From Streptomyces sp. NBC_00236 (GTDB taxonomy: Bacteria > Actinomycetota > Actinomycetes > Streptomycetales > Streptomycetaceae), in assembly GCF_036195045.1 (NCBI RefSeq), contig NZ_CP108100.1:434001-498000 (forward strand): a DNA stretch of 64,000 bases, written 5' to 3'. The position numbers were made by a program, and so were the translations under genes. Shown here one piece after another: positions 1 through 64,000 of the stretch; the stretch's first letter is position 1; each line of letters begins with the position of its first letter. The notes below the pieces were generated by a model that was given only the letters and a program-made list of their open reading frames with translations, made no database searches and had not been told where the DNA came from.

Positions 1-1086
1 TCGGCCTACCGCTGCGTGCTGGACAGCGCCGCCCCGTCCCGGCCGCGCGGCGGCCCCACCGGGGCCCGGCTGCTGCCGCCGGACCTCTCCGACTTCACCG
101 GGCGGGCGCGGGAACGGGAGGCCCTCAGCGCCCAGTTGGGCTGCGAGGGCGGGCCTCCGGTTCTCCTCACCGGACCGGCCGGCATCGGCAAGACCGCACT
201 CGCCGTGCAGGTCGCGCACCACCTCGCCGCCCGCTACCCCGACGGCGTGGTCGCCACCCGGCTGTGCGCGGAGGACGGGTCCACCCGGCCGTGGTCATCG
301 GTGCTCACGGAGCTGGCCCGTTCCCTGGGCTGCGCCGAACGGCTGCCCACCGACCGGGAGGAGGCCGCCACCGCCTGGCGGTCCTGGCTGTCGGGGCGCC
401 GGGTCCTGCTGCTCCTGGACGACGCACCCGACGCCGCCGCACTCGGCCCGCTGCTGCCACCGTCGGGTCCCACCGCCGCGCTGGTCACCTCCCGGAGCCG
501 GCTGCCCTGTCTGGAGTCCGCGTCCCGCACCGAACTCCCGCCACTGTCCGCCGACGAGGCCCTGCACCTCCTCGGCCGCATCATCGGCCAGGCCCGGCTG
601 GCGGCGGAGTACAGCGCCGCCGAACGCATCGTCGCCGCCACCGGGTTCCTCCCCCTCGCCCTGCGGGCCGGCGGGAACCGCCTCTCCGTGCTGCGCCACA
701 TGCCGCTCGGACAGTACGCGGACCGCCTCGAGCACCCCTCCGAGGCGTTGGACGAACTCTCGTCCGGCGGCCTCGGGGTCCGCGCCCGTCTCGCCGGCAC
801 CTGGGCGCGGCTGCCCGGCCCCGCCCGGGTCACCCTCCGCGCCCTGGCCGCGCTGCCGGCCCCCGCCTTCTCCCTCCCCGCCGCCGCCCGCGCCCTGGGC
901 CTGGACGGACGGGAGACGCAGCGCGCCCTGGAGGGCCTGATCGACGTCGGCGTCCTGGCTCCGCCGTCCTGTCCGGAGGTGACCGCGCACCGAGGGGCGG
1001 ACCCGGAGCCCGTGCGCTACGAACTCCCCTGGCTGACCCTGCTGTTCGCACGGGAGCAGGCGGCCCGTCCGGGAACGCCGTGCTAG
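1..1086 (+). CDS. SARP/AfsR-like regulator, NB-ARC part (5' end outside window)
   Basis: The reading frame is open from base 1, so the gene enters from the left; the first in-frame GTG at 16 is internal. The visible ~361 residues start with a linker rich in Pro, Gly and Arg, then an NB-ARC-type STAND ATPase: P-loop GPAGIGKTAL near residue 60 and a Walker B strand RVLLLLDDAP near 135, followed by a winged-helix-like stretch. This order fits the part of a SARP-type transcriptional activator that follows the BTAD domain. No TPR repeats follow, so it is shorter than full AfsR. The DNA-binding part is not visible, so the family call rests on the ATPase and the general arrangement. It is convergent with the LuxR-type gene at 1464. 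Confidence 0.72.
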   Translation, partial: SAYRCVLDSAAPSRPRGGPTGARLLPPDLSDFTGRAREREALSAQLGCEGGPPVLLTGPAGIGKTALAVQVAHHLAARYPDGVVATRLCAEDGSTRPWSSVLTELARSLGCAERLPTDREEAATAWRSWLSGRRVLLLLDDAPDAAALGPLLPPSGPTAALVTSRSRLPCLESASRTELPPLSADEALHLLGRIIGQARLAAEYSAAERIVAATGFLPLALRAGGNRLSVLRHMPLGQYADRLEHPSEALDELSSGGLGVRARLAGTWARLPGPARVTLRALAALPAPAFSLPAAARALGLDGRETQRALEGLIDVGVLAPPSCPEVTAHRGADPEPVRYELPWLTLLFAREQAARPGTPC

Positions 1087-1420
1087 GGCGTGATTCGGAA
1101 GTCCCGCCTGCTCGGCGACGCCTGGCACCTCCCCGAGCTATCGGCTTCGCTCGAGCAGAGGAGGCCCCCTTGCCCGCCGCATTGTCGGGATCACCCCGGT
1201 ACAACCAGTATCGGGGCGACCCTCCGCCTTGCGACCGCACGCACCGGACGCCGCCGAGCCCGCCCTCCGGGCGGACGGCGCTACGTCCGAAACACGCCCG
1301 AGGACCGCGTCGGCCGAGGCACGCCGACGCCGGATCCGGCCATCCTCCCCGAACCGCGAATGCCTCCTCCGGGGAAGCCTGCCGGCCGCCTCCGGCCCGA
1401 TCGGGGAGAGCGGCAGCCGT

Positions 1421-1450
1421 GCCGTCCGCGTCCGGTCGGGCGCGGACGGC
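1421..1450 (-). terminator. Hairpin terminator downstream of the LuxR-type gene
   Basis: A perfect 10-bp inverted repeat (GCCGTCCGCG at 1421-1430, CGCGGACGGC at 1441-1450) with a 10-nt loop lies 14 bp past the stop of the minus-strand regulator. There is no U-tract, as is common in streptomycetes. The rest of the 377-bp gap 1087-1463 shows nothing else I can support. Confidence 0.6.
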
Positions 1451-1463
1451 CGCGATGCGATGC

Positions 1464-2507
1464 TCAGGCGCTGCCCGGGGCCGGGGCGGAGGACTGCACC
1501 CGGGCCAGATAGCCCGCCTGGAAGCGGCTGGCCGCACCCAGTTGCTCCATGATCTCGGCGATGTGCTTGCGGCAGGTGCGCAACGACATCCCCAGGCGCC
1601 GGGCCACCATCTCGTCCTTCATGCCCTCCGCCAGCAGCCGCACGATCGCCTGCTTCACCTCGTCCCGCGCGGAACTCTCCGTCCAGGCGGGATGGTAGGG
1701 CTCGGCCAGCGACCAGGTGTGGTCGAAGGTGGCGCACAGGTACGCCACCGTGGACGGCTCGTGGATGACGATGGCCGCGTCGAGATCGTCCTGGTGCGGA
1801 ATGAAGACCGTCTCCCCGTCGAAGGCGACCATACGGCCGAACAGTTCGCTCATCGTCCTGATCTCGGCGCCCTCGTCGGTCATCCGCCGGGCGTACTCCT
1901 GCGTGGGCAGGTGGTAGCGGGCCGTGTGCTGGTACAACGTGCGCATCCGCACGCCGCGGCGCAGCATGTCCCGGTCCTGGATGAAGGCCTGCTCCAGCAG
2001 CGTCGGGGAGCGGCCCCCTCCGGGGTGGCAGGTGCGGACCTCCTGCCGGCACCTCATGGTCGCCTCGGTGATCATGCCCACGACCGTCTTGAGGTCCGTG
2101 ACCTCCGTCAGCGGCGGCCGCCCCTGCCAGCGGCGCCGGCTCTCCGCGTAGAACGGTGTCAGGAGGGCCAGCTCGCCCCGGAGCTGGTCGATCTCGGCGA
2201 GCTGCCGGCGCAGCCCCGCTTCCTTCGGCGCGACCAGCGCGGCGATGGCCGCGTCCGGGGCCACCGGCACCAGCCGGTCGGAATCCTCGGGCAGGTAACG
2301 CAGCAGCAGCAGTCCGGTCAGGGTCGCCACCGCCGAGGCCGCGCTGTCCTCCGTCAGCCCCAGCGTCGGGCCCAGCGTCTTCGCGTCGCACGATCCCTGG
2401 TCACTGACCCACCGGAACACCCGGACGGCATCCTCGGACAACTGCGCGCCGGACACCGTCCTGCCGGCCGCCCCGCCACGACCCGGTAACTGGCCGTCCT
2501 CACCCAT
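1464..2507 (-). CDS. LuxR-family transcriptional regulator with N-terminal TrmB-like part
   Basis: The protein has 347 residues. The N-terminal ~70 residues look like a winged-helix sensor of the TrmB type (ALRxLG-like helices before a variable middle domain). The C-terminal ~60 residues carry a LuxR/GerE helix-turn-helix, with GMKDEMVARRLGMSLRTCRKH as the recognisable recognition-helix region. It lacks a receiver domain and an ATPase, so it is a stand-alone regulator of a type abundant in Streptomyces. ATG at 2507 was chosen because AGGGG lies about 9 nt upstream; a GTG at 2516 is also possible. It is divergent from the small membrane-protein gene at 2611, and a hairpin follows its stop. Confidence 0.82.
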   Translation of the reverse strand: MGEDGQLPGRGGAAGRTVSGAQLSEDAVRVFRWVSDQGSCDAKTLGPTLGLTEDSAASAVATLTGLLLLRYLPEDSDRLVPVAPDAAIAALVAPKEAGLRRQLAEIDQLRGELALLTPFYAESRRRWQGRPPLTEVTDLKTVVGMITEATMRCRQEVRTCHPGGGRSPTLLEQAFIQDRDMLRRGVRMRTLYQHTARYHLPTQEYARRMTDEGAEIRTMSELFGRMVAFDGETVFIPHQDDLDAAIVIHEPSTVAYLCATFDHTWSLAEPYHPAWTESSARDEVKQAIVRLLAEGMKDEMVARRLGMSLRTCRKHIAEIMEQLGAASRFQAGYLARVQSSAPAPGSA

Positions 2508-2610
2508 GGCGCCCACCCCTCATCAGCCAGATGGCTCCGCCCCCGCCCGTACAGATGTCTATTGTTCAGATGCGCGGTAGATATTCCCAGACCCCCTGGA
2601 AGGAATCACC

Positions 2611-2802
2611 GTGGAACGAATCAAAGGGGCAATCACCCTGTTCCTGGGACTCCTCACTCTCCTTCTCGGGGGCCGGTTCCGCTCCCGGCGGCACCGCGCC
2701 GGTGGTGACGGGGGCACGGCCCGCGACGTGCTCAACCAGCCGCCACGGCCGGTGCGCAGAGACGATGACGACACACCGGCCGTGCCCACACCTCACTGGT
2801 GA
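2611..2802 (+). CDS. Small membrane protein, function unknown
   Basis: GTG start with a good ribosome site (GGAAGGA, 7 nt upstream). The 63 residues begin with one hydrophobic helix (ITLFLGLLTLLLGG, about residues 7-20), followed by an Arg-rich stretch and a polar, acidic tail. I do not recognise a family. The gene sits 103 bp from the divergent LuxR-type regulator, which may control it. Its small size means it could be spurious, but the ribosome site and the clean helix support a real gene. Confidence 0.5.
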   Translation: MERIKGAITLFLGLLTLLLGGRFRSRRHRAGGDGGTARDVLNQPPRPVRRDDDDTPAVPTPHW

Positions 2803-3039
2803 CCGGCCGGCGCGATTGCCCCGCTGGACCGAGTCGGAGGCCGGGACGAACGCGCCCGGCCCCGCCTCCCCTCTCTGCTCCGCTAGCCAGGGCGCACCGG
2901 GCGTCAGGGGAATCCGCGGAACCGGTCCGGGTTTCGCCATGGCCGTACCGAAGACGCGGCGCGACCGGTCACGCCGCGCTGTACTCCGTGGGGTTTGATG
3001 TACACCGGTCCGATTCCGGCGGAGAGTAGTGAGACTGCG

Positions 3040-3417
3040 ATGAGTGAACCGGGGAAGCCCGAGATCGAACGTCCGGAGGGTGAGGCGCCCCAGGAGCTGA
3101 CCGTCCGGGACCTCGTCGTCGGGGACGGCCCCGAGGCGAAGCCGGGCAGGGTGGTCCGCGTTCACTACGTCGGGGTCACCTTCGCGTCCGGAAAGGAGTT
3201 CGACACCTCCTGGGACGAGGGCCGGCCGTTCAAGTTCGCCGTGGGTGGGGGCAGGGTCATCAAGGGCTGGGACCGTGGAATCAGGGGGATGAAGGTCGGC
3301 GGCCGGCGCGAGATCATCGTTCCCCCGCGCCTCGGCTACGGCAACCAGTCCCCCTCGCCGTTGATCCCAGCGGGTTCCACGCTCGTCTTCGTGGTGGACC
3401 TGCTCTCCGTGGTCTGA
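3040..3417 (+). CDS. FKBP-type peptidyl-prolyl cis-trans isomerase
   Basis: The 125-residue protein is a single FKBP domain, which speeds up cis-trans isomerisation of X-Pro bonds during protein folding. Typical features are VRVHYVG, the GKEFDTSWDEGRPF segment, VIKGWDRGIRGMKVGGRRE and the C-terminal strand PLIPAGSTLVFVVDLL. No signal peptide is seen, so it should be cytosolic. ATG 3040 was chosen because the protein then begins like other streptomycete FKBPs with a short acidic lead; an upstream in-frame ATG at 3001 would add residues without conservation. A bidirectional hairpin follows. Confidence 0.93.
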   Translation: MSEPGKPEIERPEGEAPQELTVRDLVVGDGPEAKPGRVVRVHYVGVTFASGKEFDTSWDEGRPFKFAVGGGRVIKGWDRGIRGMKVGGRREIIVPPRLGYGNQSPSPLIPAGSTLVFVVDLLSVV

Positions 3418-3552
3418 GGAGGGCCCGACGAACGGGCATCCGCTCCCCACCCGCCTCCGCGGCATCCTCGCCGCAGGCCGCGTTCTTCGGCCGTCTGCTC
3501 CTCGAGCGGCGACGGGGCGTTCCGGGGGCCGAACAATCCCGCCGGTCAGCGG

Positions 3553-3584
3553 CCTGCCCCCGCCGGAGGCACGGCGGGGGCAGG
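3553..3584. terminator. Bidirectional hairpin between FKBP and sugar-permease genes
   Basis: Perfect 13-bp stem, CCTGCCCCCGCCG (3553-3565) against CGGCGGGGGCAGG (3572-3584), with a 6-nt loop. It lies between the convergent ends at 3417 and 3620 and probably terminates both sides. Confidence 0.75.
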
Positions 3585-3619
3585 TGTGAGACGGGCAGGT
3601 GCGCATCCCGGTACCGGAT

Positions 3620-4522
3620 TCAGCCCTTCACGGCACCGGTGAGACCACCGACGATCTTCTTCTCGAAGATCGAGAAGAAGACCAGCGCGGGCAGCATGGC
3701 CAGTGAGGTGAACGCGAGGACCTTCGCAGTGTCCGAGGAGTACTGCGAGGAGAACGCCTGGACACCGAGCGGCAGAGTGAAGTAGGCGTCCGAGTTGAGG
3801 ACGTACAGAGGCAGCACGTAGTTGTTCCAGCTGCCGATGAACGCCAGGACTCCTACGGTCACCACACCGGGGAGCGACAGCGGGATGACCATGCGGAAGA
3901 AGAATCCGAGTCGGCTCGCACCATCGATCGCGGCTGCCTCCTCGATCTCGTTGGGAATGGCCCTGAGGAACGGCACCAGGATGATGACGGTCGTCGGCAG
4001 GCCGAACGCGATCTGCGGGATGATGACGCCGAACAGGCTGTCGACGAGGCCGATTTTCTTGATGACGATGTACAGAGGGGTGATCGCGATGACCATCGGG
4101 AACATCAGCCCGGCGGCGAACAGGGAATACATCGCGCCCTTGAGCTTGAAGTCGTAGCGCGCGATCACGAAGCTCACCATCAGCCCGAGGACGACAATGC
4201 CGACGGTACTCACGAGCGCGACGATGGTGGAGTTGGCGAATTCACCCCAGAACGTCGTCGAGGTCAGTACGTCGGCGTAGTTGCCGAGGACCCAGGGGTC
4301 CGGCAGCGCGGACGGACTCGTGGTGAACTGCGAGTTGGTGCGGAATCCTCCGAGCACGATGAAGAGCACCGGTGCGACGCAGACCCCGATAAAGAGCAGC
4401 GCGATGAAGTAGGTGAACGGGTTCCCCCACTTCTGCGGTTTGTCACGGGGGTCGCGACGGCCGCTGGGCGTCTTCGGCTCCGTGTCGGAGGAGAGCCAGT
4501 CGTTGGCGGTCGTCGCGCCCAT
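3620..4522 (-). CDS. Sugar ABC transporter permease, MalG/CarB type
   Basis: 300 residues with six predicted membrane helices and the EAA loop around EIEEAAAIDGASRLG, where the permease contacts the ATPase. It is the second membrane subunit of a carbohydrate importer of the CUT1 kind. The start ATG at 4522 overlaps the stop of the upstream permease by 1 nt (TGATG), so the two are translationally coupled. No ATPase gene accompanies the operon; in Streptomyces such systems usually share the MsiK ATPase (family knowledge, not shown here). Confidence 0.93.
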   Translation of the reverse strand: MGATTANDWLSSDTEPKTPSGRRDPRDKPQKWGNPFTYFIALLFIGVCVAPVLFIVLGGFRTNSQFTTSPSALPDPWVLGNYADVLTSTTFWGEFANSTIVALVSTVGIVVLGLMVSFVIARYDFKLKGAMYSLFAAGLMFPMVIAITPLYIVIKKIGLVDSLFGVIIPQIAFGLPTTVIILVPFLRAIPNEIEEAAAIDGASRLGFFFRMVIPLSLPGVVTVGVLAFIGSWNNYVLPLYVLNSDAYFTLPLGVQAFSSQYSSDTAKVLAFTSLAMLPALVFFSIFEKKIVGGLTGAVKG

Positions 4523-5544
4523 CAGGCGCCTCCTTCGGTGACGGCGCCCTGGAGGTCGCGGCGCAGGACGAAGCGCTGGTAGACCAGCGCGACGATGAGC
4601 GAGATCAGGAACATCACGACCGCGATGGCACTGCCGTAGCCGTAGTTGCCCGCGTTGCGGCCCTGGGCGATCATGTAGATCGCCATGGTCGAGGTGCCCG
4701 CGGTGCCCGCGATGTATGGACCCCAGATGATGTAGACGAGGTCGAACAGCTGGAGCGAGCCGATGATCGACAGGAACGCCCAGATGCGGATGGTCGGCCC
4801 CAGCAGCGGCAGCGTGATGCGGCGCTGGATCTTCCAGTAGGAGGCGCCGTCGATCTGAGCGGCCTCGAAGAGCTCTTCGGGGATCGACTGCAGGCCGGCA
4901 AGCATCAGGATCACCGCGAAGCCGATGTACTTCCACGAGATGATGCCCATCAGCGTCCAGAGCGCCAGGTCCGGGTCGGAGAGCCATTCGGCCTGCAGGG
5001 AGCCCAGGCCGACGTGTTGCAGGAGATCGTTCACCGCGCCGTTCGTCTGGAGCAGCAGACTCCAGCCGGTGCCGACGATGACCTCGGAGACGACGTAGGG
5101 CACGAAGATCAGGACGCGGATGACCGAGCGGCCACGGATCTTCTGGTTGAGCAGGAGCGCGAGGACGATCGCCAGCGGGCCCTGGATGAGCAGGGAGAGC
5201 ACCAGGATCAGGAAGGTGTGCCACAGGACTTGCTGGAAGGCGGGATCGGTGAGGATCAGCTTGTAGTTGTCCAGGCCGACCCAGTCGGTGGGGGCTCCGT
5301 AGCCCTTCCACCGGTAGAAGCCGTAGAACGCGGCCAGCGCCACCGGGAAGATCACGAACGTCAGGAACATGATGATCGCCGGTCCGGACAGGATCGCGAT
5401 CTCGAGTCGCATCTTGGCACGGCCACGGCGGCGCGCGGCCGCTCGCGGCGGAATCGGGGATGCGGGCCCGGCCGCATCCCCGATTCCGGGCGTGCCCTGC
5501 GACTGGCGGCCGGTGGCCGTGTCAGTACCCAGGGTATTGCTCAT
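4522..5544 (-). CDS. Sugar ABC transporter permease, MalF/UgpA type
   Basis: 340 residues. A cytosolic N-terminal ~45-residue tail rich in Pro, Ala and Arg precedes six membrane helices. The EAA motif is at ELFEAAQIDGASYWK near residue 225. This is the first permease of a CUT1 importer, and lies 11 bp downstream of the binding-lipoprotein gene. Together with the second permease it forms the channel for an oligosaccharide that the context suggests is xylan-derived (inference). Confidence 0.93.
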   Translation of the reverse strand: MSNTLGTDTATGRQSQGTPGIGDAAGPASPIPPRAAARRRGRAKMRLEIAILSGPAIIMFLTFVIFPVALAAFYGFYRWKGYGAPTDWVGLDNYKLILTDPAFQQVLWHTFLILVLSLLIQGPLAIVLALLLNQKIRGRSVIRVLIFVPYVVSEVIVGTGWSLLLQTNGAVNDLLQHVGLGSLQAEWLSDPDLALWTLMGIISWKYIGFAVILMLAGLQSIPEELFEAAQIDGASYWKIQRRITLPLLGPTIRIWAFLSIIGSLQLFDLVYIIWGPYIAGTAGTSTMAIYMIAQGRNAGNYGYGSAIAVVMFLISLIVALVYQRFVLRRDLQGAVTEGGA

Positions 5545-5555
5545 CGTCTGCGCAC

Positions 5556-6851
5556 TCAGCCCTTCGCGGCAGCGGCGTTGGTGTCCTTGGCGATGTCGGC
5601 GGCGGTGCCCTTGCCCGCCATCAGGTTCACTACGGCGGTGTTCATGGCGTTGCCGACGTTCTGGCCGTACATGGTGTCGAGGAACATCATCGAGTAGGCG
5701 GCCTTGTTGAAGGCCTGCAGTGCCGAGATGTTGTAGGAGTCGGTGACGACCTCCTGGGCATCCTTGTTCACCGGGATCGTGAGGAACGCCTTGGCGAAGG
5801 CCTTCTGCTGGTCCTTGGTCACGAGGAACTGGAGGAAGCCGTAGGCCTCCTTGGGCGCGTCCTTGGAGAGCGAGAAACCGTCGAGACCGCCCATGAGGGC
5901 GGTCGGGTCGCCCTGGCCGCCGTCCACGGCGGGGAAGGGGAACCAGCCCAGGTCAGGAAGCTGCTTCTTGTCCGGGGTCAGGGTGGCGATCACCCCGGGG
6001 TTCCAGTTGCCCATGAGCTCCATGGCGGCCTTGTGGTTCGCGAGCATGCCCGCGGACGACCCGGCGCCCTGCTGCGACGAGTTCGTCAGGAATCCCTTCT
6101 GGAAGGGCTTGACCTCCAGGAACGAGGCCAGGTCCTCGCCGGCCTTGGTCCAGCACGGGTCGGTGAACTCGAGGGACTTGGCGGCCTTCAGCATGGTGTC
6201 CTGGCTGCACTCGCGCAGGGCGAAGTTGTAGTACCAGTGCGCGGCCGGCCAGGCGTCCTTGGCACCGACCGCGATCGGCGCGACATCGATCGCCTTCAGC
6301 TTCGCGACGGCGTCCTGGAGCTCGTCCATCGTCGTCGGCGTCGAGGCGATGCCGGCCTTCTTGAACAGGTCCTTGCTGTAGTAGATGCCCTCGGGCTGCG
6401 TGTCGACCGGCATCGCGTAGACCTTGCCGCCGACCGAATAGCCTTCGACAGCTGCCGCACCCGCGTTCGCCTTGTCAGCGGCGCTGAGTTCGAGCGCCTG
6501 GACCTGGCCGGCGTCGACCATGGCCTGCAATTTGCCGCCACCGCGCTGAAGGAAGATGTCCGGCGCGGAGCCCGAGTTGAGGGCGGTCTGCAGCTTGCCG
6601 TCGAGGTCCTCGTTCTGGATCGCCTGGATCTTGATCGTGACGTCCGGGTGCAGCTTGTGGTAAGCCTTCGCGGCTGCCTGCCAGTACTCCTCACCGGGCC
6701 CGGGCTGCGCGTTCTCCCAGAGAGTCAGCGTGACCTTGCCACCGGACGAACCGCCGCCGCTGTCGTCGCTGCCGCCGGCGCAGCCGGTGGCAGCCAGTGC
6801 GATGCCCAAGCCGATCGCGACAACCTTGGCTCTGCGTATGTCCCTCGTCAT
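5556..6851 (-). CDS. Extracellular sugar-binding lipoprotein of ABC importer
   Basis: 431 residues. The N-terminus has a basic start, a hydrophobic stretch and a lipobox ending ATGC (Cys about residue 23), so it is a lipid-anchored solute-binding protein (SBP_bac_1 type). The Gly/Ser-rich linker after the Cys is typical. The start at 6851 is preferred over an in-frame ATG 11 codons upstream because GGGAG lies 8 nt before it. First gene of the importer operon, transcribed away from the operator-rich region at 7173-7228, which probably controls it. Substrate is inferred from the neighbouring GH43 enzyme, not from the sequence of this protein. Confidence 0.92.
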   Translation of the reverse strand: MTRDIRRAKVVAIGLGIALAATGCAGGSDDSGGGSSGGKVTLTLWENAQPGPGEEYWQAAAKAYHKLHPDVTIKIQAIQNEDLDGKLQTALNSGSAPDIFLQRGGGKLQAMVDAGQVQALELSAADKANAGAAAVEGYSVGGKVYAMPVDTQPEGIYYSKDLFKKAGIASTPTTMDELQDAVAKLKAIDVAPIAVGAKDAWPAAHWYYNFALRECSQDTMLKAAKSLEFTDPCWTKAGEDLASFLEVKPFQKGFLTNSSQQGAGSSAGMLANHKAAMELMGNWNPGVIATLTPDKKQLPDLGWFPFPAVDGGQGDPTALMGGLDGFSLSKDAPKEAYGFLQFLVTKDQQKAFAKAFLTIPVNKDAQEVVTDSYNISALQAFNKAAYSMMFLDTMYGQNVGNAMNTAVVNLMAGKGTAADIAKDTNAAAAKG

Positions 6852-7172
6852 CGTGGAGACTCCCTGATCTGTCGTCATAGACACAATGAATGCGATAGTT
6901 CGCGCAAATTAATGGCCTGTTGGGGCACCAAGAATCTCGTACGCGCGCTGATCCAGTGTTCAAGTGGCACTGGGTCCGTAGCAGCCGTGGGCGTCCGTCA
7001 CGTACGCGGATTCGCGACGATCACTACAGACCCTCACCTTCCCGACTCCAGGCATGCGCGTGTGGACGTGCCAGGGGACGGAGGTGACCGTACGGAGTCA
7101 TCTCCGTTACGGAGAGGGCTCGATCGCTCGGAGTATGCGCTCGGCGCGGAGCGGCAGTCAATGACTTGTTTC

Positions 7173-7228
7173 CGAAAGTTTTTCGAAACTTGCGAGTGGC
7201 TGTCCGGAGTCGCCTTTCGAAACATTCG
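7173..7228. promoter_or_regulatory. Cluster of CGAAACTTTCG-like operators
   Basis: Three palindromic elements lie in the 930-bp divergent region 6852-7784: CGAAAGTTTTTCG at 7173-7185, CGAAACTTGCG at 7184-7194 and CGAAACATTCG at 7218-7228. The last two each differ by one base from the CGAAACTTTCG element described upstream of streptomycete xylanase and xylobiose-transport genes (BxlR/XlnR-type LacI regulators). Their position between the importer and the hydrolase/GH43 genes fits shared control. No LacI-type gene is in the window. I see no gene in the rest of 6852-7784. Confidence 0.65.
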
Positions 7229-7784
7229 ACGACGTCCCGTGATCAGCCGTCAGGTCGGGGCGGACGGGCGCGATCCCTCGAAGCCTGAGGCCCAAAGGCC
7301 GCCGCCACGTTCTCCCGCTGCGCATGGGCGGTCTCAACGAGAAGTGGAGTTCTTGCAGTTGCACGGAATCCCGAAGGACCGCGAACCCTTGACGGCAGGC
7401 AATTTTGTATCAAAACTACTGGCCCAGCGCAGGGGGGTTCGGATCGGATGTCGATCGTGATCGTCGATGCCGGCACCGGCGTGCGGGCCTCAACTCCGGG
7501 CCCGCACGAGGCGGGACACCTCGCCCCCGCACGGCCGGCCACTGCCGTCCCGCCCCTGCGACGTGCACTGCCGTGCGCAGCGCGCAGGGCCGAGCGCCTG
7601 ACCGGAGCTCTCCGACGCACAGATCGAGATCATCCGAGCCCAGCCGCGAGGCACCGCCATGCCCCTGCCCCGCCGCAGACCGCCACGCCAGGCGGACGCA
7701 CTGCCGGCCCGGGAACGCCCGCGTGATGCCGTCCCCGCCCAACGGTCCGCCGCCCCGCCCCGCGCCGACATCGAAGGACACGCA

Positions 7785-9464
7785 ATGACCGGGATCCGCC
7801 GACGACTGTCCCGTTGGCTGCAGACCAGACAGCTCCGCGACGTCACACCAGGCCCGTACCACTACACGGTGCAGCGCGGTCTGTGCGTGCCCATGGAGGA
7901 CGGTGTCGAACTCACCGCCGACCTGTACACGCCCGTCGGCGAGGTGAACCCGCCGCTGCCCACCATCGTCATCCGCTCCCCCTACGGCCGTCGAAGCAGC
8001 CTGACCCAGGCACCGGCGCTCGCCCGCGAGGGGTTCACCGTCGTGGTCCAGAGCTGCCGCGGCACCGCGGGATCGAGCGGGACATTCGCGCCCCAACTGG
8101 ACGAGCAGCGTGACGGCATGACCACCCACCGGTGGGTACGACAGCAACCCTGGTTCACCGGCTCGGTCGCGACGTACGGGCCGAGCTACTTGGGTTACAC
8201 GCAGTGGGCGGTGGCCGGGCAGATGCAGCGCGAGGATCCTGACCGTGCACCGGACGCGCTCTGTCTGATCAACACGATGCCCGACTTCGGCGCGATCACC
8301 TGGGACAACGGTGCCTTTTCGCTGCGCAACGCGCTCGGCTGGTCGCGGTCGATGTGCCTGCCGGGCCGCCGCGGCCTCATGCCCCTGCTGCGCCTCATCC
8401 CTCTGCCCGACCGAAAGCTGGAGAAGGCCTTCGACGTGCTGCCGCTGGGGGCCGGTGACAGCGCCGCCACCGGGCAGCCGATCAGCTGGTACCAGGACTG
8501 GCTCACCCACGAGAATCCCACCGACGCGTACTGGACTCAGCAGTCGCATACCGCGTCGGTTCCCGACGTCACCGCGTCCGTCTACATGAGCACCGGCTGG
8601 TACGACATATTCCTGCCCTGGCAGCTGCGCAACTACGCCCAGCTCGCAGCCGCCGGCCGGCCGCCGCGCCTGACGGTCGGTCCGTGGAACCACACCACCG
8701 GCGGAACCGGACCGTCTTTCGTCGAGTCCGTCGAGCACCTCAAGGAGCAGTTCGCCGGCGTACCCGGCCGGCGCGTCGCGCCCGTCCGCACCTTCCTCAC
8801 CGGCGCCGAGCAGTGGCACGACCTGCCCGCCTGGCCCCCGCCCGGCACTGCCGTGCGGTCCTGGCAGCTGCACGATTCCGGCCTGCTCGACCCAGCTGCC
8901 CCGACCGGAGGCGTCACCCGCTACACCTACGACCCCGACCATCCCACACCCGCTGTCGGCGGCCCCGGCCTGAACCCGGATTCGGGGCCGGTCGACAACG
9001 CCGCCCACGAATGCCGCGCCGACGTCACCGTCTTCCGGAGCGCCCCGCTGGAGGACGCTGTCATCGTCGCCGGCGAGCCGGTCGCCCGGATCCGGTTCCG
9101 CTCCTCCGCTCCCAGCGCCGACGTGTTCGTCCGGATCTGCGACGTGCACCCCGACAACCGTTCCATGACCGTCTGCGACGGCATCCGCCGCATCGGAAGC
9201 ACCGGCACGGCCGCAACCGACCCACAGCCCGACGAAGACGGCTTCGCCGAGGTCGACGTACCACTGTGGCCGGCCTTCCACCGATTTGCGGCCGGTCACC
9301 GCATCGGCATCCAGGTCAGCTCGGGCGCGCATCCGCGTTACGCCCGCAACCCCGGCACCGGCGAACCAGCCCTCACCGCCACGGTCACCGTCCGTGCCGA
9401 GCAGGAGATCTCGCACGACACCGCCCGTCCCTCCCGGATCGACCTGCCGCTGTGGGCCTCATGA
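7785..9464 (+). CDS. CocE/NonD family alpha/beta-hydrolase (X-Pro dipeptidyl-peptidase S15-like)
   Basis: 559 residues. The nucleophile elbow is GPSYLG with Ser134, matching the GxSYxG signature of CocE/NonD esterases and S15 peptidases. The acid is likely the Asp in TGWYDIF and the base the His in GPWNHTTG. The C-terminal ~200 residues resemble the jelly-roll domain of this family (RIRFRSSAPSADVFVRI onwards). No signal peptide, so probably cytosolic. ATG 7785 has GAAGGA 6 nt upstream. The gene precedes the GH43 gene by 197 bp. In this sugar locus it may remove acyl groups from imported oligosaccharides, but that is inference; family substrates vary widely. Confidence 0.85.
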   Translation: MTGIRRRLSRWLQTRQLRDVTPGPYHYTVQRGLCVPMEDGVELTADLYTPVGEVNPPLPTIVIRSPYGRRSSLTQAPALAREGFTVVVQSCRGTAGSSGTFAPQLDEQRDGMTTHRWVRQQPWFTGSVATYGPSYLGYTQWAVAGQMQREDPDRAPDALCLINTMPDFGAITWDNGAFSLRNALGWSRSMCLPGRRGLMPLLRLIPLPDRKLEKAFDVLPLGAGDSAATGQPISWYQDWLTHENPTDAYWTQQSHTASVPDVTASVYMSTGWYDIFLPWQLRNYAQLAAAGRPPRLTVGPWNHTTGGTGPSFVESVEHLKEQFAGVPGRRVAPVRTFLTGAEQWHDLPAWPPPGTAVRSWQLHDSGLLDPAAPTGGVTRYTYDPDHPTPAVGGPGLNPDSGPVDNAAHECRADVTVFRSAPLEDAVIVAGEPVARIRFRSSAPSADVFVRICDVHPDNRSMTVCDGIRRIGSTGTAATDPQPDEDGFAEVDVPLWPAFHRFAAGHRIGIQVSSGAHPRYARNPGTGEPALTATVTVRAEQEISHDTARPSRIDLPLWAS

Positions 9465-9661
9465 CCACGGCGGTCATCCCGTCCACCGGAGGTGTGCTCC
9501 GGAAGTAGCGCCGTCCGTCCGGACGGTGCGCCCCGTGGCGCCCGGCGCGCGTGCTCGCAAGGAGTCGCGAAACGGGCGGGACTCCGGAACGCGGCCCAGC
9601 GGTCACGGGACAGCCGCGGGCCCGCTCGACGGCGCCCGCCACCTCGAAGGGAACACACTCT

Positions 9662-11197
9662 GTGCATACGTACGACAACCCCGTCATCAGCGGGTTCCAT
9701 CCCGATCCGAGCGTGTGCCGGGTCGGTGACGACTACTACCTGGTGTGCTCCAGTTTCGAGTACTTCCCCGGGCTGCCCATCTTCCACAGCAAGGACCTCG
9801 TGCACTGGGAGCACATCGGCAACGTGCTCGACCGGCCCGGGCAACTACCGCTGCCTCTCCCCGGTGCCAAGGCGTCCGGCGGCCTCTACGCCCCCACGAT
9901 CCGCCACCACGACGGCCGTTACTGGGTCATCAACACCAACACGGACGGCGGCGGCAACTTCATCGTCTCGGCCGAGCGGCCCGAGGGTCCGTGGACCGAC
10001 CCGGTGTGGATCGACTTGCCCGGCATCGACCCCGATCTGGCGTGGGAGACGGACGGCACGTGCTGGTGCGCCTTCTCCGGGCCGCAAGGGGGCATCAACA
10101 TGGCCCGGATCGACCCGGTCGAGGGGGAGGTGCTGGAGGGACCTTTTGCCACATGGTCGGGCACCGGCCTCACCTTTCCGGAGGCACCGCACCTCTACCG
10201 CATCGGCGAGTGGTGGTACCTGCTGATCGCAGAAGGCGGCACCGAGCGCGGCCACAGCGTGTCGATCGCCAGGGGCCGCTCTCCGCGCGGCCCCTGGGAA
10301 GGCGCACCCGCCAACCCGCTTCTGTCCCACAGCGGAACGGCCCGCTCCATCCAGAACACCGGCCACGCCGACCTGGTCGAGGCTCGCGACGGCAGTTGGT
10401 GGATGGTGCTGCTCGGCGTCCGGCCCCGCGGCTTCACTCCCGACGTGCACGTGCTCGGCCGCGAGACGTTCCTGACTCCGGTGGAATGGGACGAGGACGG
10501 CTGGCCGGTCGTCGCACCCGTTCCCGAACACCACCCGGCTCCCGGCGGTGCCTGGCACCCCGTTCCGTCCCTGCCCGCCCGCGACGACTTCGACGAGCCG
10601 GGTCTCGCTCCGTACTGGGTCTCGCCGTTCAGCCGCCCGGCGGACTCCTGGTCGCTCAGCGAGCGCCCCGGCTGGCTGACCCTGAAGGCCACCGGGGCCA
10701 CCCTCGACCGCCCCGGGTACACCTTCGTCGGCCGTCGCCAGCAACACCACGACTGCCGCATCTCCGCCGCGGCCGACCCGGGGACGGGACGCGGTGGCCT
10801 CAGTGTGCGCCTGGACGAGGCCCATCACTACGAACTGGAGGTCGGGGACGGACAGATCGGCGTCGTTGCCCGGATCGGTCCACTGCGCCAGACCGTGGCC
10901 GCCCGGCCGGTCCCGTCCGGGCCGCTGCACCTCACCATCACCATCCGGACGTCCGGCCTCGTACCCGCCTCACCCGAACTCACCGACGGCGGGACCACCG
11001 GCCCCGACACCATCGCCTTCTGGCTCGGCGATCCCGACGCCGCGGACGCCCGGCCGCTTGCCGAACTGGACGGGCGCTACCTGTCCACCGAGGTCGCCTG
11101 CGGCTTCACCGGCCGCGTCATCGGTATGTACGCCACCGAGGGCACGGTCTCGTTCGACTGGTTCACCTACGCCCCCGCCTCGACGCCCTCCGCCTGA
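9662..11197 (+). CDS. Glycoside hydrolase family 43, beta-xylosidase/arabinofuranosidase-like
   Basis: 511 residues. The five-bladed propeller carries the expected acid residues: Asp15 in FHPDPS (base), Asp125 in GIDPDLAW (pKa modulator) and Glu174 in FPEAPHLY (acid). From about residue 310 a concanavalin-like beta-sandwich follows, starting DDFDEPGLAPYW, as in GH43 beta-xylosidases of the XynB type. No signal peptide: the enzyme should act in the cytosol on imported xylo-oligosaccharides. GTG 9662 has GAAGGGA 9 nt upstream. It is the distal gene of the plus-strand arm of the divergent sugar locus. Confidence 0.92.
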   Translation: MHTYDNPVISGFHPDPSVCRVGDDYYLVCSSFEYFPGLPIFHSKDLVHWEHIGNVLDRPGQLPLPLPGAKASGGLYAPTIRHHDGRYWVINTNTDGGGNFIVSAERPEGPWTDPVWIDLPGIDPDLAWETDGTCWCAFSGPQGGINMARIDPVEGEVLEGPFATWSGTGLTFPEAPHLYRIGEWWYLLIAEGGTERGHSVSIARGRSPRGPWEGAPANPLLSHSGTARSIQNTGHADLVEARDGSWWMVLLGVRPRGFTPDVHVLGRETFLTPVEWDEDGWPVVAPVPEHHPAPGGAWHPVPSLPARDDFDEPGLAPYWVSPFSRPADSWSLSERPGWLTLKATGATLDRPGYTFVGRRQQHHDCRISAAADPGTGRGGLSVRLDEAHHYELEVGDGQIGVVARIGPLRQTVAARPVPSGPLHLTITIRTSGLVPASPELTDGGTTGPDTIAFWLGDPDAADARPLAELDGRYLSTEVACGFTGRVIGMYATEGTVSFDWFTYAPASTPSA

Positions 11198-11685
11198 GGT
11201 TCGGCGTCCGCCGCCTGCCACACCTGCGTGACTGCGGTTGCCGCACGCGGGACCGCCCACACCTGGCGTGGGAGCTTCTCCTGCTGCGGTAGCGGCAGCC
11301 GGGCGGCAGGAGCTGTCCGCCATCGCTGCCGGGGGCTCGCGGCCGGTGTCAGGAAAGTCGCCCTCGGCCGGCCCGAAGTTCGCCACGTCGGACCCACCTG
11401 ACGGGTCATTAACCCGGACGTGGTCCTGCGTAACACGGCTGCGACGAGTTCGCGATGGCATCCACTCACGAGTCCGGCGGCTACCCGAAGAGCGTGAACC
11501 TGGTGACGTCAGGCAGCAAGTGCGCCCAACTGTTCACAGACAAGATGGGCGACGGATCGACGAACTTCGGCATCATGGCAGATACCCGAACAGCAACGAA
11601 CGGACCGAGCGGCACGGAGCGGTGCGGGCGTGCGGGGATCCCGAGCACGCAGAATCAGAGAGCATTCAGCGGCGTCCTCGACATT
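11198..11685. other. Gene-poor junction between sugar locus and accessory region
   Basis: No complete gene. An open frame beginning ATG 11455 encodes a Cys-containing stretch (SGSKCAQLFTDKMGDGSTNF) that looks like a fragment of a larger protein, and it runs without a stop into the Tn3 remnant in the wrong frame. Third-position GC is high only in its first part. I read this as the left edge of the accessory region, with a gene fragment cut by the Tn3-like insertion. Confidence 0.4.
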
Positions 11686-12201
11686 GCTGAAGCGGCTGCG
11701 GTCGGGCTCGCACAAGAACTCCACCTACACCGCGTTCCGCGAGGTCGGCCGCGTGATCCGCACGGTGCAGCTGCTGCGCTACCTCTCGGATGCGCCGCTT
11801 CGGCGGCGGGTGACCGCGGCGACGAACAAGGTGGAGTCGTTCAACCGGTTCTCCCAGTGGGTCGGCTTCGGCAACCAGGGCGTCCTCGCCGACAACGACC
11901 CTATCGAGCAGGAGAAGACGATGAAGTTCAACGCCCTGCTCACAAACGCGGTGATCTTCCACAACGCCTGGATATCGCAGAGATCGTCCGCCAGCTCCTT
12001 CAGGAGGGATGGGAGATCGACCAGGAAGACCTGGCCCACATCTCGCCGTACCTGACCGAGCACATCAAACGGTTCGGCGAGTGCTCCACCCACGAACTCG
12101 GCATCCAGCCCGAGGCGTACCACCCACACCTCGACGTCGACTTCAGCCCGTTGCGCAGCGACGACCGGTCGGGTGCCGACGGCTACAGACAGGCAGCCTG
12201 A
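11686..12201 (+). pseudogene. Tn3-family transposase, 3' remnant with frameshift
   Basis: The translated stretch from about 11686 (LKRLRSGSHKNSTYTAF, then NKVESFNRFSQWVGFGNQG and TMKFNALLTNAVIFHNAW) is the conserved C-terminal part of Tn3-family TnpA. Near 11970 the match shifts frame and continues (DIAEIVRQLLQEGWEID to the stop at 12201). The first ~800 residues are absent, as are a resolvase and terminal repeats. This is a dead remnant that marks past transposition at the left edge of the accessory region. Its 3' end overlaps the end of the convergent MFS gene by 19 bp. Confidence 0.85.
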
Positions 12202-13403
12202 TCCCGCGCGAGCGTCGCGTTCCGTTCGCGGCCGTCGTCGGCGGTGCGGATCCAGGCAGGATGCAGGACCGCGAGGACTAGGCAGGCGGAGGCCATCGTG
12301 CCCCAGAGACCTGCCGCTCCGGCGTGCTCGAGCAGCTGTGTCCCGGCGAGTGGGGCGGCGATCCCGCCGATGCCCCAGCTTGTGCCATAGACCGCCAGGT
12401 ATCGGCCCTTTCCGCCGGCGGGGGCCAGGCGTGCGACGAATGCGTACGCGCGGCCCACGAGGAGCAGGTCGCCCACGCTCCATACGATGGTTGCCGCGAT
12501 GTAGATAACCAGGTCGTGAGCAAGCGCGTATCCGGCAAGGCCAAGGGCCAGCAGGAGATAGCCGCCGGCGAAGGCGGCAGGTTCCGGGAGTGTGGCGAGT
12601 CGATTGAGCCGCAGCAATGGCTGCCCGGCAGTGATGGTGAGGGCGGACGTGGTGAACAACAGTCCGGCGTCAGTCGGTTGCAGCCCGCGCAGTTCCAGGG
12701 CCAGTGGCAGCGCGATCATGATCTGGAGATAGACCACCCCGAACAGCGTCCCTGCCGCGAGCATCACGAGCAATGAGCGATCTCGCCAGGGGGCGACGGT
12801 GGTCGCCTGCTGGGTTGCCGCTGTCGTGGTGTGGTGATCCGCGGGCAGGACAAAATGCACGGTCAGCGCGCAGAGCAGGCAGGTAAGGGCATCGACCACG
12901 AAAAGCCACCGCAGGTCCCAGCGCCCCAACCCGGCTGCCAAAAGACCCGCACCCATGCCGGCTACGGCCAGGGCCGCGTTCAACAGGCCATAGGCACGGA
13001 CCTGTTCACCGGGCGCCACAACATCGGCGATCATCGCCTGGCTGGGCGGCTCGTAGATCTCGAAGGCCAACCCCATCAACACTGCGAAGCAGGCTGCCGA
13101 CACCAGGCCCTCGGACAAGGCGATGCCCAATTGCGCCACCGCGCACCCGGTCAGCCCGACCACGATCGTGCGGCGTCGACCGATACGGTCGGCCAGGCGA
13201 CCACCGGCCAGGCGCGAAGGAATCGTGGCCAGCCCGAAAGCGGCGCTGATGTACCCGGCGACGACGGTACTGGCACCGAAGCTCGTCGTGATCAGCACAG
13301 TGAGGAACGACAGGGAGAACGCCCCTAGCCGGTTCACCGCCCGCGCCACAATCAGCAGTCGCACCGTGCGTGGCAAATACTTTCCGCCCTGTGCAGGCCC
13401 CAT
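12183..13403 (-). CDS. MFS transporter, likely drug or metabolite exporter
   Basis: 406 residues with about twelve hydrophobic segments. The loop between helices 2 and 3 has the MFS signature GGRLADRIGRRR, and a motif-C-like Gly-rich helix (AVAGMGAGLLAAGLG) suggests a drug:H+ antiporter type. ATG 13403 has GAGAGGG about 5 nt upstream. The gene is divergent from the CGNR zinc-finger regulator at 13488, an arrangement in which the regulator often controls the pump. Its last codons overlap the Tn3 remnant, so its C-terminus may have been altered by that insertion. Confidence 0.87.
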   Translation of the reverse strand: MGPAQGGKYLPRTVRLLIVARAVNRLGAFSLSFLTVLITTSFGASTVVAGYISAAFGLATIPSRLAGGRLADRIGRRRTIVVGLTGCAVAQLGIALSEGLVSAACFAVLMGLAFEIYEPPSQAMIADVVAPGEQVRAYGLLNAALAVAGMGAGLLAAGLGRWDLRWLFVVDALTCLLCALTVHFVLPADHHTTTAATQQATTVAPWRDRSLLVMLAAGTLFGVVYLQIMIALPLALELRGLQPTDAGLLFTTSALTITAGQPLLRLNRLATLPEPAAFAGGYLLLALGLAGYALAHDLVIYIAATIVWSVGDLLLVGRAYAFVARLAPAGGKGRYLAVYGTSWGIGGIAAPLAGTQLLEHAGAAGLWGTMASACLVLAVLHPAWIRTADDGRERNATLARDQAACL

Positions 13404-13487
13404 GAAGCCCTCTCGTGCGTGACCGACGAAGCAGGTATCGTCGGTTGCGCATGCACGCTAGAGGTCCAAGGAGTAACCGGTCAAGTG

Positions 13488-14060
13488 ATGTTCGATGGTC
13501 ACGTTGTGACGCTGCTCGATGCGGCCGTCTCCCTCGTGAATACGCTGACCGACGGCACCCGACAGGGCCGCCCCTACACCGCCCCGCACGGGGAACAACT
13601 CCCGCAGGCGGTGCACGAAGCGCTACCGCTTTCGTCGCAACGTCCCACGGTCGAACCGGGTCACGCCGCCTATCTCGCGCACACCGCCCAGCAGATGCGG
13701 GCGGTGTTCGAGGCCGTCGACAGCGGCCACATCGATCAGGCGGCCCAGCTGGTAAACGTCCTGCTGGGCACCGCCGGCGCCCGCCCTCAGCTCGATCGCG
13801 TCGATGGCGAGCCCTGGCAAGTCCACTTCCACGGCTCCGAAGACAGCCTCGCCGTGGGATGGAGTGCCGGATGTGCCACCGCCCTGGCACTGGCGATCGG
13901 CAGCAACCTCGCCGGACGCCTCGGCGTCTGCACGGCCCCGCTCTGCGACCGCGTGTACGTGGACGCATCCCGTAACGCGGTCCGCCACTTCTGCTCCACC
14001 GCCTGCCGAAGCCGAGTCAAGGCAGCGGCCTTCCGGGCGCGCAAAGCGTCCCGGGGCTGA
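13488..14060 (+). CDS. CGNR zinc-finger (ABATE domain) transcriptional regulator
   Basis: 190 residues. The N-terminal ABATE-like domain starts FDGHVVTLLDAAVSLVNTL and the C-terminus has a CGNR-type zinc finger: CTAPLCDRVYVDASRN followed by HFCSTACRSRVKAAAFRAR, giving four Cys ligands. This is a DNA-binding family common in actinobacteria. The canonical CGNR tetrad is replaced here by CDRV. The start was set at ATG 13488 (AAGGAG at 13468, 14 nt upstream; GTG 13485 is adjacent); an upstream GTG at 13419 would add 23 unconserved residues. It probably regulates the divergent MFS gene. Confidence 0.82.
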   Translation: MFDGHVVTLLDAAVSLVNTLTDGTRQGRPYTAPHGEQLPQAVHEALPLSSQRPTVEPGHAAYLAHTAQQMRAVFEAVDSGHIDQAAQLVNVLLGTAGARPQLDRVDGEPWQVHFHGSEDSLAVGWSAGCATALALAIGSNLAGRLGVCTAPLCDRVYVDASRNAVRHFCSTACRSRVKAAAFRARKASRG

Positions 14061-14149
14061 GCATCTCCCGGCTCCGGCGCCGGGCTGGTCGACGTGCCTC
14101 CACGTGCGATGAGGCGCTCGAACTCCTGAAGAACGTGACGGAGCAGGGG

Positions 14150-15013
14150 GTGAACGACGTACAGAACTCCATCCCGCATCTACCGCCCGGAGGGAGCGGA
14201 GACGCTCTTCACCGCACGGAGCAGATCAAGGCGATGCATGCGGCGGTGAATCCGTACGACCAGTGGACGCTGGCGGCGACGAAGAAGCTGTTGGAGGTGT
14301 TCGCCGACAGGTCCATCCCGGCTCGGATGCGCGGCGAGCGCTACTCCAGCATCGTGTTCGGCGGCCACACGGCCGACCGCCTCTCGCAGCTGCTGAATCG
14401 TGAACTCAACGAGCTGCGAACGTACTTCATGGAGCTGGGCAACGAGCTGTACCGGCTGAAGGAGAAGTACGCCCACCACCAGGGCGGCCGGACCTTGGTC
14501 CTGGACACCAACGACCTGCTGCACTACTCCCGGTACGACAAGATCCCCTGGGCCGGCGTGTACGGGAAGAACGCCGTCGTCGTGATCCCCCACGTCGTCG
14601 TCGACGAGATCGACAAGAAGTCCTACGCGACCAGCGACTCCATCCGTAAGCGCGCCCGAGGCGTGTTCGGGCTGCTGGAGCAGACCCTCACCGATCAGCG
14701 TGACGGCCACGCGATGGCCGGCGGCGTGCGGGTCGAGGTGCTTCTCGACGAACCCCAGCACGTGAGGCTGCCGAACAACGACGACGAGATCGTGGCCCGT
14801 GCCTGCGAGCTCCAGCAGGCCGTCGGCCCGGTTCAGGTCACCGTGCTGACCGGAGACAACGGCATGCGGGCACGCGCGCTTGCGTGGGGCCTGAACGCCG
14901 ACAAGCTGCCGGCCAAGTACCGGATCGAACAGGTCAGCACCCGCGCCAGGGCCGAGTACCTGAAATCCATCACGGCGCTGGAAGAGCAACCATCAGCGCT
15001 CACTCCCGGCTGA
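14150..15013 (+). CDS. PIN-domain protein (putative ribonuclease)
   Basis: About 287 residues. The N-terminal ~110 residues are helical and unrecognised. A PIN fold follows: VLDTND with Asp119, HVVVDEIDKK, NDDEIVARACE and VLTGDNGMRARA supply the acidic cluster for Mg-dependent RNA cleavage. The arrangement resembles the PIN half of PhoH-type proteins, but no ATPase follows. GTG 14150 was chosen for GGAG 7 nt upstream; GTG 14135 is an alternative. No antitoxin-like small gene precedes it, so it is not an ordinary VapC. A 52-nt palindrome separates it from the CHAT gene. Confidence 0.8.
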   Translation: MNDVQNSIPHLPPGGSGDALHRTEQIKAMHAAVNPYDQWTLAATKKLLEVFADRSIPARMRGERYSSIVFGGHTADRLSQLLNRELNELRTYFMELGNELYRLKEKYAHHQGGRTLVLDTNDLLHYSRYDKIPWAGVYGKNAVVVIPHVVVDEIDKKSYATSDSIRKRARGVFGLLEQTLTDQRDGHAMAGGVRVEVLLDEPQHVRLPNNDDEIVARACELQQAVGPVQVTVLTGDNGMRARALAWGLNADKLPAKYRIEQVSTRARAEYLKSITALEEQPSALTPG

Positions 15014-15015
15014 CC

Positions 15016-15067
15016 GATGGCGCAGAGCGGGCCCGGACCGATCGGTCCGGGCCCGCTCTGCGCCATC
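15016..15067. terminator. Perfect 52-nt palindrome (terminator) after PIN gene
   Basis: Every base pairs: 26 nt on each side of the dyad at 15041/15042, beginning GATGGCGCAGAGCGGG and ending with its complement. It starts 2 nt after the PIN stop codon. It most likely ends that transcript, so the CHAT gene at 15148 probably has its own promoter. Confidence 0.75.
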
Positions 15068-15147
15068 AGCCGCCCGCCCCCGAGCACAGACCAGGACTGT
15101 CAGTGCTGCCGTCTACCTTGTCGGTAGATGTCACGAAGGGGTCGAGC

Positions 15148-16209
15148 ATGAACTCCAGCTACTACCAGAACCAGTTGGACCGGAAGAGGAACGAGCGCGC
15201 CACAGCCCTGAAGCGGGCGAGCGATCTGGGATCGAAGCAGGCGGACAAGCAGGGCAAGGCCGCGAAGAAGGCGGCGGCGGCCGGGAAGGCCGGCAGCCCC
15301 AACGTGGGGAAGAGCCGGCTGCGGACCGCCCAGCGCTACGAGAAGGAGGCCAACACCGCCGCGACCCAGGCCAGCACCTGGACGGCGAAGGCAGCCAAGC
15401 TCGAGAAGGAGATCGCCGTCCTGACCACGAAGCTGGCCAAGGCGCAGCAGGCGGAACGAGAAGCCCACGAAGCGGCGCGTCGCCGCGACGAGGACGAAGC
15501 ACGCCGGATCGCCGCCGCGCAGCAGCAGGGAATCGAGAGTCGCCTGTCGGCGGCAGAAGGCCAGGTAGATATCGTGATGAAGGAACTCCGCGCCCCGAAG
15601 CCGGAGAAGCTGCGGATCCTGCTGCTGGGCGCGTCGTCCGCCGGAGACCTGCGCGTCGGTCAGGAGCAGCAGCGGATCCGCGCAGCCGTGGAACGCGCCA
15701 CTCACCGCGACCTCGTGGAGTTGGATGCCCATCCGGCCGCGACCGCCGACGTGTTCCTGAACGCTTTGACCCGGTTCAAGCCGCACGTGGTGCACTTCTC
15801 CGGGCACAGCGGCCACGACCTGATCTCCTTTGAGAGGGGAGAGGACGACTTCCACGAAGAGGCCATCGTCAGCGCCGACGCCTTCGCCAGCGCCATCGCG
15901 GCGGTGGACGAGAAGCCGCTCCTGGTGCTGCTCAACTCCTGCCATTCCGCGACCCAGGCGCAGAAGCTGGTCGACACGGTGCCGTTCGCGATCGGCATGT
16001 CCGACTCCATCCAGGACACCGACGCCATCACCTACGCCGCACGCTTCTACGCGTCGGTGGCCGATGGCCAGTCCGTTCAGGGTGCGCACCTGCTCAGCAA
16101 GGCGGCCATCGCGCTCAACGGTCTCCCCGACGATGAGCTGCCCATCCTTGCGCACCCGGCCGACGTCGATCCGGGCACGACGAAGCTGGTGACTCCTCCG
16201 CCGGCCTGA
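15148..16209 (+). CDS. CHAT-domain (caspase-like peptidase) protein with N-terminal coiled coil
   Basis: 353 residues. Residues 1-150 are rich in Ala, Lys, Glu and Gln and predicted to form a long coiled coil. Residues ~155-340 are a CHAT-type caspase-like domain: LRILLLGASSA, then the catalytic His220 in VVHFSGHSG and Cys265 in LLNSCHSA. CHAT proteases act as effectors in several bacterial defence and death pathways, usually fused to sensor repeats; here the partner may be a coiled-coil ligand. Start ATG 15148 follows GAAGGGG. A strong hairpin ends the gene. Function is inferred only from the domain. Confidence 0.82.
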   Translation: MNSSYYQNQLDRKRNERATALKRASDLGSKQADKQGKAAKKAAAAGKAGSPNVGKSRLRTAQRYEKEANTAATQASTWTAKAAKLEKEIAVLTTKLAKAQQAEREAHEAARRRDEDEARRIAAAQQQGIESRLSAAEGQVDIVMKELRAPKPEKLRILLLGASSAGDLRVGQEQQRIRAAVERATHRDLVELDAHPAATADVFLNALTRFKPHVVHFSGHSGHDLISFERGEDDFHEEAIVSADAFASAIAAVDEKPLLVLLNSCHSATQAQKLVDTVPFAIGMSDSIQDTDAITYAARFYASVADGQSVQGAHLLSKAAIALNGLPDDELPILAHPADVDPGTTKLVTPPPA

Positions 16210-16236
16210 CCAACACGTACGGGGCGAGGGCGTTCG

Positions 16237-16295
16237 CCCTGTTCCGAGCGGGAGCCGGGGGCCACTCTCTGTCCCGGCTCCCGCTCGGAACAGGG
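16237..16295 (+). terminator. Hairpin terminator after CHAT gene
   Basis: A 23-bp perfect stem (16237-16259 with 16273-16295, arms starting CCCTGTTCCGAGCGGG) and a 13-nt loop lie 28 bp past the CHAT stop. The 193 bp that follow up to the Ohr gene show nothing clear. Confidence 0.75.
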
Positions 16296-16488
16296 CCAGC
16301 CACGTCGGCGTACAGGCAAACGTGCACAGTCAGGTACGCCCGAACGTACACAGGGGTCTCGGTGCGAAATGAGCTGGTCTCAAGACCAATAGGCGTTGCC
16401 CCGCGCCGTGGGGCAGGCGGGTAGGACGACGCCACCTGGATCGCGCACTCTGGCGGTTGCGGTCCAGATGGCGTTCAGCGAGCGGCGG

Positions 16489-16899
16489 TTACTCGGCGAG
16501 CAGCTCGACCGGGATGTTGCCGCGCGTGGCGTTGGAGTACGGGCAAACCTGGTGGGTGGCCTCGATGAGCGCGCGACCGACTTCTCGGGACAGGCTGTCC
16601 GGTAGCTTCGTCCGCAGGCTGACTTCGAGCTGGAAGCCGCCCTGCCCGTTGGGGACGAGGCCGACTTCGGCGGTGACCGACATGCCCGAGACGCTGATCT
16701 CCTTCTTCTGCGCCACCAGCTGCATGGAGGTGGCGAAACAGGCCGCGTAGCCCGCCGCGAAGAGCTGTTCGGGGTTGGTGCCGTCTCCGGTCCCGCCCAA
16801 CTCTTTCTGGAGGGCCATCTCGACGTCCAACTTGCCGTCCGAACTGACGGCGCGGCCGTCGCGGCCGGTCGCGGTCGCGACGGCGGTGTACAGGCTCAT
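16489..16899 (-). CDS. ohr: Organic hydroperoxide resistance protein (Ohr/OsmC family)
   Basis: 136 residues, the usual size for Ohr. The two redox cysteines are Cys54 (YAACFATS) and Cys119 (QVCPYSNATRGN), the latter context being diagnostic of Ohr rather than OsmC. The enzyme reduces organic peroxides by a dithiol mechanism. ATG 16899 has GAAGGG upstream. Unlike many ohr genes it is not beside a MarR-type OhrR; instead an AraC-type regulator is divergent, and a TetR-like palindrome lies just upstream. Confidence 0.93.
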   Translation of the reverse strand: MSLYTAVATATGRDGRAVSSDGKLDVEMALQKELGGTGDGTNPEQLFAAGYAACFATSMQLVAQKKEISVSGMSVTAEVGLVPNGQGGFQLEVSLRTKLPDSLSREVGRALIEATHQVCPYSNATRGNIPVELLAE

Positions 16900-16916
16900 G
16901 TGCTGCCCTTCTGGTA

Positions 16917-16928
16917 GACCGATCGGTC
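16917..16928. promoter_or_regulatory. Palindrome GACCGATCGGTC upstream of ohr
   Basis: A perfect 12-bp dyad 18 bp upstream of the ohr start. Its sequence is like operators of TetR-family repressors. No TetR gene is adjacent, so a trans-acting regulator or a relic of a former neighbour is possible. Confidence 0.45.
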
Positions 16929-17041
16929 AATCTGTCTGGCGCACTCAGCGTATGGAGGTCAGGTGCCGCTCTCCATGGCTCACCGTCTCCGTTTCATATC
17001 TGGTCGTCTTGCGTGTAGCGGCCTCGCGATACGATCTGACG

Positions 17042-17956
17042 ATGGACGTACTCAGCGATGCGATCGGCGTCATGCGTATGGGGCGCCCGCATTCCACTGA
17101 AATCCGCAAGCACGCTCCGTGGGGAGTGCGGGCCGAGCCGTTCTCCGGGGCCGGCTTCCACGTGGTGCTGGAAGGGACATGCTGGCTGATCCCGCCGATG
17201 GGCGCCGCGATCGCCCTGAGCGTGGGCGATGTGGTGTGCCTTCCGCACGGCTGCGGGCACGCTCTGGCCGACAGTCCGTCGACGTCCCTCACCGGCGCAC
17301 ACTCGGCGTCCCTGCGGGAGATAGCACCCGGTGCCGACGACGGCAAAGGGGCCACGACGGTCCTGCTGTGCGGCGCGTACACGCTCGATCAGACCCGGCC
17401 GCATCCGCTGTTCGAGGAACTGCCCGAGGTTATCCACCTTCCGGCACGTCTCGGCCACCGCACGCCGCTACATGCTGCCGTCAACCTGCTCGGCGACGAG
17501 ATCGCCAACCCCGACCACGGAACCGAAGCGGTCGTATCGGCCCTGCTGGACATCATGCTGCTGTACATCCTGCGGGCCTGGCTCGACGAGCAAACCGACG
17601 ACGGCCCGGCCACCGGGTGGGCCGCGACGCTCCGCGATCCGGCGATCACCGAAGCGCTGCGCCATATCCACCAGGAACCCGCCGGACAGTGGACGGTCGA
17701 AGCGCTGGGCGCGAAAGCCGGACTGTCGCGGGCGGCCTTCTCCCGCCGGTTCACCTCGCTGGTCGGCAAACCGCCGCTGGGCTACCTGACCTGGTGGCGG
17801 ATGACGCTGGCGGCGCGACTGCTGCGCGACAGCGACAAGCCGGTACAGACCGTCGCGCAGCGCACCGGATACACCTCCGAATTCGCCTTCGCCAAAGCGT
17901 TCAAACGAGAGTACGGCTTGGCCCCCGGTCGGTACCGCCAGCAGTCGCGGAGGTAG
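17042..17956 (+). CDS. AraC-family transcriptional regulator (cupin sensor)
   Basis: 304 residues. The N-terminal ~150 residues fit a Cupin_6-type sensor (GFHVVLEGTCWLIPP, LSVGDVVCLPHGCGH). The C-terminal ~100 residues hold two AraC helix-turn-helix units, with LGAKAGLSRAAFSRRF and VAQRTGYTSEFAFAKAFK. ATG 17042 gives the expected N-terminus of this family; no strong ribosome site is visible. It is divergent from ohr, which it may regulate, perhaps in response to an electrophile or peroxide product (inference). Confidence 0.88.
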   Translation: MDVLSDAIGVMRMGRPHSTEIRKHAPWGVRAEPFSGAGFHVVLEGTCWLIPPMGAAIALSVGDVVCLPHGCGHALADSPSTSLTGAHSASLREIAPGADDGKGATTVLLCGAYTLDQTRPHPLFEELPEVIHLPARLGHRTPLHAAVNLLGDEIANPDHGTEAVVSALLDIMLLYILRAWLDEQTDDGPATGWAATLRDPAITEALRHIHQEPAGQWTVEALGAKAGLSRAAFSRRFTSLVGKPPLGYLTWWRMTLAARLLRDSDKPVQTVAQRTGYTSEFAFAKAFKREYGLAPGRYRQQSRR

Positions 17957-18240
17957 TCCGGTCAGCACACCTTGACGTCCACGGCCTCCTGTTGGACGCA
18001 AGCCTGATCTGCCGCTGACCGCGCGCTGTCCACCACAGTCGCAATCCGACGGTCCCCACGGCGCGAGACCTTGGAGCTGTGCACGTGTCCCCGTACACGC
18101 TTGTGCACCTCAACCTGTACGCCGACAGGCCCTGTTGTTGCAGTTGTCCGCGGTCGTTCCGGTGGTGTCCAGCCTTTTCACCCCGGGGGTGTGACTGTCT
18201 TGCTCACAGGTTAGGGAACGCGGCCGACAAACCGGGCCGC

Positions 18241-19015
18241 CGGCCTCGCTACACGTCGGATATGACGGGCGCGGAGTGGGCCGCGGTGAGGACGATGCTG
18301 CCGGCCCCGGCTTGGATGGACGGCCGGGGAGGCAGGCCGGAGGGCTACTGCCACCGGCAGATGGTCGACGCGGTGCGGTATCTGGTCGACAACGGGATCA
18401 AGTGGCGGGCGATGCCGGCGGACCTCCCGCCCTGGGACCGGGTCTACGCGTGGCCCATCAGCATGCGGCAGGCGCTCGCCGCGACGGGCAGGCCCAGAAC
18501 CAACCGCCGGGCGCCACCCGCACTGAGCCCGACGACCACGGGCTGGGCCGGTCGCGGGGCGGTTTCACCACCAAGATTCATCTGGCCTGCGAACAGGGCC
18601 AGCGGCCACTGTCTGTGCTGGTCACCGCAGGCCAACGCGGGGACAGCCCTCAGTTCGCCGCCGTGCTGGAAGGCATCCGGGTTCCCCGCACCGGACCCGG
18701 CCTCCCCGTGTCCGCCCGTTGCGAGTGCGAGGCGACAAAGCGTACTCCTCCCGTGCCAACCGGGCCTACCTGCGAAAGCACGGAATCCCGTGCACGATCC
18801 CCGAAGCGGCCGACCAGGTCGCCAACCGCAAGCGGCGAGGAAAGACCGGCGGGCGACCTCCGGCCTTCGACCGCGAGGACTACAAGGCCCACCACGCGGT
18901 CGAGTGCGGAATCAACCGGCTCAAGCGCAACCGCGCGGTCGCCACCAGGTTCGACAAACTCGCCGTCCGCTTCGAGGCCACCGTCCTGATCGCCGCGATC
19001 TGCGAATGGTTGTGA
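18241..19015 (+). pseudogene. IS5-family transposase, scrambled pseudogene
   Basis: Transposase sequence is present in three frames. 18241-18450 encodes the N-terminal domain (MTGAEWAAVRTMLPAP, DAVRYLVDNGIKWRAMPADL). From about 18545 another frame gives [20 protein letters not shown]. From 18719 a third frame gives [16 protein letters not shown] and the C-terminal [20 protein letters not shown] to the stop at 19015. At least one segment between the first and second parts is missing. The element cannot encode an active enzyme. No inverted repeats were found. The 284 bp before it (17957-18240) hold no gene. Confidence 0.85.
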
Positions 19016-19087
19016 CCGGCCAGGGCTGTCGGTTCCCCATGCCATGCTGACCGCGACCAGGGCGAACAAAGCGAGGGAGAAACGACG

Positions 19088-19400
19088 ATGGGGGCTCAGT
19101 ACTACGGCGCCGACAGCGAGAACGGCGACCGCATCGACGACCCCTCCGAGGACGCGCTGTTCATGATGATCAGCGACCTCAACGACTCCGACAACACCTT
19201 CGTGGTCGTCCAGCCCGACGAGGAGCCCCCGCCTGGTTCGCCTCAGTGGCCGTCCTGGACGAAGGCGACTACGAGATCGTCCGCCGCGACACCATCCGCA
19301 ACGAGCACGAGGTCACAACGGCGACCAGCATCAACGACATCTCCCGCGACCTCGCCTTCTGGATGGCTGGCCGCAACTTCCCCGGACGGCCGCGGGAGCC
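19088..19400 (+). pseudogene. Immunity-like (Imm1-type) gene, frameshifted and truncated
   Basis: The ATG at 19088 opens an acidic protein (DDPSEDALFMMISDLN, TFVVVQPDEE). Near 19221-19226 the sensible frame changes and continues as SVAVLDEGDYEIVRRDTI and SINDISRDLAFWMAGR. After about 19390 the coding pattern ends where a pirin fragment on the other strand begins. Size and composition resemble Imm1-type immunity proteins that protect against polymorphic toxins, but the match is by eye. A one-base loss and a downstream rearrangement have broken the gene. Confidence 0.55.
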
Positions 19401-19478
19401 CTCCGCCCAAGCCTGGCGGGCCTCCTCGATTTCCTCCTGGGAACGCCCGATGAAGTTCCACCACCACTTCATCCGCAT
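19390..19478 (-). pseudogene. Pirin C-terminal fragment (copy 1)
   Basis: The minus strand encodes MKWWWNFIGRSQEEIEEARQ followed by AWAEGS, the conserved start of the pirin C-terminal cupin tail. Stops lie just upstream, and the downstream part runs into antisense of the immunity-like pseudogene, so only about 27 residues survive. A second, longer pirin fragment lies at 25681. Confidence 0.7.
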
Positions 19479-19512
19479 CTATTTCCGCAGGTCAGAGGCA
19501 TTCGAGTCCATC

Positions 19513-19536
19513 AAAGTCAGCAAAAGTCAGCATCGG
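19513..19536. repeat. Tandem GTCAGCA heptamers, array A
   Basis: AAAGTCAGCAAAAGTCAGCA: two GTCAGCA copies with a 10-bp period. The same doublet occurs at 25502 and twice at 26219-26306. They lie near the two pirin fragments. Possibly arm-type integrase binding sites left from an integrated element. Confidence 0.6.
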
Positions 19537-19879
19537 AGCACCTCCGGGCAGTCCGACTCGCCGGAAATTGCCAGCTGCTCCCAAGCACGCCGATCGGCGT
19601 CACACCTCGAACTGAGCCGCCGCGACGGGACATCTCTCACGTGTCTGCTGCGACCCAAAGATGAGGATGGTCAGCCCGGCTCACCGAACCGATAGCCGGT
19701 GGCCCACTCGACGCGCCCCGAAGTGATCTCAAGACTGTCGCGACAGCTCCGACACCGCTTCCCAACAGACCGTGAAGGAATCCATGACCGGCGGTGGCGT
19801 ACGACCGAGCCAGTAGAGCGCCTCACGAAGGGCTGACAACCCTCTACCCAGAGTGATCGAGTCCTGCAAAACTGGCGCG

Positions 19880-21895
19880 ATGAGACGTGTGCACCTGGAA
19901 GCGGCCGAAGATCATGTCGAGCGCCTGGCGAGAGAGCACGATCCCGTGGGAGCCGTGAAGGAGCTCATTTGGAACGCGCTGGACGCGGACGCCATCAAGG
20001 TCACGGTGGCCATTGAGCGGTCGGCCACCGGTGCGGTGGACAAGGTCATGATTACGGACGACGGGGAGGGCATCACTCCTGAGGGGTGCACGACCGCTTT
20101 CGAGAGAATCGGTGGTTCGTGGAAGAAGCACAGCCACACGACGGTCGGCGGACGCCCCCTGCACGGCCGTGCGGGTCAAGGCCGTCTGCGTGCGTTCGCA
20201 CTCGGCGCCTTCATCAGGTGGACCACCGTCGCCAAGGGAATTGACGGCCTGCGCAAGACAACGGTGACGGCGCACAACGCCTCGCGCAACGACTTCCAGA
20301 TCGGCGACTCCACGCCCGCAGGAGAGCCCACGGGAACGCTGGTCGAGGCTTGGGGTCGGCAGTCGGTGGTTCTGGACCGCCTTACCGCCGATCGCGCACG
20401 GAGTCTGCTGACGACGGAGTTCGCTCCCTACCTGGCCAGGTATCCCAAGGTCGAGATCGTCTTCGATGGGGAGAAGATCGACCCCACTGCGGTCATCCAA
20501 GCGCAGTCCGAGGAGCGCGTCGAATTCGAGCACGACGGTGCTATGGAGACCGCTGTCGTCCGGATCATCGAGTGGGACATGCGGGTGGATCGCGAGCTCC
20601 ACCTGTGCGATGCCCTCGGCGTCCCCATCGATATCACGGAAACCAGGATCCAGGCGCCCGGCTTCGATTTCACCACCTACGTCCTCTGGGACCGGATGAC
20701 GGAACACCGGGGCGACTTCCTGCTGGGCGAAGCGTCCGACGGCCCGGTGGCATCCCTTCTGGCCGCCACGCGGGAACATCTGAGGTCGCACTTTCGGAAG
20801 CGGGCCGTGGAGCGCCGCAAGGAGGTGGTCGACCAGTGGAAGGACGCCGGCCTCTACCCGTACCGTGCCGAGCCAACCAGCGAGGCCGAGAAGGTCGAGC
20901 GGGAGACGTTCGACATCGTGGCGTCTACCATTCATCGCCACATGCCTCGGCCAGCGAAGCATCAAAAGGCCACGCTCGCCCTGCTGCGCGAATCGGTCAA
21001 GCACCAGCCAAGCAACGTGAACCGAATCCTCGACGAGGTCTTCCGACTCACGAGCGACGACAAGTCGGAGCTCGATCGCCTCCTGAATCGTACAAGCCTG
21101 TCGAGCATCATCAGAGCGTCCACGAGCGTCGCGGACCGGTTGGATTTCCTCGCGGCCCTCTCCCACATGGTCTTCGATCCGGAGGTCAAGAAGCTCGTCA
21201 AGGAGCGGTCGCAGCTCCACAAGATCCTTGAGAACGAGACGTGGGTGTTCGGCGAGCACTACCAGCTGCTCGTGAGCGATCGCTCCCTCAACCGTGTGCT
21301 CGATCGCCACCTCGGCCTCATCGGGCGGGACAACCGGAGCCCTCAGCCCGTGTACCGGGATGACGGGTCGGTGGGGATCGTCGACCTCATGCTGTCGAGA
21401 TCCAGGCGCGAGCACGACCGACAGCAGCATCTGGTAGTGGAGTTGAAGGCGCCCAAGGTCAAAGTGGGTGACAAAGAGCTCCAGCAGATCAAAAGTTACG
21501 CGCTCGCCGTGGTCGAGGACGCCCAATTCGCGGACGTCCGGGCCGAGTGGGACTTCTGGCTCGTCACTTCAGAGATGAGCAAGGTCCTGAGAGCGGAAGC
21601 CAGGCAGGCGGGAAGGCCCCGCGGGTGCATCTGGGATCTGAAGGAGAACGAATACACCGTCCGCGTCTGGGTCAAGACGTGGTCAGAGGTGATCGACGAA
21701 AGCAAGGGCCGCCTGCAGTACTTCAAGGAGCACTTCGACCATGACCCGTCGGTGGAGCAGGCAATCGACTACCTGCGTCACTCCCACCTTCCGTACCTTC
21801 CAGATGCTCTTATTCCAGCTCCGCGTGAAGGGCAGACAGGCGACACCGGAGCCGGCGTCTCGGGGTCGACGGACGCAGCAGCGGATCTGGTGTGA
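19880..21895 (+). CDS. GHKL ATPase fused to PD-(D/E)XK nuclease-like domain
   Basis: 671 residues. The N-terminal ~230 residues are a GHKL (Hsp90/MutL/histidine-kinase type) ATPase: N box ELIWNALDADA (Asn32), then TDDGEGI (Asp61, Gly62, Gly64) and a Gly-rich lid GGRPLHGRAGQGRLRAFALG. A helical middle region follows. The C-terminal ~200 residues carry a restriction-like core: Asp502 in GIVDLML, Glu521 and Lys523 in VVELKAPK, and QQIKSYA, with WVFGEHYQLL upstream, as in DUF4263/Shedu-like nucleases. ATG 19880 fits the family N-terminus; GTG 19853 is possible. It stands alone within decayed mobile DNA. A DNA-targeting defence role is inferred. Confidence 0.82.
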   Translation: MRRVHLEAAEDHVERLAREHDPVGAVKELIWNALDADAIKVTVAIERSATGAVDKVMITDDGEGITPEGCTTAFERIGGSWKKHSHTTVGGRPLHGRAGQGRLRAFALGAFIRWTTVAKGIDGLRKTTVTAHNASRNDFQIGDSTPAGEPTGTLVEAWGRQSVVLDRLTADRARSLLTTEFAPYLARYPKVEIVFDGEKIDPTAVIQAQSEERVEFEHDGAMETAVVRIIEWDMRVDRELHLCDALGVPIDITETRIQAPGFDFTTYVLWDRMTEHRGDFLLGEASDGPVASLLAATREHLRSHFRKRAVERRKEVVDQWKDAGLYPYRAEPTSEAEKVERETFDIVASTIHRHMPRPAKHQKATLALLRESVKHQPSNVNRILDEVFRLTSDDKSELDRLLNRTSLSSIIRASTSVADRLDFLAALSHMVFDPEVKKLVKERSQLHKILENETWVFGEHYQLLVSDRSLNRVLDRHLGLIGRDNRSPQPVYRDDGSVGIVDLMLSRSRREHDRQQHLVVELKAPKVKVGDKELQQIKSYALAVVEDAQFADVRAEWDFWLVTSEMSKVLRAEARQAGRPRGCIWDLKENEYTVRVWVKTWSEVIDESKGRLQYFKEHFDHDPSVEQAIDYLRHSHLPYLPDALIPAPREGQTGDTGAGVSGSTDAAADLV

Positions 21896-22008
21896 AAGTA
21901 GGCGCGACGACAGACCCCAGGCTACGGGGCCCATTCCAGCCTCACGCTGACGCGTGCTGAAGGACGAGAGCAGCCCGGACGATCGGGGTGATGCGGTTAG
22001 CTCGTTCT

Positions 22009-22404
22009 CTATCCTCGGCGGTCCGTGGCTGGGTCGGGCGGGCCCATGAAGGCGTCAAGCTCTTCGATGATCTTGCGGAGTTCGCGGGCTCCGCGAGGCG
22101 ACATTGCTCGGATCACGCCGTCGATTAGGGCACGGCTTTCGACTGGGTTGCCGCAGCAGTACCAGTGCACGTTGCCGAACTCGTCGTCGTGCCAGAGCTC
22201 GCGTTCGGGGCGGTGGACGTAGTCCCTCCACAGGCGCAATGCCGCGCTGGTATCTCCCGGCTGGAGGTAGTTCCGCGTGCGTTCAAGGCGGACGATCTCA
22301 GACAGTGCTCGCGGGGAGAGGCGGTCGATGGCCAGGCTTGAATGCTGTGGTTGCTGCCGGTCCGGGACTTCGGCCCGGATGCGTCCTGGCCGTCTACGCG
22401 GCAT
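22009..22404 (-). CDS. Hypothetical protein, conserved-looking
   Basis: 131 residues, no family recognised. The middle reads like a folded soluble domain (SLAIDRLSPRALSEIVRLER, LRLWRDYVHRPERELW, FGNVHWYCCGNPVESRALI) with a Cys pair in HWYCCGN and a helical tail ARELRKIIEELDAFMG. ATG 22404 has AAAGG 5 nt upstream. It follows the GHKL-nuclease gene tail to tail (113 bp gap) and precedes a probable broken gene. Codon use is typical of the genome. Confidence 0.6.
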   Translation of the reverse strand: MPRRRPGRIRAEVPDRQQPQHSSLAIDRLSPRALSEIVRLERTRNYLQPGDTSAALRLWRDYVHRPERELWHDDEFGNVHWYCCGNPVESRALIDGVIRAMSPRGARELRKIIEELDAFMGPPDPATDRRG

Positions 22405-22699
22405 GGACCTTTCGGTTGGTCGTCATGCCGTACATGGTGCCACGACCTCGAACGGTGCATCGAACGGGTTCGCTCGCCTGGGTATTCGCCGGACGTGGGG
22501 GCGGCCTTCGTCTGGTCATGTGCTCCGACCAAGGTGCACATGACCACGACGAAGGCCATGAGCGTTCGTCTGCTGCCTGCGGCGGTCGCACCCTCGACGT
22601 CGCCGTGCTCCTCCAGGGATTCCGCCAGCCGCTGGACGGCCTCCTCGTGTCCGTCAGTCGCACGCTCTCCGGCAGCACCATGATCAGCTCGGGCATCAC
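22405..22699 (-). pseudogene. Probable frameshifted gene of unknown function
   Basis: From ATG 22699 the minus strand reads MPELIMVLPESVRLTD; after about 22650 the sensible frame changes to GHEEAVQRLAESLEEHGD and RRTLMAFVVVMCTLVGAHDQ. The join would make one plausible protein, but a single-base shift separates the halves and the 3' end runs into the start of the 22404 gene. Neither frame alone looks real. Low confidence; it may be noncoding. Confidence 0.3.
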
Positions 22700-22795
22700 G
22701 AGGGCTCCTTGCGCGGGTGCGCGGGACGGTGCGTGCGCGGGCCAAGAGGTACCGAAGCCCCGACTGGGTCCGCCAGGACTTCGGTAGAGACGGGG

Positions 22796-23731
22796 TCACC
22801 CCACTTGTTTGTCGTCGTCCACTTCGAAGAGTGGGCTCAGGGGAGCGTCAAGAGCGAAGGTCGCAACCTCTAGAAGTTCCGTGACGTCGAGGCCCGACGC
22901 GCTTATCTCCTCTGGCCCATTCAGCTCAAGTTGGCACCAGGAGCAGTGAAGAGAGCTGAGGGCCAGAGCGGCATCCGTGGCAGTGGCAGTCGGATCCGGC
23001 GCGACCATCACCGTTGCTGTACCTCGGCACCCTGGGCAGCCCGCAGTTCCAATCACGGTCACGATCTCCGGGTCCGCGTCAGGAGCGGTCGTATCGAGGT
23101 AGAAGGAGAAACTGGATCCGCTTCCGAGGATCTTCGCCTTGGACTGCGTGGCTCCCGGCCACCCCTTGAACCGGTCCTCGAAGAGATGCCGAGCCTGTCG
23201 GATGCGTAGCTGGACGTCTCGCTCGACGGTGCTCCGTTGTCTGTCGACGGCTGCATTCACGGCACTGGCCCAGCGGCCCCAGAAGGCGTCCACCGGCTTT
23301 CCGAGGTGCTGCAACATCGTCTCGATGTTCTGAGCAAGGGACGGCAACAGTACTTTGGCCTCGTCCCCCACAGTCGAGTGGGCAGTACCGTTTCGCAGCT
23401 CGATCAATTGGTCGAGGTCTTGGTCCACCCCAAGTACGCCAAGGCGCCGAACCCGCTTGACGGCGTCGAGGGCGCCCACCGTCCGGACCTTCTTGCTTTC
23501 GAGTTCCAAGTGGCCACCGAGGTACAGCAGCATGTCCGAGCTGGCGTTGCGAGTCTCAAGAAGGTAGGTGGGGTGTTTTGAGACCAAGACGGCCTTGGCG
23601 AGCCGCTCGGCAGCGACTCCACCATGGAGGGCGAACTCGTCGTACTCTCGGCGCCCATGGTCTTCCATGGCTCGGTGGGCGGCCTTCACCGCGCCCCTGT
23701 AGAAACTCTCGAATGAGAGCGAATCGTCCAT
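22796..23731 (-). CDS. HEPN-like protein with C-terminal zinc ribbon, function unknown
   Basis: 311 residues. Residues ~10-125 form an all-helical domain containing LHGGVAAERLAKAVLVSK and ELRNGTAHS, where Arg113 and His118 make an Rx4H motif as in HEPN ribonucleases. Residues ~150-190 are a charged helical linker. The C-terminus has two CxxC knuckles, Cys232/Cys235 (GCPGCRGT) and Cys263/Cys266 (HCSWCQLE), likely a zinc ribbon. The HEPN call is from helices plus the motif and was not checked by profile search. It lies on the minus strand in the accessory region, between a broken gene and an IS. Confidence 0.7.
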   Translation of the reverse strand: MDDSLSFESFYRGAVKAAHRAMEDHGRREYDEFALHGGVAAERLAKAVLVSKHPTYLLETRNASSDMLLYLGGHLELESKKVRTVGALDAVKRVRRLGVLGVDQDLDQLIELRNGTAHSTVGDEAKVLLPSLAQNIETMLQHLGKPVDAFWGRWASAVNAAVDRQRSTVERDVQLRIRQARHLFEDRFKGWPGATQSKAKILGSGSSFSFYLDTTAPDADPEIVTVIGTAGCPGCRGTATVMVAPDPTATATDAALALSSLHCSWCQLELNGPEEISASGLDVTELLEVATFALDAPLSPLFEVDDDKQVG

Positions 23732-24053
23732 GTCAGGACGGTAACCGCCGCTGTAGTACTGGGCGACCGATTCCGGAGATCGAGGAACCGGACTGCCAGA
23801 GCTACTCGGTCAGCGGCCGGCCCCCTTGCCCGAGTGGGACGGCCAAGGCGCTAAAGTCCTTGGGCGTCTTCAATGCTCGAGGACACAAGGAGAACGTCTC
23901 CTGGGCAGGCCACAACGGCTCTACGTAGCAGGAGCAAGCGCCTGACGTAGCTGGGCCGCAGCCACGCTCATCGGGGAGCGCCCGGGGCTAAGGGTTGTCC
24001 CGTAAATGATCTTCTGGTCGCCTCAGGCATGGTTGGCCGCTGTGCCTGCTGCC

Positions 24054-24821
24054 TTATCCCGCAAGTGCGAGGTTGTGCATGCGGGCGATGCCGAGCATGG
24101 CGTGATGGACGCCGTCGCCTTTGAGACGGCAGTCGCGAAGGATCTTCCAGGTCTTCATGCGGGCGAAGACGTGCTCGACGCGGGCGCGGACCTGCTTGTG
24201 AGACTTGTTGTGCGCCTGCTTCCACTCGGGCAGTTCTTCGCCTTTGCGGCGGCGGTGGGGCATGACAAGTCCGGTGCCCGGGTAGCCGCCGTCGGCGATC
24301 GTCATGGTTCTGCCGACGGCGGCTTTGGCGCCGGAATCCTCCCATGCCTTGCAGTCGTTGCGGTTCCCGGCAAGCGGCCGGCCGACCACGACGATCAGTC
24401 GGGTGTCGGCGTTGATGACGACCTGGTGGTTGGTGGAGTACCTGTAGTTCTTGGACTGCGCGGCAATCGCGTGGTCCCGGGTGGGGACCAGGGTGCCGTC
24501 CACGATGAGCACGGCGTCCTTGGCGAACCGCTTGCAGGGCTGGAGCGCGAGCATCGGCCCGAGGTGGCCGATGATCCGGTCCGCGGCCGACTTGGACACC
24601 CCGAACAGCGGGGCAAGCTGCCGCATGGTCAGGTTCGTGCGCCAGTAGGCCGCGACCAATAGGGCCCGGTCCTCCAACGGCAGACTCCACGGTCGGCCCC
24701 TGCGGACTGCGTCCGCACCCTCGCGCCGCAGAACCGTCACCAACTTCCCGAACTGGCGCGGGCTCAGCCCGGTGAACGGGACTATCCAGGACGGCTCCGA
24801 CGCCGTGATCACACCAGCCAC
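24054..24821 (-). CDS. IS5-family DDE transposase
   Basis: 255 residues. An N-terminal helix-turn-helix (TMRQLAPLFGVSKSAADRI) is followed by a DDE_Tnp_4-type catalytic core: Asp in LIVDGTLVP, Asp in IADGGYPG and Glu in RARVEHVFARMK. The gene starts with GTG 24821 and ends 63 bp inside the left end of the element. It appears intact, unlike the other transposases of the window, so the IS could be recent. It cuts and rejoins DNA at the terminal repeats described for the element. Confidence 0.9.
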   Translation of the reverse strand: MAGVITASEPSWIVPFTGLSPRQFGKLVTVLRREGADAVRRGRPWSLPLEDRALLVAAYWRTNLTMRQLAPLFGVSKSAADRIIGHLGPMLALQPCKRFAKDAVLIVDGTLVPTRDHAIAAQSKNYRYSTNHQVVINADTRLIVVVGRPLAGNRNDCKAWEDSGAKAAVGRTMTIADGGYPGTGLVMPHRRRKGEELPEWKQAHNKSHKQVRARVEHVFARMKTWKILRDCRLKGDGVHHAMLGIARMHNLALAG

Positions 24822-24897
24822 TACGTGATCGTTTCACCCGATGAGAAGCGACCACCGTCCCGTACCCTCTCGGCCTGAGTCGGTCCAGAATGTCGCC

Positions 24898-25401
24898 GTG
24901 GCAGACCAAGAGCACAACGAGGCAGCGGTACGCACATTCCTATCGTGCGCCACCGAGGTGGCGCGACTGATGGATCTCGGGGACGCGGCCGACGTGCCGG
25001 AAGCACTCCGCGCACGGCACCTGGCCCACGCGTTGCGCAAGCCACTGCTCGAACGCGCACACCTGCCCGAAGAGTTCTTCGCCCCGTTGACGGCCGCAGC
25101 CGTCTACGATCCGGACCCCAGCTTCTGCCGCTGGTTCGTCGAACCAGCGGTCTATGTCTTCGGCCGCCGGCGGGTCATGACCGCGCTGCTCGACTACCTT
25201 CGGACCGGTACGGCCGCCGAGCAGGCAGGCGCCGAGCGGGCCTGGTACTGCGCCCATGTGCCGCTCCGCGCTGACCGTTCCCCGGCCTATGCACCAGGCG
25301 GAAGCCGCGATCCTGCCCTGGATGAGTCCCGCGATGTGAGGGACGAGTGGCGGGAAACCCTGCGGCGATCGGCAAGGCGACCGGGCCGCCTCGAAGCCTG
25401 A
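24898..25401 (+). CDS. Passenger protein of the IS, function unknown
   Basis: 167 residues, helical, with Leu/Ala-rich repeats reminiscent of HEAT-like folds (ARHLAHALRKPLLERAHLPE, VFGRRRVMTALLDYLRTG, AGAERAWYCAHVPL). GTG 24898 was chosen because the protein then starts as a compact domain; an in-frame ATG at 24841 would add 19 residues. Neither start has a clear ribosome site. It sits inside the terminal repeats of the IS, divergent from the transposase. Similar Streptomyces proteins are, as I recall, widespread, but I cannot name a function. Confidence 0.6.
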   Translation: MADQEHNEAAVRTFLSCATEVARLMDLGDAADVPEALRARHLAHALRKPLLERAHLPEEFFAPLTAAAVYDPDPSFCRWFVEPAVYVFGRRRVMTALLDYLRTGTAAEQAGAERAWYCAHVPLRADRSPAYAPGGSRDPALDESRDVRDEWRETLRRSARRPGRLEA

Positions 25402-25501
25402 GCCAGCCCGATTGCCGTGGGGCAGCTACTCTCCCTGACCAGTTACGGGACAGGTCTTAGCACCCCGGCCGACGATCGAACTCAACTGACACCCCATCAG
25501 G

Positions 25502-25526
25502 AAAGTCAGCATTAAGTCAGCATCCG
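25502..25526. repeat. Tandem GTCAGCA heptamers, array B
   Basis: AAAGTCAGCATTAAGTCAGCA: two heptamers with an 11-bp period, 45 bp right of the IS end. Matches arrays A and C. Confidence 0.6.
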
Positions 25527-25680
25527 CCCTGGCACACACGGAAACACGCTGACACAGATGAGATAGCCCCACCTAGCAGCAGGCGCCCTCCGGGGCGGTC
25601 TCGCCCCGCTTGCACGCCTACCCCCACAGGGCCCACCTCCGAAAAGCAGGCCGCACTCCGCGCAAGCGAAGAACCGCAGA

Positions 25681-25920
25681 TCAGCGCACGCGTCCACGAG
25701 GTTTCAGCGCCACGTCCGGCAGCACGGGAGCCGGGATCGGCGGGCCGTCATAGCCATGTACGGTGCCGAACCGATCACCGTTCATCCAGTCCTCGCGGGC
25801 CTGCGTGATATCGTCCTGGGTCCTGCCCACGAAGTTCCACCACCAATTCATAGCGGGCGAACCGCGGGTGGGCGCGATACGCGACAACAGGTCGTCAGCC
25901 TGGCCCCCGAACAATCTCAG
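25681..25920 (-). pseudogene. Pirin C-terminal fragment (copy 2)
   Basis: The minus strand encodes about 75 residues of the pirin C-terminal cupin tail: LRLFGGQADD, MNWWWNFVGRTQDDITQARE, then DRFGTVHGYDG and PAPVLPDVALKPRGR before a proper stop at 25681. The N-terminal cupin with its metal-binding His residues is absent and no start is apparent. Upstream sequence to 26218 holds no recognisable gene. With copy 1 at 19390 it suggests that a pirin gene was broken by integration or rearrangement. Confidence 0.72.
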
Positions 25921-26218
25921 CGCAAAGCTACGGCAACCTTGATCGCATCGACTACGCCCCGGATGGCCCGCTCGGCGGTGGCCGATCCCGACGCGACACC
26001 GCTCCCCAGCAAACGTTCTCGGCCGGCGATCGAAAGCTGCATCGACTGCTTCGACTCCCTCCGCGCGTGGCAGCTCCAGCGCACGACGCACGCCCGCGTG
26101 CTGCCGATGGCCCCTGCCAGCCCTTCCTCTGCTGCCGTGAATCAGCCTTCGAGGTCGCCTTCAAACGAAAGCTGCAGCCGTCTGCTCTACACCCAATTGC
26201 CCGATTGCAACGCAGCGT

Positions 26219-26306
26219 AGTCAGCACCAAGTCAGCACGGGAGGGGTGAGCACGGGTGATGACGTGTGCTTTTAGTCAGCACCAAGTCAGCACGGGAGTC
26301 AGCACC
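26219..26306. repeat. Tandem GTCAGCA heptamers, arrays C and D
   Basis: AGTCAGCACCAAGTCAGCACG occurs twice, at 26219-26239 and 26274-26294, followed by a further AGTCAGCACCG at 26297. The heptamer period is 11 bp inside each doublet. These close the right edge of the accessory region, about 210 bp before the MHS transporter gene. Confidence 0.65.
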
Positions 26307-26519
26307 GCCCCACTGAACTATGGCGAAACGTGCAACTCGGGCAGCCCCGTCCAGGCCCGCCCGACGCGACGAATTCGGCTCCCGATCACGACCCCGTAGC
26401 GCCGGCCCGCACCCCCGCCACTCCAACTATGGTGTCCCACCACATACGTCCCTGACCTGCCCCTTCCTACGGTGTGGCAACACGTCCCCGTCCCCGCCCA
26501 CCGCCCGGAAGTGGTACCC

Positions 26520-27908
26520 ATGGCCGAACCGGCAACCGCTCCCCCACCCGCCTCCAACCTCCGCCGCATCGTCGCCGCCAGCCTCATCGGCACGACCATC
26601 GAGTGGTACGACTTCTTTCTGTACGGATCAGCGGCCGCCCTGGTCTTCAACAAGCTGTTCTTCCCGGATTCCGAGCCGCTCGTCGGAACCCTGCTGTCCT
26701 TCCTCACGTACGCGGTCGGCTTCGCCGCCCGCCCCATCGGCGCACTGGTCTTCGGGCACTACGGCGACCGGCTCGGGCGCAAGAAGTTGCTGGTGCTCAG
26801 CCTGTTGATGATGGGCGGGGCCACCTTCGCGATCGGGCTCCTGCCGACGCACGCAACCGTCGGGGTCGCCGCTCCGGTGCTGCTCACCGTCCTGCGGCTG
26901 GTCCAGGGCTTCGCCCTCGGCGGTGAGTGGGGCGGGGCCGTGCTGCTGGTGTCGGAGCACGGTGATGCGAAGCGCCGCGGGTTCTGGGCCTCGTGGCCGC
27001 AGACCGGTGCGCCGGCCGGGCAGCTGCTCGCCACCGGGGTGCTGTCCGCGCTCACCGCGCTCATGTCGGACTCGGCCTTCGAGGCCTGGGGCTGGCGCAT
27101 CCCGTTCCTGCTCTCCGGGGTGCTGGTGATCATCGGTTTGTGGATTCGTCTGTCTGTCGATGAATCGCCGTTGTTCAAGGCCGCGCTGGCACAGGCCGAG
27201 GAGCGCAGGGCCTCGTCCGGGGCGACGGAGAAGATGCCGGTCGTGGCCGTGCTCCGGCACCACTGGCGCGACGTGCTGACCGCCATGGGCGCCAGGATGG
27301 CGGAGAACATCAGCTACTACGTCATCACGGCGTTCATCCTCGTCTACGCGACGACATCGGCCGATCTGAGCAAGCAGACGGCGCTCAACGCCGTTCTCAT
27401 CGCGTCGGCGATCCACTTCGCCGTCATTCCGCTGTGGGGTGCCCTGTCGGACCGGGTGGGACGCAGGCCCGTCTACCTGGTCGGCGCGGTCGGCGTGGGG
27501 CTCTGGATGTTCCCGTTCTTCGCGCTGATTGACAGCCGGAGCTTCGGGAGCCTGCTCCTCGCCGTCACGGTCGGGCTGTTCTTCCACGGGGCGATGTACG
27601 CACCGCAGGCGGCCTTCTTCTCCGAGCTGTTCGCGACGCGGATGCGGTACTCGGGTGCATCGATCGGCGCCCAGTTCTCGTCCGTCGCGGCCGGTGCCCC
27701 GGCACCGCTCATCGCCACCGCGCTGCTCGCCGACTACGGCAGTTCGACACCGATCGCGCTGTACGTGATCGCTGCCGCGCTCATCACCGTGGTGGCCGTC
27801 GTCTGTACCAAGGAGACCCGGCACCGGGACCTGGCCGACATGGACCCCGGTCCCACGCAGGACGTGTCCGCGGAGCGGCCGGCGGACGCGGCACGCAGTG
27901 GTGCGTAG
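26520..27908 (+). CDS. MHS-family MFS transporter (metabolite:H+ symporter)
   Basis: 462 residues, twelve predicted helices. The N-terminal GTTIEWYDFFLYGSAAAL and the loop FGHYGDRLGRKKLL are signatures of the metabolite/H+ symporter branch (shikimate, proline/betaine, citrate or alpha-ketoglutarate carriers), as is GFALGGEWGGAVLL. The substrate cannot be told from sequence. ATG 26520 gives a standard N-terminus though the ribosome site is weak. A hairpin separates it from the convergent Nudix gene. This marks return to ordinary chromosomal sequence. Confidence 0.92.
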   Translation: MAEPATAPPPASNLRRIVAASLIGTTIEWYDFFLYGSAAALVFNKLFFPDSEPLVGTLLSFLTYAVGFAARPIGALVFGHYGDRLGRKKLLVLSLLMMGGATFAIGLLPTHATVGVAAPVLLTVLRLVQGFALGGEWGGAVLLVSEHGDAKRRGFWASWPQTGAPAGQLLATGVLSALTALMSDSAFEAWGWRIPFLLSGVLVIIGLWIRLSVDESPLFKAALAQAEERRASSGATEKMPVVAVLRHHWRDVLTAMGARMAENISYYVITAFILVYATTSADLSKQTALNAVLIASAIHFAVIPLWGALSDRVGRRPVYLVGAVGVGLWMFPFFALIDSRSFGSLLLAVTVGLFFHGAMYAPQAAFFSELFATRMRYSGASIGAQFSSVAAGAPAPLIATALLADYGSSTPIALYVIAAALITVVAVVCTKETRHRDLADMDPGPTQDVSAERPADAARSGA

Positions 27909-27931
27909 CGTCTGACCCGCGACGGTCCGGG

Positions 27932-27960
27932 GGCCGGGTGGCGCGCAGCGCCGCCCGGCC
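27932..27960. terminator. Bidirectional hairpin between MHS transporter and Nudix genes
   Basis: GGCCGGGTGGCG (27932-27943) pairs with CGCCGCCCGGCC (27949-27960), 12 bp with one G-U pair and a 5-nt loop, between the ends of two convergent genes. Confidence 0.7.
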
Positions 27961-27965
27961 CTCCC

Positions 27966-28448
27966 TCACGTCTGCGGGGTGGAGGGCTCGAACCAGGTGG
28001 GGCCGTCGGTCATCGACTGCTTGATCCGGAAGAGCGCGAACTCCTGCAGCGGGGGCAGCGCGTCCACATGGAACCAGCCCACCTCCAGCGACTCGTCATC
28101 GTTGACCCGGGCCGTGCCGCCGGTGGCCCGGCAGCGGAAGGTGACGTCCAGGTACTGGCAGCGGTCGCCGTTCTCGTACTGCACGGGAGGCAGTGCCTGG
28201 GTGAGCACCACCCGCTCCGCCACACAGCGCACGGCCGTCTCCTCGTACACCTCGCGCTCCGCCGTCGTCGCGGGCTGCTCCCCGGGCTCGGAGATGCCTC
28301 CGATCACCGACCACTTGCCGGTGTCGGCGCGTCGTCCGAGCAGCACTCTGCCCTCGTCGTCGAAGACGACGGCGGTCACACCGGGCAGCAGGAGCAACTG
28401 TTGACCCGCCGTGGCACGGATCTCGCGGATGAAGTCAGGAATGGCCAT
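27966..28448 (-). CDS. Nudix hydrolase
   Basis: 160 residues with a complete Nudix box from GGISEPGEQ through REVYEETAV around residues 50-73, the Mg-binding site for hydrolysis of nucleoside diphosphate-linked compounds. The preceding strand GRRADTGKWSVI and the C-terminal EVGWFHVDALPPL are usual for house-keeping Nudix proteins of unknown substrate. ATG 28448. It ends 30 bp upstream of the next minus-strand gene's stop region is not the case: the apolipoprotein acyltransferase gene lies just downstream of it on the chromosome's right, ending at 28479. Confidence 0.9.
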   Translation of the reverse strand: MAIPDFIREIRATAGQQLLLLPGVTAVVFDDEGRVLLGRRADTGKWSVIGGISEPGEQPATTAEREVYEETAVRCVAERVVLTQALPPVQYENGDRCQYLDVTFRCRATGGTARVNDDESLEVGWFHVDALPPLQEFALFRIKQSMTDGPTWFEPSTPQT

Positions 28449-28478
28449 GCCCCGACCCTACGTGGCGTGCCTGTCTGC

Positions 28479-30074
28479 TCAGCGAGCACGCCGGGCGCGC
28501 ACCGCCCGCGTCGCCACCCAGCCGAGGCCGATCACCGCGAGCAGGACCAGCAGGCCCTCGGGGAGCGGGCCCATCCGGGTCGCCGGGGTCAGTGAGGAAC
28601 GCAGCGGCACCTCGTCCACCAGGGCGTCCGGCGTGAACATCTTCGTCTTCCGGACGACGGTGCCGTCCGGACTGATCACCGCGCTGACACCGCTGGTGAC
28701 CGGAACGACCACGGAGCGGCTGTGCTCGACCGCGCGTACCCGGGACATGGCGAGTTGCTGGTAGGTCATCTCGCTGCGGCCGAAGGTGGCGTTGTTGCTG
28801 GGCACGGCGATCATCTGGGCGCCGTGCTCGACCGTGTCGCGCACGGCGTCGTCGAACGCGGCCTCGTAGCAGGTGACCAGCCCGACGGAGGTGCCCGCCA
28901 GGTCGAAGACGCCGACCTTCCTGCCGGGGCCGAAGTCGCGCTGCACCCGGTCGACGTCCGAGCTGAAGACGCGTACGAAGGACCGCATCGGCATGTACTC
29001 GCCGAACGGCTGGATGTGGCGCTTGTCGTACGTGGCCACGGGCCCCTTGTCCGGGTCCCACTGGATGAGGGTGTTGCGGAGGTTGCCGGTGTCGGGTTCG
29101 ACGACCGCACCGACCACGGTCGGCACACCGATCGCCTTCACCGCGTCGTCGATGACGATCCTCGCGTCCGCGTTGCGGTAGGGGTCGAGGTCGGAGGAGT
29201 TCTCCGGCCACAGGACGAAGTCGGGCTGCGGGACCTTGCCCGCCTTCACGTCCCGGGCAAGCTGCTCGGTGCGGTTGGCGTGGTTGTCCAGGACGGCGCG
29301 GCGCTGGGAGTTGAAGTCGAGGCCGAGCCTCGGCACGTTGCCCTGGATCGCGGCGACGGTCGCGGTGCCGTCCTCCGCCGAGTCGTCCACCAGTGGCAGC
29401 GAGGCGAGGGCCGCGGCGACGGGAACGAGGACGGCGGCGGCGGTCGCGGCGGCGGCGATCCGGGGCAGTTCGCCCGTCGTGCGGTGGATGCGGAAGCGGC
29501 GGACCGCCTCGAAGAGGCCGAAGCCGCACAGGACCACGGCGAAGGACAGGAGCGGGGTGCCGCCCAGCGCCGCGAGCGGCAGGAACACGCTGTCGGCCTG
29601 CCCGAAGGCGATCTTGCCCCAGGGGAAGCCGCCGAACGGCACCCGGGCGCGGAGCGCCTCATCGAGCGTCCAGACCGCTGCCGCCCAGATCGGCCAGCCG
29701 GGAAGCCGGGACACGGCGGAGATACCGATGCAGCCCACGGCGATGAACAGCGCCTCGGCCGCGGCGAGGGCCAGCCACGGCACCGGCCCGACCTCTTCAC
29801 CCGTCCAGTGCAGCAGCGGCAGCATGAAGCCGAGTCCGGCGAGCAGGCCGAGGCCGAACGCGGCACGGAACCTGCGATCGAACAGCACCCAGCCGAGCAG
29901 CGCGAAACCGGGCAGGACCAGCCACCACAGTGGCCGGGGCGGGAAGCTCGCGTAGAGCAGCACCCCGGAGAACACGGCGGCGGCGGGCCGTGCGAGGCGC
30001 GGCAGCAGGCGGCGGGCCCGGGGGGCGGAGTCGGGCATCTGCGGGTCGCCGACCTGGGCGATGGTGGTGCTCAC
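28479..30074 (-). CDS. lnt: Apolipoprotein N-acyltransferase
   Basis: 531 residues. Eight or so N-terminal membrane helices are followed by a nitrilase-type domain. The catalytic triad is visible: Glu in FVLWPENSSDLDP, Lys in ATYDKRHIQPFGEY and Cys in GLVTCYEAAFDD. It adds the third acyl chain to the N-terminal Cys of lipoproteins at the outer face of the membrane. A final helix LLVLLAVIGLGWVATRAV anchors the C-terminus. GTG 30074 is used here; ATG 30038 is also possible, and neither has a strong ribosome site. It is divergent from the O-antigen-ligase-like gene. Confidence 0.9.
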   Translation of the reverse strand: MSTTIAQVGDPQMPDSAPRARRLLPRLARPAAAVFSGVLLYASFPPRPLWWLVLPGFALLGWVLFDRRFRAAFGLGLLAGLGFMLPLLHWTGEEVGPVPWLALAAAEALFIAVGCIGISAVSRLPGWPIWAAAVWTLDEALRARVPFGGFPWGKIAFGQADSVFLPLAALGGTPLLSFAVVLCGFGLFEAVRRFRIHRTTGELPRIAAAATAAAVLVPVAAALASLPLVDDSAEDGTATVAAIQGNVPRLGLDFNSQRRAVLDNHANRTEQLARDVKAGKVPQPDFVLWPENSSDLDPYRNADARIVIDDAVKAIGVPTVVGAVVEPDTGNLRNTLIQWDPDKGPVATYDKRHIQPFGEYMPMRSFVRVFSSDVDRVQRDFGPGRKVGVFDLAGTSVGLVTCYEAAFDDAVRDTVEHGAQMIAVPSNNATFGRSEMTYQQLAMSRVRAVEHSRSVVVPVTSGVSAVISPDGTVVRKTKMFTPDALVDEVPLRSSLTPATRMGPLPEGLLVLLAVIGLGWVATRAVRARRAR

Positions 30075-30269
30075 CCGGCGGAGTCTACGGTGGCGGACCA
30101 GGGCACGGGGAGCCCCGTCCCGGTGGCGGAACCCGCGCTGCCGGATCGTTTCTCCGCATCTCCTGCACATATGACCGCCGTGGCCGTTAATCTGTGCGCC
30201 AGTCCCCCGCCGACCGGGCCGGATCCGGCCCTCGCGGACGGGACAGTCACAGGCCGGGGGACGGACGTG

Positions 30270-31367
30270 ATGGCTGCACCTGCAGAGCGGGGGCACGAGG
30301 GCGGCAATGCGTCGGACGCCGCCGGGGCGCTGATCCTCGCAGCCTGTGCGATCTGGTCGCTGATCAGCGCGGCCGGAAGAGAGACCCGGCCCGAAGGGAT
30401 GTTGCTCGCGCTGCTGGCCGTCGCGGCGGGGTTCGCCTGCGGGCGCATCTGCGGCACGCTGCTGCCGGTGGCCGCAGCGAGCGTCGCCGCCCTGGCCGCT
30501 CTCGTGATGACGGTCGTCTGGCGCCATGGCATGCCCGGCGCGACGGCCGCCGTGGAGACCGCTCCCGGGCACACCGGTGCGTCCGCCGCCCTGCTGGTCC
30601 TGGCGGCCGGCGCGGCCTGCTGCGCGGCGGCCGCCGCCAGGCGGGACTCGCTGCGGTTCACGCTTCGCCTGCTGGCTCTGGGTGCGGCCTGTGCCTCGCT
30701 GGGACTCGGCTCCGTCGCCGGGTTCACGGCGGCGGTCGGCGTTCTGCTCTGCTCCCTGGCTGCGGCCAGGATGCGCGGCCGGCTGCTCGGTCTCGCAGGT
30801 CTTGCGCTGGCTGCCGGTCTGGCGGTCGGGGTGACGTGGGCGGTGGCCGAGGACGTGCTGCCCGACGGCCTCACTGTCTCGCTGGAGGGCCCGCTGACCA
30901 CCAACCGGGTACAGCTGTGGGAGGACGCCGCGCGGTTGGCGGGCGAGCACCCGGTTCTCGGCATCGGCCCGGACCGGTTCGCCGAGCTGAGCCCCACCGC
31001 GCGGCAGACCCTCGGCTCGGACGGCAAGCCGCACTCGGCCGTGCTGCAGCAGGCGGCCGAGCAGGGGCTGGTGGGCGTGGTGCTGCTGGGAGCCGCGTTC
31101 GGCTGGCTGCTGTACGTACTGTGGCGCTCGCCGCGCAGCACCGCGGTCGCTCTGACCGCCGGGGCCGCGCTCACCGCTCTGGCGGTGCTGGCGAGTGCCG
31201 GCAACGCGCTGAGCTTCACCCCGGTGACGGCGGGGGCGGGGCTGCTCGCGGGACTGGCGTCGGCCAGGCGGCCGATCGAGGCGGACGGCCACGGTGGCGA
31301 ACGGCCGCCGCACGGCGGCGACGGTGTGCCCGCACAGGAACCACAGGCCGACCCGGCCGGGCTGTGA
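30270..31367 (+). CDS. O-antigen-ligase-like (Wzy_C) membrane protein
   Basis: 365 residues with about nine hydrophobic helices, very rich in Ala and Leu. The extracytoplasmic stretch TTNRVQLWEDAARL, HPVLGIGPDRFAEL and HSAVLQQAAEQGLVGVV matches the Wzy_C/O-antigen-ligase pattern (Arg, then a GxGxxxF-like turn, then His and E-x-G-x-x-G). In Gram-positives the acceptor is unknown, perhaps a cell-surface glycan. ATG 30270 follows a G-rich ribosome site; GTG 30267 is adjacent. Divergent from lnt and nearly abutting the convergent gene at 31383. Confidence 0.8.
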   Translation: MAAPAERGHEGGNASDAAGALILAACAIWSLISAAGRETRPEGMLLALLAVAAGFACGRICGTLLPVAAASVAALAALVMTVVWRHGMPGATAAVETAPGHTGASAALLVLAAGAACCAAAAARRDSLRFTLRLLALGAACASLGLGSVAGFTAAVGVLLCSLAAARMRGRLLGLAGLALAAGLAVGVTWAVAEDVLPDGLTVSLEGPLTTNRVQLWEDAARLAGEHPVLGIGPDRFAELSPTARQTLGSDGKPHSAVLQQAAEQGLVGVVLLGAAFGWLLYVLWRSPRSTAVALTAGAALTALAVLASAGNALSFTPVTAGAGLLAGLASARRPIEADGHGGERPPHGGDGVPAQEPQADPAGL

Positions 31368-31382
31368 GGGTCAGCGGGCCGG

Positions 31383-31946
31383 TCAGGCGCCGGCCGGAGC
31401 TCCGGTGGACGGCAGGTGGAGGCGGTCGCGGATGAACCGGACGCCCGCCTCGGCGTCGTCGACCGTGACCGTGAAGGTCCTGCCGTCACCGAGCCTGAGC
31501 ACCAGCCCCTCACCCCGGCGCACGACCACGGCCGTGCCCTGCTCGGGGCGCCAGCGGTAGCCCCAGCCTCCCCACTGGCGAGGGGTGACCTGAGGGGCGA
31601 ACTCCGCGCCCACCACATGGGTGAGCAGGATCCGGCGGCGCGGCAGGCCCATGTGGCCGCAGCGTACTTCGAGGGCGTCGCCGTCGACGCGGACCGCCAC
31701 GTTCACGAAGGCGAGGGTGCCGAACAGCATGAGCAGTCCGGCCGCCACGCAGCCGATCACCGACATCAGCAGCGGGGCGATGCCGGAGGTCCAGGTGGAG
31801 CTGACGGCCAGCTGGATGCCGAGCGCCAGGCAGGCGGCGCCGGCGGCAGCGAGCACCCACTGGGTCCGGTTGGTGGCCCGGCCGGTCCAGACGGCGGTGT
31901 GGGTGTCGGCACCGGTTCGCACCGGTTTCCGGGGGTGGTCCTCCAT
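31383..31946 (-). CDS. Membrane protein with C-terminal PH-like domain
   Basis: 187 residues. Two adjacent helices (about residues 30-48 and 54-78, including VLAAAGAACLALGIQLAV) are followed by a beta-rich soluble domain beginning VAVRVDGDALEVRCG, with GAEFAPQVTPRQWGGWGYRW and a last helix GVRFIRDRLH. This order matches small actinobacterial membrane proteins with a bacterial PH or DUF3093-like fold. No function is known to me. It lies 16 bp from the convergent ligase-like gene. Confidence 0.75.
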   Translation of the reverse strand: MEDHPRKPVRTGADTHTAVWTGRATNRTQWVLAAAGAACLALGIQLAVSSTWTSGIAPLLMSVIGCVAAGLLMLFGTLAFVNVAVRVDGDALEVRCGHMGLPRRRILLTHVVGAEFAPQVTPRQWGGWGYRWRPEQGTAVVVRRGEGLVLRLGDGRTFTVTVDDAEAGVRFIRDRLHLPSTGAPAGA

Positions 31947-32015
31947 GCTGAGCAGCGTACTGAAGAATCCGCGCGAGGGGATGGGTCGCGCGGCTCCCGC
32001 CGGGTCGCCGGACGG

Positions 32016-32801
32016 TCAGCGGGCGGAGCTGACGGCGACGAGCCCGCGCCCTTCCGCGTAGGCCAGGGCGGCTTCCGGGAGCGCGGACGGGTGCCCGCCG
32101 AGGAGGACGACGAGTCCGGAGGAGGGTTCGGCCGACGGAGCGGGCTCGGCCCCGATCCGGCGCAGGGCCTGGGCGGCGACGGCGCCCGCGGAACCGTGCA
32201 GGACGACGGGCGGCCGGCCGGGCTGCTGAACGGCGCCGCGGATGCGTTCGGCGACCAGCTCGTAATGGGTGCAGCCCAGCACGACGGTCCGCACATCGGG
32301 CGGGGTGAGCGCGGCGGCCGCGGCGAGGGCCTTCTCGATCCCGGCCTCGTCCGCGTACTCCACGGCGTCGGCCAGTCCGGGGCAGGGCACCTCGGTGACG
32401 GCCGCGGACCCGGCGAAGTCGCGGATCAGTCCGCGCTGGTACGGGCTCCCCGTGGTGAGGGGGGTGGCCCAGATCGCGACCGGGCCGCCGGACGCGGCGG
32501 CCGGCTTGATCGCGGGGACGGTCCCGATGACCGGCAGCGCTGGCTCCAGCTCGGCCCGGAGCGTGGCCAGCGCGTGGACGGAGGCCGTGTTGCAGGCGAC
32601 GATCAGCGCGTCGGGCCGGTGGTCGGCGGCGGCGCGGGCGACGGCGAGGGCGCGGGCCGTGACGTCTTCGGGCGTCCGGGGACCCCAGGGCATGCTGCCG
32701 GGGTCCGAGGAGAGCACCAGATCGGCGTCAGGCCTCAGCCGGCGTACTGCGGCGGCGGCGGCGAGCAGGCCGATTCCGGAGTCCATGAGCGCGATCTTCA
32801 C
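32016..32801 (-). CDS. Aspartate/glutamate racemase family protein (MurI-like)
   Basis: 261 residues. The two catalytic cysteines are present in VACNTASV and LGCTHYEL, and the start IALMDSGIGLL fits the substrate loop of glutamate racemase. The enzyme should be PLP-independent and interconvert L- and D-amino acids. Whether it is the essential MurI is unclear: streptomycetes normally carry murI elsewhere, and this version has a long Ala-rich tail. ATG 32801. It is divergent from the glycosyltransferase gene (58 bp). Confidence 0.85.
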   Translation of the reverse strand: MKIALMDSGIGLLAAAAAVRRLRPDADLVLSSDPGSMPWGPRTPEDVTARALAVARAAADHRPDALIVACNTASVHALATLRAELEPALPVIGTVPAIKPAAASGGPVAIWATPLTTGSPYQRGLIRDFAGSAAVTEVPCPGLADAVEYADEAGIEKALAAAAALTPPDVRTVVLGCTHYELVAERIRGAVQQPGRPPVVLHGSAGAVAAQALRRIGAEPAPSAEPSSGLVVLLGGHPSALPEAALAYAEGRGLVAVSSAR

Positions 32802-32859
32802 CCGGTCACCATAGTCGACCGCCCTTGCGGACCCGGCTCAGTGGGGCAGACTTCGGCCA

Positions 32860-34032
32860 ATGAGCGCCGTTGCCTGGATCGCCGTGGGTTCGCTTGTCGC
32901 GTGGGTGTGGCTGCTGCTGGGGCAGGGGTTCTTCTGGCGGACCGACCAGCGGCTGCCGAGCCGCGCGGCCCCGGCACAGTGGCCCTCGGTCGCCATCGTG
33001 GTGCCCGCGCGTGACGAGGCCGACATGCTCCCGGTGAGCCTGCCGTCGCTGATGGCCCAGGACTACCCGGGACATGCGGAGATCTTCCTGGTGGACGACT
33101 GCAGCAAGGACGGCACCGGCGCCCTGGCCCGCGAGCTCTCCGTGCGGTGCGGGGGGCTGCCGGTCACCGTCGTGTCTCCCGGGGAGCCCGAACCCGGCTG
33201 GACGGGCAAGCTCTGGGCCCTCCGGCACGGGATCGCGCTGGCCCGGTCCCGGGAGCCCGAGTACCTGCTGCTCACGGACGCCGATATCGCGCACGAGCCG
33301 GACAGTCTGCGGGAGCTGGTGGCGGCCGCCGGGTCGGGCGGCTTCGATCTGGTGTCGCAGATGGCGCGGCTGCGGGTGGAGAGCGTCTGGGAGCGGCTGG
33401 TCGTGCCGGCCTTCGTCTACTTCTTCTCCCAGCTCTATCCGTTCCGGTGGGTGAACCGGGCGGGGGCGCGGACGGCGGCAGCGGCGGGCGGCTGTGTCCT
33501 GCTGCGGACCGAGGCCGCGGTGCGGGCGCGGGTGCCGGAGTCGATCCGGCAGGCGGTGATCGACGACGTGTCCCTGGCCCGGGCGGTGCAGGACAGCGGG
33601 GGCCGGATCTGGCTGGGGCTGGCGGAGCGGGTGGACAGCGTGCGGCCGTATCCGCACCTGACCGACCTGTGGCGCATGGTCTCGCGGAGCGCGTACGCCC
33701 AGCTGCGGCACAATCCGCTGGTGCTGCTCGGTACCGTGATCGGCCTCTCGGTCATCTACCTGGCACCGCCCGTGACGCTGGTGGCGGGGCTGCCGGCCGG
33801 CGATCCGTCGGCCGCGTGGGCCGGGGGCGCGGCCTGGGCCGTGATGGCCGGGACGTACATGCCGGTGCTGGGGTACTACCGGCAGTCGCTGTGGCTCGCC
33901 CCGCTGCTGCCGTTCACCGCGCTGCTGTATCTCCTGATGACGGTCGATTCGGCGGTGCAGCACTACCGCGGCCGCGGTGCGGCCTGGAAGGGGCGTACGT
34001 ACGCCCGTCCCGAGGCCGCACCGGATCAGTGA
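32860..34032 (+). CDS. Family 2 glycosyltransferase, HpnB-like
   Basis: 390 residues. One N-terminal helix precedes a GT-A domain (VAIVVPARDEADMLP, FLVDDCSKDGTG, then the DxD-type LLTDADIAHEP near residue 140). QAVIDDVSLARAVQDSGG supplies the acidic base region, and three C-terminal helices anchor it in the membrane. The layout is that of HpnB, associated with hopanoid biosynthesis in other bacteria; no other hopanoid gene is in the window, so the substrate is open. ATG 32860. It ends 16 bp from the convergent TerD gene. Confidence 0.87.
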   Translation: MSAVAWIAVGSLVAWVWLLLGQGFFWRTDQRLPSRAAPAQWPSVAIVVPARDEADMLPVSLPSLMAQDYPGHAEIFLVDDCSKDGTGALARELSVRCGGLPVTVVSPGEPEPGWTGKLWALRHGIALARSREPEYLLLTDADIAHEPDSLRELVAAAGSGGFDLVSQMARLRVESVWERLVVPAFVYFFSQLYPFRWVNRAGARTAAAAGGCVLLRTEAAVRARVPESIRQAVIDDVSLARAVQDSGGRIWLGLAERVDSVRPYPHLTDLWRMVSRSAYAQLRHNPLVLLGTVIGLSVIYLAPPVTLVAGLPAGDPSAAWAGGAAWAVMAGTYMPVLGYYRQSLWLAPLLPFTALLYLLMTVDSAVQHYRGRGAAWKGRTYARPEAAPDQ

Positions 34033-34048
34033 CCGGCGTCCCCCGGCC

Positions 34049-35389
34049 TCATTTGCGGCCGGGTGTCCAGTTCATGCCCCAGCCGTACGCCTGGTCGATG
34101 GTGCGCTGCGGGCTCACTCCGCGCTGCGGCACGAGATAGCGGGCCTCCCGCTGCACGGTGAGGTCGGTGCCGGTGTTGGTGAGGAGCGCGAGCGCGCAGA
34201 CCGTCGAGGGGACGGTGCATTCGTCCAGCGAGAAGTCGATCGGCGCGCCGTGCTGCGGCTGGAGGGTCACGGTCGCGTGCAGATCCGCGAAACTCCGGGC
34301 GCCTTCGTAGATGGTGACGAAGATCAGGAGCCGGCGGATCCTGTCCTTCTGGTCGAGGTTGATCGTCAGGTTCTCCCCGGAGGCCACGGCGCCCGTCCGG
34401 TCGTCGCCGTCGAGCTGGACGTACGGCGGCTGGTGGAGAGCGCCGAAGGCGTTGCCGAGTGCCTGCACCACTCCCTTGCGGCCGTCGGTCAGTTCGTACA
34501 GGGCGCAGAGATCGAGGTCGAGATCCGCGTGGTGGGCGACGGCCCTGCCGAGCTTGCTGCCCCACCCCTTGAACTGCTTGCGCACTTCCCAGTTGAGGTT
34601 GACGCGCATGGCGCCCGAGGTCCCGCCCTGCTTCGCGAGCGAGACGGAGGGCGCCTCCTTCGTGAGCGTCACCTTGGTGAGGCGGACCGGCTGGGTGACG
34701 GGCGGCGCCGGGGGTGCGGGAGGGACCGGCGGCGCCATGGGGGCGGCGAGCGTCGGCTGGGGGTACTGCGGCGGAGGCGGCGTGGCGGCAACCCGCGTTG
34801 CCGGATGGGGTGGTTGAGGCTGCCAGGGCGTCTGGGGCTGAGGCGCCCGCGCGGGCTGCTGTGGTTCGTCGACGGAGATCCCGAAGTCCGTGGCGAGTCC
34901 TTCGAGCCCGGTCCCGTACCCCTGGCCCACGGCCCGGAACTTCCAGGCGCCCTGGCGCCGGTAGAGCTCGCCGAGGATGAATGCGGTCTCGACCGTGGCG
35001 TCCGTGCTGTCGAAACGTGCCAGTTCCGCACCGTTCGCCGCGTCCGTGATCCGTACGTAGAGGCCGCTCACCCGGCCGAAGGAACCCCCGTCCGCAGAGG
35101 CTGCCACCACCACGCGGTCGACGGCGGGCTCGACCCTGGCCAGGTCGACGGCGAGCGTGTCGGTGGCCGCTCCGGCAGCGGTCCGCTTGCCCTCGTGACG
35201 CACCGCCCCGGATGCGTGGGCCGGCTGGTTGTAGAAGACGAAGTCCGCGTCGCTGCGCACCTTTCCGGACCCGAGGAGAAGGAGCGCCGAGGCGTCCACG
35301 TCCGGAGTCCCGGGGGCGGCGCGCCACCCCAGTTCGACGCGCACGGCCTGAGCCGCCACTGGAACATTGGTTCCCTTTAGCATGGTCAT
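34049..35389 (-). CDS. TerD-family stress protein with two TerD domains
   Basis: 446 residues. An N-terminal TerD domain (residues ~1-185: [42 protein letters not shown]) is joined by a ~75-residue Pro/Gln-rich linker to a second, diverged domain (~255-446: [47 protein letters not shown]). TerD domains bind calcium and act in tellurite/stress response. ATG 35389 has a G-rich site upstream and gives the canonical start. No other ter genes are near, so it is an orphan copy. Confidence 0.9.
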
Positions 35390-35558
35390 GCTCGCCCCCA
35401 TCACGAGTCCGGCTGCCGAGACTTCTCCCGGTCAACCTAATGCCCGTCCCGCCACGAGGCCCACAGGGGTGCGCGAACGGACGCATGGACCTGCGGGTGG
35501 CCCTCGTGAACCCGCCTGACGTCGTGAACCGACGCCCGGACCGGAATCAACCGTGGCG

Positions 35559-36056
35559 TCAATCGCCGACGGTTCCGTCAACCAGTTCACGCAGAATGTC
35601 GATATGCCCGTTGTGCCGGGACGTCTCCTCGATCAGATGCATCACGATCCACCCCAGAGTGACGTGGACGTCGTCCCTCACCGGGCGTTTGGCCGTGGCC
35701 GCCAGATCGGTCGCCGCGATCAATTCGCGGTAGCGCGCGCTCTGCGCCTCGTATTCCTCCAGCAGAGTGGCGAGGGGAATGTCCGCGCCGATACGCATTT
35801 CCCGGTCGGGGTCTTCCTCCGTCCAAGGTCCGTGGTCCTCCTCTCCGAGGAAGATGACTTGGACCCACCAGTACTCGACCCACCTCAGGTGGCTGAGGAG
35901 ACCGCCCAGGGTCATGAGCGGCGATGACGGAAGAGGCGCCTTCCCGGCGTCCTCCACGCCTGTGCACTTGGCAATCGCCGTGGCTCGCGCGTAGTCGAGA
36001 AAGGTCGCCAGCATGGTTCGTTCGTCCCACGAGGACGGCATATCAGTACGTGTCAT
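35559..36056 (-). CDS. DinB-family protein (DUF664)
   Basis: 165 residues forming a four-helix bundle of the DinB/YfiT superfamily. The metal-site region includes LLSHLRWVEYWW and the C-terminal HLIEETSRHNGHIDILREL, the DUF664 signature. Relatives are thiol-dependent transferases or of unknown role. ATG 36056 gives the standard N-terminus; the ribosome site is unclear and ATG 36041 is possible. Confidence 0.88.
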   Translation of the reverse strand: MTRTDMPSSWDERTMLATFLDYARATAIAKCTGVEDAGKAPLPSSPLMTLGGLLSHLRWVEYWWVQVIFLGEEDHGPWTEEDPDREMRIGADIPLATLLEEYEAQSARYRELIAATDLAATAKRPVRDDVHVTLGWIVMHLIEETSRHNGHIDILRELVDGTVGD

Positions 36057-36239
36057 TGGAGGATGCTCGCATACCCATGTGCGCCTGGACGCGCGCATTT
36101 CAGTCCACAAACGGCCACGTGACGGCGGCCATCGGTTCTGTGCCGGGCGGCACCGGGCCGGAAACCGTCACCGGCCACCGGGTCTGGGCGAATTGACTTC
36201 GGAGCGCGCCGCAGCGGCCCGAACGGAAACGGCCGATCA

Positions 36240-36534
36240 GGCCGCTGCGGCGCCACGGGCGGGCCGTTCCTCGGCCTTCTCGTTCACGAACGTTGCCGGG
36301 TATCGCCCCGCTTCAGGAGCGAGGTCGGCGAGCAGGGTGTCCATGAGGTCGGTCGGCACCTCCGTGAAGCGATCGCGCGGACCCCTCCAGGACCCGGAAC
36401 ATGACTTCGCGCCAGTCGGTCCGGGAACCCATCGGGCGGCGGTCGGGCCTCGGCGCCCTGGTCCCGGCCGAGCGCGGTGACGGAGCAGGGAAGTCCGACG
36501 GGTGCGGCCGGTGGCAGCGCTTGTTCGTCTCCAC
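36240..36534 (-). pseudogene. Probable frameshifted gene, function unknown
   Basis: On the minus strand one frame gives METNKRCHRPHPSD then DWREVMFRVLEGSA; from about 36375 a shifted frame continues sensibly as RFTEVPTDLMDTLLADLAPE and RYPATFVNEKAEERPA to a stop at 36240. A single-base insertion near 36370-36380 would explain this. Neither half alone reads as a gene. I cannot name a family. Medium-low confidence. Confidence 0.35.
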
Positions 36535-37017
36535 GTCGGCACGGAGGTTCTCAAGACCCGGCTCGACCAGGTCCGGACGCGGCTACCCGCCCGGCTCCAC
36601 GATCAGGGTGCGCACCTCGTCGGCCAGTTCGGCGTCCCTCATCTCCAGGAAGCGGCCACGGGGTCGGCCGTGCGGAGCGATCCGGGAGGAGACGAAGAGC
36701 CGGGCCGGCGCGGGATGTCCGCGTTCGTGCCCACGAGATCGCCGGTCCGGTACAACCGCCCGCCGCCGGGGGGCGGCGGGACATCATGCGGTCAAGGAGC
36801 TGTGGTGAGATCCGGGCTGCCGCAGGTGCGCCCGCAGACACACGTGGACCGGGACGGTCGGGGTCCGCCGGCCCCGTCCGGGCCCCTGCCGGGCAGCGGG
36901 GCAGCGACGTCGAAGTGCTGCCCGTAACCGAAGGAATCATGTGCGCGTTGGTTCGACGGGACTGCCCTCGCCCACCCCGCCGCACGAGCCGAGACCCGCC
37001 AGAAAGGCAGGAACTCC
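36535..37017. other. Degenerate stretch without an intact gene
   Basis: No plausible complete gene on either strand. On the minus strand two out-of-frame pieces stand out: LYRTGDLVGTNADIP (about 36710-36755) and APARLFVSSRIAPHGRPRGR followed by FLEMRDAELADEVRTLIVEP to a stop near 36585. They would join into one reading frame if one base were corrected, so an old broken gene is likely. The rest shows nothing. Confidence 0.3.
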
Positions 37018-37578
37018 TTGCCGCACGCCCGGTCCATGAGCCAAGAGCTGCACGCAGGCGGCAACGGTCAGGCGGTGAGCCCGGGATGGCTGCCGCCGGA
37101 GCAGTACGCCGAGACGGTGATGAAGGCGACCGCCTTCGCGTGCATGTACTTCACCGACGAGCGCGACAACCCGCTTCAGCTGAGGGCGGTTTACTCACGG
37201 ACCCATCCGTGGCAGCTCGTCGGTGGAACGATGGATCCGGGCGAGCGGCCGTGGGAGACGGCCCTGAGGGAGTGCCGGGAGGAGACCGGGATCGTCTACG
37301 ACGGGCCTGCGGAACTCCTCGCGTCGGTGTTCGGTCAGCCAGGGGCGGAATGGCCCTACGCCACCATCGGCTTCGTCTTCGACGGCGGCCGGCTCACCGA
37401 CGAACAGATCCACTCCCTTGTCCTGGACCCGGCCGAACACGATCAGGCCCGCGTGCTTCCCCTGTCTGAATGGCGGGCGCTCATGCCGCTGCGGGATTTC
37501 GTCCGACTGGACGCGGTGGCGCAAGCCCGTCGCACCGGCACGGCGGCCTACTTCGGTTCATGGGACTGGGAGACGTGA
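37018..37578 (+). CDS. Nudix hydrolase, possible TTG start
   Basis: About 186 residues. The Nudix box lies in GGTMDPGERPWETALRECRE followed by ETGIV (residues ~75-98), with QLRAVYSRTHPWQLV before it. TTG 37018 is used because AGGCAGGA sits 5 nt upstream; the alternative ATG 37036 has no ribosome site. Substrate unknown. The gene follows a degenerate stretch, and the 416-bp gap after it holds the promoter region of the next gene. Confidence 0.82.
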   Translation: MPHARSMSQELHAGGNGQAVSPGWLPPEQYAETVMKATAFACMYFTDERDNPLQLRAVYSRTHPWQLVGGTMDPGERPWETALRECREETGIVYDGPAELLASVFGQPGAEWPYATIGFVFDGGRLTDEQIHSLVLDPAEHDQARVLPLSEWRALMPLRDFVRLDAVAQARRTGTAAYFGSWDWET

Positions 37579-37879
37579 CAGCCGAAAGAGATCATGGGTT
37601 CATGCCACTCCGATGAGAGCACCCGCGCGACGGGGCTTCCCCGGGCGGCCGGGCCGAGCACGCGCGAACCGGGCTGAGGCGCAGGTGGGAGGTACTGCCG
37701 GGAGGAGGCGCAGTGGCCTCTGGCCGGCTGCCGTCGGCGCCCCTCACCGTCGCGAGGTTCCGGGCGCCCGGGGGCCGAAGCCCTGCGCTCGGGCACACAC
37801 CGAGCCGATGTCGCCCTTTGTAGTGCAACCGCCACTTCTTGTTGACCTCAGTGGCTCTCCAACGGAAAAGCCCTCGCTG

Positions 37880-37965
37880 TTAACGGTGGCTTTAACGGTG
37901 TCTTGGCATGTCAGGCTGACAAAAGCAGCGTAAAACGGATAACCCCAAGATTGGGACTCCCCAAT
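37880..37965 (+). promoter_or_regulatory. Direct repeats and inverted repeat upstream of the DUF6643 gene
   Basis: TTAACGGTG occurs twice 12 bp apart (37880-37888, 37892-37900), and an inverted repeat ATTGGG/CCCAAT lies at 37950-37955 and 37960-37965, 30 bp before the start codon. The AT-richness is unusual for this genome and suggests regulated promoters. The rest of the gap 37579-37994 shows nothing. Confidence 0.4.
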
Positions 37966-37994
37966 CAGCACATCGTGGGCTTAACTTAGGTGCC

Positions 37995-38477
37995 ATGACC
38001 TCCCCCCGCTCCACCTACGGCGGCGGCTACTACGCCGCACCGTCGTTCCCCGACACCCCGATCTACGACTCCCTGGTCGCGGAGCGGGGCACGCCTCAGA
38101 TCGCACCGATCCGAGTGCCCGCCGCGTACGACACCGGCAACAGCTACCTCCCGGCGCTCCCGTCGGCCCTGCCGGCCCTGCCCGCGGCACCCTCCCAGCC
38201 GAATCCGTCGTACGGCTACCAACAGCCGATGGCGCAGCAGGGCTACGCGCCGATGCAGCCGGCACAACTGCAGCACGCGCCCGCGCCGTACATCCCGCAG
38301 CAGCCGTCCGCGGGGCGTGGCGGCTACCAGCAGTCGCCCCAGCAGTACCAGCAGCCGCAGCGGCCCGCGCCGACTACCGGCTACGAGTCGATGCGCCCGG
38401 CGTCGCCACGGCCCGCGCCCGCGCAGTCCCCGTACGAGGACCCGTACAACCGCCCGTACCAGGGCCGGGGCTACTAG
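37995..38477 (+). CDS. DUF6643 family protein, Pro/Gln/Tyr-rich
   Basis: 160 residues of low complexity. The N-terminus MTSPRSTYGGGYYAAPSFPD and TPIYDSLVAERGTPQIAPIR are conserved-looking; the remainder is Pro, Gln, Tyr and Ala repeats ending NRPYQGRGY. No membrane helix or catalytic motif. It is one of the Streptomyces-specific families of unknown role, probably intrinsically disordered. ATG 37995. The promoter region upstream is unusually AT-rich. Confidence 0.8.
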   Translation: MTSPRSTYGGGYYAAPSFPDTPIYDSLVAERGTPQIAPIRVPAAYDTGNSYLPALPSALPALPAAPSQPNPSYGYQQPMAQQGYAPMQPAQLQHAPAPYIPQQPSAGRGGYQQSPQQYQQPQRPAPTTGYESMRPASPRPAPAQSPYEDPYNRPYQGRGY

Positions 38478-38523
38478 GCAGCTCAGCGGCAGGTCTGCGG
38501 GGAGCGGCTGGCAGGATGGAGGC

Positions 38524-39348
38524 ATGCCCTCTCCCGAACTGAGTGCCGTCTACATTCACCCGATCAAATCGCTGGCCGCGTGCACGGTGGACGAGGCCGC
38601 CGTCGAGCCATGGGGACTCGACGGCGACCGGCGCTGGATGCTCGTCGACACCGCGGGCAAGGTGGTCACACAACGTCAGCAGCCCCGCATGGCGCTGATC
38701 TCCGCCACACCGGTGCCGGGCGGCGGAATCGTGCTGAGCGCGCCGGGGAGCGCGTCGTTGGCCGTGGAGGTTCCCGAGCCCCGGGAGATGACGGACGTAC
38801 TGCTGCATCGCAGCCGGCTCGATGTCGTCGAGGCGGCGCCGCGGGCCCACGCCTGGCTGGGTGCCTGCCTCGGGGCCGAGGTCAGGCTGGTTCATCTCGA
38901 CGCGCCGGACCGGCGCAGGCTCATCGACCCCGCGTACGCCCGGCCGGGTGAGACCGTCAGCCTGGCCGACGGCTACCCCCTGCTGCTCACCACCCTCGCC
39001 TCGCTCGACGCGCTCAACTCGCTCGTCGCGGGCGGCGACCACCCCGGTGAGGGGCCGGTGCCGATGGACCGCTTCCGGCCCAATGCCGTCGTGGCCGGCA
39101 CGGCCGCGTGGGCGGAGGACGCGTGGACGCGGCTCTCGATCGGCGACGTGACGTTCCGCGTGGTCAAGCCGAGTGCCCGCTGTGTGATCACCACGACCGA
39201 TCAGCACACGGCCCGCCGGGGCGCCGAACCTCTGCGCACCCTCGCCCGGCACCGCCGGTCCGGCAAGGAGCTGCTGTTCGGCCAGAATCTGATCCCGGAC
39301 ACGACGGGCGTCATCCGGGTCGGGGACCCGGTGCGCATTCTGGGCTGA
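38524..39348 (+). CDS. MOSC-domain protein (YcbX/YiiM-like)
   Basis: 274 residues. The N-terminal MOSC beta-barrel starts LSAVYIHPIKSLAACTVDEA, with GLDGDRRWMLVD; the MOSC domain follows, containing MDRFRPNAVVAGT and the active Cys in VKPSARCVITTTD, the usual sulfur-carrying residue. Related enzymes handle molybdenum-cofactor sulfur or reduce N-hydroxylated compounds. ATG 38524 has GGAGG 3 nt upstream. It lies 46 bp after the DUF6643 gene and is followed by a palindrome terminator. Confidence 0.92.
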   Translation: MPSPELSAVYIHPIKSLAACTVDEAAVEPWGLDGDRRWMLVDTAGKVVTQRQQPRMALISATPVPGGGIVLSAPGSASLAVEVPEPREMTDVLLHRSRLDVVEAAPRAHAWLGACLGAEVRLVHLDAPDRRRLIDPAYARPGETVSLADGYPLLLTTLASLDALNSLVAGGDHPGEGPVPMDRFRPNAVVAGTAAWAEDAWTRLSIGDVTFRVVKPSARCVITTTDQHTARRGAEPLRTLARHRRSGKELLFGQNLIPDTTGVIRVGDPVRILG

Positions 39349-39370
39349 AGGCCCCCGCACACCGGGAACT

Positions 39371-39392
39371 CAACGTGCCGCGCGGCACGTTG
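39371..39392 (+). terminator. Perfect 22-nt palindrome after MOSC gene
   Basis: CAACGTGCCGC at 39371-39381 is followed at once by its exact complement to 39392. It lies 23 bp past the MOSC stop and 89 bp before the next start, so it probably ends the MOSC transcript. Confidence 0.6.
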
Positions 39393-39480
39393 GCCGGGTG
39401 AGGTTGCTCTCTCTTCGACGCGCCAGCGCGCGGAACGCGCCGTATCGGGTTATGACGGATACGGAAGGGGGTGCGGGACT

Positions 39481-40083
39481 GTGCGAGCGCTCACGGGAGT
39501 CTGGCGTTGGCGGCACAACCCACTGCGCCGCGCCACGGACAGGTGCGAGGCGTGGGTTGCTCTGGTCGCGTTGCTTCTGCTCGTCGTGGCGGCGCCGGCG
39601 CTCGGCTGGTTCTGCGGCTCGCTCGCCGACGACGCCCTTCAGGAATCGGTGCGGGCGCAGCAGGCCGACCGCCGGCTCACCACCGCCGTCGTGGTGCGCC
39701 CGGCCGCCCGGCACTTCACGACCGATCCCGAGGTCTCCACGGACCGCGGGGCGCGAACCCCGGTGCTCGCCCGCTGGCACGCCCCGGACGGAACGGCGCG
39801 CAGCGCCACGGTGACGACCGCCTCGCGCGACACCGCGGCCGGCGCACAGGTGAGGATCTGGACGGACCTGGCGGGCAACCCCGCGCCGCGCCCCATGGAC
39901 GCGCCGACGGCCCGCACCCATGCCGCGCTGGCGGGTTTCGGCGCGACGATGACGGCCGTGCTGCTGATCGAGGGCGGGCGGCGTCTGATCGTATGGCGCA
40001 TGGTGCAACGGCGGTACGAGCGGCTGGACCGGGCATGGGCCGAGGCCGGTCCCGACTGGGGCAGGACGGGCACCGGCAGCTGA
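39481..40083 (+). CDS. Membrane protein, Rv1733c-like family
   Basis: 200 residues. Two membrane helices (about residues 24-46, ALVALLLLVVAAPALGW, and ~143-160) flank a beta-rich extracytoplasmic domain (PVLARWHAPDGTARSATV, GAQVRIWTDLAGNPAP). This matches the actinobacterial Rv1733c family of unknown function, where the DGT and D.x.G strands are typical. GTG 39481 is the only sensible start; AGG upstream. No partner is evident. Confidence 0.82.
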   Translation: MRALTGVWRWRHNPLRRATDRCEAWVALVALLLLVVAAPALGWFCGSLADDALQESVRAQQADRRLTTAVVVRPAARHFTTDPEVSTDRGARTPVLARWHAPDGTARSATVTTASRDTAAGAQVRIWTDLAGNPAPRPMDAPTARTHAALAGFGATMTAVLLIEGGRRLIVWRMVQRRYERLDRAWAEAGPDWGRTGTGS

Positions 40084-40235
40084 GGAGCTGCTCATCGGGT
40101 CAACTCCCGCCCTCCGCGCGCGCTACGGTGGACCGGCCCGCCCGTCACTCCTGCGGGGCAGGCCCCGGGTGATCGCTGCCGCGAGGCCGGTGACACGGGC
40201 TTCACACACGCACGAGGTGGGGGCACAACAGCGCC

Positions 40236-42668
40236 ATGGCACAGGGCACGGTCCAGGTGACGCACACCGGCACATCGCGGTGGCGGCGCCGCACAGGCGA
40301 GTACGCCTCCCTCACCGCGGCTCTGGAAGCGGCGGCGGACGGTGATGTGCTCACCGTCGCGCCGGGCACCTACCGGGAGAATCTGGTCATCGCCCGCGCG
40401 GTGACCCTGCGGGGGCCCGAGGGCTCCGTCGGTTCCGTGCGGATCGCCCCCGTCGACGGTGTCCCGCTGACCCTGCGTGCCTCCGCCGTCGTCCATGACC
40501 TGCACGTGGAGGGCCAGGACTCCGCAGCCCCTGCCCTGCTGGTCGAGGAGGGCGCCCCGGATCTCTCGGACCTGCGGATCGTGACACGCTCGGCCGCCGG
40601 CATCGAGGTCCGCGGGGCGGCGCGGCCCACCGTGCGCCGCTGCACCGTCGACAATCCGGCCGGTGTCGGCATCGCCGTGCTCGACGGGGCGGGCGGGGTG
40701 TTCGAGGGGTGCGAGATCGTCTCCGCCGGGCAGTCCGGTGTCTCGGTGCGCGACGGCGCGCATCCGAGACTGGAACGCTGCCGGATCCACCACGCCTCGG
40801 GGGCGGGCCTGTCCGTCACCGGCGAGGGCAGCGGTCTGGAGGCCGTCGGCTGCGAGATCTACGAGATCAAGGGCAGCGGGATACAGGTGTCGGCCCGCGC
40901 CGCCGCCCATCTCACCGACTGCACGGTGCACCGCACCTCCGCCGACGGGGTCACGCTGGACACCGACGCGGTGCTCACGCTGGCCGACTGCGACATCCAC
41001 GACATCCCCGAGAACGCGGTGGATCTGCGGTCGCGCTCCGTCCTCACGCTGACCCGCTCCACGGTGCGCCGCTTCGGCCGCAACGGGCTCTCCGTCTGGG
41101 ACCCGGGCACCCGGGTCGACGCCAACCAGTGCGAGATCCACGACAGCACCGGCGACTACCCCGCGGTCTGGGTCAGCGACGGGGCCACCGTGATACTGGA
41201 TTCGTGCCGCGTCCATGACGTGCCGGACGCCCTCTTCGTCCTCGACCGGGGCTCGCGCGCCGATGTCGTGGACAGCGATCTGTCCCAGGTCCGCAACACG
41301 GCGGTGTCGGTCAGCGACGGGGCGACCGCGCAGCTGGACGACTGCCGGATCCGGGAGGCGTCCACGGGCGCCTGGTTCCGCGACCACGGCAGCGGCGGCA
41401 CCCTGAACAACTGCACCATCGACGCGGTGCAGACCGGCGTGATCGTCACCAAGGGCGCCGACCCGACGATCGAGCGCTGCACCGTCACCTCCCCCGCCGA
41501 AGCCGGCTTCTACGTGTCGGCCGAGGGACGCGGCACCTTCCACAGCTGCCGCGTCACCGGCAGCGAGGGATACGGCTTCCACGTCATGGACGGCTGCCGT
41601 ACGACGCTGACGCGCTGCCGCACCGAGCGGTGCGCCCGCGGCGGATACGAGTTCGCGGAGGGCGGGGCACACGGTGACGCCTCGGCCACCGGTCCGGTCG
41701 TGGAGGACTGCACCAGCGACGAGAGCGGTCTGCGGTCCGCCACTCCCCCGGCGCCCGCCGTCCTGACGGCCACCCAGTCGACGCCGGGGCTGCTGGGGGC
41801 GGTCCCCGCGCCGCGCGCGGTGGAGCCCGCGGCGGTCGAGGTGCCCGCCGAGCCCACGCGTACGTCCGCCGATGTGCTCGGTGAACTGGACGCGCTGGTC
41901 GGGCTCGACAGCGTCAAGCGCGAAGTGCGCGCGCTCACCGACATGATCGAGGTGGGCCGCCGGCGTCAGCAGGCCGGGCTCAAGGCGGCCTCGGTCCGCC
42001 GCCATCTCGTCTTCACCGGCTCCCCCGGCACCGGCAAGACGACCGTGGCCCGGCTGTACGGCGAGATCCTGGCCTCCCTCGGGGTGCTGGAGCGGGGCCA
42101 CCTCGTCGAGGTGTCCCGCGTCGACCTCGTCGGCGAGCACATCGGCTCGACCGCCATCCGCACCCAGGAGGCCTTCGAACGGGCCCGCGGCGGAGTGCTC
42201 TTCGTCGACGAGGCGTACGCCCTGTCGCCCGAGGACTCCGGCCGGGACTTCGGCCGGGAGGCGATCGACACCCTGGTGAAGCTGATGGAGGACCACCGGG
42301 ACGCGGTGGTCGTCATCGTCGCCGGGTACACCCACGAGATGGAGCGGTTCCTCACCGTCAACCCCGGGGTGGCGTCCCGGTTCTCACGCACGATCACCTT
42401 CAGCGACTACGAGCCCGGTGAGCTCCTGCGTATCGTCGAGCAGCAGACCGAGGAGCAGGAGTACAGCCTGGCGTCCGGGACCGGGGAGGCCCTGCTGAAG
42501 TACTTCACCGAGCTTCCCAAGGGGCCCGCCTTCGGTAACGGCCGCACGGCCCGCCAGACGTTCGAGTCGATGGTCGAACGGCATGCGGGCCGGGTCGCGC
42601 AGCTCGCCGAGACGAGCACGGACGACCTCACTCTGCTGTTTCCGGAAGACCTTCCCGAACTCCCCTGA
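40236..42668 (+). CDS. Right-handed beta-helix / AAA+ (CbxX/CfqX-type) fusion protein
   Basis: 810 residues. Residues ~20-490 are a parallel beta-helix of ~22-residue coils, many with Cys at the turn ([40 protein letters not shown] and repeats of this type). After an Ala/Pro linker, residues ~545-810 form a CbxX/CfqX AAA+ ATPase: Walker [10 protein letters not shown], Walker [13 protein letters not shown], and arginine-finger region [11 protein letters not shown]. The AAA type is shared with EccA of ESX secretion and SpoVK. No ESX genes are near. ATG 40236. Its end overlaps the next minus-strand gene by 41 bp. Confidence 0.88.
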
Positions 42669-45009
42669 CCGCGCTGCCGGACTCGCCCGCCTGGTGGGGC
42701 AGGACGGGGACGAGCCGTTCCAGGAGTGCGGCCCGCTCCTCGGCGAACACGGGGTCCGCCTGGTAGTCGGAGTGCCCCAGCACCGGCTCGGGAAGCGGGT
42801 GTTCGGGGGTGCGCCCGTAGACCAGCGGGTCCTTCAGCGGGCCCCGGTCCACCTCCGGCCCGGACTCCTCGCCGAGCCGGACCTCGCCGCCGATGGGGTC
42901 GGTGGCCCGCCACAGGTTGCGCCAGCAGTGCACGGACCGGCGCAGCCCGTGCAATTGGACGGGCCCGAAGTAGGCCGGGAACCAGCGCCCGTAGAGGCGT
43001 TCGATCGGTGAGCCGTAGGTGAGCAGCGCGACCCGGCCGCGGGTCTCGGCCGGCAGCTGCCAGACGGCCGATGCGGCAAGGACGCTGCCCTGGGAGTGGC
43101 CGGAGATGACGAGCCGGCCGCGGGTGCGCGCGGTCCAGCCGGACATGCGTGAGGCCAGGTCGGGGACGGCCCGTTCGGCGTAGCACGGCGGGGCGAAGGG
43201 GTGTGCGGCGCGCGGCCAGAAGGTCCCCACGTCCCAGAGGATGCCGATGGTGCGGCGGGCCGAGGCGTCCCGGTAGGCGCGGCGCCCGCAGGCGACGAAC
43301 ACCAGGAAGCCGAAGCCGATGAGCCAGGAGCCGGTGGACTGCGCCGCCTCGGCCACCGATTCGACGAAGGGAGTGCTGCCGTCCATCGCGAGGCCGGGTA
43401 CCTGACCGCTCGCCCAGGCGCCGCCGACCGCCCCCGCACCGAGCAGCAGCGTGGCCCCGGAGAGCAGGCCCAGCATCCCGGCCGCCGAGTCGGTGAGCGC
43501 GGCCGTGGCCCGGATCCGGGCGATCTGCCTGGTGCGCGCGGGGTCGGGCCGCTCCTGCCCGTACTCCGCGTCGATCAGCGGCTCCAGCCGGCGGGCCGCA
43601 CGGTACGTCCGCAGGCCGAGCACAAGGCCCGGGATCACCAGAAGCGCCAGGAGCACCGGGATGACGGAGGCCTGCCAGCTCAGGAGCACAGGCGGCCCTT
43701 CTATGAGGGCGCTGCGGCCCATCCCGGGGCTGCCGGGGCCGTCGAGCCAGTCCGCGACCCGTTGGGCCACACCACCGGTCATCACACCACCGAGCGCACA
43801 GGCCAGCATCGCGACGGCGGGGCCGCCGAGCCCGCGCATCACGGTGCGCGGCTCGGGGCTGCGCCGGTACAGATCCAGCGCCACGACGGCGAGGAGCACG
43901 ACGAGCGCGCCCTGGGCGAGGGTGACGACGCGGAACATGACGTCGCCGGGAAGCGCTCCGGCGGAGACCCAGCCGGGGCGCGACCAGGCGGCGTGCACCG
44001 CCGCCAGGACGAGCAGTACGAGGGCGGTCGCGGGCAGATACGTGACGACGGCGCGGTCGATCCTGTTGTCGAGGCGCCGTTCGCTCCGTCCGCGCCGGCA
44101 GACCACCGCGAGCACCACGAGCGCGCCCGCCACGAGGGCCGCCTCGATCAGCAGGCCGAACACCTCGGGCACCGGCCCGGCTGCCGAGCGGTCCCGGCGG
44201 GCCGCCGCGCCCGTGACGAACGCGGTGACGGTGAGGAAGCCCGCGGCGGTATGGGCGGCACGCAGGCGTGCGACGAGCCGGCGTCCGTACCAGAACCCGG
44301 GCCGTCCGAGCGCGGGCCGCACCACGGGGGCCGCGTCCGCTCCGGGGGCCGGCGGCGGTGCGTCGTCCGGGTCGGAACCGGTGAGCGGGCGCTGGGACTC
44401 GTACGCGCTCCAGGTCCGGTTGGACAGGTACCAGAGCAGCACCACCAGCGCGGTCGGCACCAGGGCGGCGAGGGCGAGGCGGCGGCCGGGCTGGGACCAC
44501 CAGCCGCCCTGTGCTGCGGAGAGGAACCCGAGCCACGACCGCTGGTCGGAGCATTCCGCTACGCCCGCGCACTGCCAGGCGGTCAGATCGAGTGCGACCT
44601 CGCAGACGGCGGCGGTCAGCAGGACGGTGAGGCTCAGCGCGACCAGCCGGACGAGCACGCCGTACAGCCGGATCGCCCGGGGGCGGCGCATGGCGGCCGG
44701 GCGCATCCAGTGGGCGAGGTTGATCACCATGAACGGGAGGAGCAGGAGCCACAGCGCGCGGGAGCCGTTGCCGGACGTCAGGTTGGACCAGCAGTACGCC
44801 TCGGGGATGGGCCGGTCCCGGTAGCGCTCGGGGTGCGCCTCCGCGTCGACGTCGCCGGGGCGCCGGTAGATGGCGGCGGTGGCGTCACCGGTGACGCGGA
44901 CCGTGCGCGGATCGACGAGCATCTCCTGGGGAGTGGCTCCGCCCACGCCGTGGACCAGCAGCTCCAGTGCGGGTCCTTCACTCTGCGGGGCCGGGGTGGC
45001 AGGTGGCAC
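42628..45009 (-). CDS. Large membrane protein with lipase-like alpha/beta-hydrolase motif
   Basis: 793 residues. The start [10 protein letters not shown] is an oxyanion-hole-like strand of alpha/beta hydrolases; about 12 hydrophobic helices occupy residues ~70-580, and a nucleophile elbow [11 protein letters not shown] lies near residue 645, so the serine-hydrolase fold appears split by or wrapped around the membrane part. GTG 45009. No known family name can be given with confidence. The 3' end overlaps the beta-helix/AAA gene tail to tail by 41 bp, so the two may interfere in expression. Confidence 0.78.
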
Positions 45010-45191
45010 GGGGGTGACTCGCTCTCGGAGGGGGACGCGGCTGATGGCCGGTCACCAGAGTGCTGGATGGCTCCGGGTGTCCGCACCGCTCTTACCGAAT
45101 CTCCCCAGTGCGGCGGCCCGCGACACCGCGTGGCAGGATGAGCCGTCGACATGGACTGCCGCACGGCCAGAGGGAAGGACCGGGCACAGCG

Positions 45192-46034
45192 TTGAGCGAG
45201 AATCAGAATCTGCTCGCGGAGCAGCGGCGTGCGCTGATCCTCGACGAGGTGCGCAGACGCGGCGGGGTCAGGGTCAATGAACTGACCCGGAAGCTGAACG
45301 TCTCCGACATGACCGTCCGCCGGGACCTGGACGCGCTGGCCCGCCAGGGGGTCATCGAGAAGGTGCACGGCGGCGCGGTGCCCGTGGTCGAGGCGAGTAC
45401 GCACGAGCCCGGCTTCGAGGCGAAGTCGGCGCTGGAACTGTCCGCCAAGGAGGACATCGCACGGGCCGCCGCCGCGATGGCCGTGCCCGGCAGCGCCATC
45501 GCGCTCTCCGGCGGTACCACCACCTACGCCCTCGCCCAGCATCTGCTGGACGTACCGGACTTGACCGTGGTGACCAACTCGGTGCGGGTCGCCGACGTGT
45601 TCCATGCGGCGCAGCGTCCTGGCTCGCCCGGCTCGCGGCCCGGTGCCGCGACGGTGGTGCTCACCGGCGGGGTGCGGACCCCGTCCGACTCGCTGGTCGG
45701 CCCCGTCGCCGACCGGGCGATCGCCTCGCTCCACTTCGATGTGCTCTTCCTCGGTGTGCACGGGATCTCGGTGGAGGGCGGGCTGTCCACGCCGAATCTG
45801 GCGGAGGCCGAGACCAACCGCCGGTTCGTCCAGTCGGCGCGACGGGTGGTGGTGGTCGCGGACCACACCAAGTGGGGCACGGTGGGGCTGAGTTCGTTCG
45901 CCACACTGGAGCAGGTACACACGTTCGTCACGGACGCCGGTCTGTCCGGTGGCGCCCGTGAGGAGATCGAGGAGCATCTGCCCGGCCTCGTGGTGGCGGG
46001 CCGGGCGGCGAGCAGCGAACCGGCTCAGGACTGA
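45192..46034 (+). CDS. DeoR/GlpR-family transcriptional regulator
   Basis: 280 residues. An N-terminal HTH (RGGVRVNELTRKLNVSDMTV, then RRDLDALARQGVIEKVHGGA) precedes the DeoRC sugar-phosphate sensor domain (IALSGGTTTYALAQHL, LTVVTNSVRVAD, VVVVADHTKWG). Such regulators repress sugar or polyol catabolic genes; no obvious target is adjacent. TTG 45192 gives the canonical start with GGAAGGA about 13 nt upstream. It is divergent from the large membrane hydrolase gene, with 182 bp between. Confidence 0.9.
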   Translation: MSENQNLLAEQRRALILDEVRRRGGVRVNELTRKLNVSDMTVRRDLDALARQGVIEKVHGGAVPVVEASTHEPGFEAKSALELSAKEDIARAAAAMAVPGSAIALSGGTTTYALAQHLLDVPDLTVVTNSVRVADVFHAAQRPGSPGSRPGAATVVLTGGVRTPSDSLVGPVADRAIASLHFDVLFLGVHGISVEGGLSTPNLAEAETNRRFVQSARRVVVVADHTKWGTVGLSSFATLEQVHTFVTDAGLSGGAREEIEEHLPGLVVAGRAASSEPAQD

Positions 46035-46087
46035 GCACCGGATTCCGCTCAGCTCGCGCCGGGGCCATGACGTCCTAGGATCGGCGT

Positions 46088-46540
46088 GTGGCCGTCTTCC
46101 GGATCGAGCGTTTCACCCCTCTGCCCGCAGCCGAGTCCTGGCGCCGGGTGACGGACTGGGAGCGGCACGCCGCGCAGGTCCCGCTGACGACGATCACGGT
46201 GCCCACCGGGCTGCCGACCCGTATCGGGACGGTCTTCGTGGCCCGGACGGGGATCGGTCCGCTGGCCTTCGACGATCCGATGGAAGTGGTGCGGTGGTCG
46301 CCGCCGGCCGGCAGCCGGGCGGGGATGTGCCGGCTGGAGAAGCGCGGCCGGGTGGTGCGGGGCCGGGCCTCGATCGATGTGTATCCCACCCACGCCGGCT
46401 CCCATGTGGTGTGGGTGGAGGAACTCTCCCTCCGGCTGCTGCCCCGGTGGGGCGACCCCCTGATCGCCGGCGCGGGACGGCGGATCTTCGGCCGGGTCCT
46501 GGACTCCATGCTGGACAGGCCGGCTCAGCCGTACCGCTGA
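46088..46540 (+). CDS. SRPBCC-family protein (START-like)
   Basis: 150 residues with the beta-alpha-beta layout of polyketide cyclase/START-like proteins: FRIERFTPLPAAESWRRVTD, then MEVVRWSPPAGSRAGMCRLE and a C-terminal helix. It probably binds a hydrophobic ligand; no catalytic residues are evident. GTG 46088. It lies 53 bp after the deoR-type gene and 137 bp before another SRPBCC gene, so the two may be related duplicates. Confidence 0.82.
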   Translation: MAVFRIERFTPLPAAESWRRVTDWERHAAQVPLTTITVPTGLPTRIGTVFVARTGIGPLAFDDPMEVVRWSPPAGSRAGMCRLEKRGRVVRGRASIDVYPTHAGSHVVWVEELSLRLLPRWGDPLIAGAGRRIFGRVLDSMLDRPAQPYR

Positions 46541-46677
46541 GTGCCGGGGCCTTGAGGGACGCGGCACGCGCCGCGTAACGCATCGTGACCGGGGCGGCGG
46601 ATTCGGCGACATCTGGCGGCGCTCCAGCTATGGTGTGCGCGAACCCGTCCGCCGCCGACCGCACGGGAGGTGCGTTC

Positions 46678-47157
46678 ATGGCACGCCGACTCCGCTCCGT
46701 AGGCCTCGACTTCGTCGAGTCCGCCCCGCTGCGGCTGGTCTTCGCCGCCGAGGTCTCGGCGCCGCCCGATGTCGTGTACCGCGCCCTGGCCGACGATGTC
46801 GAGGGCTGGCCGTCCTGGTTCACATCGGTGATGGCGGCCCTGCCGCTCGACGGCGGCGCCGGCCGCGAGGTGCGGTTGCGGGGCGGGATCACGTTCAGGG
46901 AGACAATCGTGGCGACCGACCCGGGCGAGCGGTACGCCTACCGGATCGACCAGTCCAACGCCCCCGGCCTGCAAGCCCTGTTGGAGGAGTGGCGGCTGAC
47001 CCCGGCCGGAACCGGCACCCGCGTGCAGTGGACCTTCGCCGCCGACGGTTCGGCGCTGTTCCGGTTCACGTTGCGGCGGGCGCGGGGTGCGGTCGGCAGG
47101 TCGTTCCGGGACGCCGTGCGCAATCTGGACCGGCGGCTGTCGGCGGCTGCCGCCTGA
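46678..47157 (+). CDS. SRPBCC-family protein (polyketide cyclase/dehydrase-like)
   Basis: 159 residues. The fold shows in LVFAAEVSAPPDVVYRALAD, VEGWPSWFTSV, TFRETIVATDPGERYAYRID and the long C-terminal helix GRSFRDAVRNLDRRLSA. Ligand unknown. ATG 46678 has GGGAGG upstream. It ends 42 bp from the convergent cysteine-synthase-like gene. Confidence 0.88.
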   Translation: MARRLRSVGLDFVESAPLRLVFAAEVSAPPDVVYRALADDVEGWPSWFTSVMAALPLDGGAGREVRLRGGITFRETIVATDPGERYAYRIDQSNAPGLQALLEEWRLTPAGTGTRVQWTFAADGSALFRFTLRRARGAVGRSFRDAVRNLDRRLSAAAA

Positions 47158-47199
47158 AGGCTGCCCCGAGGGTCCCGCCTGCCGGCGACGCCGGGCTGT

Positions 47200-48360
47200 T
47201 CACCGGGTCTGGGCCTGACTCTCCTCCTCGCCCGGCCAGTTGCCGGTGGCCAGGAAGTGGTCGATCGTCCGCGTGTACGGGGCGATGTCCAGGCCCTGGG
47301 CGGCCAGCCAGGTGTCGGAGTAGTACTTGTCCAGGTAGCGGTCGCCGGGGTCGCAGATCAGGGTGACGACACTGCCGGTCCTGCCCTGCGCGACCATCTC
47401 CGCGACCAGTTTGAAGGCGCTCCACAGACCGGTGCCGGTGGAGCCCCCCGCCTTGCGGCCGATGGACCGCTCCAGGGCGCGCACGGCCGCGACGGTGGCC
47501 GCGTCCGGGACCTTCATCATGCGGTCGATGGCGCCCGGGACGAAGCTCGGCTCCATCCGCGGTCTGCCGATGCCCTCGATGCGGGAACCGCAGTCGCTGG
47601 TGGCGTGCGGGTCGTGGTGCGTCCAGCCGTCGAAGAAGCAGGAGTTCTCCGGATCGGGGACGCAGATGCGGGTGTCGTGCTGCATGTAGTGCACGTACCG
47701 CGCGATGGTCGCCGAGGTGCCGCCCGTGCCCGCCGTGGCGACGATCCAGGCGGGCTCGGGGTACCGCTCCATCCTCAACTGCTGGTAGATGGACTCCGCG
47801 ATGTTGTTGTTGCCCCGCCAGTCCGTGGCCCGCTCGGCGTAGGTGAACTGGTCCATGTAGTGACCGCCGGTCTCCTCGGCGAGCCTGGCGGACTCCTCGT
47901 AGAGCTTGCGCGAGTCGTCCACGAAGTGGCAGCGGCCGCCGTGGAATTCGATGAGCCGGCACTTCTCGGGGCTGGTGGTGCGGGGCATCACGGCGATGAA
48001 CGGTACGCCGATCAGCTTGGCGAAGTACGCCTCCGAGACGGCGGTCGAACCGCTCGACGCCTCGATCACGGGCTTGCCCGGGCGGATCCAGCCATTGCAG
48101 AGCCCGTAGAGGAACAGCGACCGCGCCAGCCGGTGCTTGAGGCTGCCGGTGGGGTGGGTCGACTCGTCCTTGAGGTAGAGGTCGATGCCCCAGCTCTCGG
48201 GAAGCGGGAAGCGCAGCAGATGGGTGTCGGCGGAACGGTTGGCGTCTGCCTGGACCTTGCGGACGGCCTCCTTCAGCCAGGCGCGGTACGCCAGGTCGGT
48301 GCGGTCGATGTCGACGGTCGCCACAGCGTCTGCGTCGTGTCTGTGCTCACTCGTGCCCAT
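47200..48360 (-). CDS. PLP-dependent cysteine synthase-family enzyme (Cds1-like)
   Basis: 386 residues of fold-type II. The PLP lysine is in [30 protein letters not shown] and the phosphate-binding [12 protein letters not shown] are visible. The long variant with [20 protein letters not shown] and [11 protein letters not shown] matches the actinobacterial Cds1-type L-cysteine desulfhydrase rather than a plain CysK; it would release H2S, pyruvate and ammonia from cysteine. ATG 48360. The upstream region, shared with the divergent gene at 48586, contains GTGCAC repeats. Confidence 0.87.
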
Positions 48361-48523
48361 CAGTGCGCTTCTCCTCGTACGACCGGTCCCGGCGATCCCC
48401 ACGATATGCCCCCCACCTGGGCAAACGTTGACTTTGATACTCCATAGCAATGCCTTGGTGCCGCGGACGGTCTCCTGCCTGGCATGGCGTCGGGAATGGG
48501 CCTTTGCGTCCCGTTCCGCCCTG

Positions 48524-48549
48524 GTGCACACACCCCTGGATGTGCACAC
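48524..48549. promoter_or_regulatory. GTGCACAC direct repeat in the cds1-like/48586 divergent region
   Basis: GTGCACAC occurs at 48524-48531 and 48542-48549, an 18-bp spacing, each containing the GTGCAC dyad. Two helical turns would place both on one DNA face, so a regulator could bind cooperatively. Between 48361 and 48585 nothing else stands out. Confidence 0.35.
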
Positions 48550-48585
48550 TCCTTGCAGGGGTGCGACGAAGGGGGCGAAGGGACC

Positions 48586-48903
48586 GTGCACGAAACGGAG
48601 TTCAGCGAGACGGGCGTGCGTATCGACCGGTGGGCGCGCTCGCTCACCCGGGCCGGGCAGGTCACCGTCAAGGACGGCCGGGTGGCGCTGCTCACCAGCT
48701 ACGGCCGGGAGATCGACAGCGCCCCGGCGGGCACGGTGAGTGCGGGCAGACCGTGGTTCGCCGGCGCGGACGCCACGGTGGCGCGGGTGAACGGGACGCG
48801 GTACCGGCTGACCATGCCGCGGCGCCCCGACAAGCCCGACGACGCCGCGCCCGCCCGCCGTTTCCTGGAGGCCGTGCACCGGGCGGGCGGACGGCGGGAC
48901 TGA
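48586..48903 (+). CDS. Small conserved-looking protein, function unknown
   Basis: 105 residues. Begins [20 protein letters not shown] and has compact beta strands ([35 protein letters not shown]). No family recognised. GTG 48586 has GAAGGGA 4 nt upstream, better than the ATG at 48484. Divergent from the cds1-like gene. Confidence 0.7.
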
Positions 48904-49090
48904 CGGAACGGGGCCGCGAGGACACCGCGAGTTGCGGAGCGGTGGCCGCTGGGTGACATTGGAGACGCATCACTCATGGTTCACCGGCGGTGACAATGTG
49001 ATCCAGGCCGCCGGGCCAGAACCAGCAGCCAGCCATCTGCTGGATCCGTTCCTTCGTCTTCTTCCGGACCTACTTCGGGGAGTCGCAGCC

Positions 49091-49612
49091 GTGATCAGCG
49101 AGCCAAGCAGGCACTGCACGGTGGAGCTCCAGGCCCTGCCGTCGCGGATCGGTCAGGTCCGCAGAATCATCTCGGCGCAGCTGCGCTACTGGCATCTCGA
49201 CCCTCTGGTCGACCAGGCAGCACTCGGCGTCACTGAACTGCTGACCAATGTCCACCGGCATGCACAGCCGGACAAATCATGCACCGTCGAGGTCGAGTTG
49301 CTGCTCGAACGGCTGACGGTGTCCGTCCACGACCACGACCCACGGCTGCCGACCGTGCGCGAGGCCAGCGACTCCAGTACCTCGGGGCGCGGACTCGCAC
49401 TGATTGCCGCGGTCAGCGAGAGCTGGGGCGTCCGTCCCCGGGGCGGAGCGGGAAAGGTGGTCTGGTTCACCCTTCCCACCCCCTCCCTGTTCGCCACGCA
49501 GCCACCGCACGCGCTGTACGGGGCGACGACCGACGGGCCGTTCGACCTGAACGGTGTCACCGCGCCGGAGGGCGTAACGCCCTCGGCGGCACGAACGGTG
49601 GTCGTCGGCTGA
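49091..49612 (+). CDS. ATP-binding regulator (anti-sigma-factor/HATPase type)
   Basis: 173 residues. A GHKL-type fold of the RsbW/SpoIIAB kind: N box ALGVTELLTNVHRHA, then VSVHDHDPRLP and a Gly-rich loop STSGRGLALIAAVSESWG. Streptomycetes carry dozens of these; most are anti-sigma or regulatory kinases. GTG 49091 follows GGGGAG and starts MISEPSRH as in relatives; upstream frames from 48932 would add unconserved residues. A long hairpin covers its stop codon. Confidence 0.85.
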   Translation: MISEPSRHCTVELQALPSRIGQVRRIISAQLRYWHLDPLVDQAALGVTELLTNVHRHAQPDKSCTVEVELLLERLTVSVHDHDPRLPTVREASDSSTSGRGLALIAAVSESWGVRPRGGAGKVVWFTLPTPSLFATQPPHALYGATTDGPFDLNGVTAPEGVTPSAARTVVVG

Positions 49613-49660
49613 ACCGCAGGAGCGGGGCGCCTCTCGGGGCGCTCCGCTCCTGCGGTTCAG
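49609..49660 (+). terminator. Hairpin overlapping the stop of the ATP-binding regulator
   Basis: Arms 49609-49630 and 49639-49660 pair over 22 bp with one mismatch (CTGAACCGCAGGAGCGG and its complement), 8-nt loop. The stop codon itself is inside the stem. Confidence 0.7.
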
Positions 49661-49668
49661 CTGTACCC

Positions 49669-49733
49669 AGGGCCTCTCGCTCGGTTCGGACCGGGCTCGC
49701 GGACAGTCCGGCCCGAACCGAACGAAAGACCCT
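49669..49733 (-). terminator. Imperfect hairpin at the end of the FtsX-type permease gene
   Basis: AGGGCCTCTCGCTCGGTTCG pairs with the complement of the 3' part (CGAACCGAACGAAAGACCCT) with a few mismatches; the stem abuts the minus-strand stop at 49732. Confidence 0.55.
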
Positions 49734-52298
49734 AGTCGGTGGCGATGGCGCGGAGCACATCCAGCCGCGCCGCCCGACGGGTCGGCCGCCAGCCGGCCAG
49801 CGCGCCCGCCGTGACGCCCACCAGGGCGACGACGAGCAGTCGCGCCGGCGGGAGGGCGAAGGCGAACGCGGTGTCGCCCGAGCCTTCGGACGCCTTGACC
49901 AGGACCCAGCCGAGGAAGCCGCCCAGCAGGAGACCGCCGGCCGTGCCGAACGTCGCGACCAGGACGGATTCCCAGCGGACCATGGCCCGCAGCTGCGTCC
50001 TGGTCTGTCCGACCGCCCGCAACAGGCCCAGTTCCCTGGTGCGTTCGTGGATGGCCAGGGTGAGGGTGTTCGCGATGCCGAGCAGGGCGATCAGGACCGC
50101 CAGTGCCAGCAGTGCGTAGACCAGCGTCAGCATCATGTCGATGCCGCCGGCCGAGGACTGCGCGTACTCGCTGCGGGACTGCACCTCCGGGTTCCCGTAC
50201 GCGGCGGCGGCCTGCTCGACCGCTGCTCTGCCGTCCGCCGTGGACACCCCGTGCTTGAAGGACACGGCGACCAGCGAGTCGGAGTCCTGGCCGCGGTGCG
50301 GAGCCCAGGCCTGCCGGGTGATGACGTAGTCGCCCGCCAGTTCCGGCTGTCCGTACACGGCCCGGACGGTGAAGGTCCGCTCCTTGCCGTCGGTGAAGGT
50401 GAGCCGTGCGGTGGAGCCGGTGTGCAGGCCCCGCTTGTCCGCCTCGGTGTCGGACACGGCAATGCCGTTGGTCCCCAGTGCCTTCATCGATCCGTCGACC
50501 TTGCCGAGGTCGAGGACCGCGGCGAGGGCGGCGGGGTCGGTGACGGTGAGGGCGCGTCCGGAGCCGTTGACCTCCGCGACGCCCTTGCCGAGGCCGACGG
50601 CGGTGGCCACGTCGGGCAGCCGGTCGACGGCCGGGGCGAGGCGGGGGCTGAGTCCGCTGCCGCCTGCGCCGAAGGCGGGTGCGCTGATGGCCAGGTCCCC
50701 GGCGAAGGAACGGTCGACGCTCTGGTTCATCGTGGCCTTCAACGAGGCGCCGAACACCGTGAAGAGCGAGACCACCGCCACGCCGATCATCAGGGCGGTC
50801 GCCGTCGAAGCGGTCCGCTTCGGGCTGCGCAGCGCGTTGCGCCGGGCGAGGTGCCCGGTGGCGCCGCGCAGCCGGCCGAGGGGTGCGCCCAGCATGCGTA
50901 CGGCGTAGGTGGAAGCGACCGGGCCGAGTACGACGAAGGCGGCGAGGGCCAGCACGGCGCCGGCGGCGGAAAGCCAGACGGACGGGGCGGCCAGGGCACC
51001 GGTCAGGATCACCCCGAGCGAGGCGAGCAGCAGCAGGAGCCCGGTGACGGCGCGGGTCCGGGAGGCGCCCGAGTCGTCGACGGCGGTTTCCCGCAGTGCG
51101 GCGAGGGGCGCGGTGCGTCCGGCGTGGACGGCGGGCACCAGGGCGGATCCGATGCAGACGACGACGCCGACGGCCAGCGGCAGCAGCATGGACACGCCGC
51201 TGATGACGAGCGTGCCGTCGGGGAACGGGAAGCCGATCGCGGGGAAGAGCGCCTGGAGTCCGGCGGCGATTGCGATGCCTGCGGCCAGTCCGGCCGCGGA
51301 GGCGATCACGCCGACGATGCCCGCCTCGGCCAGGGTCGAGCCGAGGATCTGCCGTCGGGAGGCGCCGAGCGCGCGCAGCAAGGCGTTCTCGCGGGTGCGC
51401 TGGGCCACGACGATGGCGAAGGTGTTGTGGATGGTGAAGGTCGCGACCAGCAGCACGATGCCGGAGAACACGAGCAGCAGAGTGGTGAAGAGGCTGAGGA
51501 AGGCGCCGGAGATCATGTCCTGGTTCTCGGCGGCCGAGGCTTGTCCGGTGATCGCCTCGGTGTCCGGGGGCAGTACGGGCCGCAGTGCGTCGACGAGTTC
51601 CTGCTGGCTGGTCCCGGGGCCGGCCCGGACCTGGATGCTCGACGCCTGGCCGGGCTTCGGGGTGAGGTGCTTCTCGGCGTCGGCGAGCGTCATACCGGTG
51701 TACGTCACCTGCGCCATGCCGTCCTCACCGCCGAAGGTGGCCAGGCCGACGACGGTGACGCGGACCGGGTCGGGGGTGCGCAGGACGGTCGTGTCGCCGA
51801 TCTTCAGCCCGCCCTTGTCGGCAGTGCCTCGGTTGACGACGACTTCGCCGGGTGCGGAGGGGGCGTGGCCATCGGCCAGCCGGTAGGGGTTGAGCTTCGG
51901 GTCGTCGATCCAGTTTCCGGCGAGGGTGGGCGGTCCCTGGCCGCCGATCGGTTCGCCGTCGGCTCCGATCAGCTGGCCGGCGCCCTGGATGTCGGGGGCA
52001 GCCGCGGCGACCTGGGGCAGTTGCCCGATGCGCTGCGCGAGGCCGGTGCTCACGGGCTGCCGGGTGCCTTCGGACTCGCCGGAGACGGTGACGACGTTGG
52101 TGCTGCGGACGACGGCGTCGGTGCCGCTCGCCGCGTTGCCGAACATCGTGTCGAAGCTCGCGCGCAGGGTGTCCCCCATGACGAGGGTCCCCGCGAGGAA
52201 GGCGACGCCGAGCAGGACGGCGGTCAGGGTGCCGACGAAGCGGCGCCGGTGGGTGCGGAGCGAGGAGAGGCCGATGCGCACGGAGGCGCGGGTACTGG

Positions 52299-52302
<4 letters not shown>
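49732..52302 (-). CDS. ABC transporter permease, FtsX/MacB type
   Basis: 856 residues with two FtsX domains, each with a large extracellular part and four helices (e.g. LVFSGIVLLVATFTIHNTFA near residue 275 and the last LLVVALVGVTAGALAGWRPT). The N-terminal HRRRFVGTLTAVLLGVAFLAG is typical of MacB-like export permeases. It pairs with the ATPase gene by a 4-bp ATGA overlap (52299-52302), so the two are co-translated. Substrate unknown; in streptomycetes such systems often export lipids, antibiotics or peptides. Confidence 0.92.
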
Positions 52303-53065
<763 letters not shown>

Positions 53066-53069
<4 letters not shown>

Positions 53070-53356
53070 GCCGCACCGCCCTTGCCGAGGGTGCCGAACT
53101 GCTCGTCGAGGACGGAGAGCCGGCGCCAGTACTCGTCCTCGTCGATCTCCCCGGCGGCGAAGCGCCGGCCGAGCAGCGTGATCGGTGAGGTCTCGGCGGG
53201 GCCGTTGCGCTCCGCACGGACCTGCCACGGACCGCGCCGGCCGCGCCAGACGGTGCGTCGCAGGACGGTGACGACGGTGATGACGACGGCTGCCCAGATG
53301 AGCGGGAACAGGAGGACCCACGGTCCGGGTCCGCCGTCGAAGGCCAGGGTGTTCAT
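53066..53356 (-). CDS. SHOCT-domain membrane protein
   Basis: 96 residues. One helix (about residues 12-32, VLLFPLIWAAVVITVVTVLR) is followed by a SHOCT motif in the C-terminus (LLGRRFAAGEIDEDEYWRRL). SHOCT proteins often accompany ABC exporters; here it is the first gene of a three-gene operon joined by two ATGA overlaps. ATG 53356. Confidence 0.88.
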
Positions 53357-53538
53357 CTCGGTCAGCTCCTCGGTTCACGGTTCGGATGCACGCTTTTCCG
53401 TCACCACCGAGCCTGTCTCCGCAGGGGGGTCCGCGTCGTCGTACGGCCAGCGACAGTGCGCGTACCCCGCCGGGAGTAGACGGCGGTCCTGCGGCTGCTC
53501 CCGGGGGGGGGCCGGGAACCGCTCCGGACCCTGGATTC

Positions 53539-53558
53539 TGTACCTACTAGTTTGTACA
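53539..53558. promoter_or_regulatory. TGTAC-N10-GTACA operator for the divergent TetR/ABC region
   Basis: The dyad ends 9 nt before the TetR start. Its core TACTAGTTTGTAC-like composition resembles LmrA/YxaF-type TetR operators. It probably represses tetR and perhaps the ABC operon, whose start lies 183 bp away. Confidence 0.5.
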
Positions 53559-53566
53559 GTTGGTTC

Positions 53567-54136
53567 ATGAGCACTTCGGACCGTCTGGTCGAAGCCACCC
53601 GGGAGCTCCTGTGGGAGCGCGGCTATGTGGGCACCAGCCCCAGGGCCATCCAGCAGCACGCGGGCGCGGGCCAGGGCAGCATGTACCACCACTTCGCCGG
53701 CAAGCCGGATCTGGCGCTGGCGGCCATCCGCCGCACGGCGCAGGAGCTGCGCGGGACGGCGGGCCGGGTGCTCGACGCACCCGGGTCGGCGTACGAGCGG
53801 ATCTCGGGCTATCTGCTGCGTGAGCGCGATGTACTGCGCGGCTGCCCGGTGGGGCGACTGACGATGGACCCGGAGGTCATCGCGAGCGAGGAGTTGCGGG
53901 CGCCCGTGGACGAGACGATCGCCTGGCTCCGCGGCCGGCTGGCCGAGATCGTCCAGGAGGGCCTGGACCACGGCGAGTTCGACCACCGCCTGGTGCCCGA
54001 GGAGATCGCGGCGTCGATCGTCGCGACGGTACAGGGAGGCTATGTGCTGGCCCGCGCCTCGGGATCGGCAGAGGCCTTCGACGCCGCCGCCCGTGGACTG
54101 CTGGCGCTGCTCGCCCCTCGTACGGACACCACCTGA
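53567..54136 (+). CDS. TetR/AcrR-family regulator (LmrA/YxaF-type)
   Basis: 189 residues. The N-terminal HTH GTSPRAIQQHAGAGQGSMYHH followed by HFAGKPDLALAAI is the LmrA_YxaF pattern. The C-terminal ligand domain (residues ~75-189, GCPVGRLTMDPEVIASEELR) fits the same subfamily. ATG 53567 directly follows the operator. It probably controls the divergent ABC operon and the downstream cupin/DUF4865/phosphotriesterase-like genes, which follow on the same strand. Confidence 0.9.
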   Translation: MSTSDRLVEATRELLWERGYVGTSPRAIQQHAGAGQGSMYHHFAGKPDLALAAIRRTAQELRGTAGRVLDAPGSAYERISGYLLRERDVLRGCPVGRLTMDPEVIASEELRAPVDETIAWLRGRLAEIVQEGLDHGEFDHRLVPEEIAASIVATVQGGYVLARASGSAEAFDAAARGLLALLAPRTDTT

Positions 54137-54176
54137 CGCTCCGCCATACGCCACCCACCCGAGGAGCACCTCGCCC

Positions 54177-54374
54177 ATGCGCATCACCAGGAACCGGCCC
54201 GGCACACGGTCCGGGCCGGCCGGGCAGTTCAACGGATCCTTCTGGATCGACGGGATCGCCGCTCCCGAACCAGAGCCCCCGAGTGCCCGTCTCGCCCTCG
54301 TCGAGGCGGCCGAGGGCGGCTCCACCATCCACTGGCACACCGACCCCGGCGTCCCCGAGCACCCGGCAGCCTGA
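54177..54374 (+). CDS. Short cupin-like protein, possibly truncated
   Basis: 65 residues. The pattern QFNGSFWIDGIAAPEPEPPS, then VEAAEGGSTIHWHTDP, equals the first strands of a single-domain cupin (FxG.. and the WHTHP metal site, here WHTDP with one His changed). A normal cupin would continue for another ~60 residues, so this is a truncated or minimal copy. ATG 54177. It lies 41 bp after tetR and 11 bp before the DUF4865 gene. Confidence 0.5.
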   Translation: MRITRNRPGTRSGPAGQFNGSFWIDGIAAPEPEPPSARLALVEAAEGGSTIHWHTDPGVPEHPAA

Positions 54375-54384
54375 GGAGCGCGCG

Positions 54385-54966
54385 ATGCATGCGATGCAGT
54401 ACGAGATCACTCTTCCCGCCGACTACGACATGGGCATCATCCGCGACCGGGTGGCGACGCGGGGCCACCTCCTGGACGCCTTCCCGGGGCTCGGCATCAA
54501 GGCGTACCTGATGCGGGAGCGCGGCAAGGACTCCCCCGTCAGCCAATACGCACCGCTCTACCTCTGGACCACACCCGAAGGTATGAACTCCTTCCTCTGG
54601 GGGTCCGGATTCCAGGGCATCGTGCAGGACTTCGGGCGCCCCGAGGTGCAGCACTGGACCGGCCTGTCGTACGAGGAGGGCCCGGCATCGGCCGCACTCC
54701 CCCGTTCGGCCACCCGGCTCCGCTCACCGATGCCACCGTCGGCCGCCCCGGCGGACGTGGTCGGCGCCGCACTGGAGGAGAGCCGGCGGCTCGCGAAGGC
54801 ACCGGGCGCGGTCGCCACGGCGCTGGCCGCCGACCCCCGGCACTGGGAGCTGCTCCACTTCACCCTCTGGGAGCACCCCTCCCCGCACGAAGCGGGCGAC
54901 CGCTACGAGGTGCTCCATCTCAGCCGGCCGGAGCGCGAACGGCTCGGGACGGGGCGCCAGTGGTAG
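54385..54966 (+). CDS. DUF4865 family protein
   Basis: 193 residues, no membrane helices. The start MHAMQYEITLPADYDMGIIR, KAYLMRERGKDSPVSQYAPL and GMNSFLWGSGFQGIVQDFGR are the DUF4865 hallmark. Function unknown; members often neighbour TetR regulators and small redox or hydrolase genes. ATG 54385 has GAGGAG upstream. It overlaps the phosphotriesterase-like gene by 7 bp, so the two are co-translated. Confidence 0.85.
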   Translation: MHAMQYEITLPADYDMGIIRDRVATRGHLLDAFPGLGIKAYLMRERGKDSPVSQYAPLYLWTTPEGMNSFLWGSGFQGIVQDFGRPEVQHWTGLSYEEGPASAALPRSATRLRSPMPPSAAPADVVGAALEESRRLAKAPGAVATALAADPRHWELLHFTLWEHPSPHEAGDRYEVLHLSRPERERLGTGRQW

Positions 54967-55865
54967 CCGCGGTCCGCACCGTCCTCGGTGACATCCCCGC
55001 CGACGAGCTCGGTGTGTGCGACGCGCACGACCACCTCTTCCTGCGCAGCCCCGTACTCCCGGGCCAGGAACTCGACGACCCCGCGGCGGCGGCCGGACGG
55101 CTGCGGGCCTTCAGCGGGTTCGGCGGACGGTCCGTGGTGCAGTGGACGCCGTACGGCATGGGGCGCCGGGCCGATGTGCTGGCGGAGCTGTCCCGTTCGA
55201 CGGGGACCCATGTGGTGGCGGCGACGGGGCTGCACCAGGCCGTGCACTACCCGGCCGCGCTGCTCGGCCGGATCCGGGACCGTCTCGCCTCTCTGTTCGT
55301 CGCGGAGCTGACCGAAGGAATCGGCGCGACATCGGTGCGGGCGGGCCTGATCAAGGTCGCCGGGGCCTTCCACACGGTCGACGCCCACGCCCGGCTCACC
55401 ATGACGGCGGCCGCCGAGGCGCATCACCGCACGGGCGCTCCGATCGCCGTCCATCTGGAGCTGGGAACAGCCGCGCCGGACGTACTCGACCTGCTGTGCG
55501 GTGCGTTGGGCGTCCCGCCGCACCGCGTGATCCTCGGGCACCTCGGCCGGTCGCCCGACGGCGCCGCGCAGCGGGAGGTCGCACGGGCCGGGGCGTTCCT
55601 CGCGTTCGACGGTCCTTCGCGGGCCCATCACGCGACGGACTGGCGGCTGCCCGAGGAGCTCGCGGTGCTCGCCGGGGCCGGATTCGGCGGGCAGTTGCTG
55701 CTGGGCGGCGACACCACCGTGCCGGAGACCCCGGGCATGCCGCATCTGCTGCAGCGGCTGCGCCCCCGGCTGACCGAGGTACTGGGAGCGGGGACCGTGG
55801 CGGACATGCTGGTCGCCAACCCGGCACGGGCGTTCGCGTTCGAGGCGCCGACGCAGGCCGCCTGA
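54960..55865 (+). CDS. Phosphotriesterase-family (PTE/lactonase-like) protein
   Basis: 301 residues of an amidohydrolase barrel. The metal site begins GVCDAHDHLFL (HxH), and GHLGRSPDG plus LLLGGDTTVP complete the active-site strands. A carbamylated Lys in the family's usual position may be the Lys in AGLIKVAGAF. Family members hydrolyse lactones or organophosphates; the substrate here is unknown. The 3' codons enter a 36-bp tandem repeat. GTG 54960 overlaps the DUF4865 stop. Confidence 0.85.
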   Translation: MVAAVRTVLGDIPADELGVCDAHDHLFLRSPVLPGQELDDPAAAAGRLRAFSGFGGRSVVQWTPYGMGRRADVLAELSRSTGTHVVAATGLHQAVHYPAALLGRIRDRLASLFVAELTEGIGATSVRAGLIKVAGAFHTVDAHARLTMTAAAEAHHRTGAPIAVHLELGTAAPDVLDLLCGALGVPPHRVILGHLGRSPDGAAQREVARAGAFLAFDGPSRAHHATDWRLPEELAVLAGAGFGGQLLLGGDTTVPETPGMPHLLQRLRPRLTEVLGAGTVADMLVANPARAFAFEAPTQAA

Positions 55866-55960
55866 GGACGCGGGCATCCGGCGGCAGCGCAGGCCGCCTG
55901 AGGACGCGGGCTCGCGGCGGCAGCGCAAGCGCCCTGAGGAAGCGGGCACGCGGCGGCGCC
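55853..55960 (+). repeat. Three tandem 36-bp repeats at the 3' end of the phosphotriesterase gene
   Basis: Units start at 55853, 55889 and 55925 (GCAGGCCGCCTGAGGACGCG and close variants). The first unit contains the gene's stop codon, so the array lies across the end of the gene and in the gap before the ROK gene. Confidence 0.7.
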
Positions 55961-55974
55961 CGGCCGTCCCTTCC

Positions 55975-57189
55975 TCAGGCGAGCGCGCCCAGCGGGTCGT
56001 CCAGCACCGGTTGCCAGGCCAGCTCCGCCGCTCCGACCAGGCTGTTGTGGTCGAGGGTGCAGGGCAGGATCGGCACACTGCCGCTGCGTCCCCACAGGCT
56101 GCGGTCGGCGACCACCGCACGCAGCCGCTCCGGGTCGGCGTCCAGCAGGGCGCGGTGCAGACCGCCGAGGATGATGCGGTCCGGGTTGAGGATGTTGACG
56201 AGCCCGGCGAGCCCGAGGCCGAGGCGGTCGATCAGCTCCTCCGCGGCGTTGCGTACCGCCGCGTCGCCGTACTCGTTGCGCAGCAGGTCCCCGGACTGCT
56301 TGAGCAGCGACTCCTCGGGGCCGGGTGCGCGTCCCGCCGCGGTGAGGAAGGCGAGCGGGTCGGTCTCCACGTCGAGGCAGCCGCGGCCACCGCAGTGACA
56401 GGGCCGGCCCTCGGGGTTGACGGTGAGATGGCCGACCTCCAGGGCGAGCCCCGAACTTCCGGTGTGCAGGCGGCCGTCCAGGACGAGCGCGCCGCCGACC
56501 CCACGGTGGCCGGTGGCGACGCACAGCAGGTGCTGGGCCCCGCGTCCGGCTCCGTGGCGGTGCTCGGCGAGCGCGGCGAGGTTGACGTCGTTCCCGGTGA
56601 ACGCCGGTCCGGTGATGCCCGCTTCGCGGACACATGTGGCGAAGATCTCGCGGACCGGGGCGCCGGCCGGCCAGGCGATGTGGAGCGGGTTGAGGGCGGT
56701 GCCCTCCGGCTCGGCGACGGCGGACGGCACCGCCAGGCCCGCCCCGACGCACCGCAGGCCACTGTCGCGCAGCAACCGTGCGCAGTCGTCCACGACTTCG
56801 CCGATGACCTGGGCGGGATCCGCGGTGATGGTGACGCAGCCGGGGGCGGTCGCGACGAGCCGGCCGCCGAGCCCGACCAGAGCGGCCCTGAATCCGTCCG
56901 AGTGCACCTGGGCGGCGAGGGCCACCGGCCCCGTCTCGCGCACGGCCAGCCGGTGCGAGGGCCGGCCCTGCGAGCCCGCGGCCGAGCCGGGGCTGGAGTC
57001 GACCCGGATCAGGCCGAGCGCCTCCAGCTCCGCGGCGACCGCGCCTGCGGTGGCACGGGTGACGCCCAGCTCGGAGGTGAGGACGGCTCGGGTGGGCGCG
57101 CGTCCGGTGTGGACCAGTTCCAGCGCGGGTCCGAGCGCGCTGCGGCCCCTCTCCAACTTCGTCCGGGTGGTGGTCACCTTGCCGTTCAT
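55975..57189 (-). CDS. ROK-family transcriptional repressor (NagC/XylR type)
   Basis: 404 residues. An N-terminal winged HTH (PTRAVLTSELGVTRATAGAV) is joined to a ROK domain with the zinc signature CHCGGRGC and the sugar-binding GGALVLDGRLHTGSSGLALE region. Such proteins repress sugar uptake genes and release DNA on sugar binding. ATG 57189. It is divergent from the MFS gene at 57356, whose start codon lies inside a probable ROK operator. Confidence 0.92.
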   Translation of the reverse strand: MNGKVTTTRTKLERGRSALGPALELVHTGRAPTRAVLTSELGVTRATAGAVAAELEALGLIRVDSSPGSAAGSQGRPSHRLAVRETGPVALAAQVHSDGFRAALVGLGGRLVATAPGCVTITADPAQVIGEVVDDCARLLRDSGLRCVGAGLAVPSAVAEPEGTALNPLHIAWPAGAPVREIFATCVREAGITGPAFTGNDVNLAALAEHRHGAGRGAQHLLCVATGHRGVGGALVLDGRLHTGSSGLALEVGHLTVNPEGRPCHCGGRGCLDVETDPLAFLTAAGRAPGPEESLLKQSGDLLRNEYGDAAVRNAAEELIDRLGLGLAGLVNILNPDRIILGGLHRALLDADPERLRAVVADRSLWGRSGSVPILPCTLDHNSLVGAAELAWQPVLDDPLGALA

Positions 57190-57350
57190 GGGGGCGAGTC
57201 TCCCATGATCCGGAGGTGGTGCGGACGCCGCGGCGCCCGTCTTCTCCCCTGCGCCTCCCCCCTCCACGGCGTGCAGCCGCCGCGTCCGGCACGCCGCCCC
57301 GACCCGGTGGGCAGCCATATTGCGCCCATCGTCCGCGGGCCCCTATGCTG

Positions 57351-57375
57351 AGTTTGTGCCGCAACTAAACAAACT
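57351..57375. promoter_or_regulatory. AGTTTGT-N11-ACAAACT operator overlapping the MFS start
   Basis: Perfect 7-bp arms; the AT-rich AACTAAACAAACT stretch is typical of ROK operators in streptomycetes and stands out in this GC-rich genome. The GTG start of the MFS gene (57356) lies inside the dyad, so bound repressor would block transcription. Confidence 0.6.
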
Positions 57376-58576
57376 GCGGACGGCCTTGCCGGGGGGACCG
57401 GGCGGAAACACCGCCTCACCTCCGTCGACACGCCTCCGAACCGCTCTGACCGTGTTCTTCGCCCTCGACGGGTTCCTCTTCGCCGGCTGGGTGGTCCGCA
57501 TCCCGGCCATCAAGCAGCAGACCGGCGCCTCGGCCTCCACCCTCGGCCTCGCGCTTCTCGGCGTTTCCGCCGGTGCCGTGATCACCATGATGCTCACCGG
57601 CCGGCTCTGCCGCCGTTTCGGCAGCCATCCGGTGACCGTGGTCTGCGGTGTTCTGCTGCCGCTCAGCATCGCCCTGCCCGCGCAGACCCATTCGGCACTC
57701 TCGCTCGGACTCGTACTGCTGCTGTTCGGCGCCGCGTACGGCGGCGCGAACGTGGCGATGAACAGCGCGGCGGTGGATCTGGTCACCGCACTGCGGCGCC
57801 CCGTGATGCCCAGCTTCCACGCCGCGTTCAGCCTCGGCGGCATGATCGGTGCCGGCCTCGGCGGCCTGGTCGCAGGCGGCCTCTCGCCCTCCGCGCACCT
57901 GCTCTGCCTGACCGGAATCGGCCTGCTCGTCACCGCGTACTGGGGACCGGTCCTGCTCCGGTACCCCTCGCTGAAGCCCGCCCCGACGGCGGCCGGCGGC
58001 GACGAGGCCCGCCATCGTCCGACCGGACGGGCTCGCCGCATCGTGCTCCTGTTCGGCGTGATCGCACTCTGCACCGCGTACGGCGAGGGTGCCCTGGCCG
58101 ACTGGGGCGCCCTCCACCTGGAGCAGGACCTGCACGCCCACCCCGGGGTGGCGGCAGCCGGCTACTCGCTCTTCGCGCTCGCCATGACCGCGGGCAGGCT
58201 CTCCGGCACGGCACTGCTCGAACGACTCGGCCAGACCCGCACGCTGGTCGCGGGCGGCTGCACGGCGGCGGCCGGGATGCTGGTCGGCTCGCTCGCCCCG
58301 ACCGCCTGGCTCGCCCTGCTCGGCTTCGCCATCACCGGACTCGGCCTGGCGAACATCTTCCCGGTGGCGATCGGCAGGGCCGGCGAGCTGGCCGGCCCCG
58401 GCGGAGTGGCCGCGGCTTCGACGCTCGGCTACGGCGGCATGCTGCTCGGGCCCCCCTCGATCGGCTTCCTGGCCGACTGGTTCTCGCTGCCCGTCGCCCT
58501 GACCACAGTGGCACTGCTGGCTCTGGCAGCGGCGGCGCTGGGGTACGGCGCACGCAACGCGGCCACGCACGAGTGA
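57356..58576 (+). CDS. MFS transporter, likely sugar-related
   Basis: 406 residues with twelve helices. The start TVFFALDGFLFAGWVVRIPA and the loop GRLCRRFGSHPVT fit fucose/glucose-type or YbjJ-like MFS proteins; FHAAFSLGGMIGAGLGGLVA is a Gly-rich helix. GTG 57356 starts inside the operator. Divergent ROK regulator suggests sugar control. Substrate not determinable. Confidence 0.85.
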   Translation: MPQLNKLRTALPGGPGGNTASPPSTRLRTALTVFFALDGFLFAGWVVRIPAIKQQTGASASTLGLALLGVSAGAVITMMLTGRLCRRFGSHPVTVVCGVLLPLSIALPAQTHSALSLGLVLLLFGAAYGGANVAMNSAAVDLVTALRRPVMPSFHAAFSLGGMIGAGLGGLVAGGLSPSAHLLCLTGIGLLVTAYWGPVLLRYPSLKPAPTAAGGDEARHRPTGRARRIVLLFGVIALCTAYGEGALADWGALHLEQDLHAHPGVAAAGYSLFALAMTAGRLSGTALLERLGQTRTLVAGGCTAAAGMLVGSLAPTAWLALLGFAITGLGLANIFPVAIGRAGELAGPGGVAAASTLGYGGMLLGPPSIGFLADWFSLPVALTTVALLALAAAALGYGARNAATHE

Positions 58577-58685
58577 GTAGGCGTACTCAGGCAGGAACGG
58601 TTCTCCCGTCGCAGGATGGAGAAGTAACGACCCCGCCCGCCGACTGTCGCGGGTGAGGCCGGAAGCCATCGACGGGGAGCACGCC

Positions 58686-59057
58686 ATGAACAAGCCGGTC
58701 CTGACCAAGCAGCACGTCCACACGCTCGCGCGCCTCACGTTCGGCAACGCCGCGTCGCTGGTCTACCTGGGCGTGGTGGCGGCGACCGCGGTGTTCGTCA
58801 CGGTGGACACGCTGTTCGTCGCCCACGAGGACGCGTCGTTCGCCGGGGTGTGGCTCATCTTCCTGGCGGCGCCGACCGTCTTCGTCTTCTTCGCCGGCGG
58901 TGCGATGCTGGGCTCGGAGGCGGCCGGGCCGGACTGGTTGTTCTACCTGGCCCTGGTGGTGTCCGTGCTGGTGCAGTCGCTGGCGCTGGGCTGGTTCGCA
59001 CGACTGCTGGGCGGCGGCCGCGGCCGGGCCCGCCAGAGCCGTCCCCGGAACGCCTGA
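58686..59057 (+). CDS. Small membrane protein, SCO4225-like family
   Basis: 123 residues with three helices (SLVYLGVVAATAVFVTVD, VWLIFLAAPTVFVFFAGG, WLFYLALVVSVLVQSLALGW). The conserved start KPVLTKQHVHTLARLTFGNA and an Arg-rich tail match a Streptomyces family of unknown role. ATG 58686 has GGGGAG upstream. It lies 21 bp before the next gene and may be co-transcribed with it. Confidence 0.78.
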   Translation: MNKPVLTKQHVHTLARLTFGNAASLVYLGVVAATAVFVTVDTLFVAHEDASFAGVWLIFLAAPTVFVFFAGGAMLGSEAAGPDWLFYLALVVSVLVQSLALGWFARLLGGGRGRARQSRPRNA

Positions 59058-59078
59058 GCCCCTGGCACAATCCCTGCC

Positions 59079-59831
59079 ATGAAGATCGCGGAGCACATAC
59101 GATCCCTGGACCACGAGGGCCGGTTGCTGGCGGACGCGGCCCAGGAGGCGGGGACCGGCGCACCGGTACCGACCTGTCCGGGCTGGCAGGTGAACGACCT
59201 GCTCGGACACACCGCGATGGTGCACACCTGGGCGGCCGCCTTCGTGACCGAGGGCCACACCTCGTACGTCCCCGACGCCGGGCATCCGGACCTGGACGGC
59301 CCGGAACTGCTCGACCGGTTCCGTGCGGGGCACCGACTCCTGGTGGAGGCGCTGGAGCGCGCGCCGCAGGACCTGGAGTGCTGGGCCTTCTTCGCCGCGC
59401 CGTCGCCCCTGGCCTTCTGGGCGAGGCGGCAGGCGCACGAGACGACGATCCACCGGGTGGACGCCGAGTTCGCACGCGGCGGGCCCCTCTCTCCGGTGGC
59501 GTCGGACCTCGCGGTGGACGGCGTCGACGAGTTGTTGCGCGGTTTCCACGCCCGCCCGAAGAGCAGGGTGCGCACCGACGTTCCGCGCACGCTGCGGGTG
59601 CGGGCGACGGACACCGGCTCCGCGTGGACCGTCCGGCTCTCCACCGAGCCACCGGCCACCGTGCGCGAGGAGGGCGGGTCGTCCGTACTTCCGCCGGCGG
59701 ACTGCGAGTTGAGTGCCAACGCCCATGAGCTCTACCTCGCGCTCTGGAACCGGCTGCCGCTCGCCGCTCTTACGGTGGCGGGCGACCCGGAGCTCGCCCG
59801 GCTGTGGCGCGACAACTCCTCGGTCGTCTGA
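59079..59831 (+). CDS. Maleylpyruvate isomerase-family, mycothiol-dependent enzyme
   Basis: 250 residues. The N-terminal DinB-like bundle has metal-ligand candidates in CPGWQVNDLLGHTAMVH and RQAHETTIHRVDAE; a C-terminal sterol-carrier-like domain follows (residues ~155-250, LRVRATDTGSAWTVRL). These enzymes use mycothiol, the actinobacterial thiol, in isomerase or transferase reactions; the real substrate is unknown. ATG 59079. Confidence 0.9.
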   Translation: MKIAEHIRSLDHEGRLLADAAQEAGTGAPVPTCPGWQVNDLLGHTAMVHTWAAAFVTEGHTSYVPDAGHPDLDGPELLDRFRAGHRLLVEALERAPQDLECWAFFAAPSPLAFWARRQAHETTIHRVDAEFARGGPLSPVASDLAVDGVDELLRGFHARPKSRVRTDVPRTLRVRATDTGSAWTVRLSTEPPATVREEGGSSVLPPADCELSANAHELYLALWNRLPLAALTVAGDPELARLWRDNSSVV

Positions 59832-59899
59832 TCCCGGGCGGGCGCGGACGCGGAGTGGCGGGCTTGTCCCCCCGCGTCCCCGCCTGTGAGACTTCGGGC

Positions 59900-60214
59900 A
59901 TGGAACATCGAAGCCAGGCGGAACGCGACGCGGTGACCGTCGAGATCGGCTTCGCCGTGCTGACCGGAGCCCTGATGGCGGGGGCCGCGTTCCTCGTGGT
60001 CTGCGCCCCCGCCCTCCTGATGGCCCCGGGTGGCGGCGTGAGCCCCTGGCTGCTCGTGACCGCGGCCGTCGTGGCCGGGCTGGTCTTCGCCGGCCGCGTC
60101 GTCGACGTGCTGTGGCGGTTCGGCCGCCGCGCCACGGAGCGCGAGGTCGACGGGCGGGTCCCGGTGCTGCCGGATCAGCCGAGCCAGCCCGGCCGCACCA
60201 GCCCCGACTCGTAA
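59900..60214 (+). CDS. DUF6332 family membrane protein
   Basis: 104 residues with two helices (VEIGFAVLTGALMAGAAFLV and WLLVTAAVVAGLVFAGRVVD) and a polar tail. The start MEHRSQAERDAVTVEIGFA matches this Streptomyces family. ATG 59900. Its 3' end overlaps the convergent response-regulator gene by 40 bp. Confidence 0.78.
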   Translation: MEHRSQAERDAVTVEIGFAVLTGALMAGAAFLVVCAPALLMAPGGGVSPWLLVTAAVVAGLVFAGRVVDVLWRFGRRATEREVDGRVPVLPDQPSQPGRTSPDS

Positions 60215-60840
60215 GCGAGTACAACGAGTTGGGCCCGGTCACGGGCGCCGAGCTTCACCATGGTCCGGCTGACATGAGTCTTGGCGGTGAGCGGGCTGAC
60301 GACGAGACGGCGGGCGATCTCGTCGTTGGACAGGCCGATGCCGACCAACGCCATCACCTCCCGCTCCCGGTCGGTCAGTTCGTTCAGGGCGGTCGCCGCG
60401 GTGGGCTCCTTGGAACGGGCCGCGAACTCGGCGATCAGCCGGCGCGTGACACCCGGCGACAGGAGCGCGTCCCCACCGACCACCGCCCGGACCGCCCGCA
60501 GCAGCTCTTCCGGTTCGGTGTCCTTGACCAGGAAACCGGAGGCTCCGGAGCGGATCGCCTCGAAGACGTACTCGTCGAGTTCGAAGGTGGTGAGCATGAC
60601 CACCTTCACAGCGTCGAACTCCGGGTCCCCGGTGATGGCACGGGTCGCCGCGAGACCGTCGAGGTGTGGCATCCGGATGTCCATCAGCACGGCGTCCGGC
60701 CGCAGTTCACGCACCAGGCGGACGGCCTCCTCGCCGTCGGCCGCCTCGCCCGCGACCTCGATGTCCGGCTGGGCGTCCAGCAGGGCCCGGAATCCCGCCC
60801 GGACCAGCAGCTGGTCATCGGCGAGCAGTACGCGAATCAC
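60175..60840 (-). CDS. LuxR/NarL-family response regulator
   Basis: 221 residues. Receiver domain with phospho-acceptor Asp54 in VLMDIRMP, Asp8/Asp9 at the start and Lys in GFLVKDTEP. The C-terminal GerE HTH is LTDREREVMALVGIGLSNDE followed by IARRLVVSPLTAKTHVSRTM. ATG 60840 overlaps the kinase stop by 4 bp (ATGA), so both are one operon. Confidence 0.95.
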   Translation of the reverse strand: MIRVLLADDQLLVRAGFRALLDAQPDIEVAGEAADGEEAVRLVRELRPDAVLMDIRMPHLDGLAATRAITGDPEFDAVKVVMLTTFELDEYVFEAIRSGASGFLVKDTEPEELLRAVRAVVGGDALLSPGVTRRLIAEFAARSKEPTAATALNELTDREREVMALVGIGLSNDEIARRLVVSPLTAKTHVSRTMVKLGARDRAQLVVLAYESGLVRPGWLG

Positions 60841-62177
60841 GGTGTCTCCTTCTGGTGCGCCGGCCCGCCGGCCGGCAGCGGAAGCTCGGCCCGTACCCGG
60901 AAGCCGCCGTCGGGCCGGGTTCCCGCCTCGATCGTGCCACCCAGGGCGGCCGCCCGCTCCCGCATTCCGGCCAGTCCGTTGCCGCTGCCGCCGGCGTCCG
61001 TACCGGTGGCGGGACCCTCGTCGTCGATGCGGAGAGTGATGCGGCCCGGTCCGTAGCCGACCCGGACCTCCGCGGTACGCGAACCGGAGTGCCGCACCAC
61101 ATTGGTCAGCGCCTCCTGAACGATCCGGAACGCGGCGAGGTCCGCGCCGGGCGGTACGGCCCCGCGCTCACCGTCCGTCCCGACCGTGACGGTCAGCCCG
61201 GCGCTCGCGGCCTGTTCCACCAGTTCGGGAAGCCGGTCGAGTCCGGGGGCAGGTGCCCTGGGCGCGTCGCCGGGCGTGCGGAGGCTGTCCAGCACCTGTC
61301 GCACCTCGCCGAGCGCCTCCTTGCTGGCGTCCTTGATGGTGGTGAGCGCGGTGCGGGCCTGCTCGGGGTCGGTGTCGAGCAGGGCGAGCCCGACACCTGC
61401 CTGGACGTTGATGACCGAGATGCTGTGCGCGAGGACGTCATGCAGCTCGCGGGCCATCCGCAGCCGCTCCTCGTCGGCCCGCCGCTTCTCCGCCCGTTCC
61501 CGATCGGCCCGCTGCGCCGCCCACTGCTCACGGCGTACGCGGACGAACTCGGCGGCAGCGACGATGGCCACCACCCATGCGGCCACGCCCAGTTCCTGCC
61601 CCCAGGGCTGCGCGGAGTCGTCGTCCGGAGGCAGCCAGCGGTAGAGCCAGTGCGCCACGACCAGGTGCCCCACCCACACCATGGCGACCGCCGACCACGC
61701 GGCCCGCCGGTGGCCCGCGACGACGGCGCTGAAGCAGCCCACCGCGACGGCCAGGAAGACCGGGCCGTACGGGTAGCCGGCGCCGAGATAGACCGTCGCC
61801 GCGGCCGACGCCCCGAAGACGGCCACGACGGGGTGGCGGTGGCGCAGCAGCAGGACCGCCACCGCGGCGAACAGGAGCAGCCGGGCGAAGAGGTCGAGCG
61901 GGGCCCTGTCGTCCAGCTGGCCGCGGGCCGCGAACGCCGATCCGGCCATGACGAAGACACCGAGCAGGATCGTGGACGCCCAGGGCAGCCGGCCGGCGGA
62001 CCGCCCCCGGGGGCCCGTCAGCCAGCGCGGCGGCTCTCCGTCGTTCCAGAAGTTCCACGTGCCCGGGGAGCGGGTCGCCCGTCCGCCCGGCCCGCCGCGC
62101 GCCCAGGGAGGCCGACGCGGCGGCCCGCCCTGATGCCCGGGAGGCCCACCGCCTGTCTGTGCGCGCTGCTCTTCCAT
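60837..62177 (-). CDS. Sensor histidine kinase (HisKA_3, NarX-like)
   Basis: 446 residues. A disordered Pro/Arg-rich N-terminus is followed by about five membrane helices, then the HisKA_3 dimerisation helix with phospho-His in MARELHDVLAHSISVINVQ and an HATPase (TNVVRHSGSRTAEVRVGYG, DEGPATGTDAGGSGNGLAGM). It phosphorylates the partner response regulator. ATG 62177 is used; GTG 62186 is an alternative. The stimulus is unknown. Confidence 0.93.
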   Translation of the reverse strand: MEEQRAQTGGGPPGHQGGPPRRPPWARGGPGGRATRSPGTWNFWNDGEPPRWLTGPRGRSAGRLPWASTILLGVFVMAGSAFAARGQLDDRAPLDLFARLLLFAAVAVLLLRHRHPVVAVFGASAAATVYLGAGYPYGPVFLAVAVGCFSAVVAGHRRAAWSAVAMVWVGHLVVAHWLYRWLPPDDDSAQPWGQELGVAAWVVAIVAAAEFVRVRREQWAAQRADRERAEKRRADEERLRMARELHDVLAHSISVINVQAGVGLALLDTDPEQARTALTTIKDASKEALGEVRQVLDSLRTPGDAPRAPAPGLDRLPELVEQAASAGLTVTVGTDGERGAVPPGADLAAFRIVQEALTNVVRHSGSRTAEVRVGYGPGRITLRIDDEGPATGTDAGGSGNGLAGMRERAAALGGTIEAGTRPDGGFRVRAELPLPAGGPAHQKETP

Positions 62178-62310
62178 GCCGGCCACGCTAGACGGCGCAC
62201 CTGCGCCCCGGCGTCCGCCGGGCGTGGTGATCGCCCGTACTCCCCCGGTAGTACGACGAACGGGTCTGCCGGGGCCACCGGGCCGCCGTCATGATCCGAA
62301 ACCAGGGGTC

Positions 62311-63033
62311 CTAGCCGCGCCGGTCGAGGAGCCCGACGGTGCGGGCCAGCTCTGTCACGGCCTGCCGGAAGAAGGCCTCGCGGGCTTCCACCACGCGGTT
62401 GAACTGACCGAAGATCTCGAAGGACAGCAGCCCGAAGAGCTGTGACCACGCGGCGACGAGCGGCGCGGTCACCCCCGGGGGAAGCCCGGGGGCGAGGTCG
62501 GCGGCGATCCGTTCGGCCTCGGGACGCAGTTCCTCGGCAAGCGGTGGCAGCCCGACCCCCTCCTCGCGGTGCGCGTCCTCGGCAATGGCGATGAGGACGA
62601 GGCCGACCCTGGACGCGGGGCCGATGGTGGCCTGCGGTGCGGTGTAGCCGGGCACGGGCGAGCCGTAGATCAGCGCGTACTCGTGAGGGTGCGCGAGAGC
62701 CCAGTCCCGTACGGCGCACGCGACCGCAACCCAGCGGGCCAGATGGGCGCCGGGCCGGGTCTGCGCCTCGGTCTCCGCCGCGGCGGTCCGGTGAGCGCGC
62801 TCGGCGGCCTCGCCCACGGAGTCGTACGCATCGACGATCAGGGCGGTGAGCAGTTCGTCACGGCTGGGGAAGTAGCGGTAGAGCGCCGAGGACACCATGC
62901 CGAGTTCGCGTGCCACGGCGCGCAGGGAGAGCTTCGCCGCCCCCTCGGCCGCGAGCTGTTTTCTCGCCTCGTCCTTGATGGCGGCGGTGACCTCGATGCG
63001 GGCCCGTTCCCTGGCTCCCCGGATAGCGCTCAT
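62311..63033 (-). CDS. TetR/AcrR-family transcriptional regulator
   Basis: 240 residues. N-terminal HTH with LSLRAVARELGMVSSALYRY followed by FPSRDEL. The C-terminal WHG-like domain (YALIYGSPVPGYTAP, residues ~110-125) is typical of one TetR branch. ATG 63033. It is divergent from the deazaflavin oxidoreductase gene at 63161; two matching palindromes lie between. Confidence 0.92.
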   Translation of the reverse strand: MSAIRGARERARIEVTAAIKDEARKQLAAEGAAKLSLRAVARELGMVSSALYRYFPSRDELLTALIVDAYDSVGEAAERAHRTAAAETEAQTRPGAHLARWVAVACAVRDWALAHPHEYALIYGSPVPGYTAPQATIGPASRVGLVLIAIAEDAHREEGVGLPPLAEELRPEAERIAADLAPGLPPGVTAPLVAAWSQLFGLLSFEIFGQFNRVVEAREAFFRQAVTELARTVGLLDRRG

Positions 63034-63074
63034 GACGACCAGTCTGCCACGAAACGGAGCACCGCCCAATAACG

Positions 63075-63140
63075 AGAGCAATGCTCTTGCTTTTGAGCAC
63101 AGGTTCCGTGCACACTGATCTCAAGCGAGAGCACCGCTCT
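63075..63140. promoter_or_regulatory. Two AGAGC-N3-GCTCT operators
   Basis: AGAGCAATGCTCT at 63075-63087 and AGAGCACCGCTCT at 63128-63140 share identical arms 53 bp apart (about five helical turns) between divergent tetR and oxidoreductase starts. Probable TetR binding sites controlling both genes. Confidence 0.6.
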
Positions 63141-63160
63141 CTCAAACCGTGGGGGTCCTC

Positions 63161-63613
63161 ATGCCGCAGCCGTACTACCTTCAGGGCAGCCCGTTCACCG
63201 TCCGGATGAACAGCCTCGTCGGCTGGCTGGCGCGGCACGGGGTGAGCCTGCTCGGTTCGCAGGAACTGTCGGTGCGGGGCCGAAAGAGCGGGCAGTTGCA
63301 GCGCATCCCCGTGAACCTGCACACCCACGAGGGTGTGCAGTACCTCGTCTCCGCACGGGGGCACTCGCAGTGGGTGCGCAATATGCGGGCCGCGGGCGGC
63401 GGCGAGCTGCGGGTGGGCCGCAGGACCCGCACGTTCACCGCGACGGAGATCGCGGACGACGAGCAGAAGATGCTCGTCGTCCGCGCCTACCTGGAGCGCT
63501 GGGGCTGGGAGGTCAACCAGTACTTCCAGGGCATCACGGCCAAGTCCTCGGACAGCGAACTGCTGGCCGCCTGCCCCGACCATCCCGTCTTCCGGATCAC
63601 CGTCGAGAGCTGA
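63161..63613 (+). CDS. Nitroreductase-family deazaflavin-dependent oxidoreductase
   Basis: 150 residues, a compact split beta-barrel of the F420-dependent (Ddn/Rv3547-like) type: SVRGRKSGQLQRIPVNLHTH, YLVSARGHSQWVRNMRAAGG and RTRTFTATEIADDEQ. It would use reduced F420 to act on quinones or nitro compounds. ATG 63161 follows GGGGG. Probably repressed by the divergent TetR. Confidence 0.9.
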   Translation: MPQPYYLQGSPFTVRMNSLVGWLARHGVSLLGSQELSVRGRKSGQLQRIPVNLHTHEGVQYLVSARGHSQWVRNMRAAGGGELRVGRRTRTFTATEIADDEQKMLVVRAYLERWGWEVNQYFQGITAKSSDSELLAACPDHPVFRITVES

Positions 63614-63762
63614 CCCGGGGCTGTGCGGCGACAAGCACCGGGCCCTGAAGGATCACCGGGCTCACGGGGCTCACGGGCGCGCACATACCACGGCCGGATC
63701 GCCGCATCCGCCCGAGCCGGCCGCATCCGCCCGATCGGCCGGGCCCGGTGCGGCATCGCTCC

Positions 63763-64000
63763 CTAACGGTCCATCGCCGACAGCGCGCGCTGCGCCAGCG
63801 GGTGCGAACGGACCAGTTCGGCCAGCGAGGTCGTCCCCCGGGTGATGCCCGCGAACGCGTTCCACGCCGGGCGGAAGCCCGTGAGTACCGCGTGCAGCAG
63901 GCCCGGGCGACGCTCGAAGAGCTTCAGCATGCGCCGTCCCACGCTCATCTCGACGCCGAGCCCGGCCTTGATGGCGAACGCGTAGTTGAGCGCCTGGCGG
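63763..64000 (-). CDS. FAD-dependent oxidoreductase, C-terminal part (cut by window end)
   Basis: The minus frame is open from the right edge to a stop at 63763, giving about 79 residues: NYAFAIKAGLGVEM, RRMLKLFERRPGLLHAVLTG and LAELVRSHPLAQRALSAMDR. This helical end resembles the tail of geranylgeranyl reductase-type or monooxygenase flavoproteins, but the FAD-binding part is outside the window, so the family call is weak. The 149 bp before it (63614-63762) contain a short repeated CCGCATCCGCCCGA. Confidence 0.45.
   Translation of the reverse strand, partial: RQALNYAFAIKAGLGVEMSVGRRMLKLFERRPGLLHAVLTGFRPAWNAFAGITRGTTSLAELVRSHPLAQRALSAMDR

Follow-up and report, generated by a model that had tools for sequence, protein, structure and literature searches.

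An open reading frame in a 64,000-nucleotide stretch of Streptomyces sp. NBC_00236 DNA (hereafter the window) encodes a GHKL ATPase and a PD-(D/E)XK nuclease in one chain. By analogy with a Vibrio cholerae protein of the same architecture, this gene probably specifies an ATP-gated DNA nuclease that acts on its own and shields the host, or a mobile element on which it travels, from the DNA of phages or plasmids. The single 671-residue protein proposed in the first-pass annotation is what the reading frame encodes (Table 1). A GTG at 19853 is also in frame and would add nine residues; in relatives, however, the consensus begins with the ATG. Among the 120 homologues listed, the named proteins nearest to the window protein come from Streptomyces; the closest relatives listed are 74–94% identical to it.

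Table 1. Positions of the nuclease gene, its predicted protein parts and neighboring elements in the window
Feature	Position	Strand	Remarks
GHKL-PD-(D/E)XK nuclease gene	19880..21895	+	671 aa, ATG to stop
GHKL ATPase core, residues 8–187	19901..20440	+	boundaries from the model
N box E28, N32, D35 (residues 28–38)	19961..19993	+	all three in 116/116 homologues
D60-x-G62-x-G64 motif	20057..20071	+	D60 and G62 in 116/116; G64 in 114/116
ATP lid motif GRPLHGRAGQGRLR, residues 91–104	20150..20191	+	R92, G96, G99, G101 and R102 in 116/116
S5-like transducer domain and long C-terminal helix, residues 190–325	20447..20854	+	approximate limits; secondary structure of the model
Helical middle region, residues 326–440	20855..21199	+	secondary structure of the model
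PD-(D/E)XK nuclease domain, residues 442–640	21203..21799	+	domain model pLDDT 93.9, pTM 0.90; fold and profile matches
D502, putative metal ligand	21383..21385	+	116/116
E521-L522-K523, putative catalytic motif	21440..21448	+	116/116; aligns with E-x-K of Shedu domains
Q536, on helix after E-x-K	21485..21487	+	116/116
IS5-family element upstream, interrupted transposase frame	18452..19391	+	85–89% to records annotated IS5 family transposase; two DDE pieces
Downstream DDE transposase element, inferred to be IS5-like	23988..24840	-	annotated transposase; DDE_Tnp_1, DDE_Tnp_4, HTH_Tnp_4
Upstream stretch also found, with a broken relative, in a different genome of the genus	19452..19879	.	374/428 aligned positions identical

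The N-terminal half had been read as an Hsp90/MutL-type ATPase with an intact N box and DxGxG motif, and both profile and residues agree. A Pfam scan places HATPase_c_3 at residues 24–135 (E = 6.1e-16), and the GHKL motifs comprise E28, N32 and D35 of the N box, D60-x-G62-x-G64 and a lid of the form HGxxGxGR. With N box, DxGxG and lid set in an ATP-binding fold, the protein belongs to the GHKL ATPase superfamily. The following transducer domain, for which we use the name S5 from PMC2292703, extends the resemblance; structural alignments of the model to MORC3 and TRAP1 reach residue 312, and as modeled the ATPase-transducer module is MORC-like. The top NCBIfam matches (BbrUII/HgiDII restriction enzymes, 1.2e-12; MutL, 3.2e-10) are confined to the GHKL part, which is also where PADLOC gives its one, weak match (REase_II). 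MutL and MORC ATPases have an ATPase and transducer fold in common with the window protein, and the MutL profile matches it. What comes after this module in those proteins is named the MutL C-terminal region or the MORC CW region, whereas in the window protein it is a PD-(D/E)XK nuclease.

The nuclease assignment is upheld by profile searches, a domain model and fold matches, and the Asp502/Glu521-x-Lys523 core proposed earlier occupies the named positions, invariant in 116/116 aligned proteins. Pfam reports a weak HSDR_N_2 match at residues 501–543 of the window protein (E = 0.0034). When 66 C-terminal domains of relatives were scanned at E ≤ 0.1, HSDR_N_2 matched 61, PDDEXK_9 11, Mrr_cat 5 and SduA_C 5, the last weakly (best E = 0.0023). 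The core fold, together with the D and (D/E)xK residues, places the domain in the PD-(D/E)XK superfamily. In the fold comparison, Shedu structures tie with EndoMS and FokI. A nuclease of DNA repair or DNA structures, that is, a fused counterpart of MutL and EndoMS/NucS that has spread on mobile elements, is a distinctly improbable alternative to a defensive role.

The likeness to DUF4263 (Shedu) nucleases suggested by the first-pass annotation shows up only in profile-profile and fold comparison, and Pfam makes no such call: SduA_C (PF14082) does not match the window protein even at E ≤ 5. Compared with a profile of 20 actinobacterial DUF4263 domains (from 21 loci, one omitted for a stop codon), the C-terminal domain of the family gave E = 1.6e-7 over 146 columns, against 0.05 for reversed profiles and 1.8e-5 over 84 columns for HSDR_N_2, the latter a small control profile built from 7 of 8 loci. 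In an earlier version of this comparison, with 27 members of the window-protein family, the aligned parts included the pre-core region, the E-x-K motif and a strand-helix unit at the C-terminal end. Because profile-profile comparison connects the two groups, we take the missing SduA_C match to mean ‘not called’ and set aside the conclusion that the domain is unrelated to DUF4263. Judged from these profiles, the nuclease domain is homologous to SduA-type nuclease domains, and its membership in DUF4263 proper is remote. Pfam also finds no DUF4263 domain in the host genome, which is weak evidence since control genomes are equally silent.

A GHKL ATPase joined to a nuclease is not a new kind of protein; the architecture was already known as paraMORC3 (2008) and as Shedu type I-D (2025). 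In the description by Iyer, Abhiman and Aravind (2008; PMC2292703), paraMORC3 consists of GHKL, S5 and a C-terminal RE-fold domain with E-D-ExK residues, is prevalent in proteobacteria and bacteroidetes, and includes a subset that occurs alone, without conserved neighbors. Set against that description, the window protein has the same three parts and the same E-D-ExK residues, and so qualifies as a protein of this kind. The MORC family proper is described there as carrying a GhXhhpXXRhl motif in the S5 domain (PMC2292703). The Shedu SduA chains of known structure from Bacillus cereus (8ti8, 8ti9) and Escherichia coli (8ps4, 8ps5) are ∼400 aa long and have other N-terminal regions where the window protein has its GHKL ATPase.

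The closest experimental parallel is VcSduA, encoded by VSP-II of the WASA lineage of V. cholerae, in which one gene combines GHKL and DUF4263 (PMC12137116). As reported there, VcSduA is active against T1-like phages, protects at every multiplicity tested and loses defense upon E27A or K557A substitution; it is modeled as an entwined dimer, was filed as Shedu type I-D and was likened to paraMORC3 (PMC12137116). On that account, it has in common with the window protein an N-terminal GHKL domain with motifs I–IV, a clamp-like middle and a C-terminal PD-(D/E)XK domain, all in one gene. In terms of architecture only, the window protein is thereby a type I-D Shedu as the class is described in PMC12137116, namely a GHKL ATPase and a Shedu-type nuclease in one protein. 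DUF4263 is recognized in VcSduA (PMC12137116), whereas that model makes no call in the window protein. The two mutated residues are 530 positions apart in VcSduA, 493–507 in the branch of the window protein (in the 108 of 241 branch proteins recognized by a simple pattern) and 512–527 in the BbrUII/HgiDII set (105 of 120 proteins). Because of this difference in spacing, VcSduA probably lies outside the branch of the window protein.

The BbrUII/HgiDII family itself (NF050001; PADLOC REase_II) has the domain order of the window-protein family, and the two whole-family profiles match with E = 5e-15 over 545 columns. Taken by part, the GHKL (E = 4.5e-17) and nuclease (E = 6.6e-9) regions match; the middle region, residues 326–440 in the window protein, has no detectable counterpart in the profile-profile comparison (E = 0.38). 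Against the NF050001 equivalog cut-off of 550 bits, the window protein scores 47.2 bits, over residues 26–121 only, and PF14082 is carried by 2 of the 120 BbrUII/HgiDII members listed. Since the GHKL and nuclease parts match and the middle does not, sequence comparison sets the window-protein family apart as a branch of its own within this architecture.

The family is large and its key residues are constant. A search with the window protein scored 576 homologues at E ≤ 1e-3, so the observation is not due to chance, and of the 120 listed, 118 align over 90% or more of its length. E28, N32, D35, D60, G62, D502, E521, K523 and Q536 are invariant in all 116 aligned proteins (121 were fetched, and five were omitted for length). 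Likewise, all ten tested residues are kept in 107 of 109 contig loci, and in the other two the N-terminus is missing from the match while the four nuclease residues remain. These 109 loci are what is left of 124 after removal of four partial viral loci and of 11 whose match is interrupted by stop codons. Such constancy bears on a reading in which the GHKL protein is a signaling or regulatory ATPase and its C-terminal domain a non-cutting, DNA-binding relic. Single-domain HATPase proteins do regulate Streptomyces antibiotic genes (PMC9137472); however, a relic should in time have lost nuclease residues that are here invariant in 116/116 proteins and 109/109 loci, which makes a non-cutting regulator very unlikely. 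SspH, described in the same paper as 142 aa with a HATPase domain only, was set aside as a model for the window protein (PMC9137472). A figure legend of the DefensePredictor paper names HATPase, and passages of a jumbo-phage paper discuss GHKL proteins of topoisomerase and rIIA type.

The distribution is patchy and often mobile, spanning chromosomes, plasmids and phages. Within the genus, 17 of 199 sampled genomes carry the family at E ≤ 1e-20 (counting the window's own genome), and 23 of 392 at E ≤ 1e-100, including one broken copy. Genomes of many phyla carry it too (345 loci found, 80 kept), as do 46 plasmid records, two Pasteurella phages and 44 viral contigs. In Pasteurella phage Pmp14 (L021, 8001–9959) the homologue is embedded among the tail genes, with tail assembly genes on one side and tape-measure genes on the other. 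Another genome of the genus (G137) has two copies ∼21 kb apart on contig C1 (7887783–7889711 and 7909256–7911184), equal in score and identity, and a third copy elsewhere. Stop codons interrupt the match in 11 of 120 contig loci, some possibly draft errors, and on a Paracoccus yeei plasmid (L215, 8995–11886) the homologue is continued by IS3 transposase sequence; in light of both, the family may decay often. Comparison with the broken relative found elsewhere in the genus (271 codons, gapped codons excluded) gave dN 0.018 and dS 0.178, values that suggest the protein has been under purifying selection.

Phage defense by VcSduA, a protein built in the same way, depends on both of its activities, so an anti-phage or anti-plasmid role is the best-supported reading here. 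The first-pass proposal of ATP-gated defense by one protein stands to that extent, through analogy with VcSduA (PMC12137116), but it is only partly supported because membership in DUF4263 is remote and the architecture is not new. We infer a mechanism in which the protein would work as a dimer: ATP binding would shut the GHKL N-gate and thereby clamp the protein around DNA, cutting by the C-terminal nuclease would then be licensed only where the closed clamp meets some hallmark of invading DNA (e.g., ends or replication structures), and ATP hydrolysis would reset the clamp. If cutting were limited to such a feature, no protecting methylase would be needed. The gene had been described as lying alone, without a methylase, and this matches what we find: Pfam revealed no methylase when ten reading frames close to the gene were scanned, and tblastn with seven restriction-neighborhood proteins gave no match in the window. 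In these searches, the nearby cognate methyltransferase of a type II restriction-modification (R-M) system was thus not found.

Across the loci of homologues, the family has as a rule no conserved operon partner. Same-strand neighbors within 50 bp are rare (6/107 upstream, 5/111 downstream) by a rough gene caller that failed to call the target in 4 of 122 loci. In 17 annotated plasmid or phage neighborhoods, for which the plasmid gene tables are incomplete, no gene recurs beside most copies. VapBC pairs or VapC adjoin the homologue in three of them and DEAD/DEAH helicases in three, and an RHE_PE00001 family gene appears in two rhizobial records. Drt2 and a type II R-M pair adjoin the homologue on a Psychrobacter plasmid, as does an abortive-infection gene on a Bradyrhizobium plasmid; several of the 17 neighborhoods contain no defense gene by name.

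Restriction genes near some homologues bear on a further alternative, in which the protein is an accessory nuclease of ATP-dependent R-M, its GHKL clamp helping a translocase of type I or type ISP, whether from an adjacent gene or from another locus, to cut unmodified DNA. MORC and paraMORC proteins are described as residing mostly in R-M operons (Iyer et al. 2008, PMC2292703). On a Phaeobacter plasmid (L022, 3055–9968), the homologue and a type ISP gene share 4 bp, and in two Streptomyces (L060 and L068; ∼12000–17040) a type ISP frame follows the homologue on the same strand, with its earliest start 12 and 23 bp past the stop and the match beginning at ∼156 and ∼107 bp, respectively. Of the 80 genome loci, moreover, 8 have HsdR and a YgjP-like peptidase within their 10-kb flanks. 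The rarity of close same-strand neighbors and the lack of a gene found beside most copies, with none detected in the window, argue against the accessory role, and the loci with HsdR, which resemble one another and are perhaps not independent, may share one ancestor. We regard this alternative as unlikely, if the least so of the rivals considered.

The order of genes at these loci varies. The type ISP gene is downstream of the homologue in the two Streptomyces loci, and the order is reversed in Phaeobacter. An HsdR gene and then a YgjP-like metallopeptidase gene lie upstream of the homologue in L220, L222 and L224 and in the genome loci L052, L056, L062, L064, L065 and L069. HsdR and HsdM both occur within 6 kb in three of 12 same-genus loci, including the locus that supplied the query, compared with none of 24 control stretches taken ∼145–300 kb from the loci in the same genomes; in this second control set, compared by tblastn, 2 of the 24 stretches had a YgjP-like match. 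Among PADLOC matches to neighbor proteins (n = 105), type I R-M models lead the 25 of 84 families listed, whereas in controls (n = 122) PD-T4-6 and other models lead and no R-M model is among the 25 of 41 families listed. It is conceivable, if quite unlikely, that the proteins form a distinct GHKL-gated nuclease branch, unnamed in the catalogs tried, with a dual mode of action: alone, each would be a self-sensing clamp, and beside type ISP or type I genes it would serve as an extra ATP-gated subunit that cuts when translocases push or collide.

Should the preferred reading of a standalone defensive nuclease be confirmed, it would extend the GHKL form of Shedu defense to actinobacteria and to a large family. 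It would also offer a simple one-gene system for studying how nuclease activity is triggered by a MORC/MutL-type ATP clamp, and how such an enzyme, acting alone and with no methylase, avoids cutting the chromosome of its host. Pfam SduA_C, NCBIfam and PADLOC 2023 give no full-length call for the window protein, nor does NCBIfam for the relatives P0017, P0124 and L022 or PADLOC for P0017 and P0124; surveys that use such models would tend to miss the family.

Together with two hypothetical frames, the nuclease gene is flanked by transposase elements (∼18.45–19.39 kb and 23.99–24.84 kb), and GC content around it is somewhat below that of the flanks. In a second same-genus genome, of which 19.8 kb was fetched, window positions 19452–20698 alone were matched; the copy there is truncated and has small indels, as would fit a mobile unit subject to decay. 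The shared stretch just upstream of the gene (19452–19879) may carry the promoter and travel with the nuclease gene. The hypothetical frames between the gene and the downstream transposase (22009–22404 and 22799–23731, both on the minus strand) have no Pfam or PADLOC match. Further upstream, at 14135–16209, a PIN-domain gene precedes one whose counterpart on a Streptomyces anulatus plasmid is annotated as CHAT-domain; over the pair, the identity to that plasmid is 97.3%. The second of these genes matches the PADLOC candidate PDC-S66 over part of its length (3.2e-9), and the two are possibly a small defense or effector pair.
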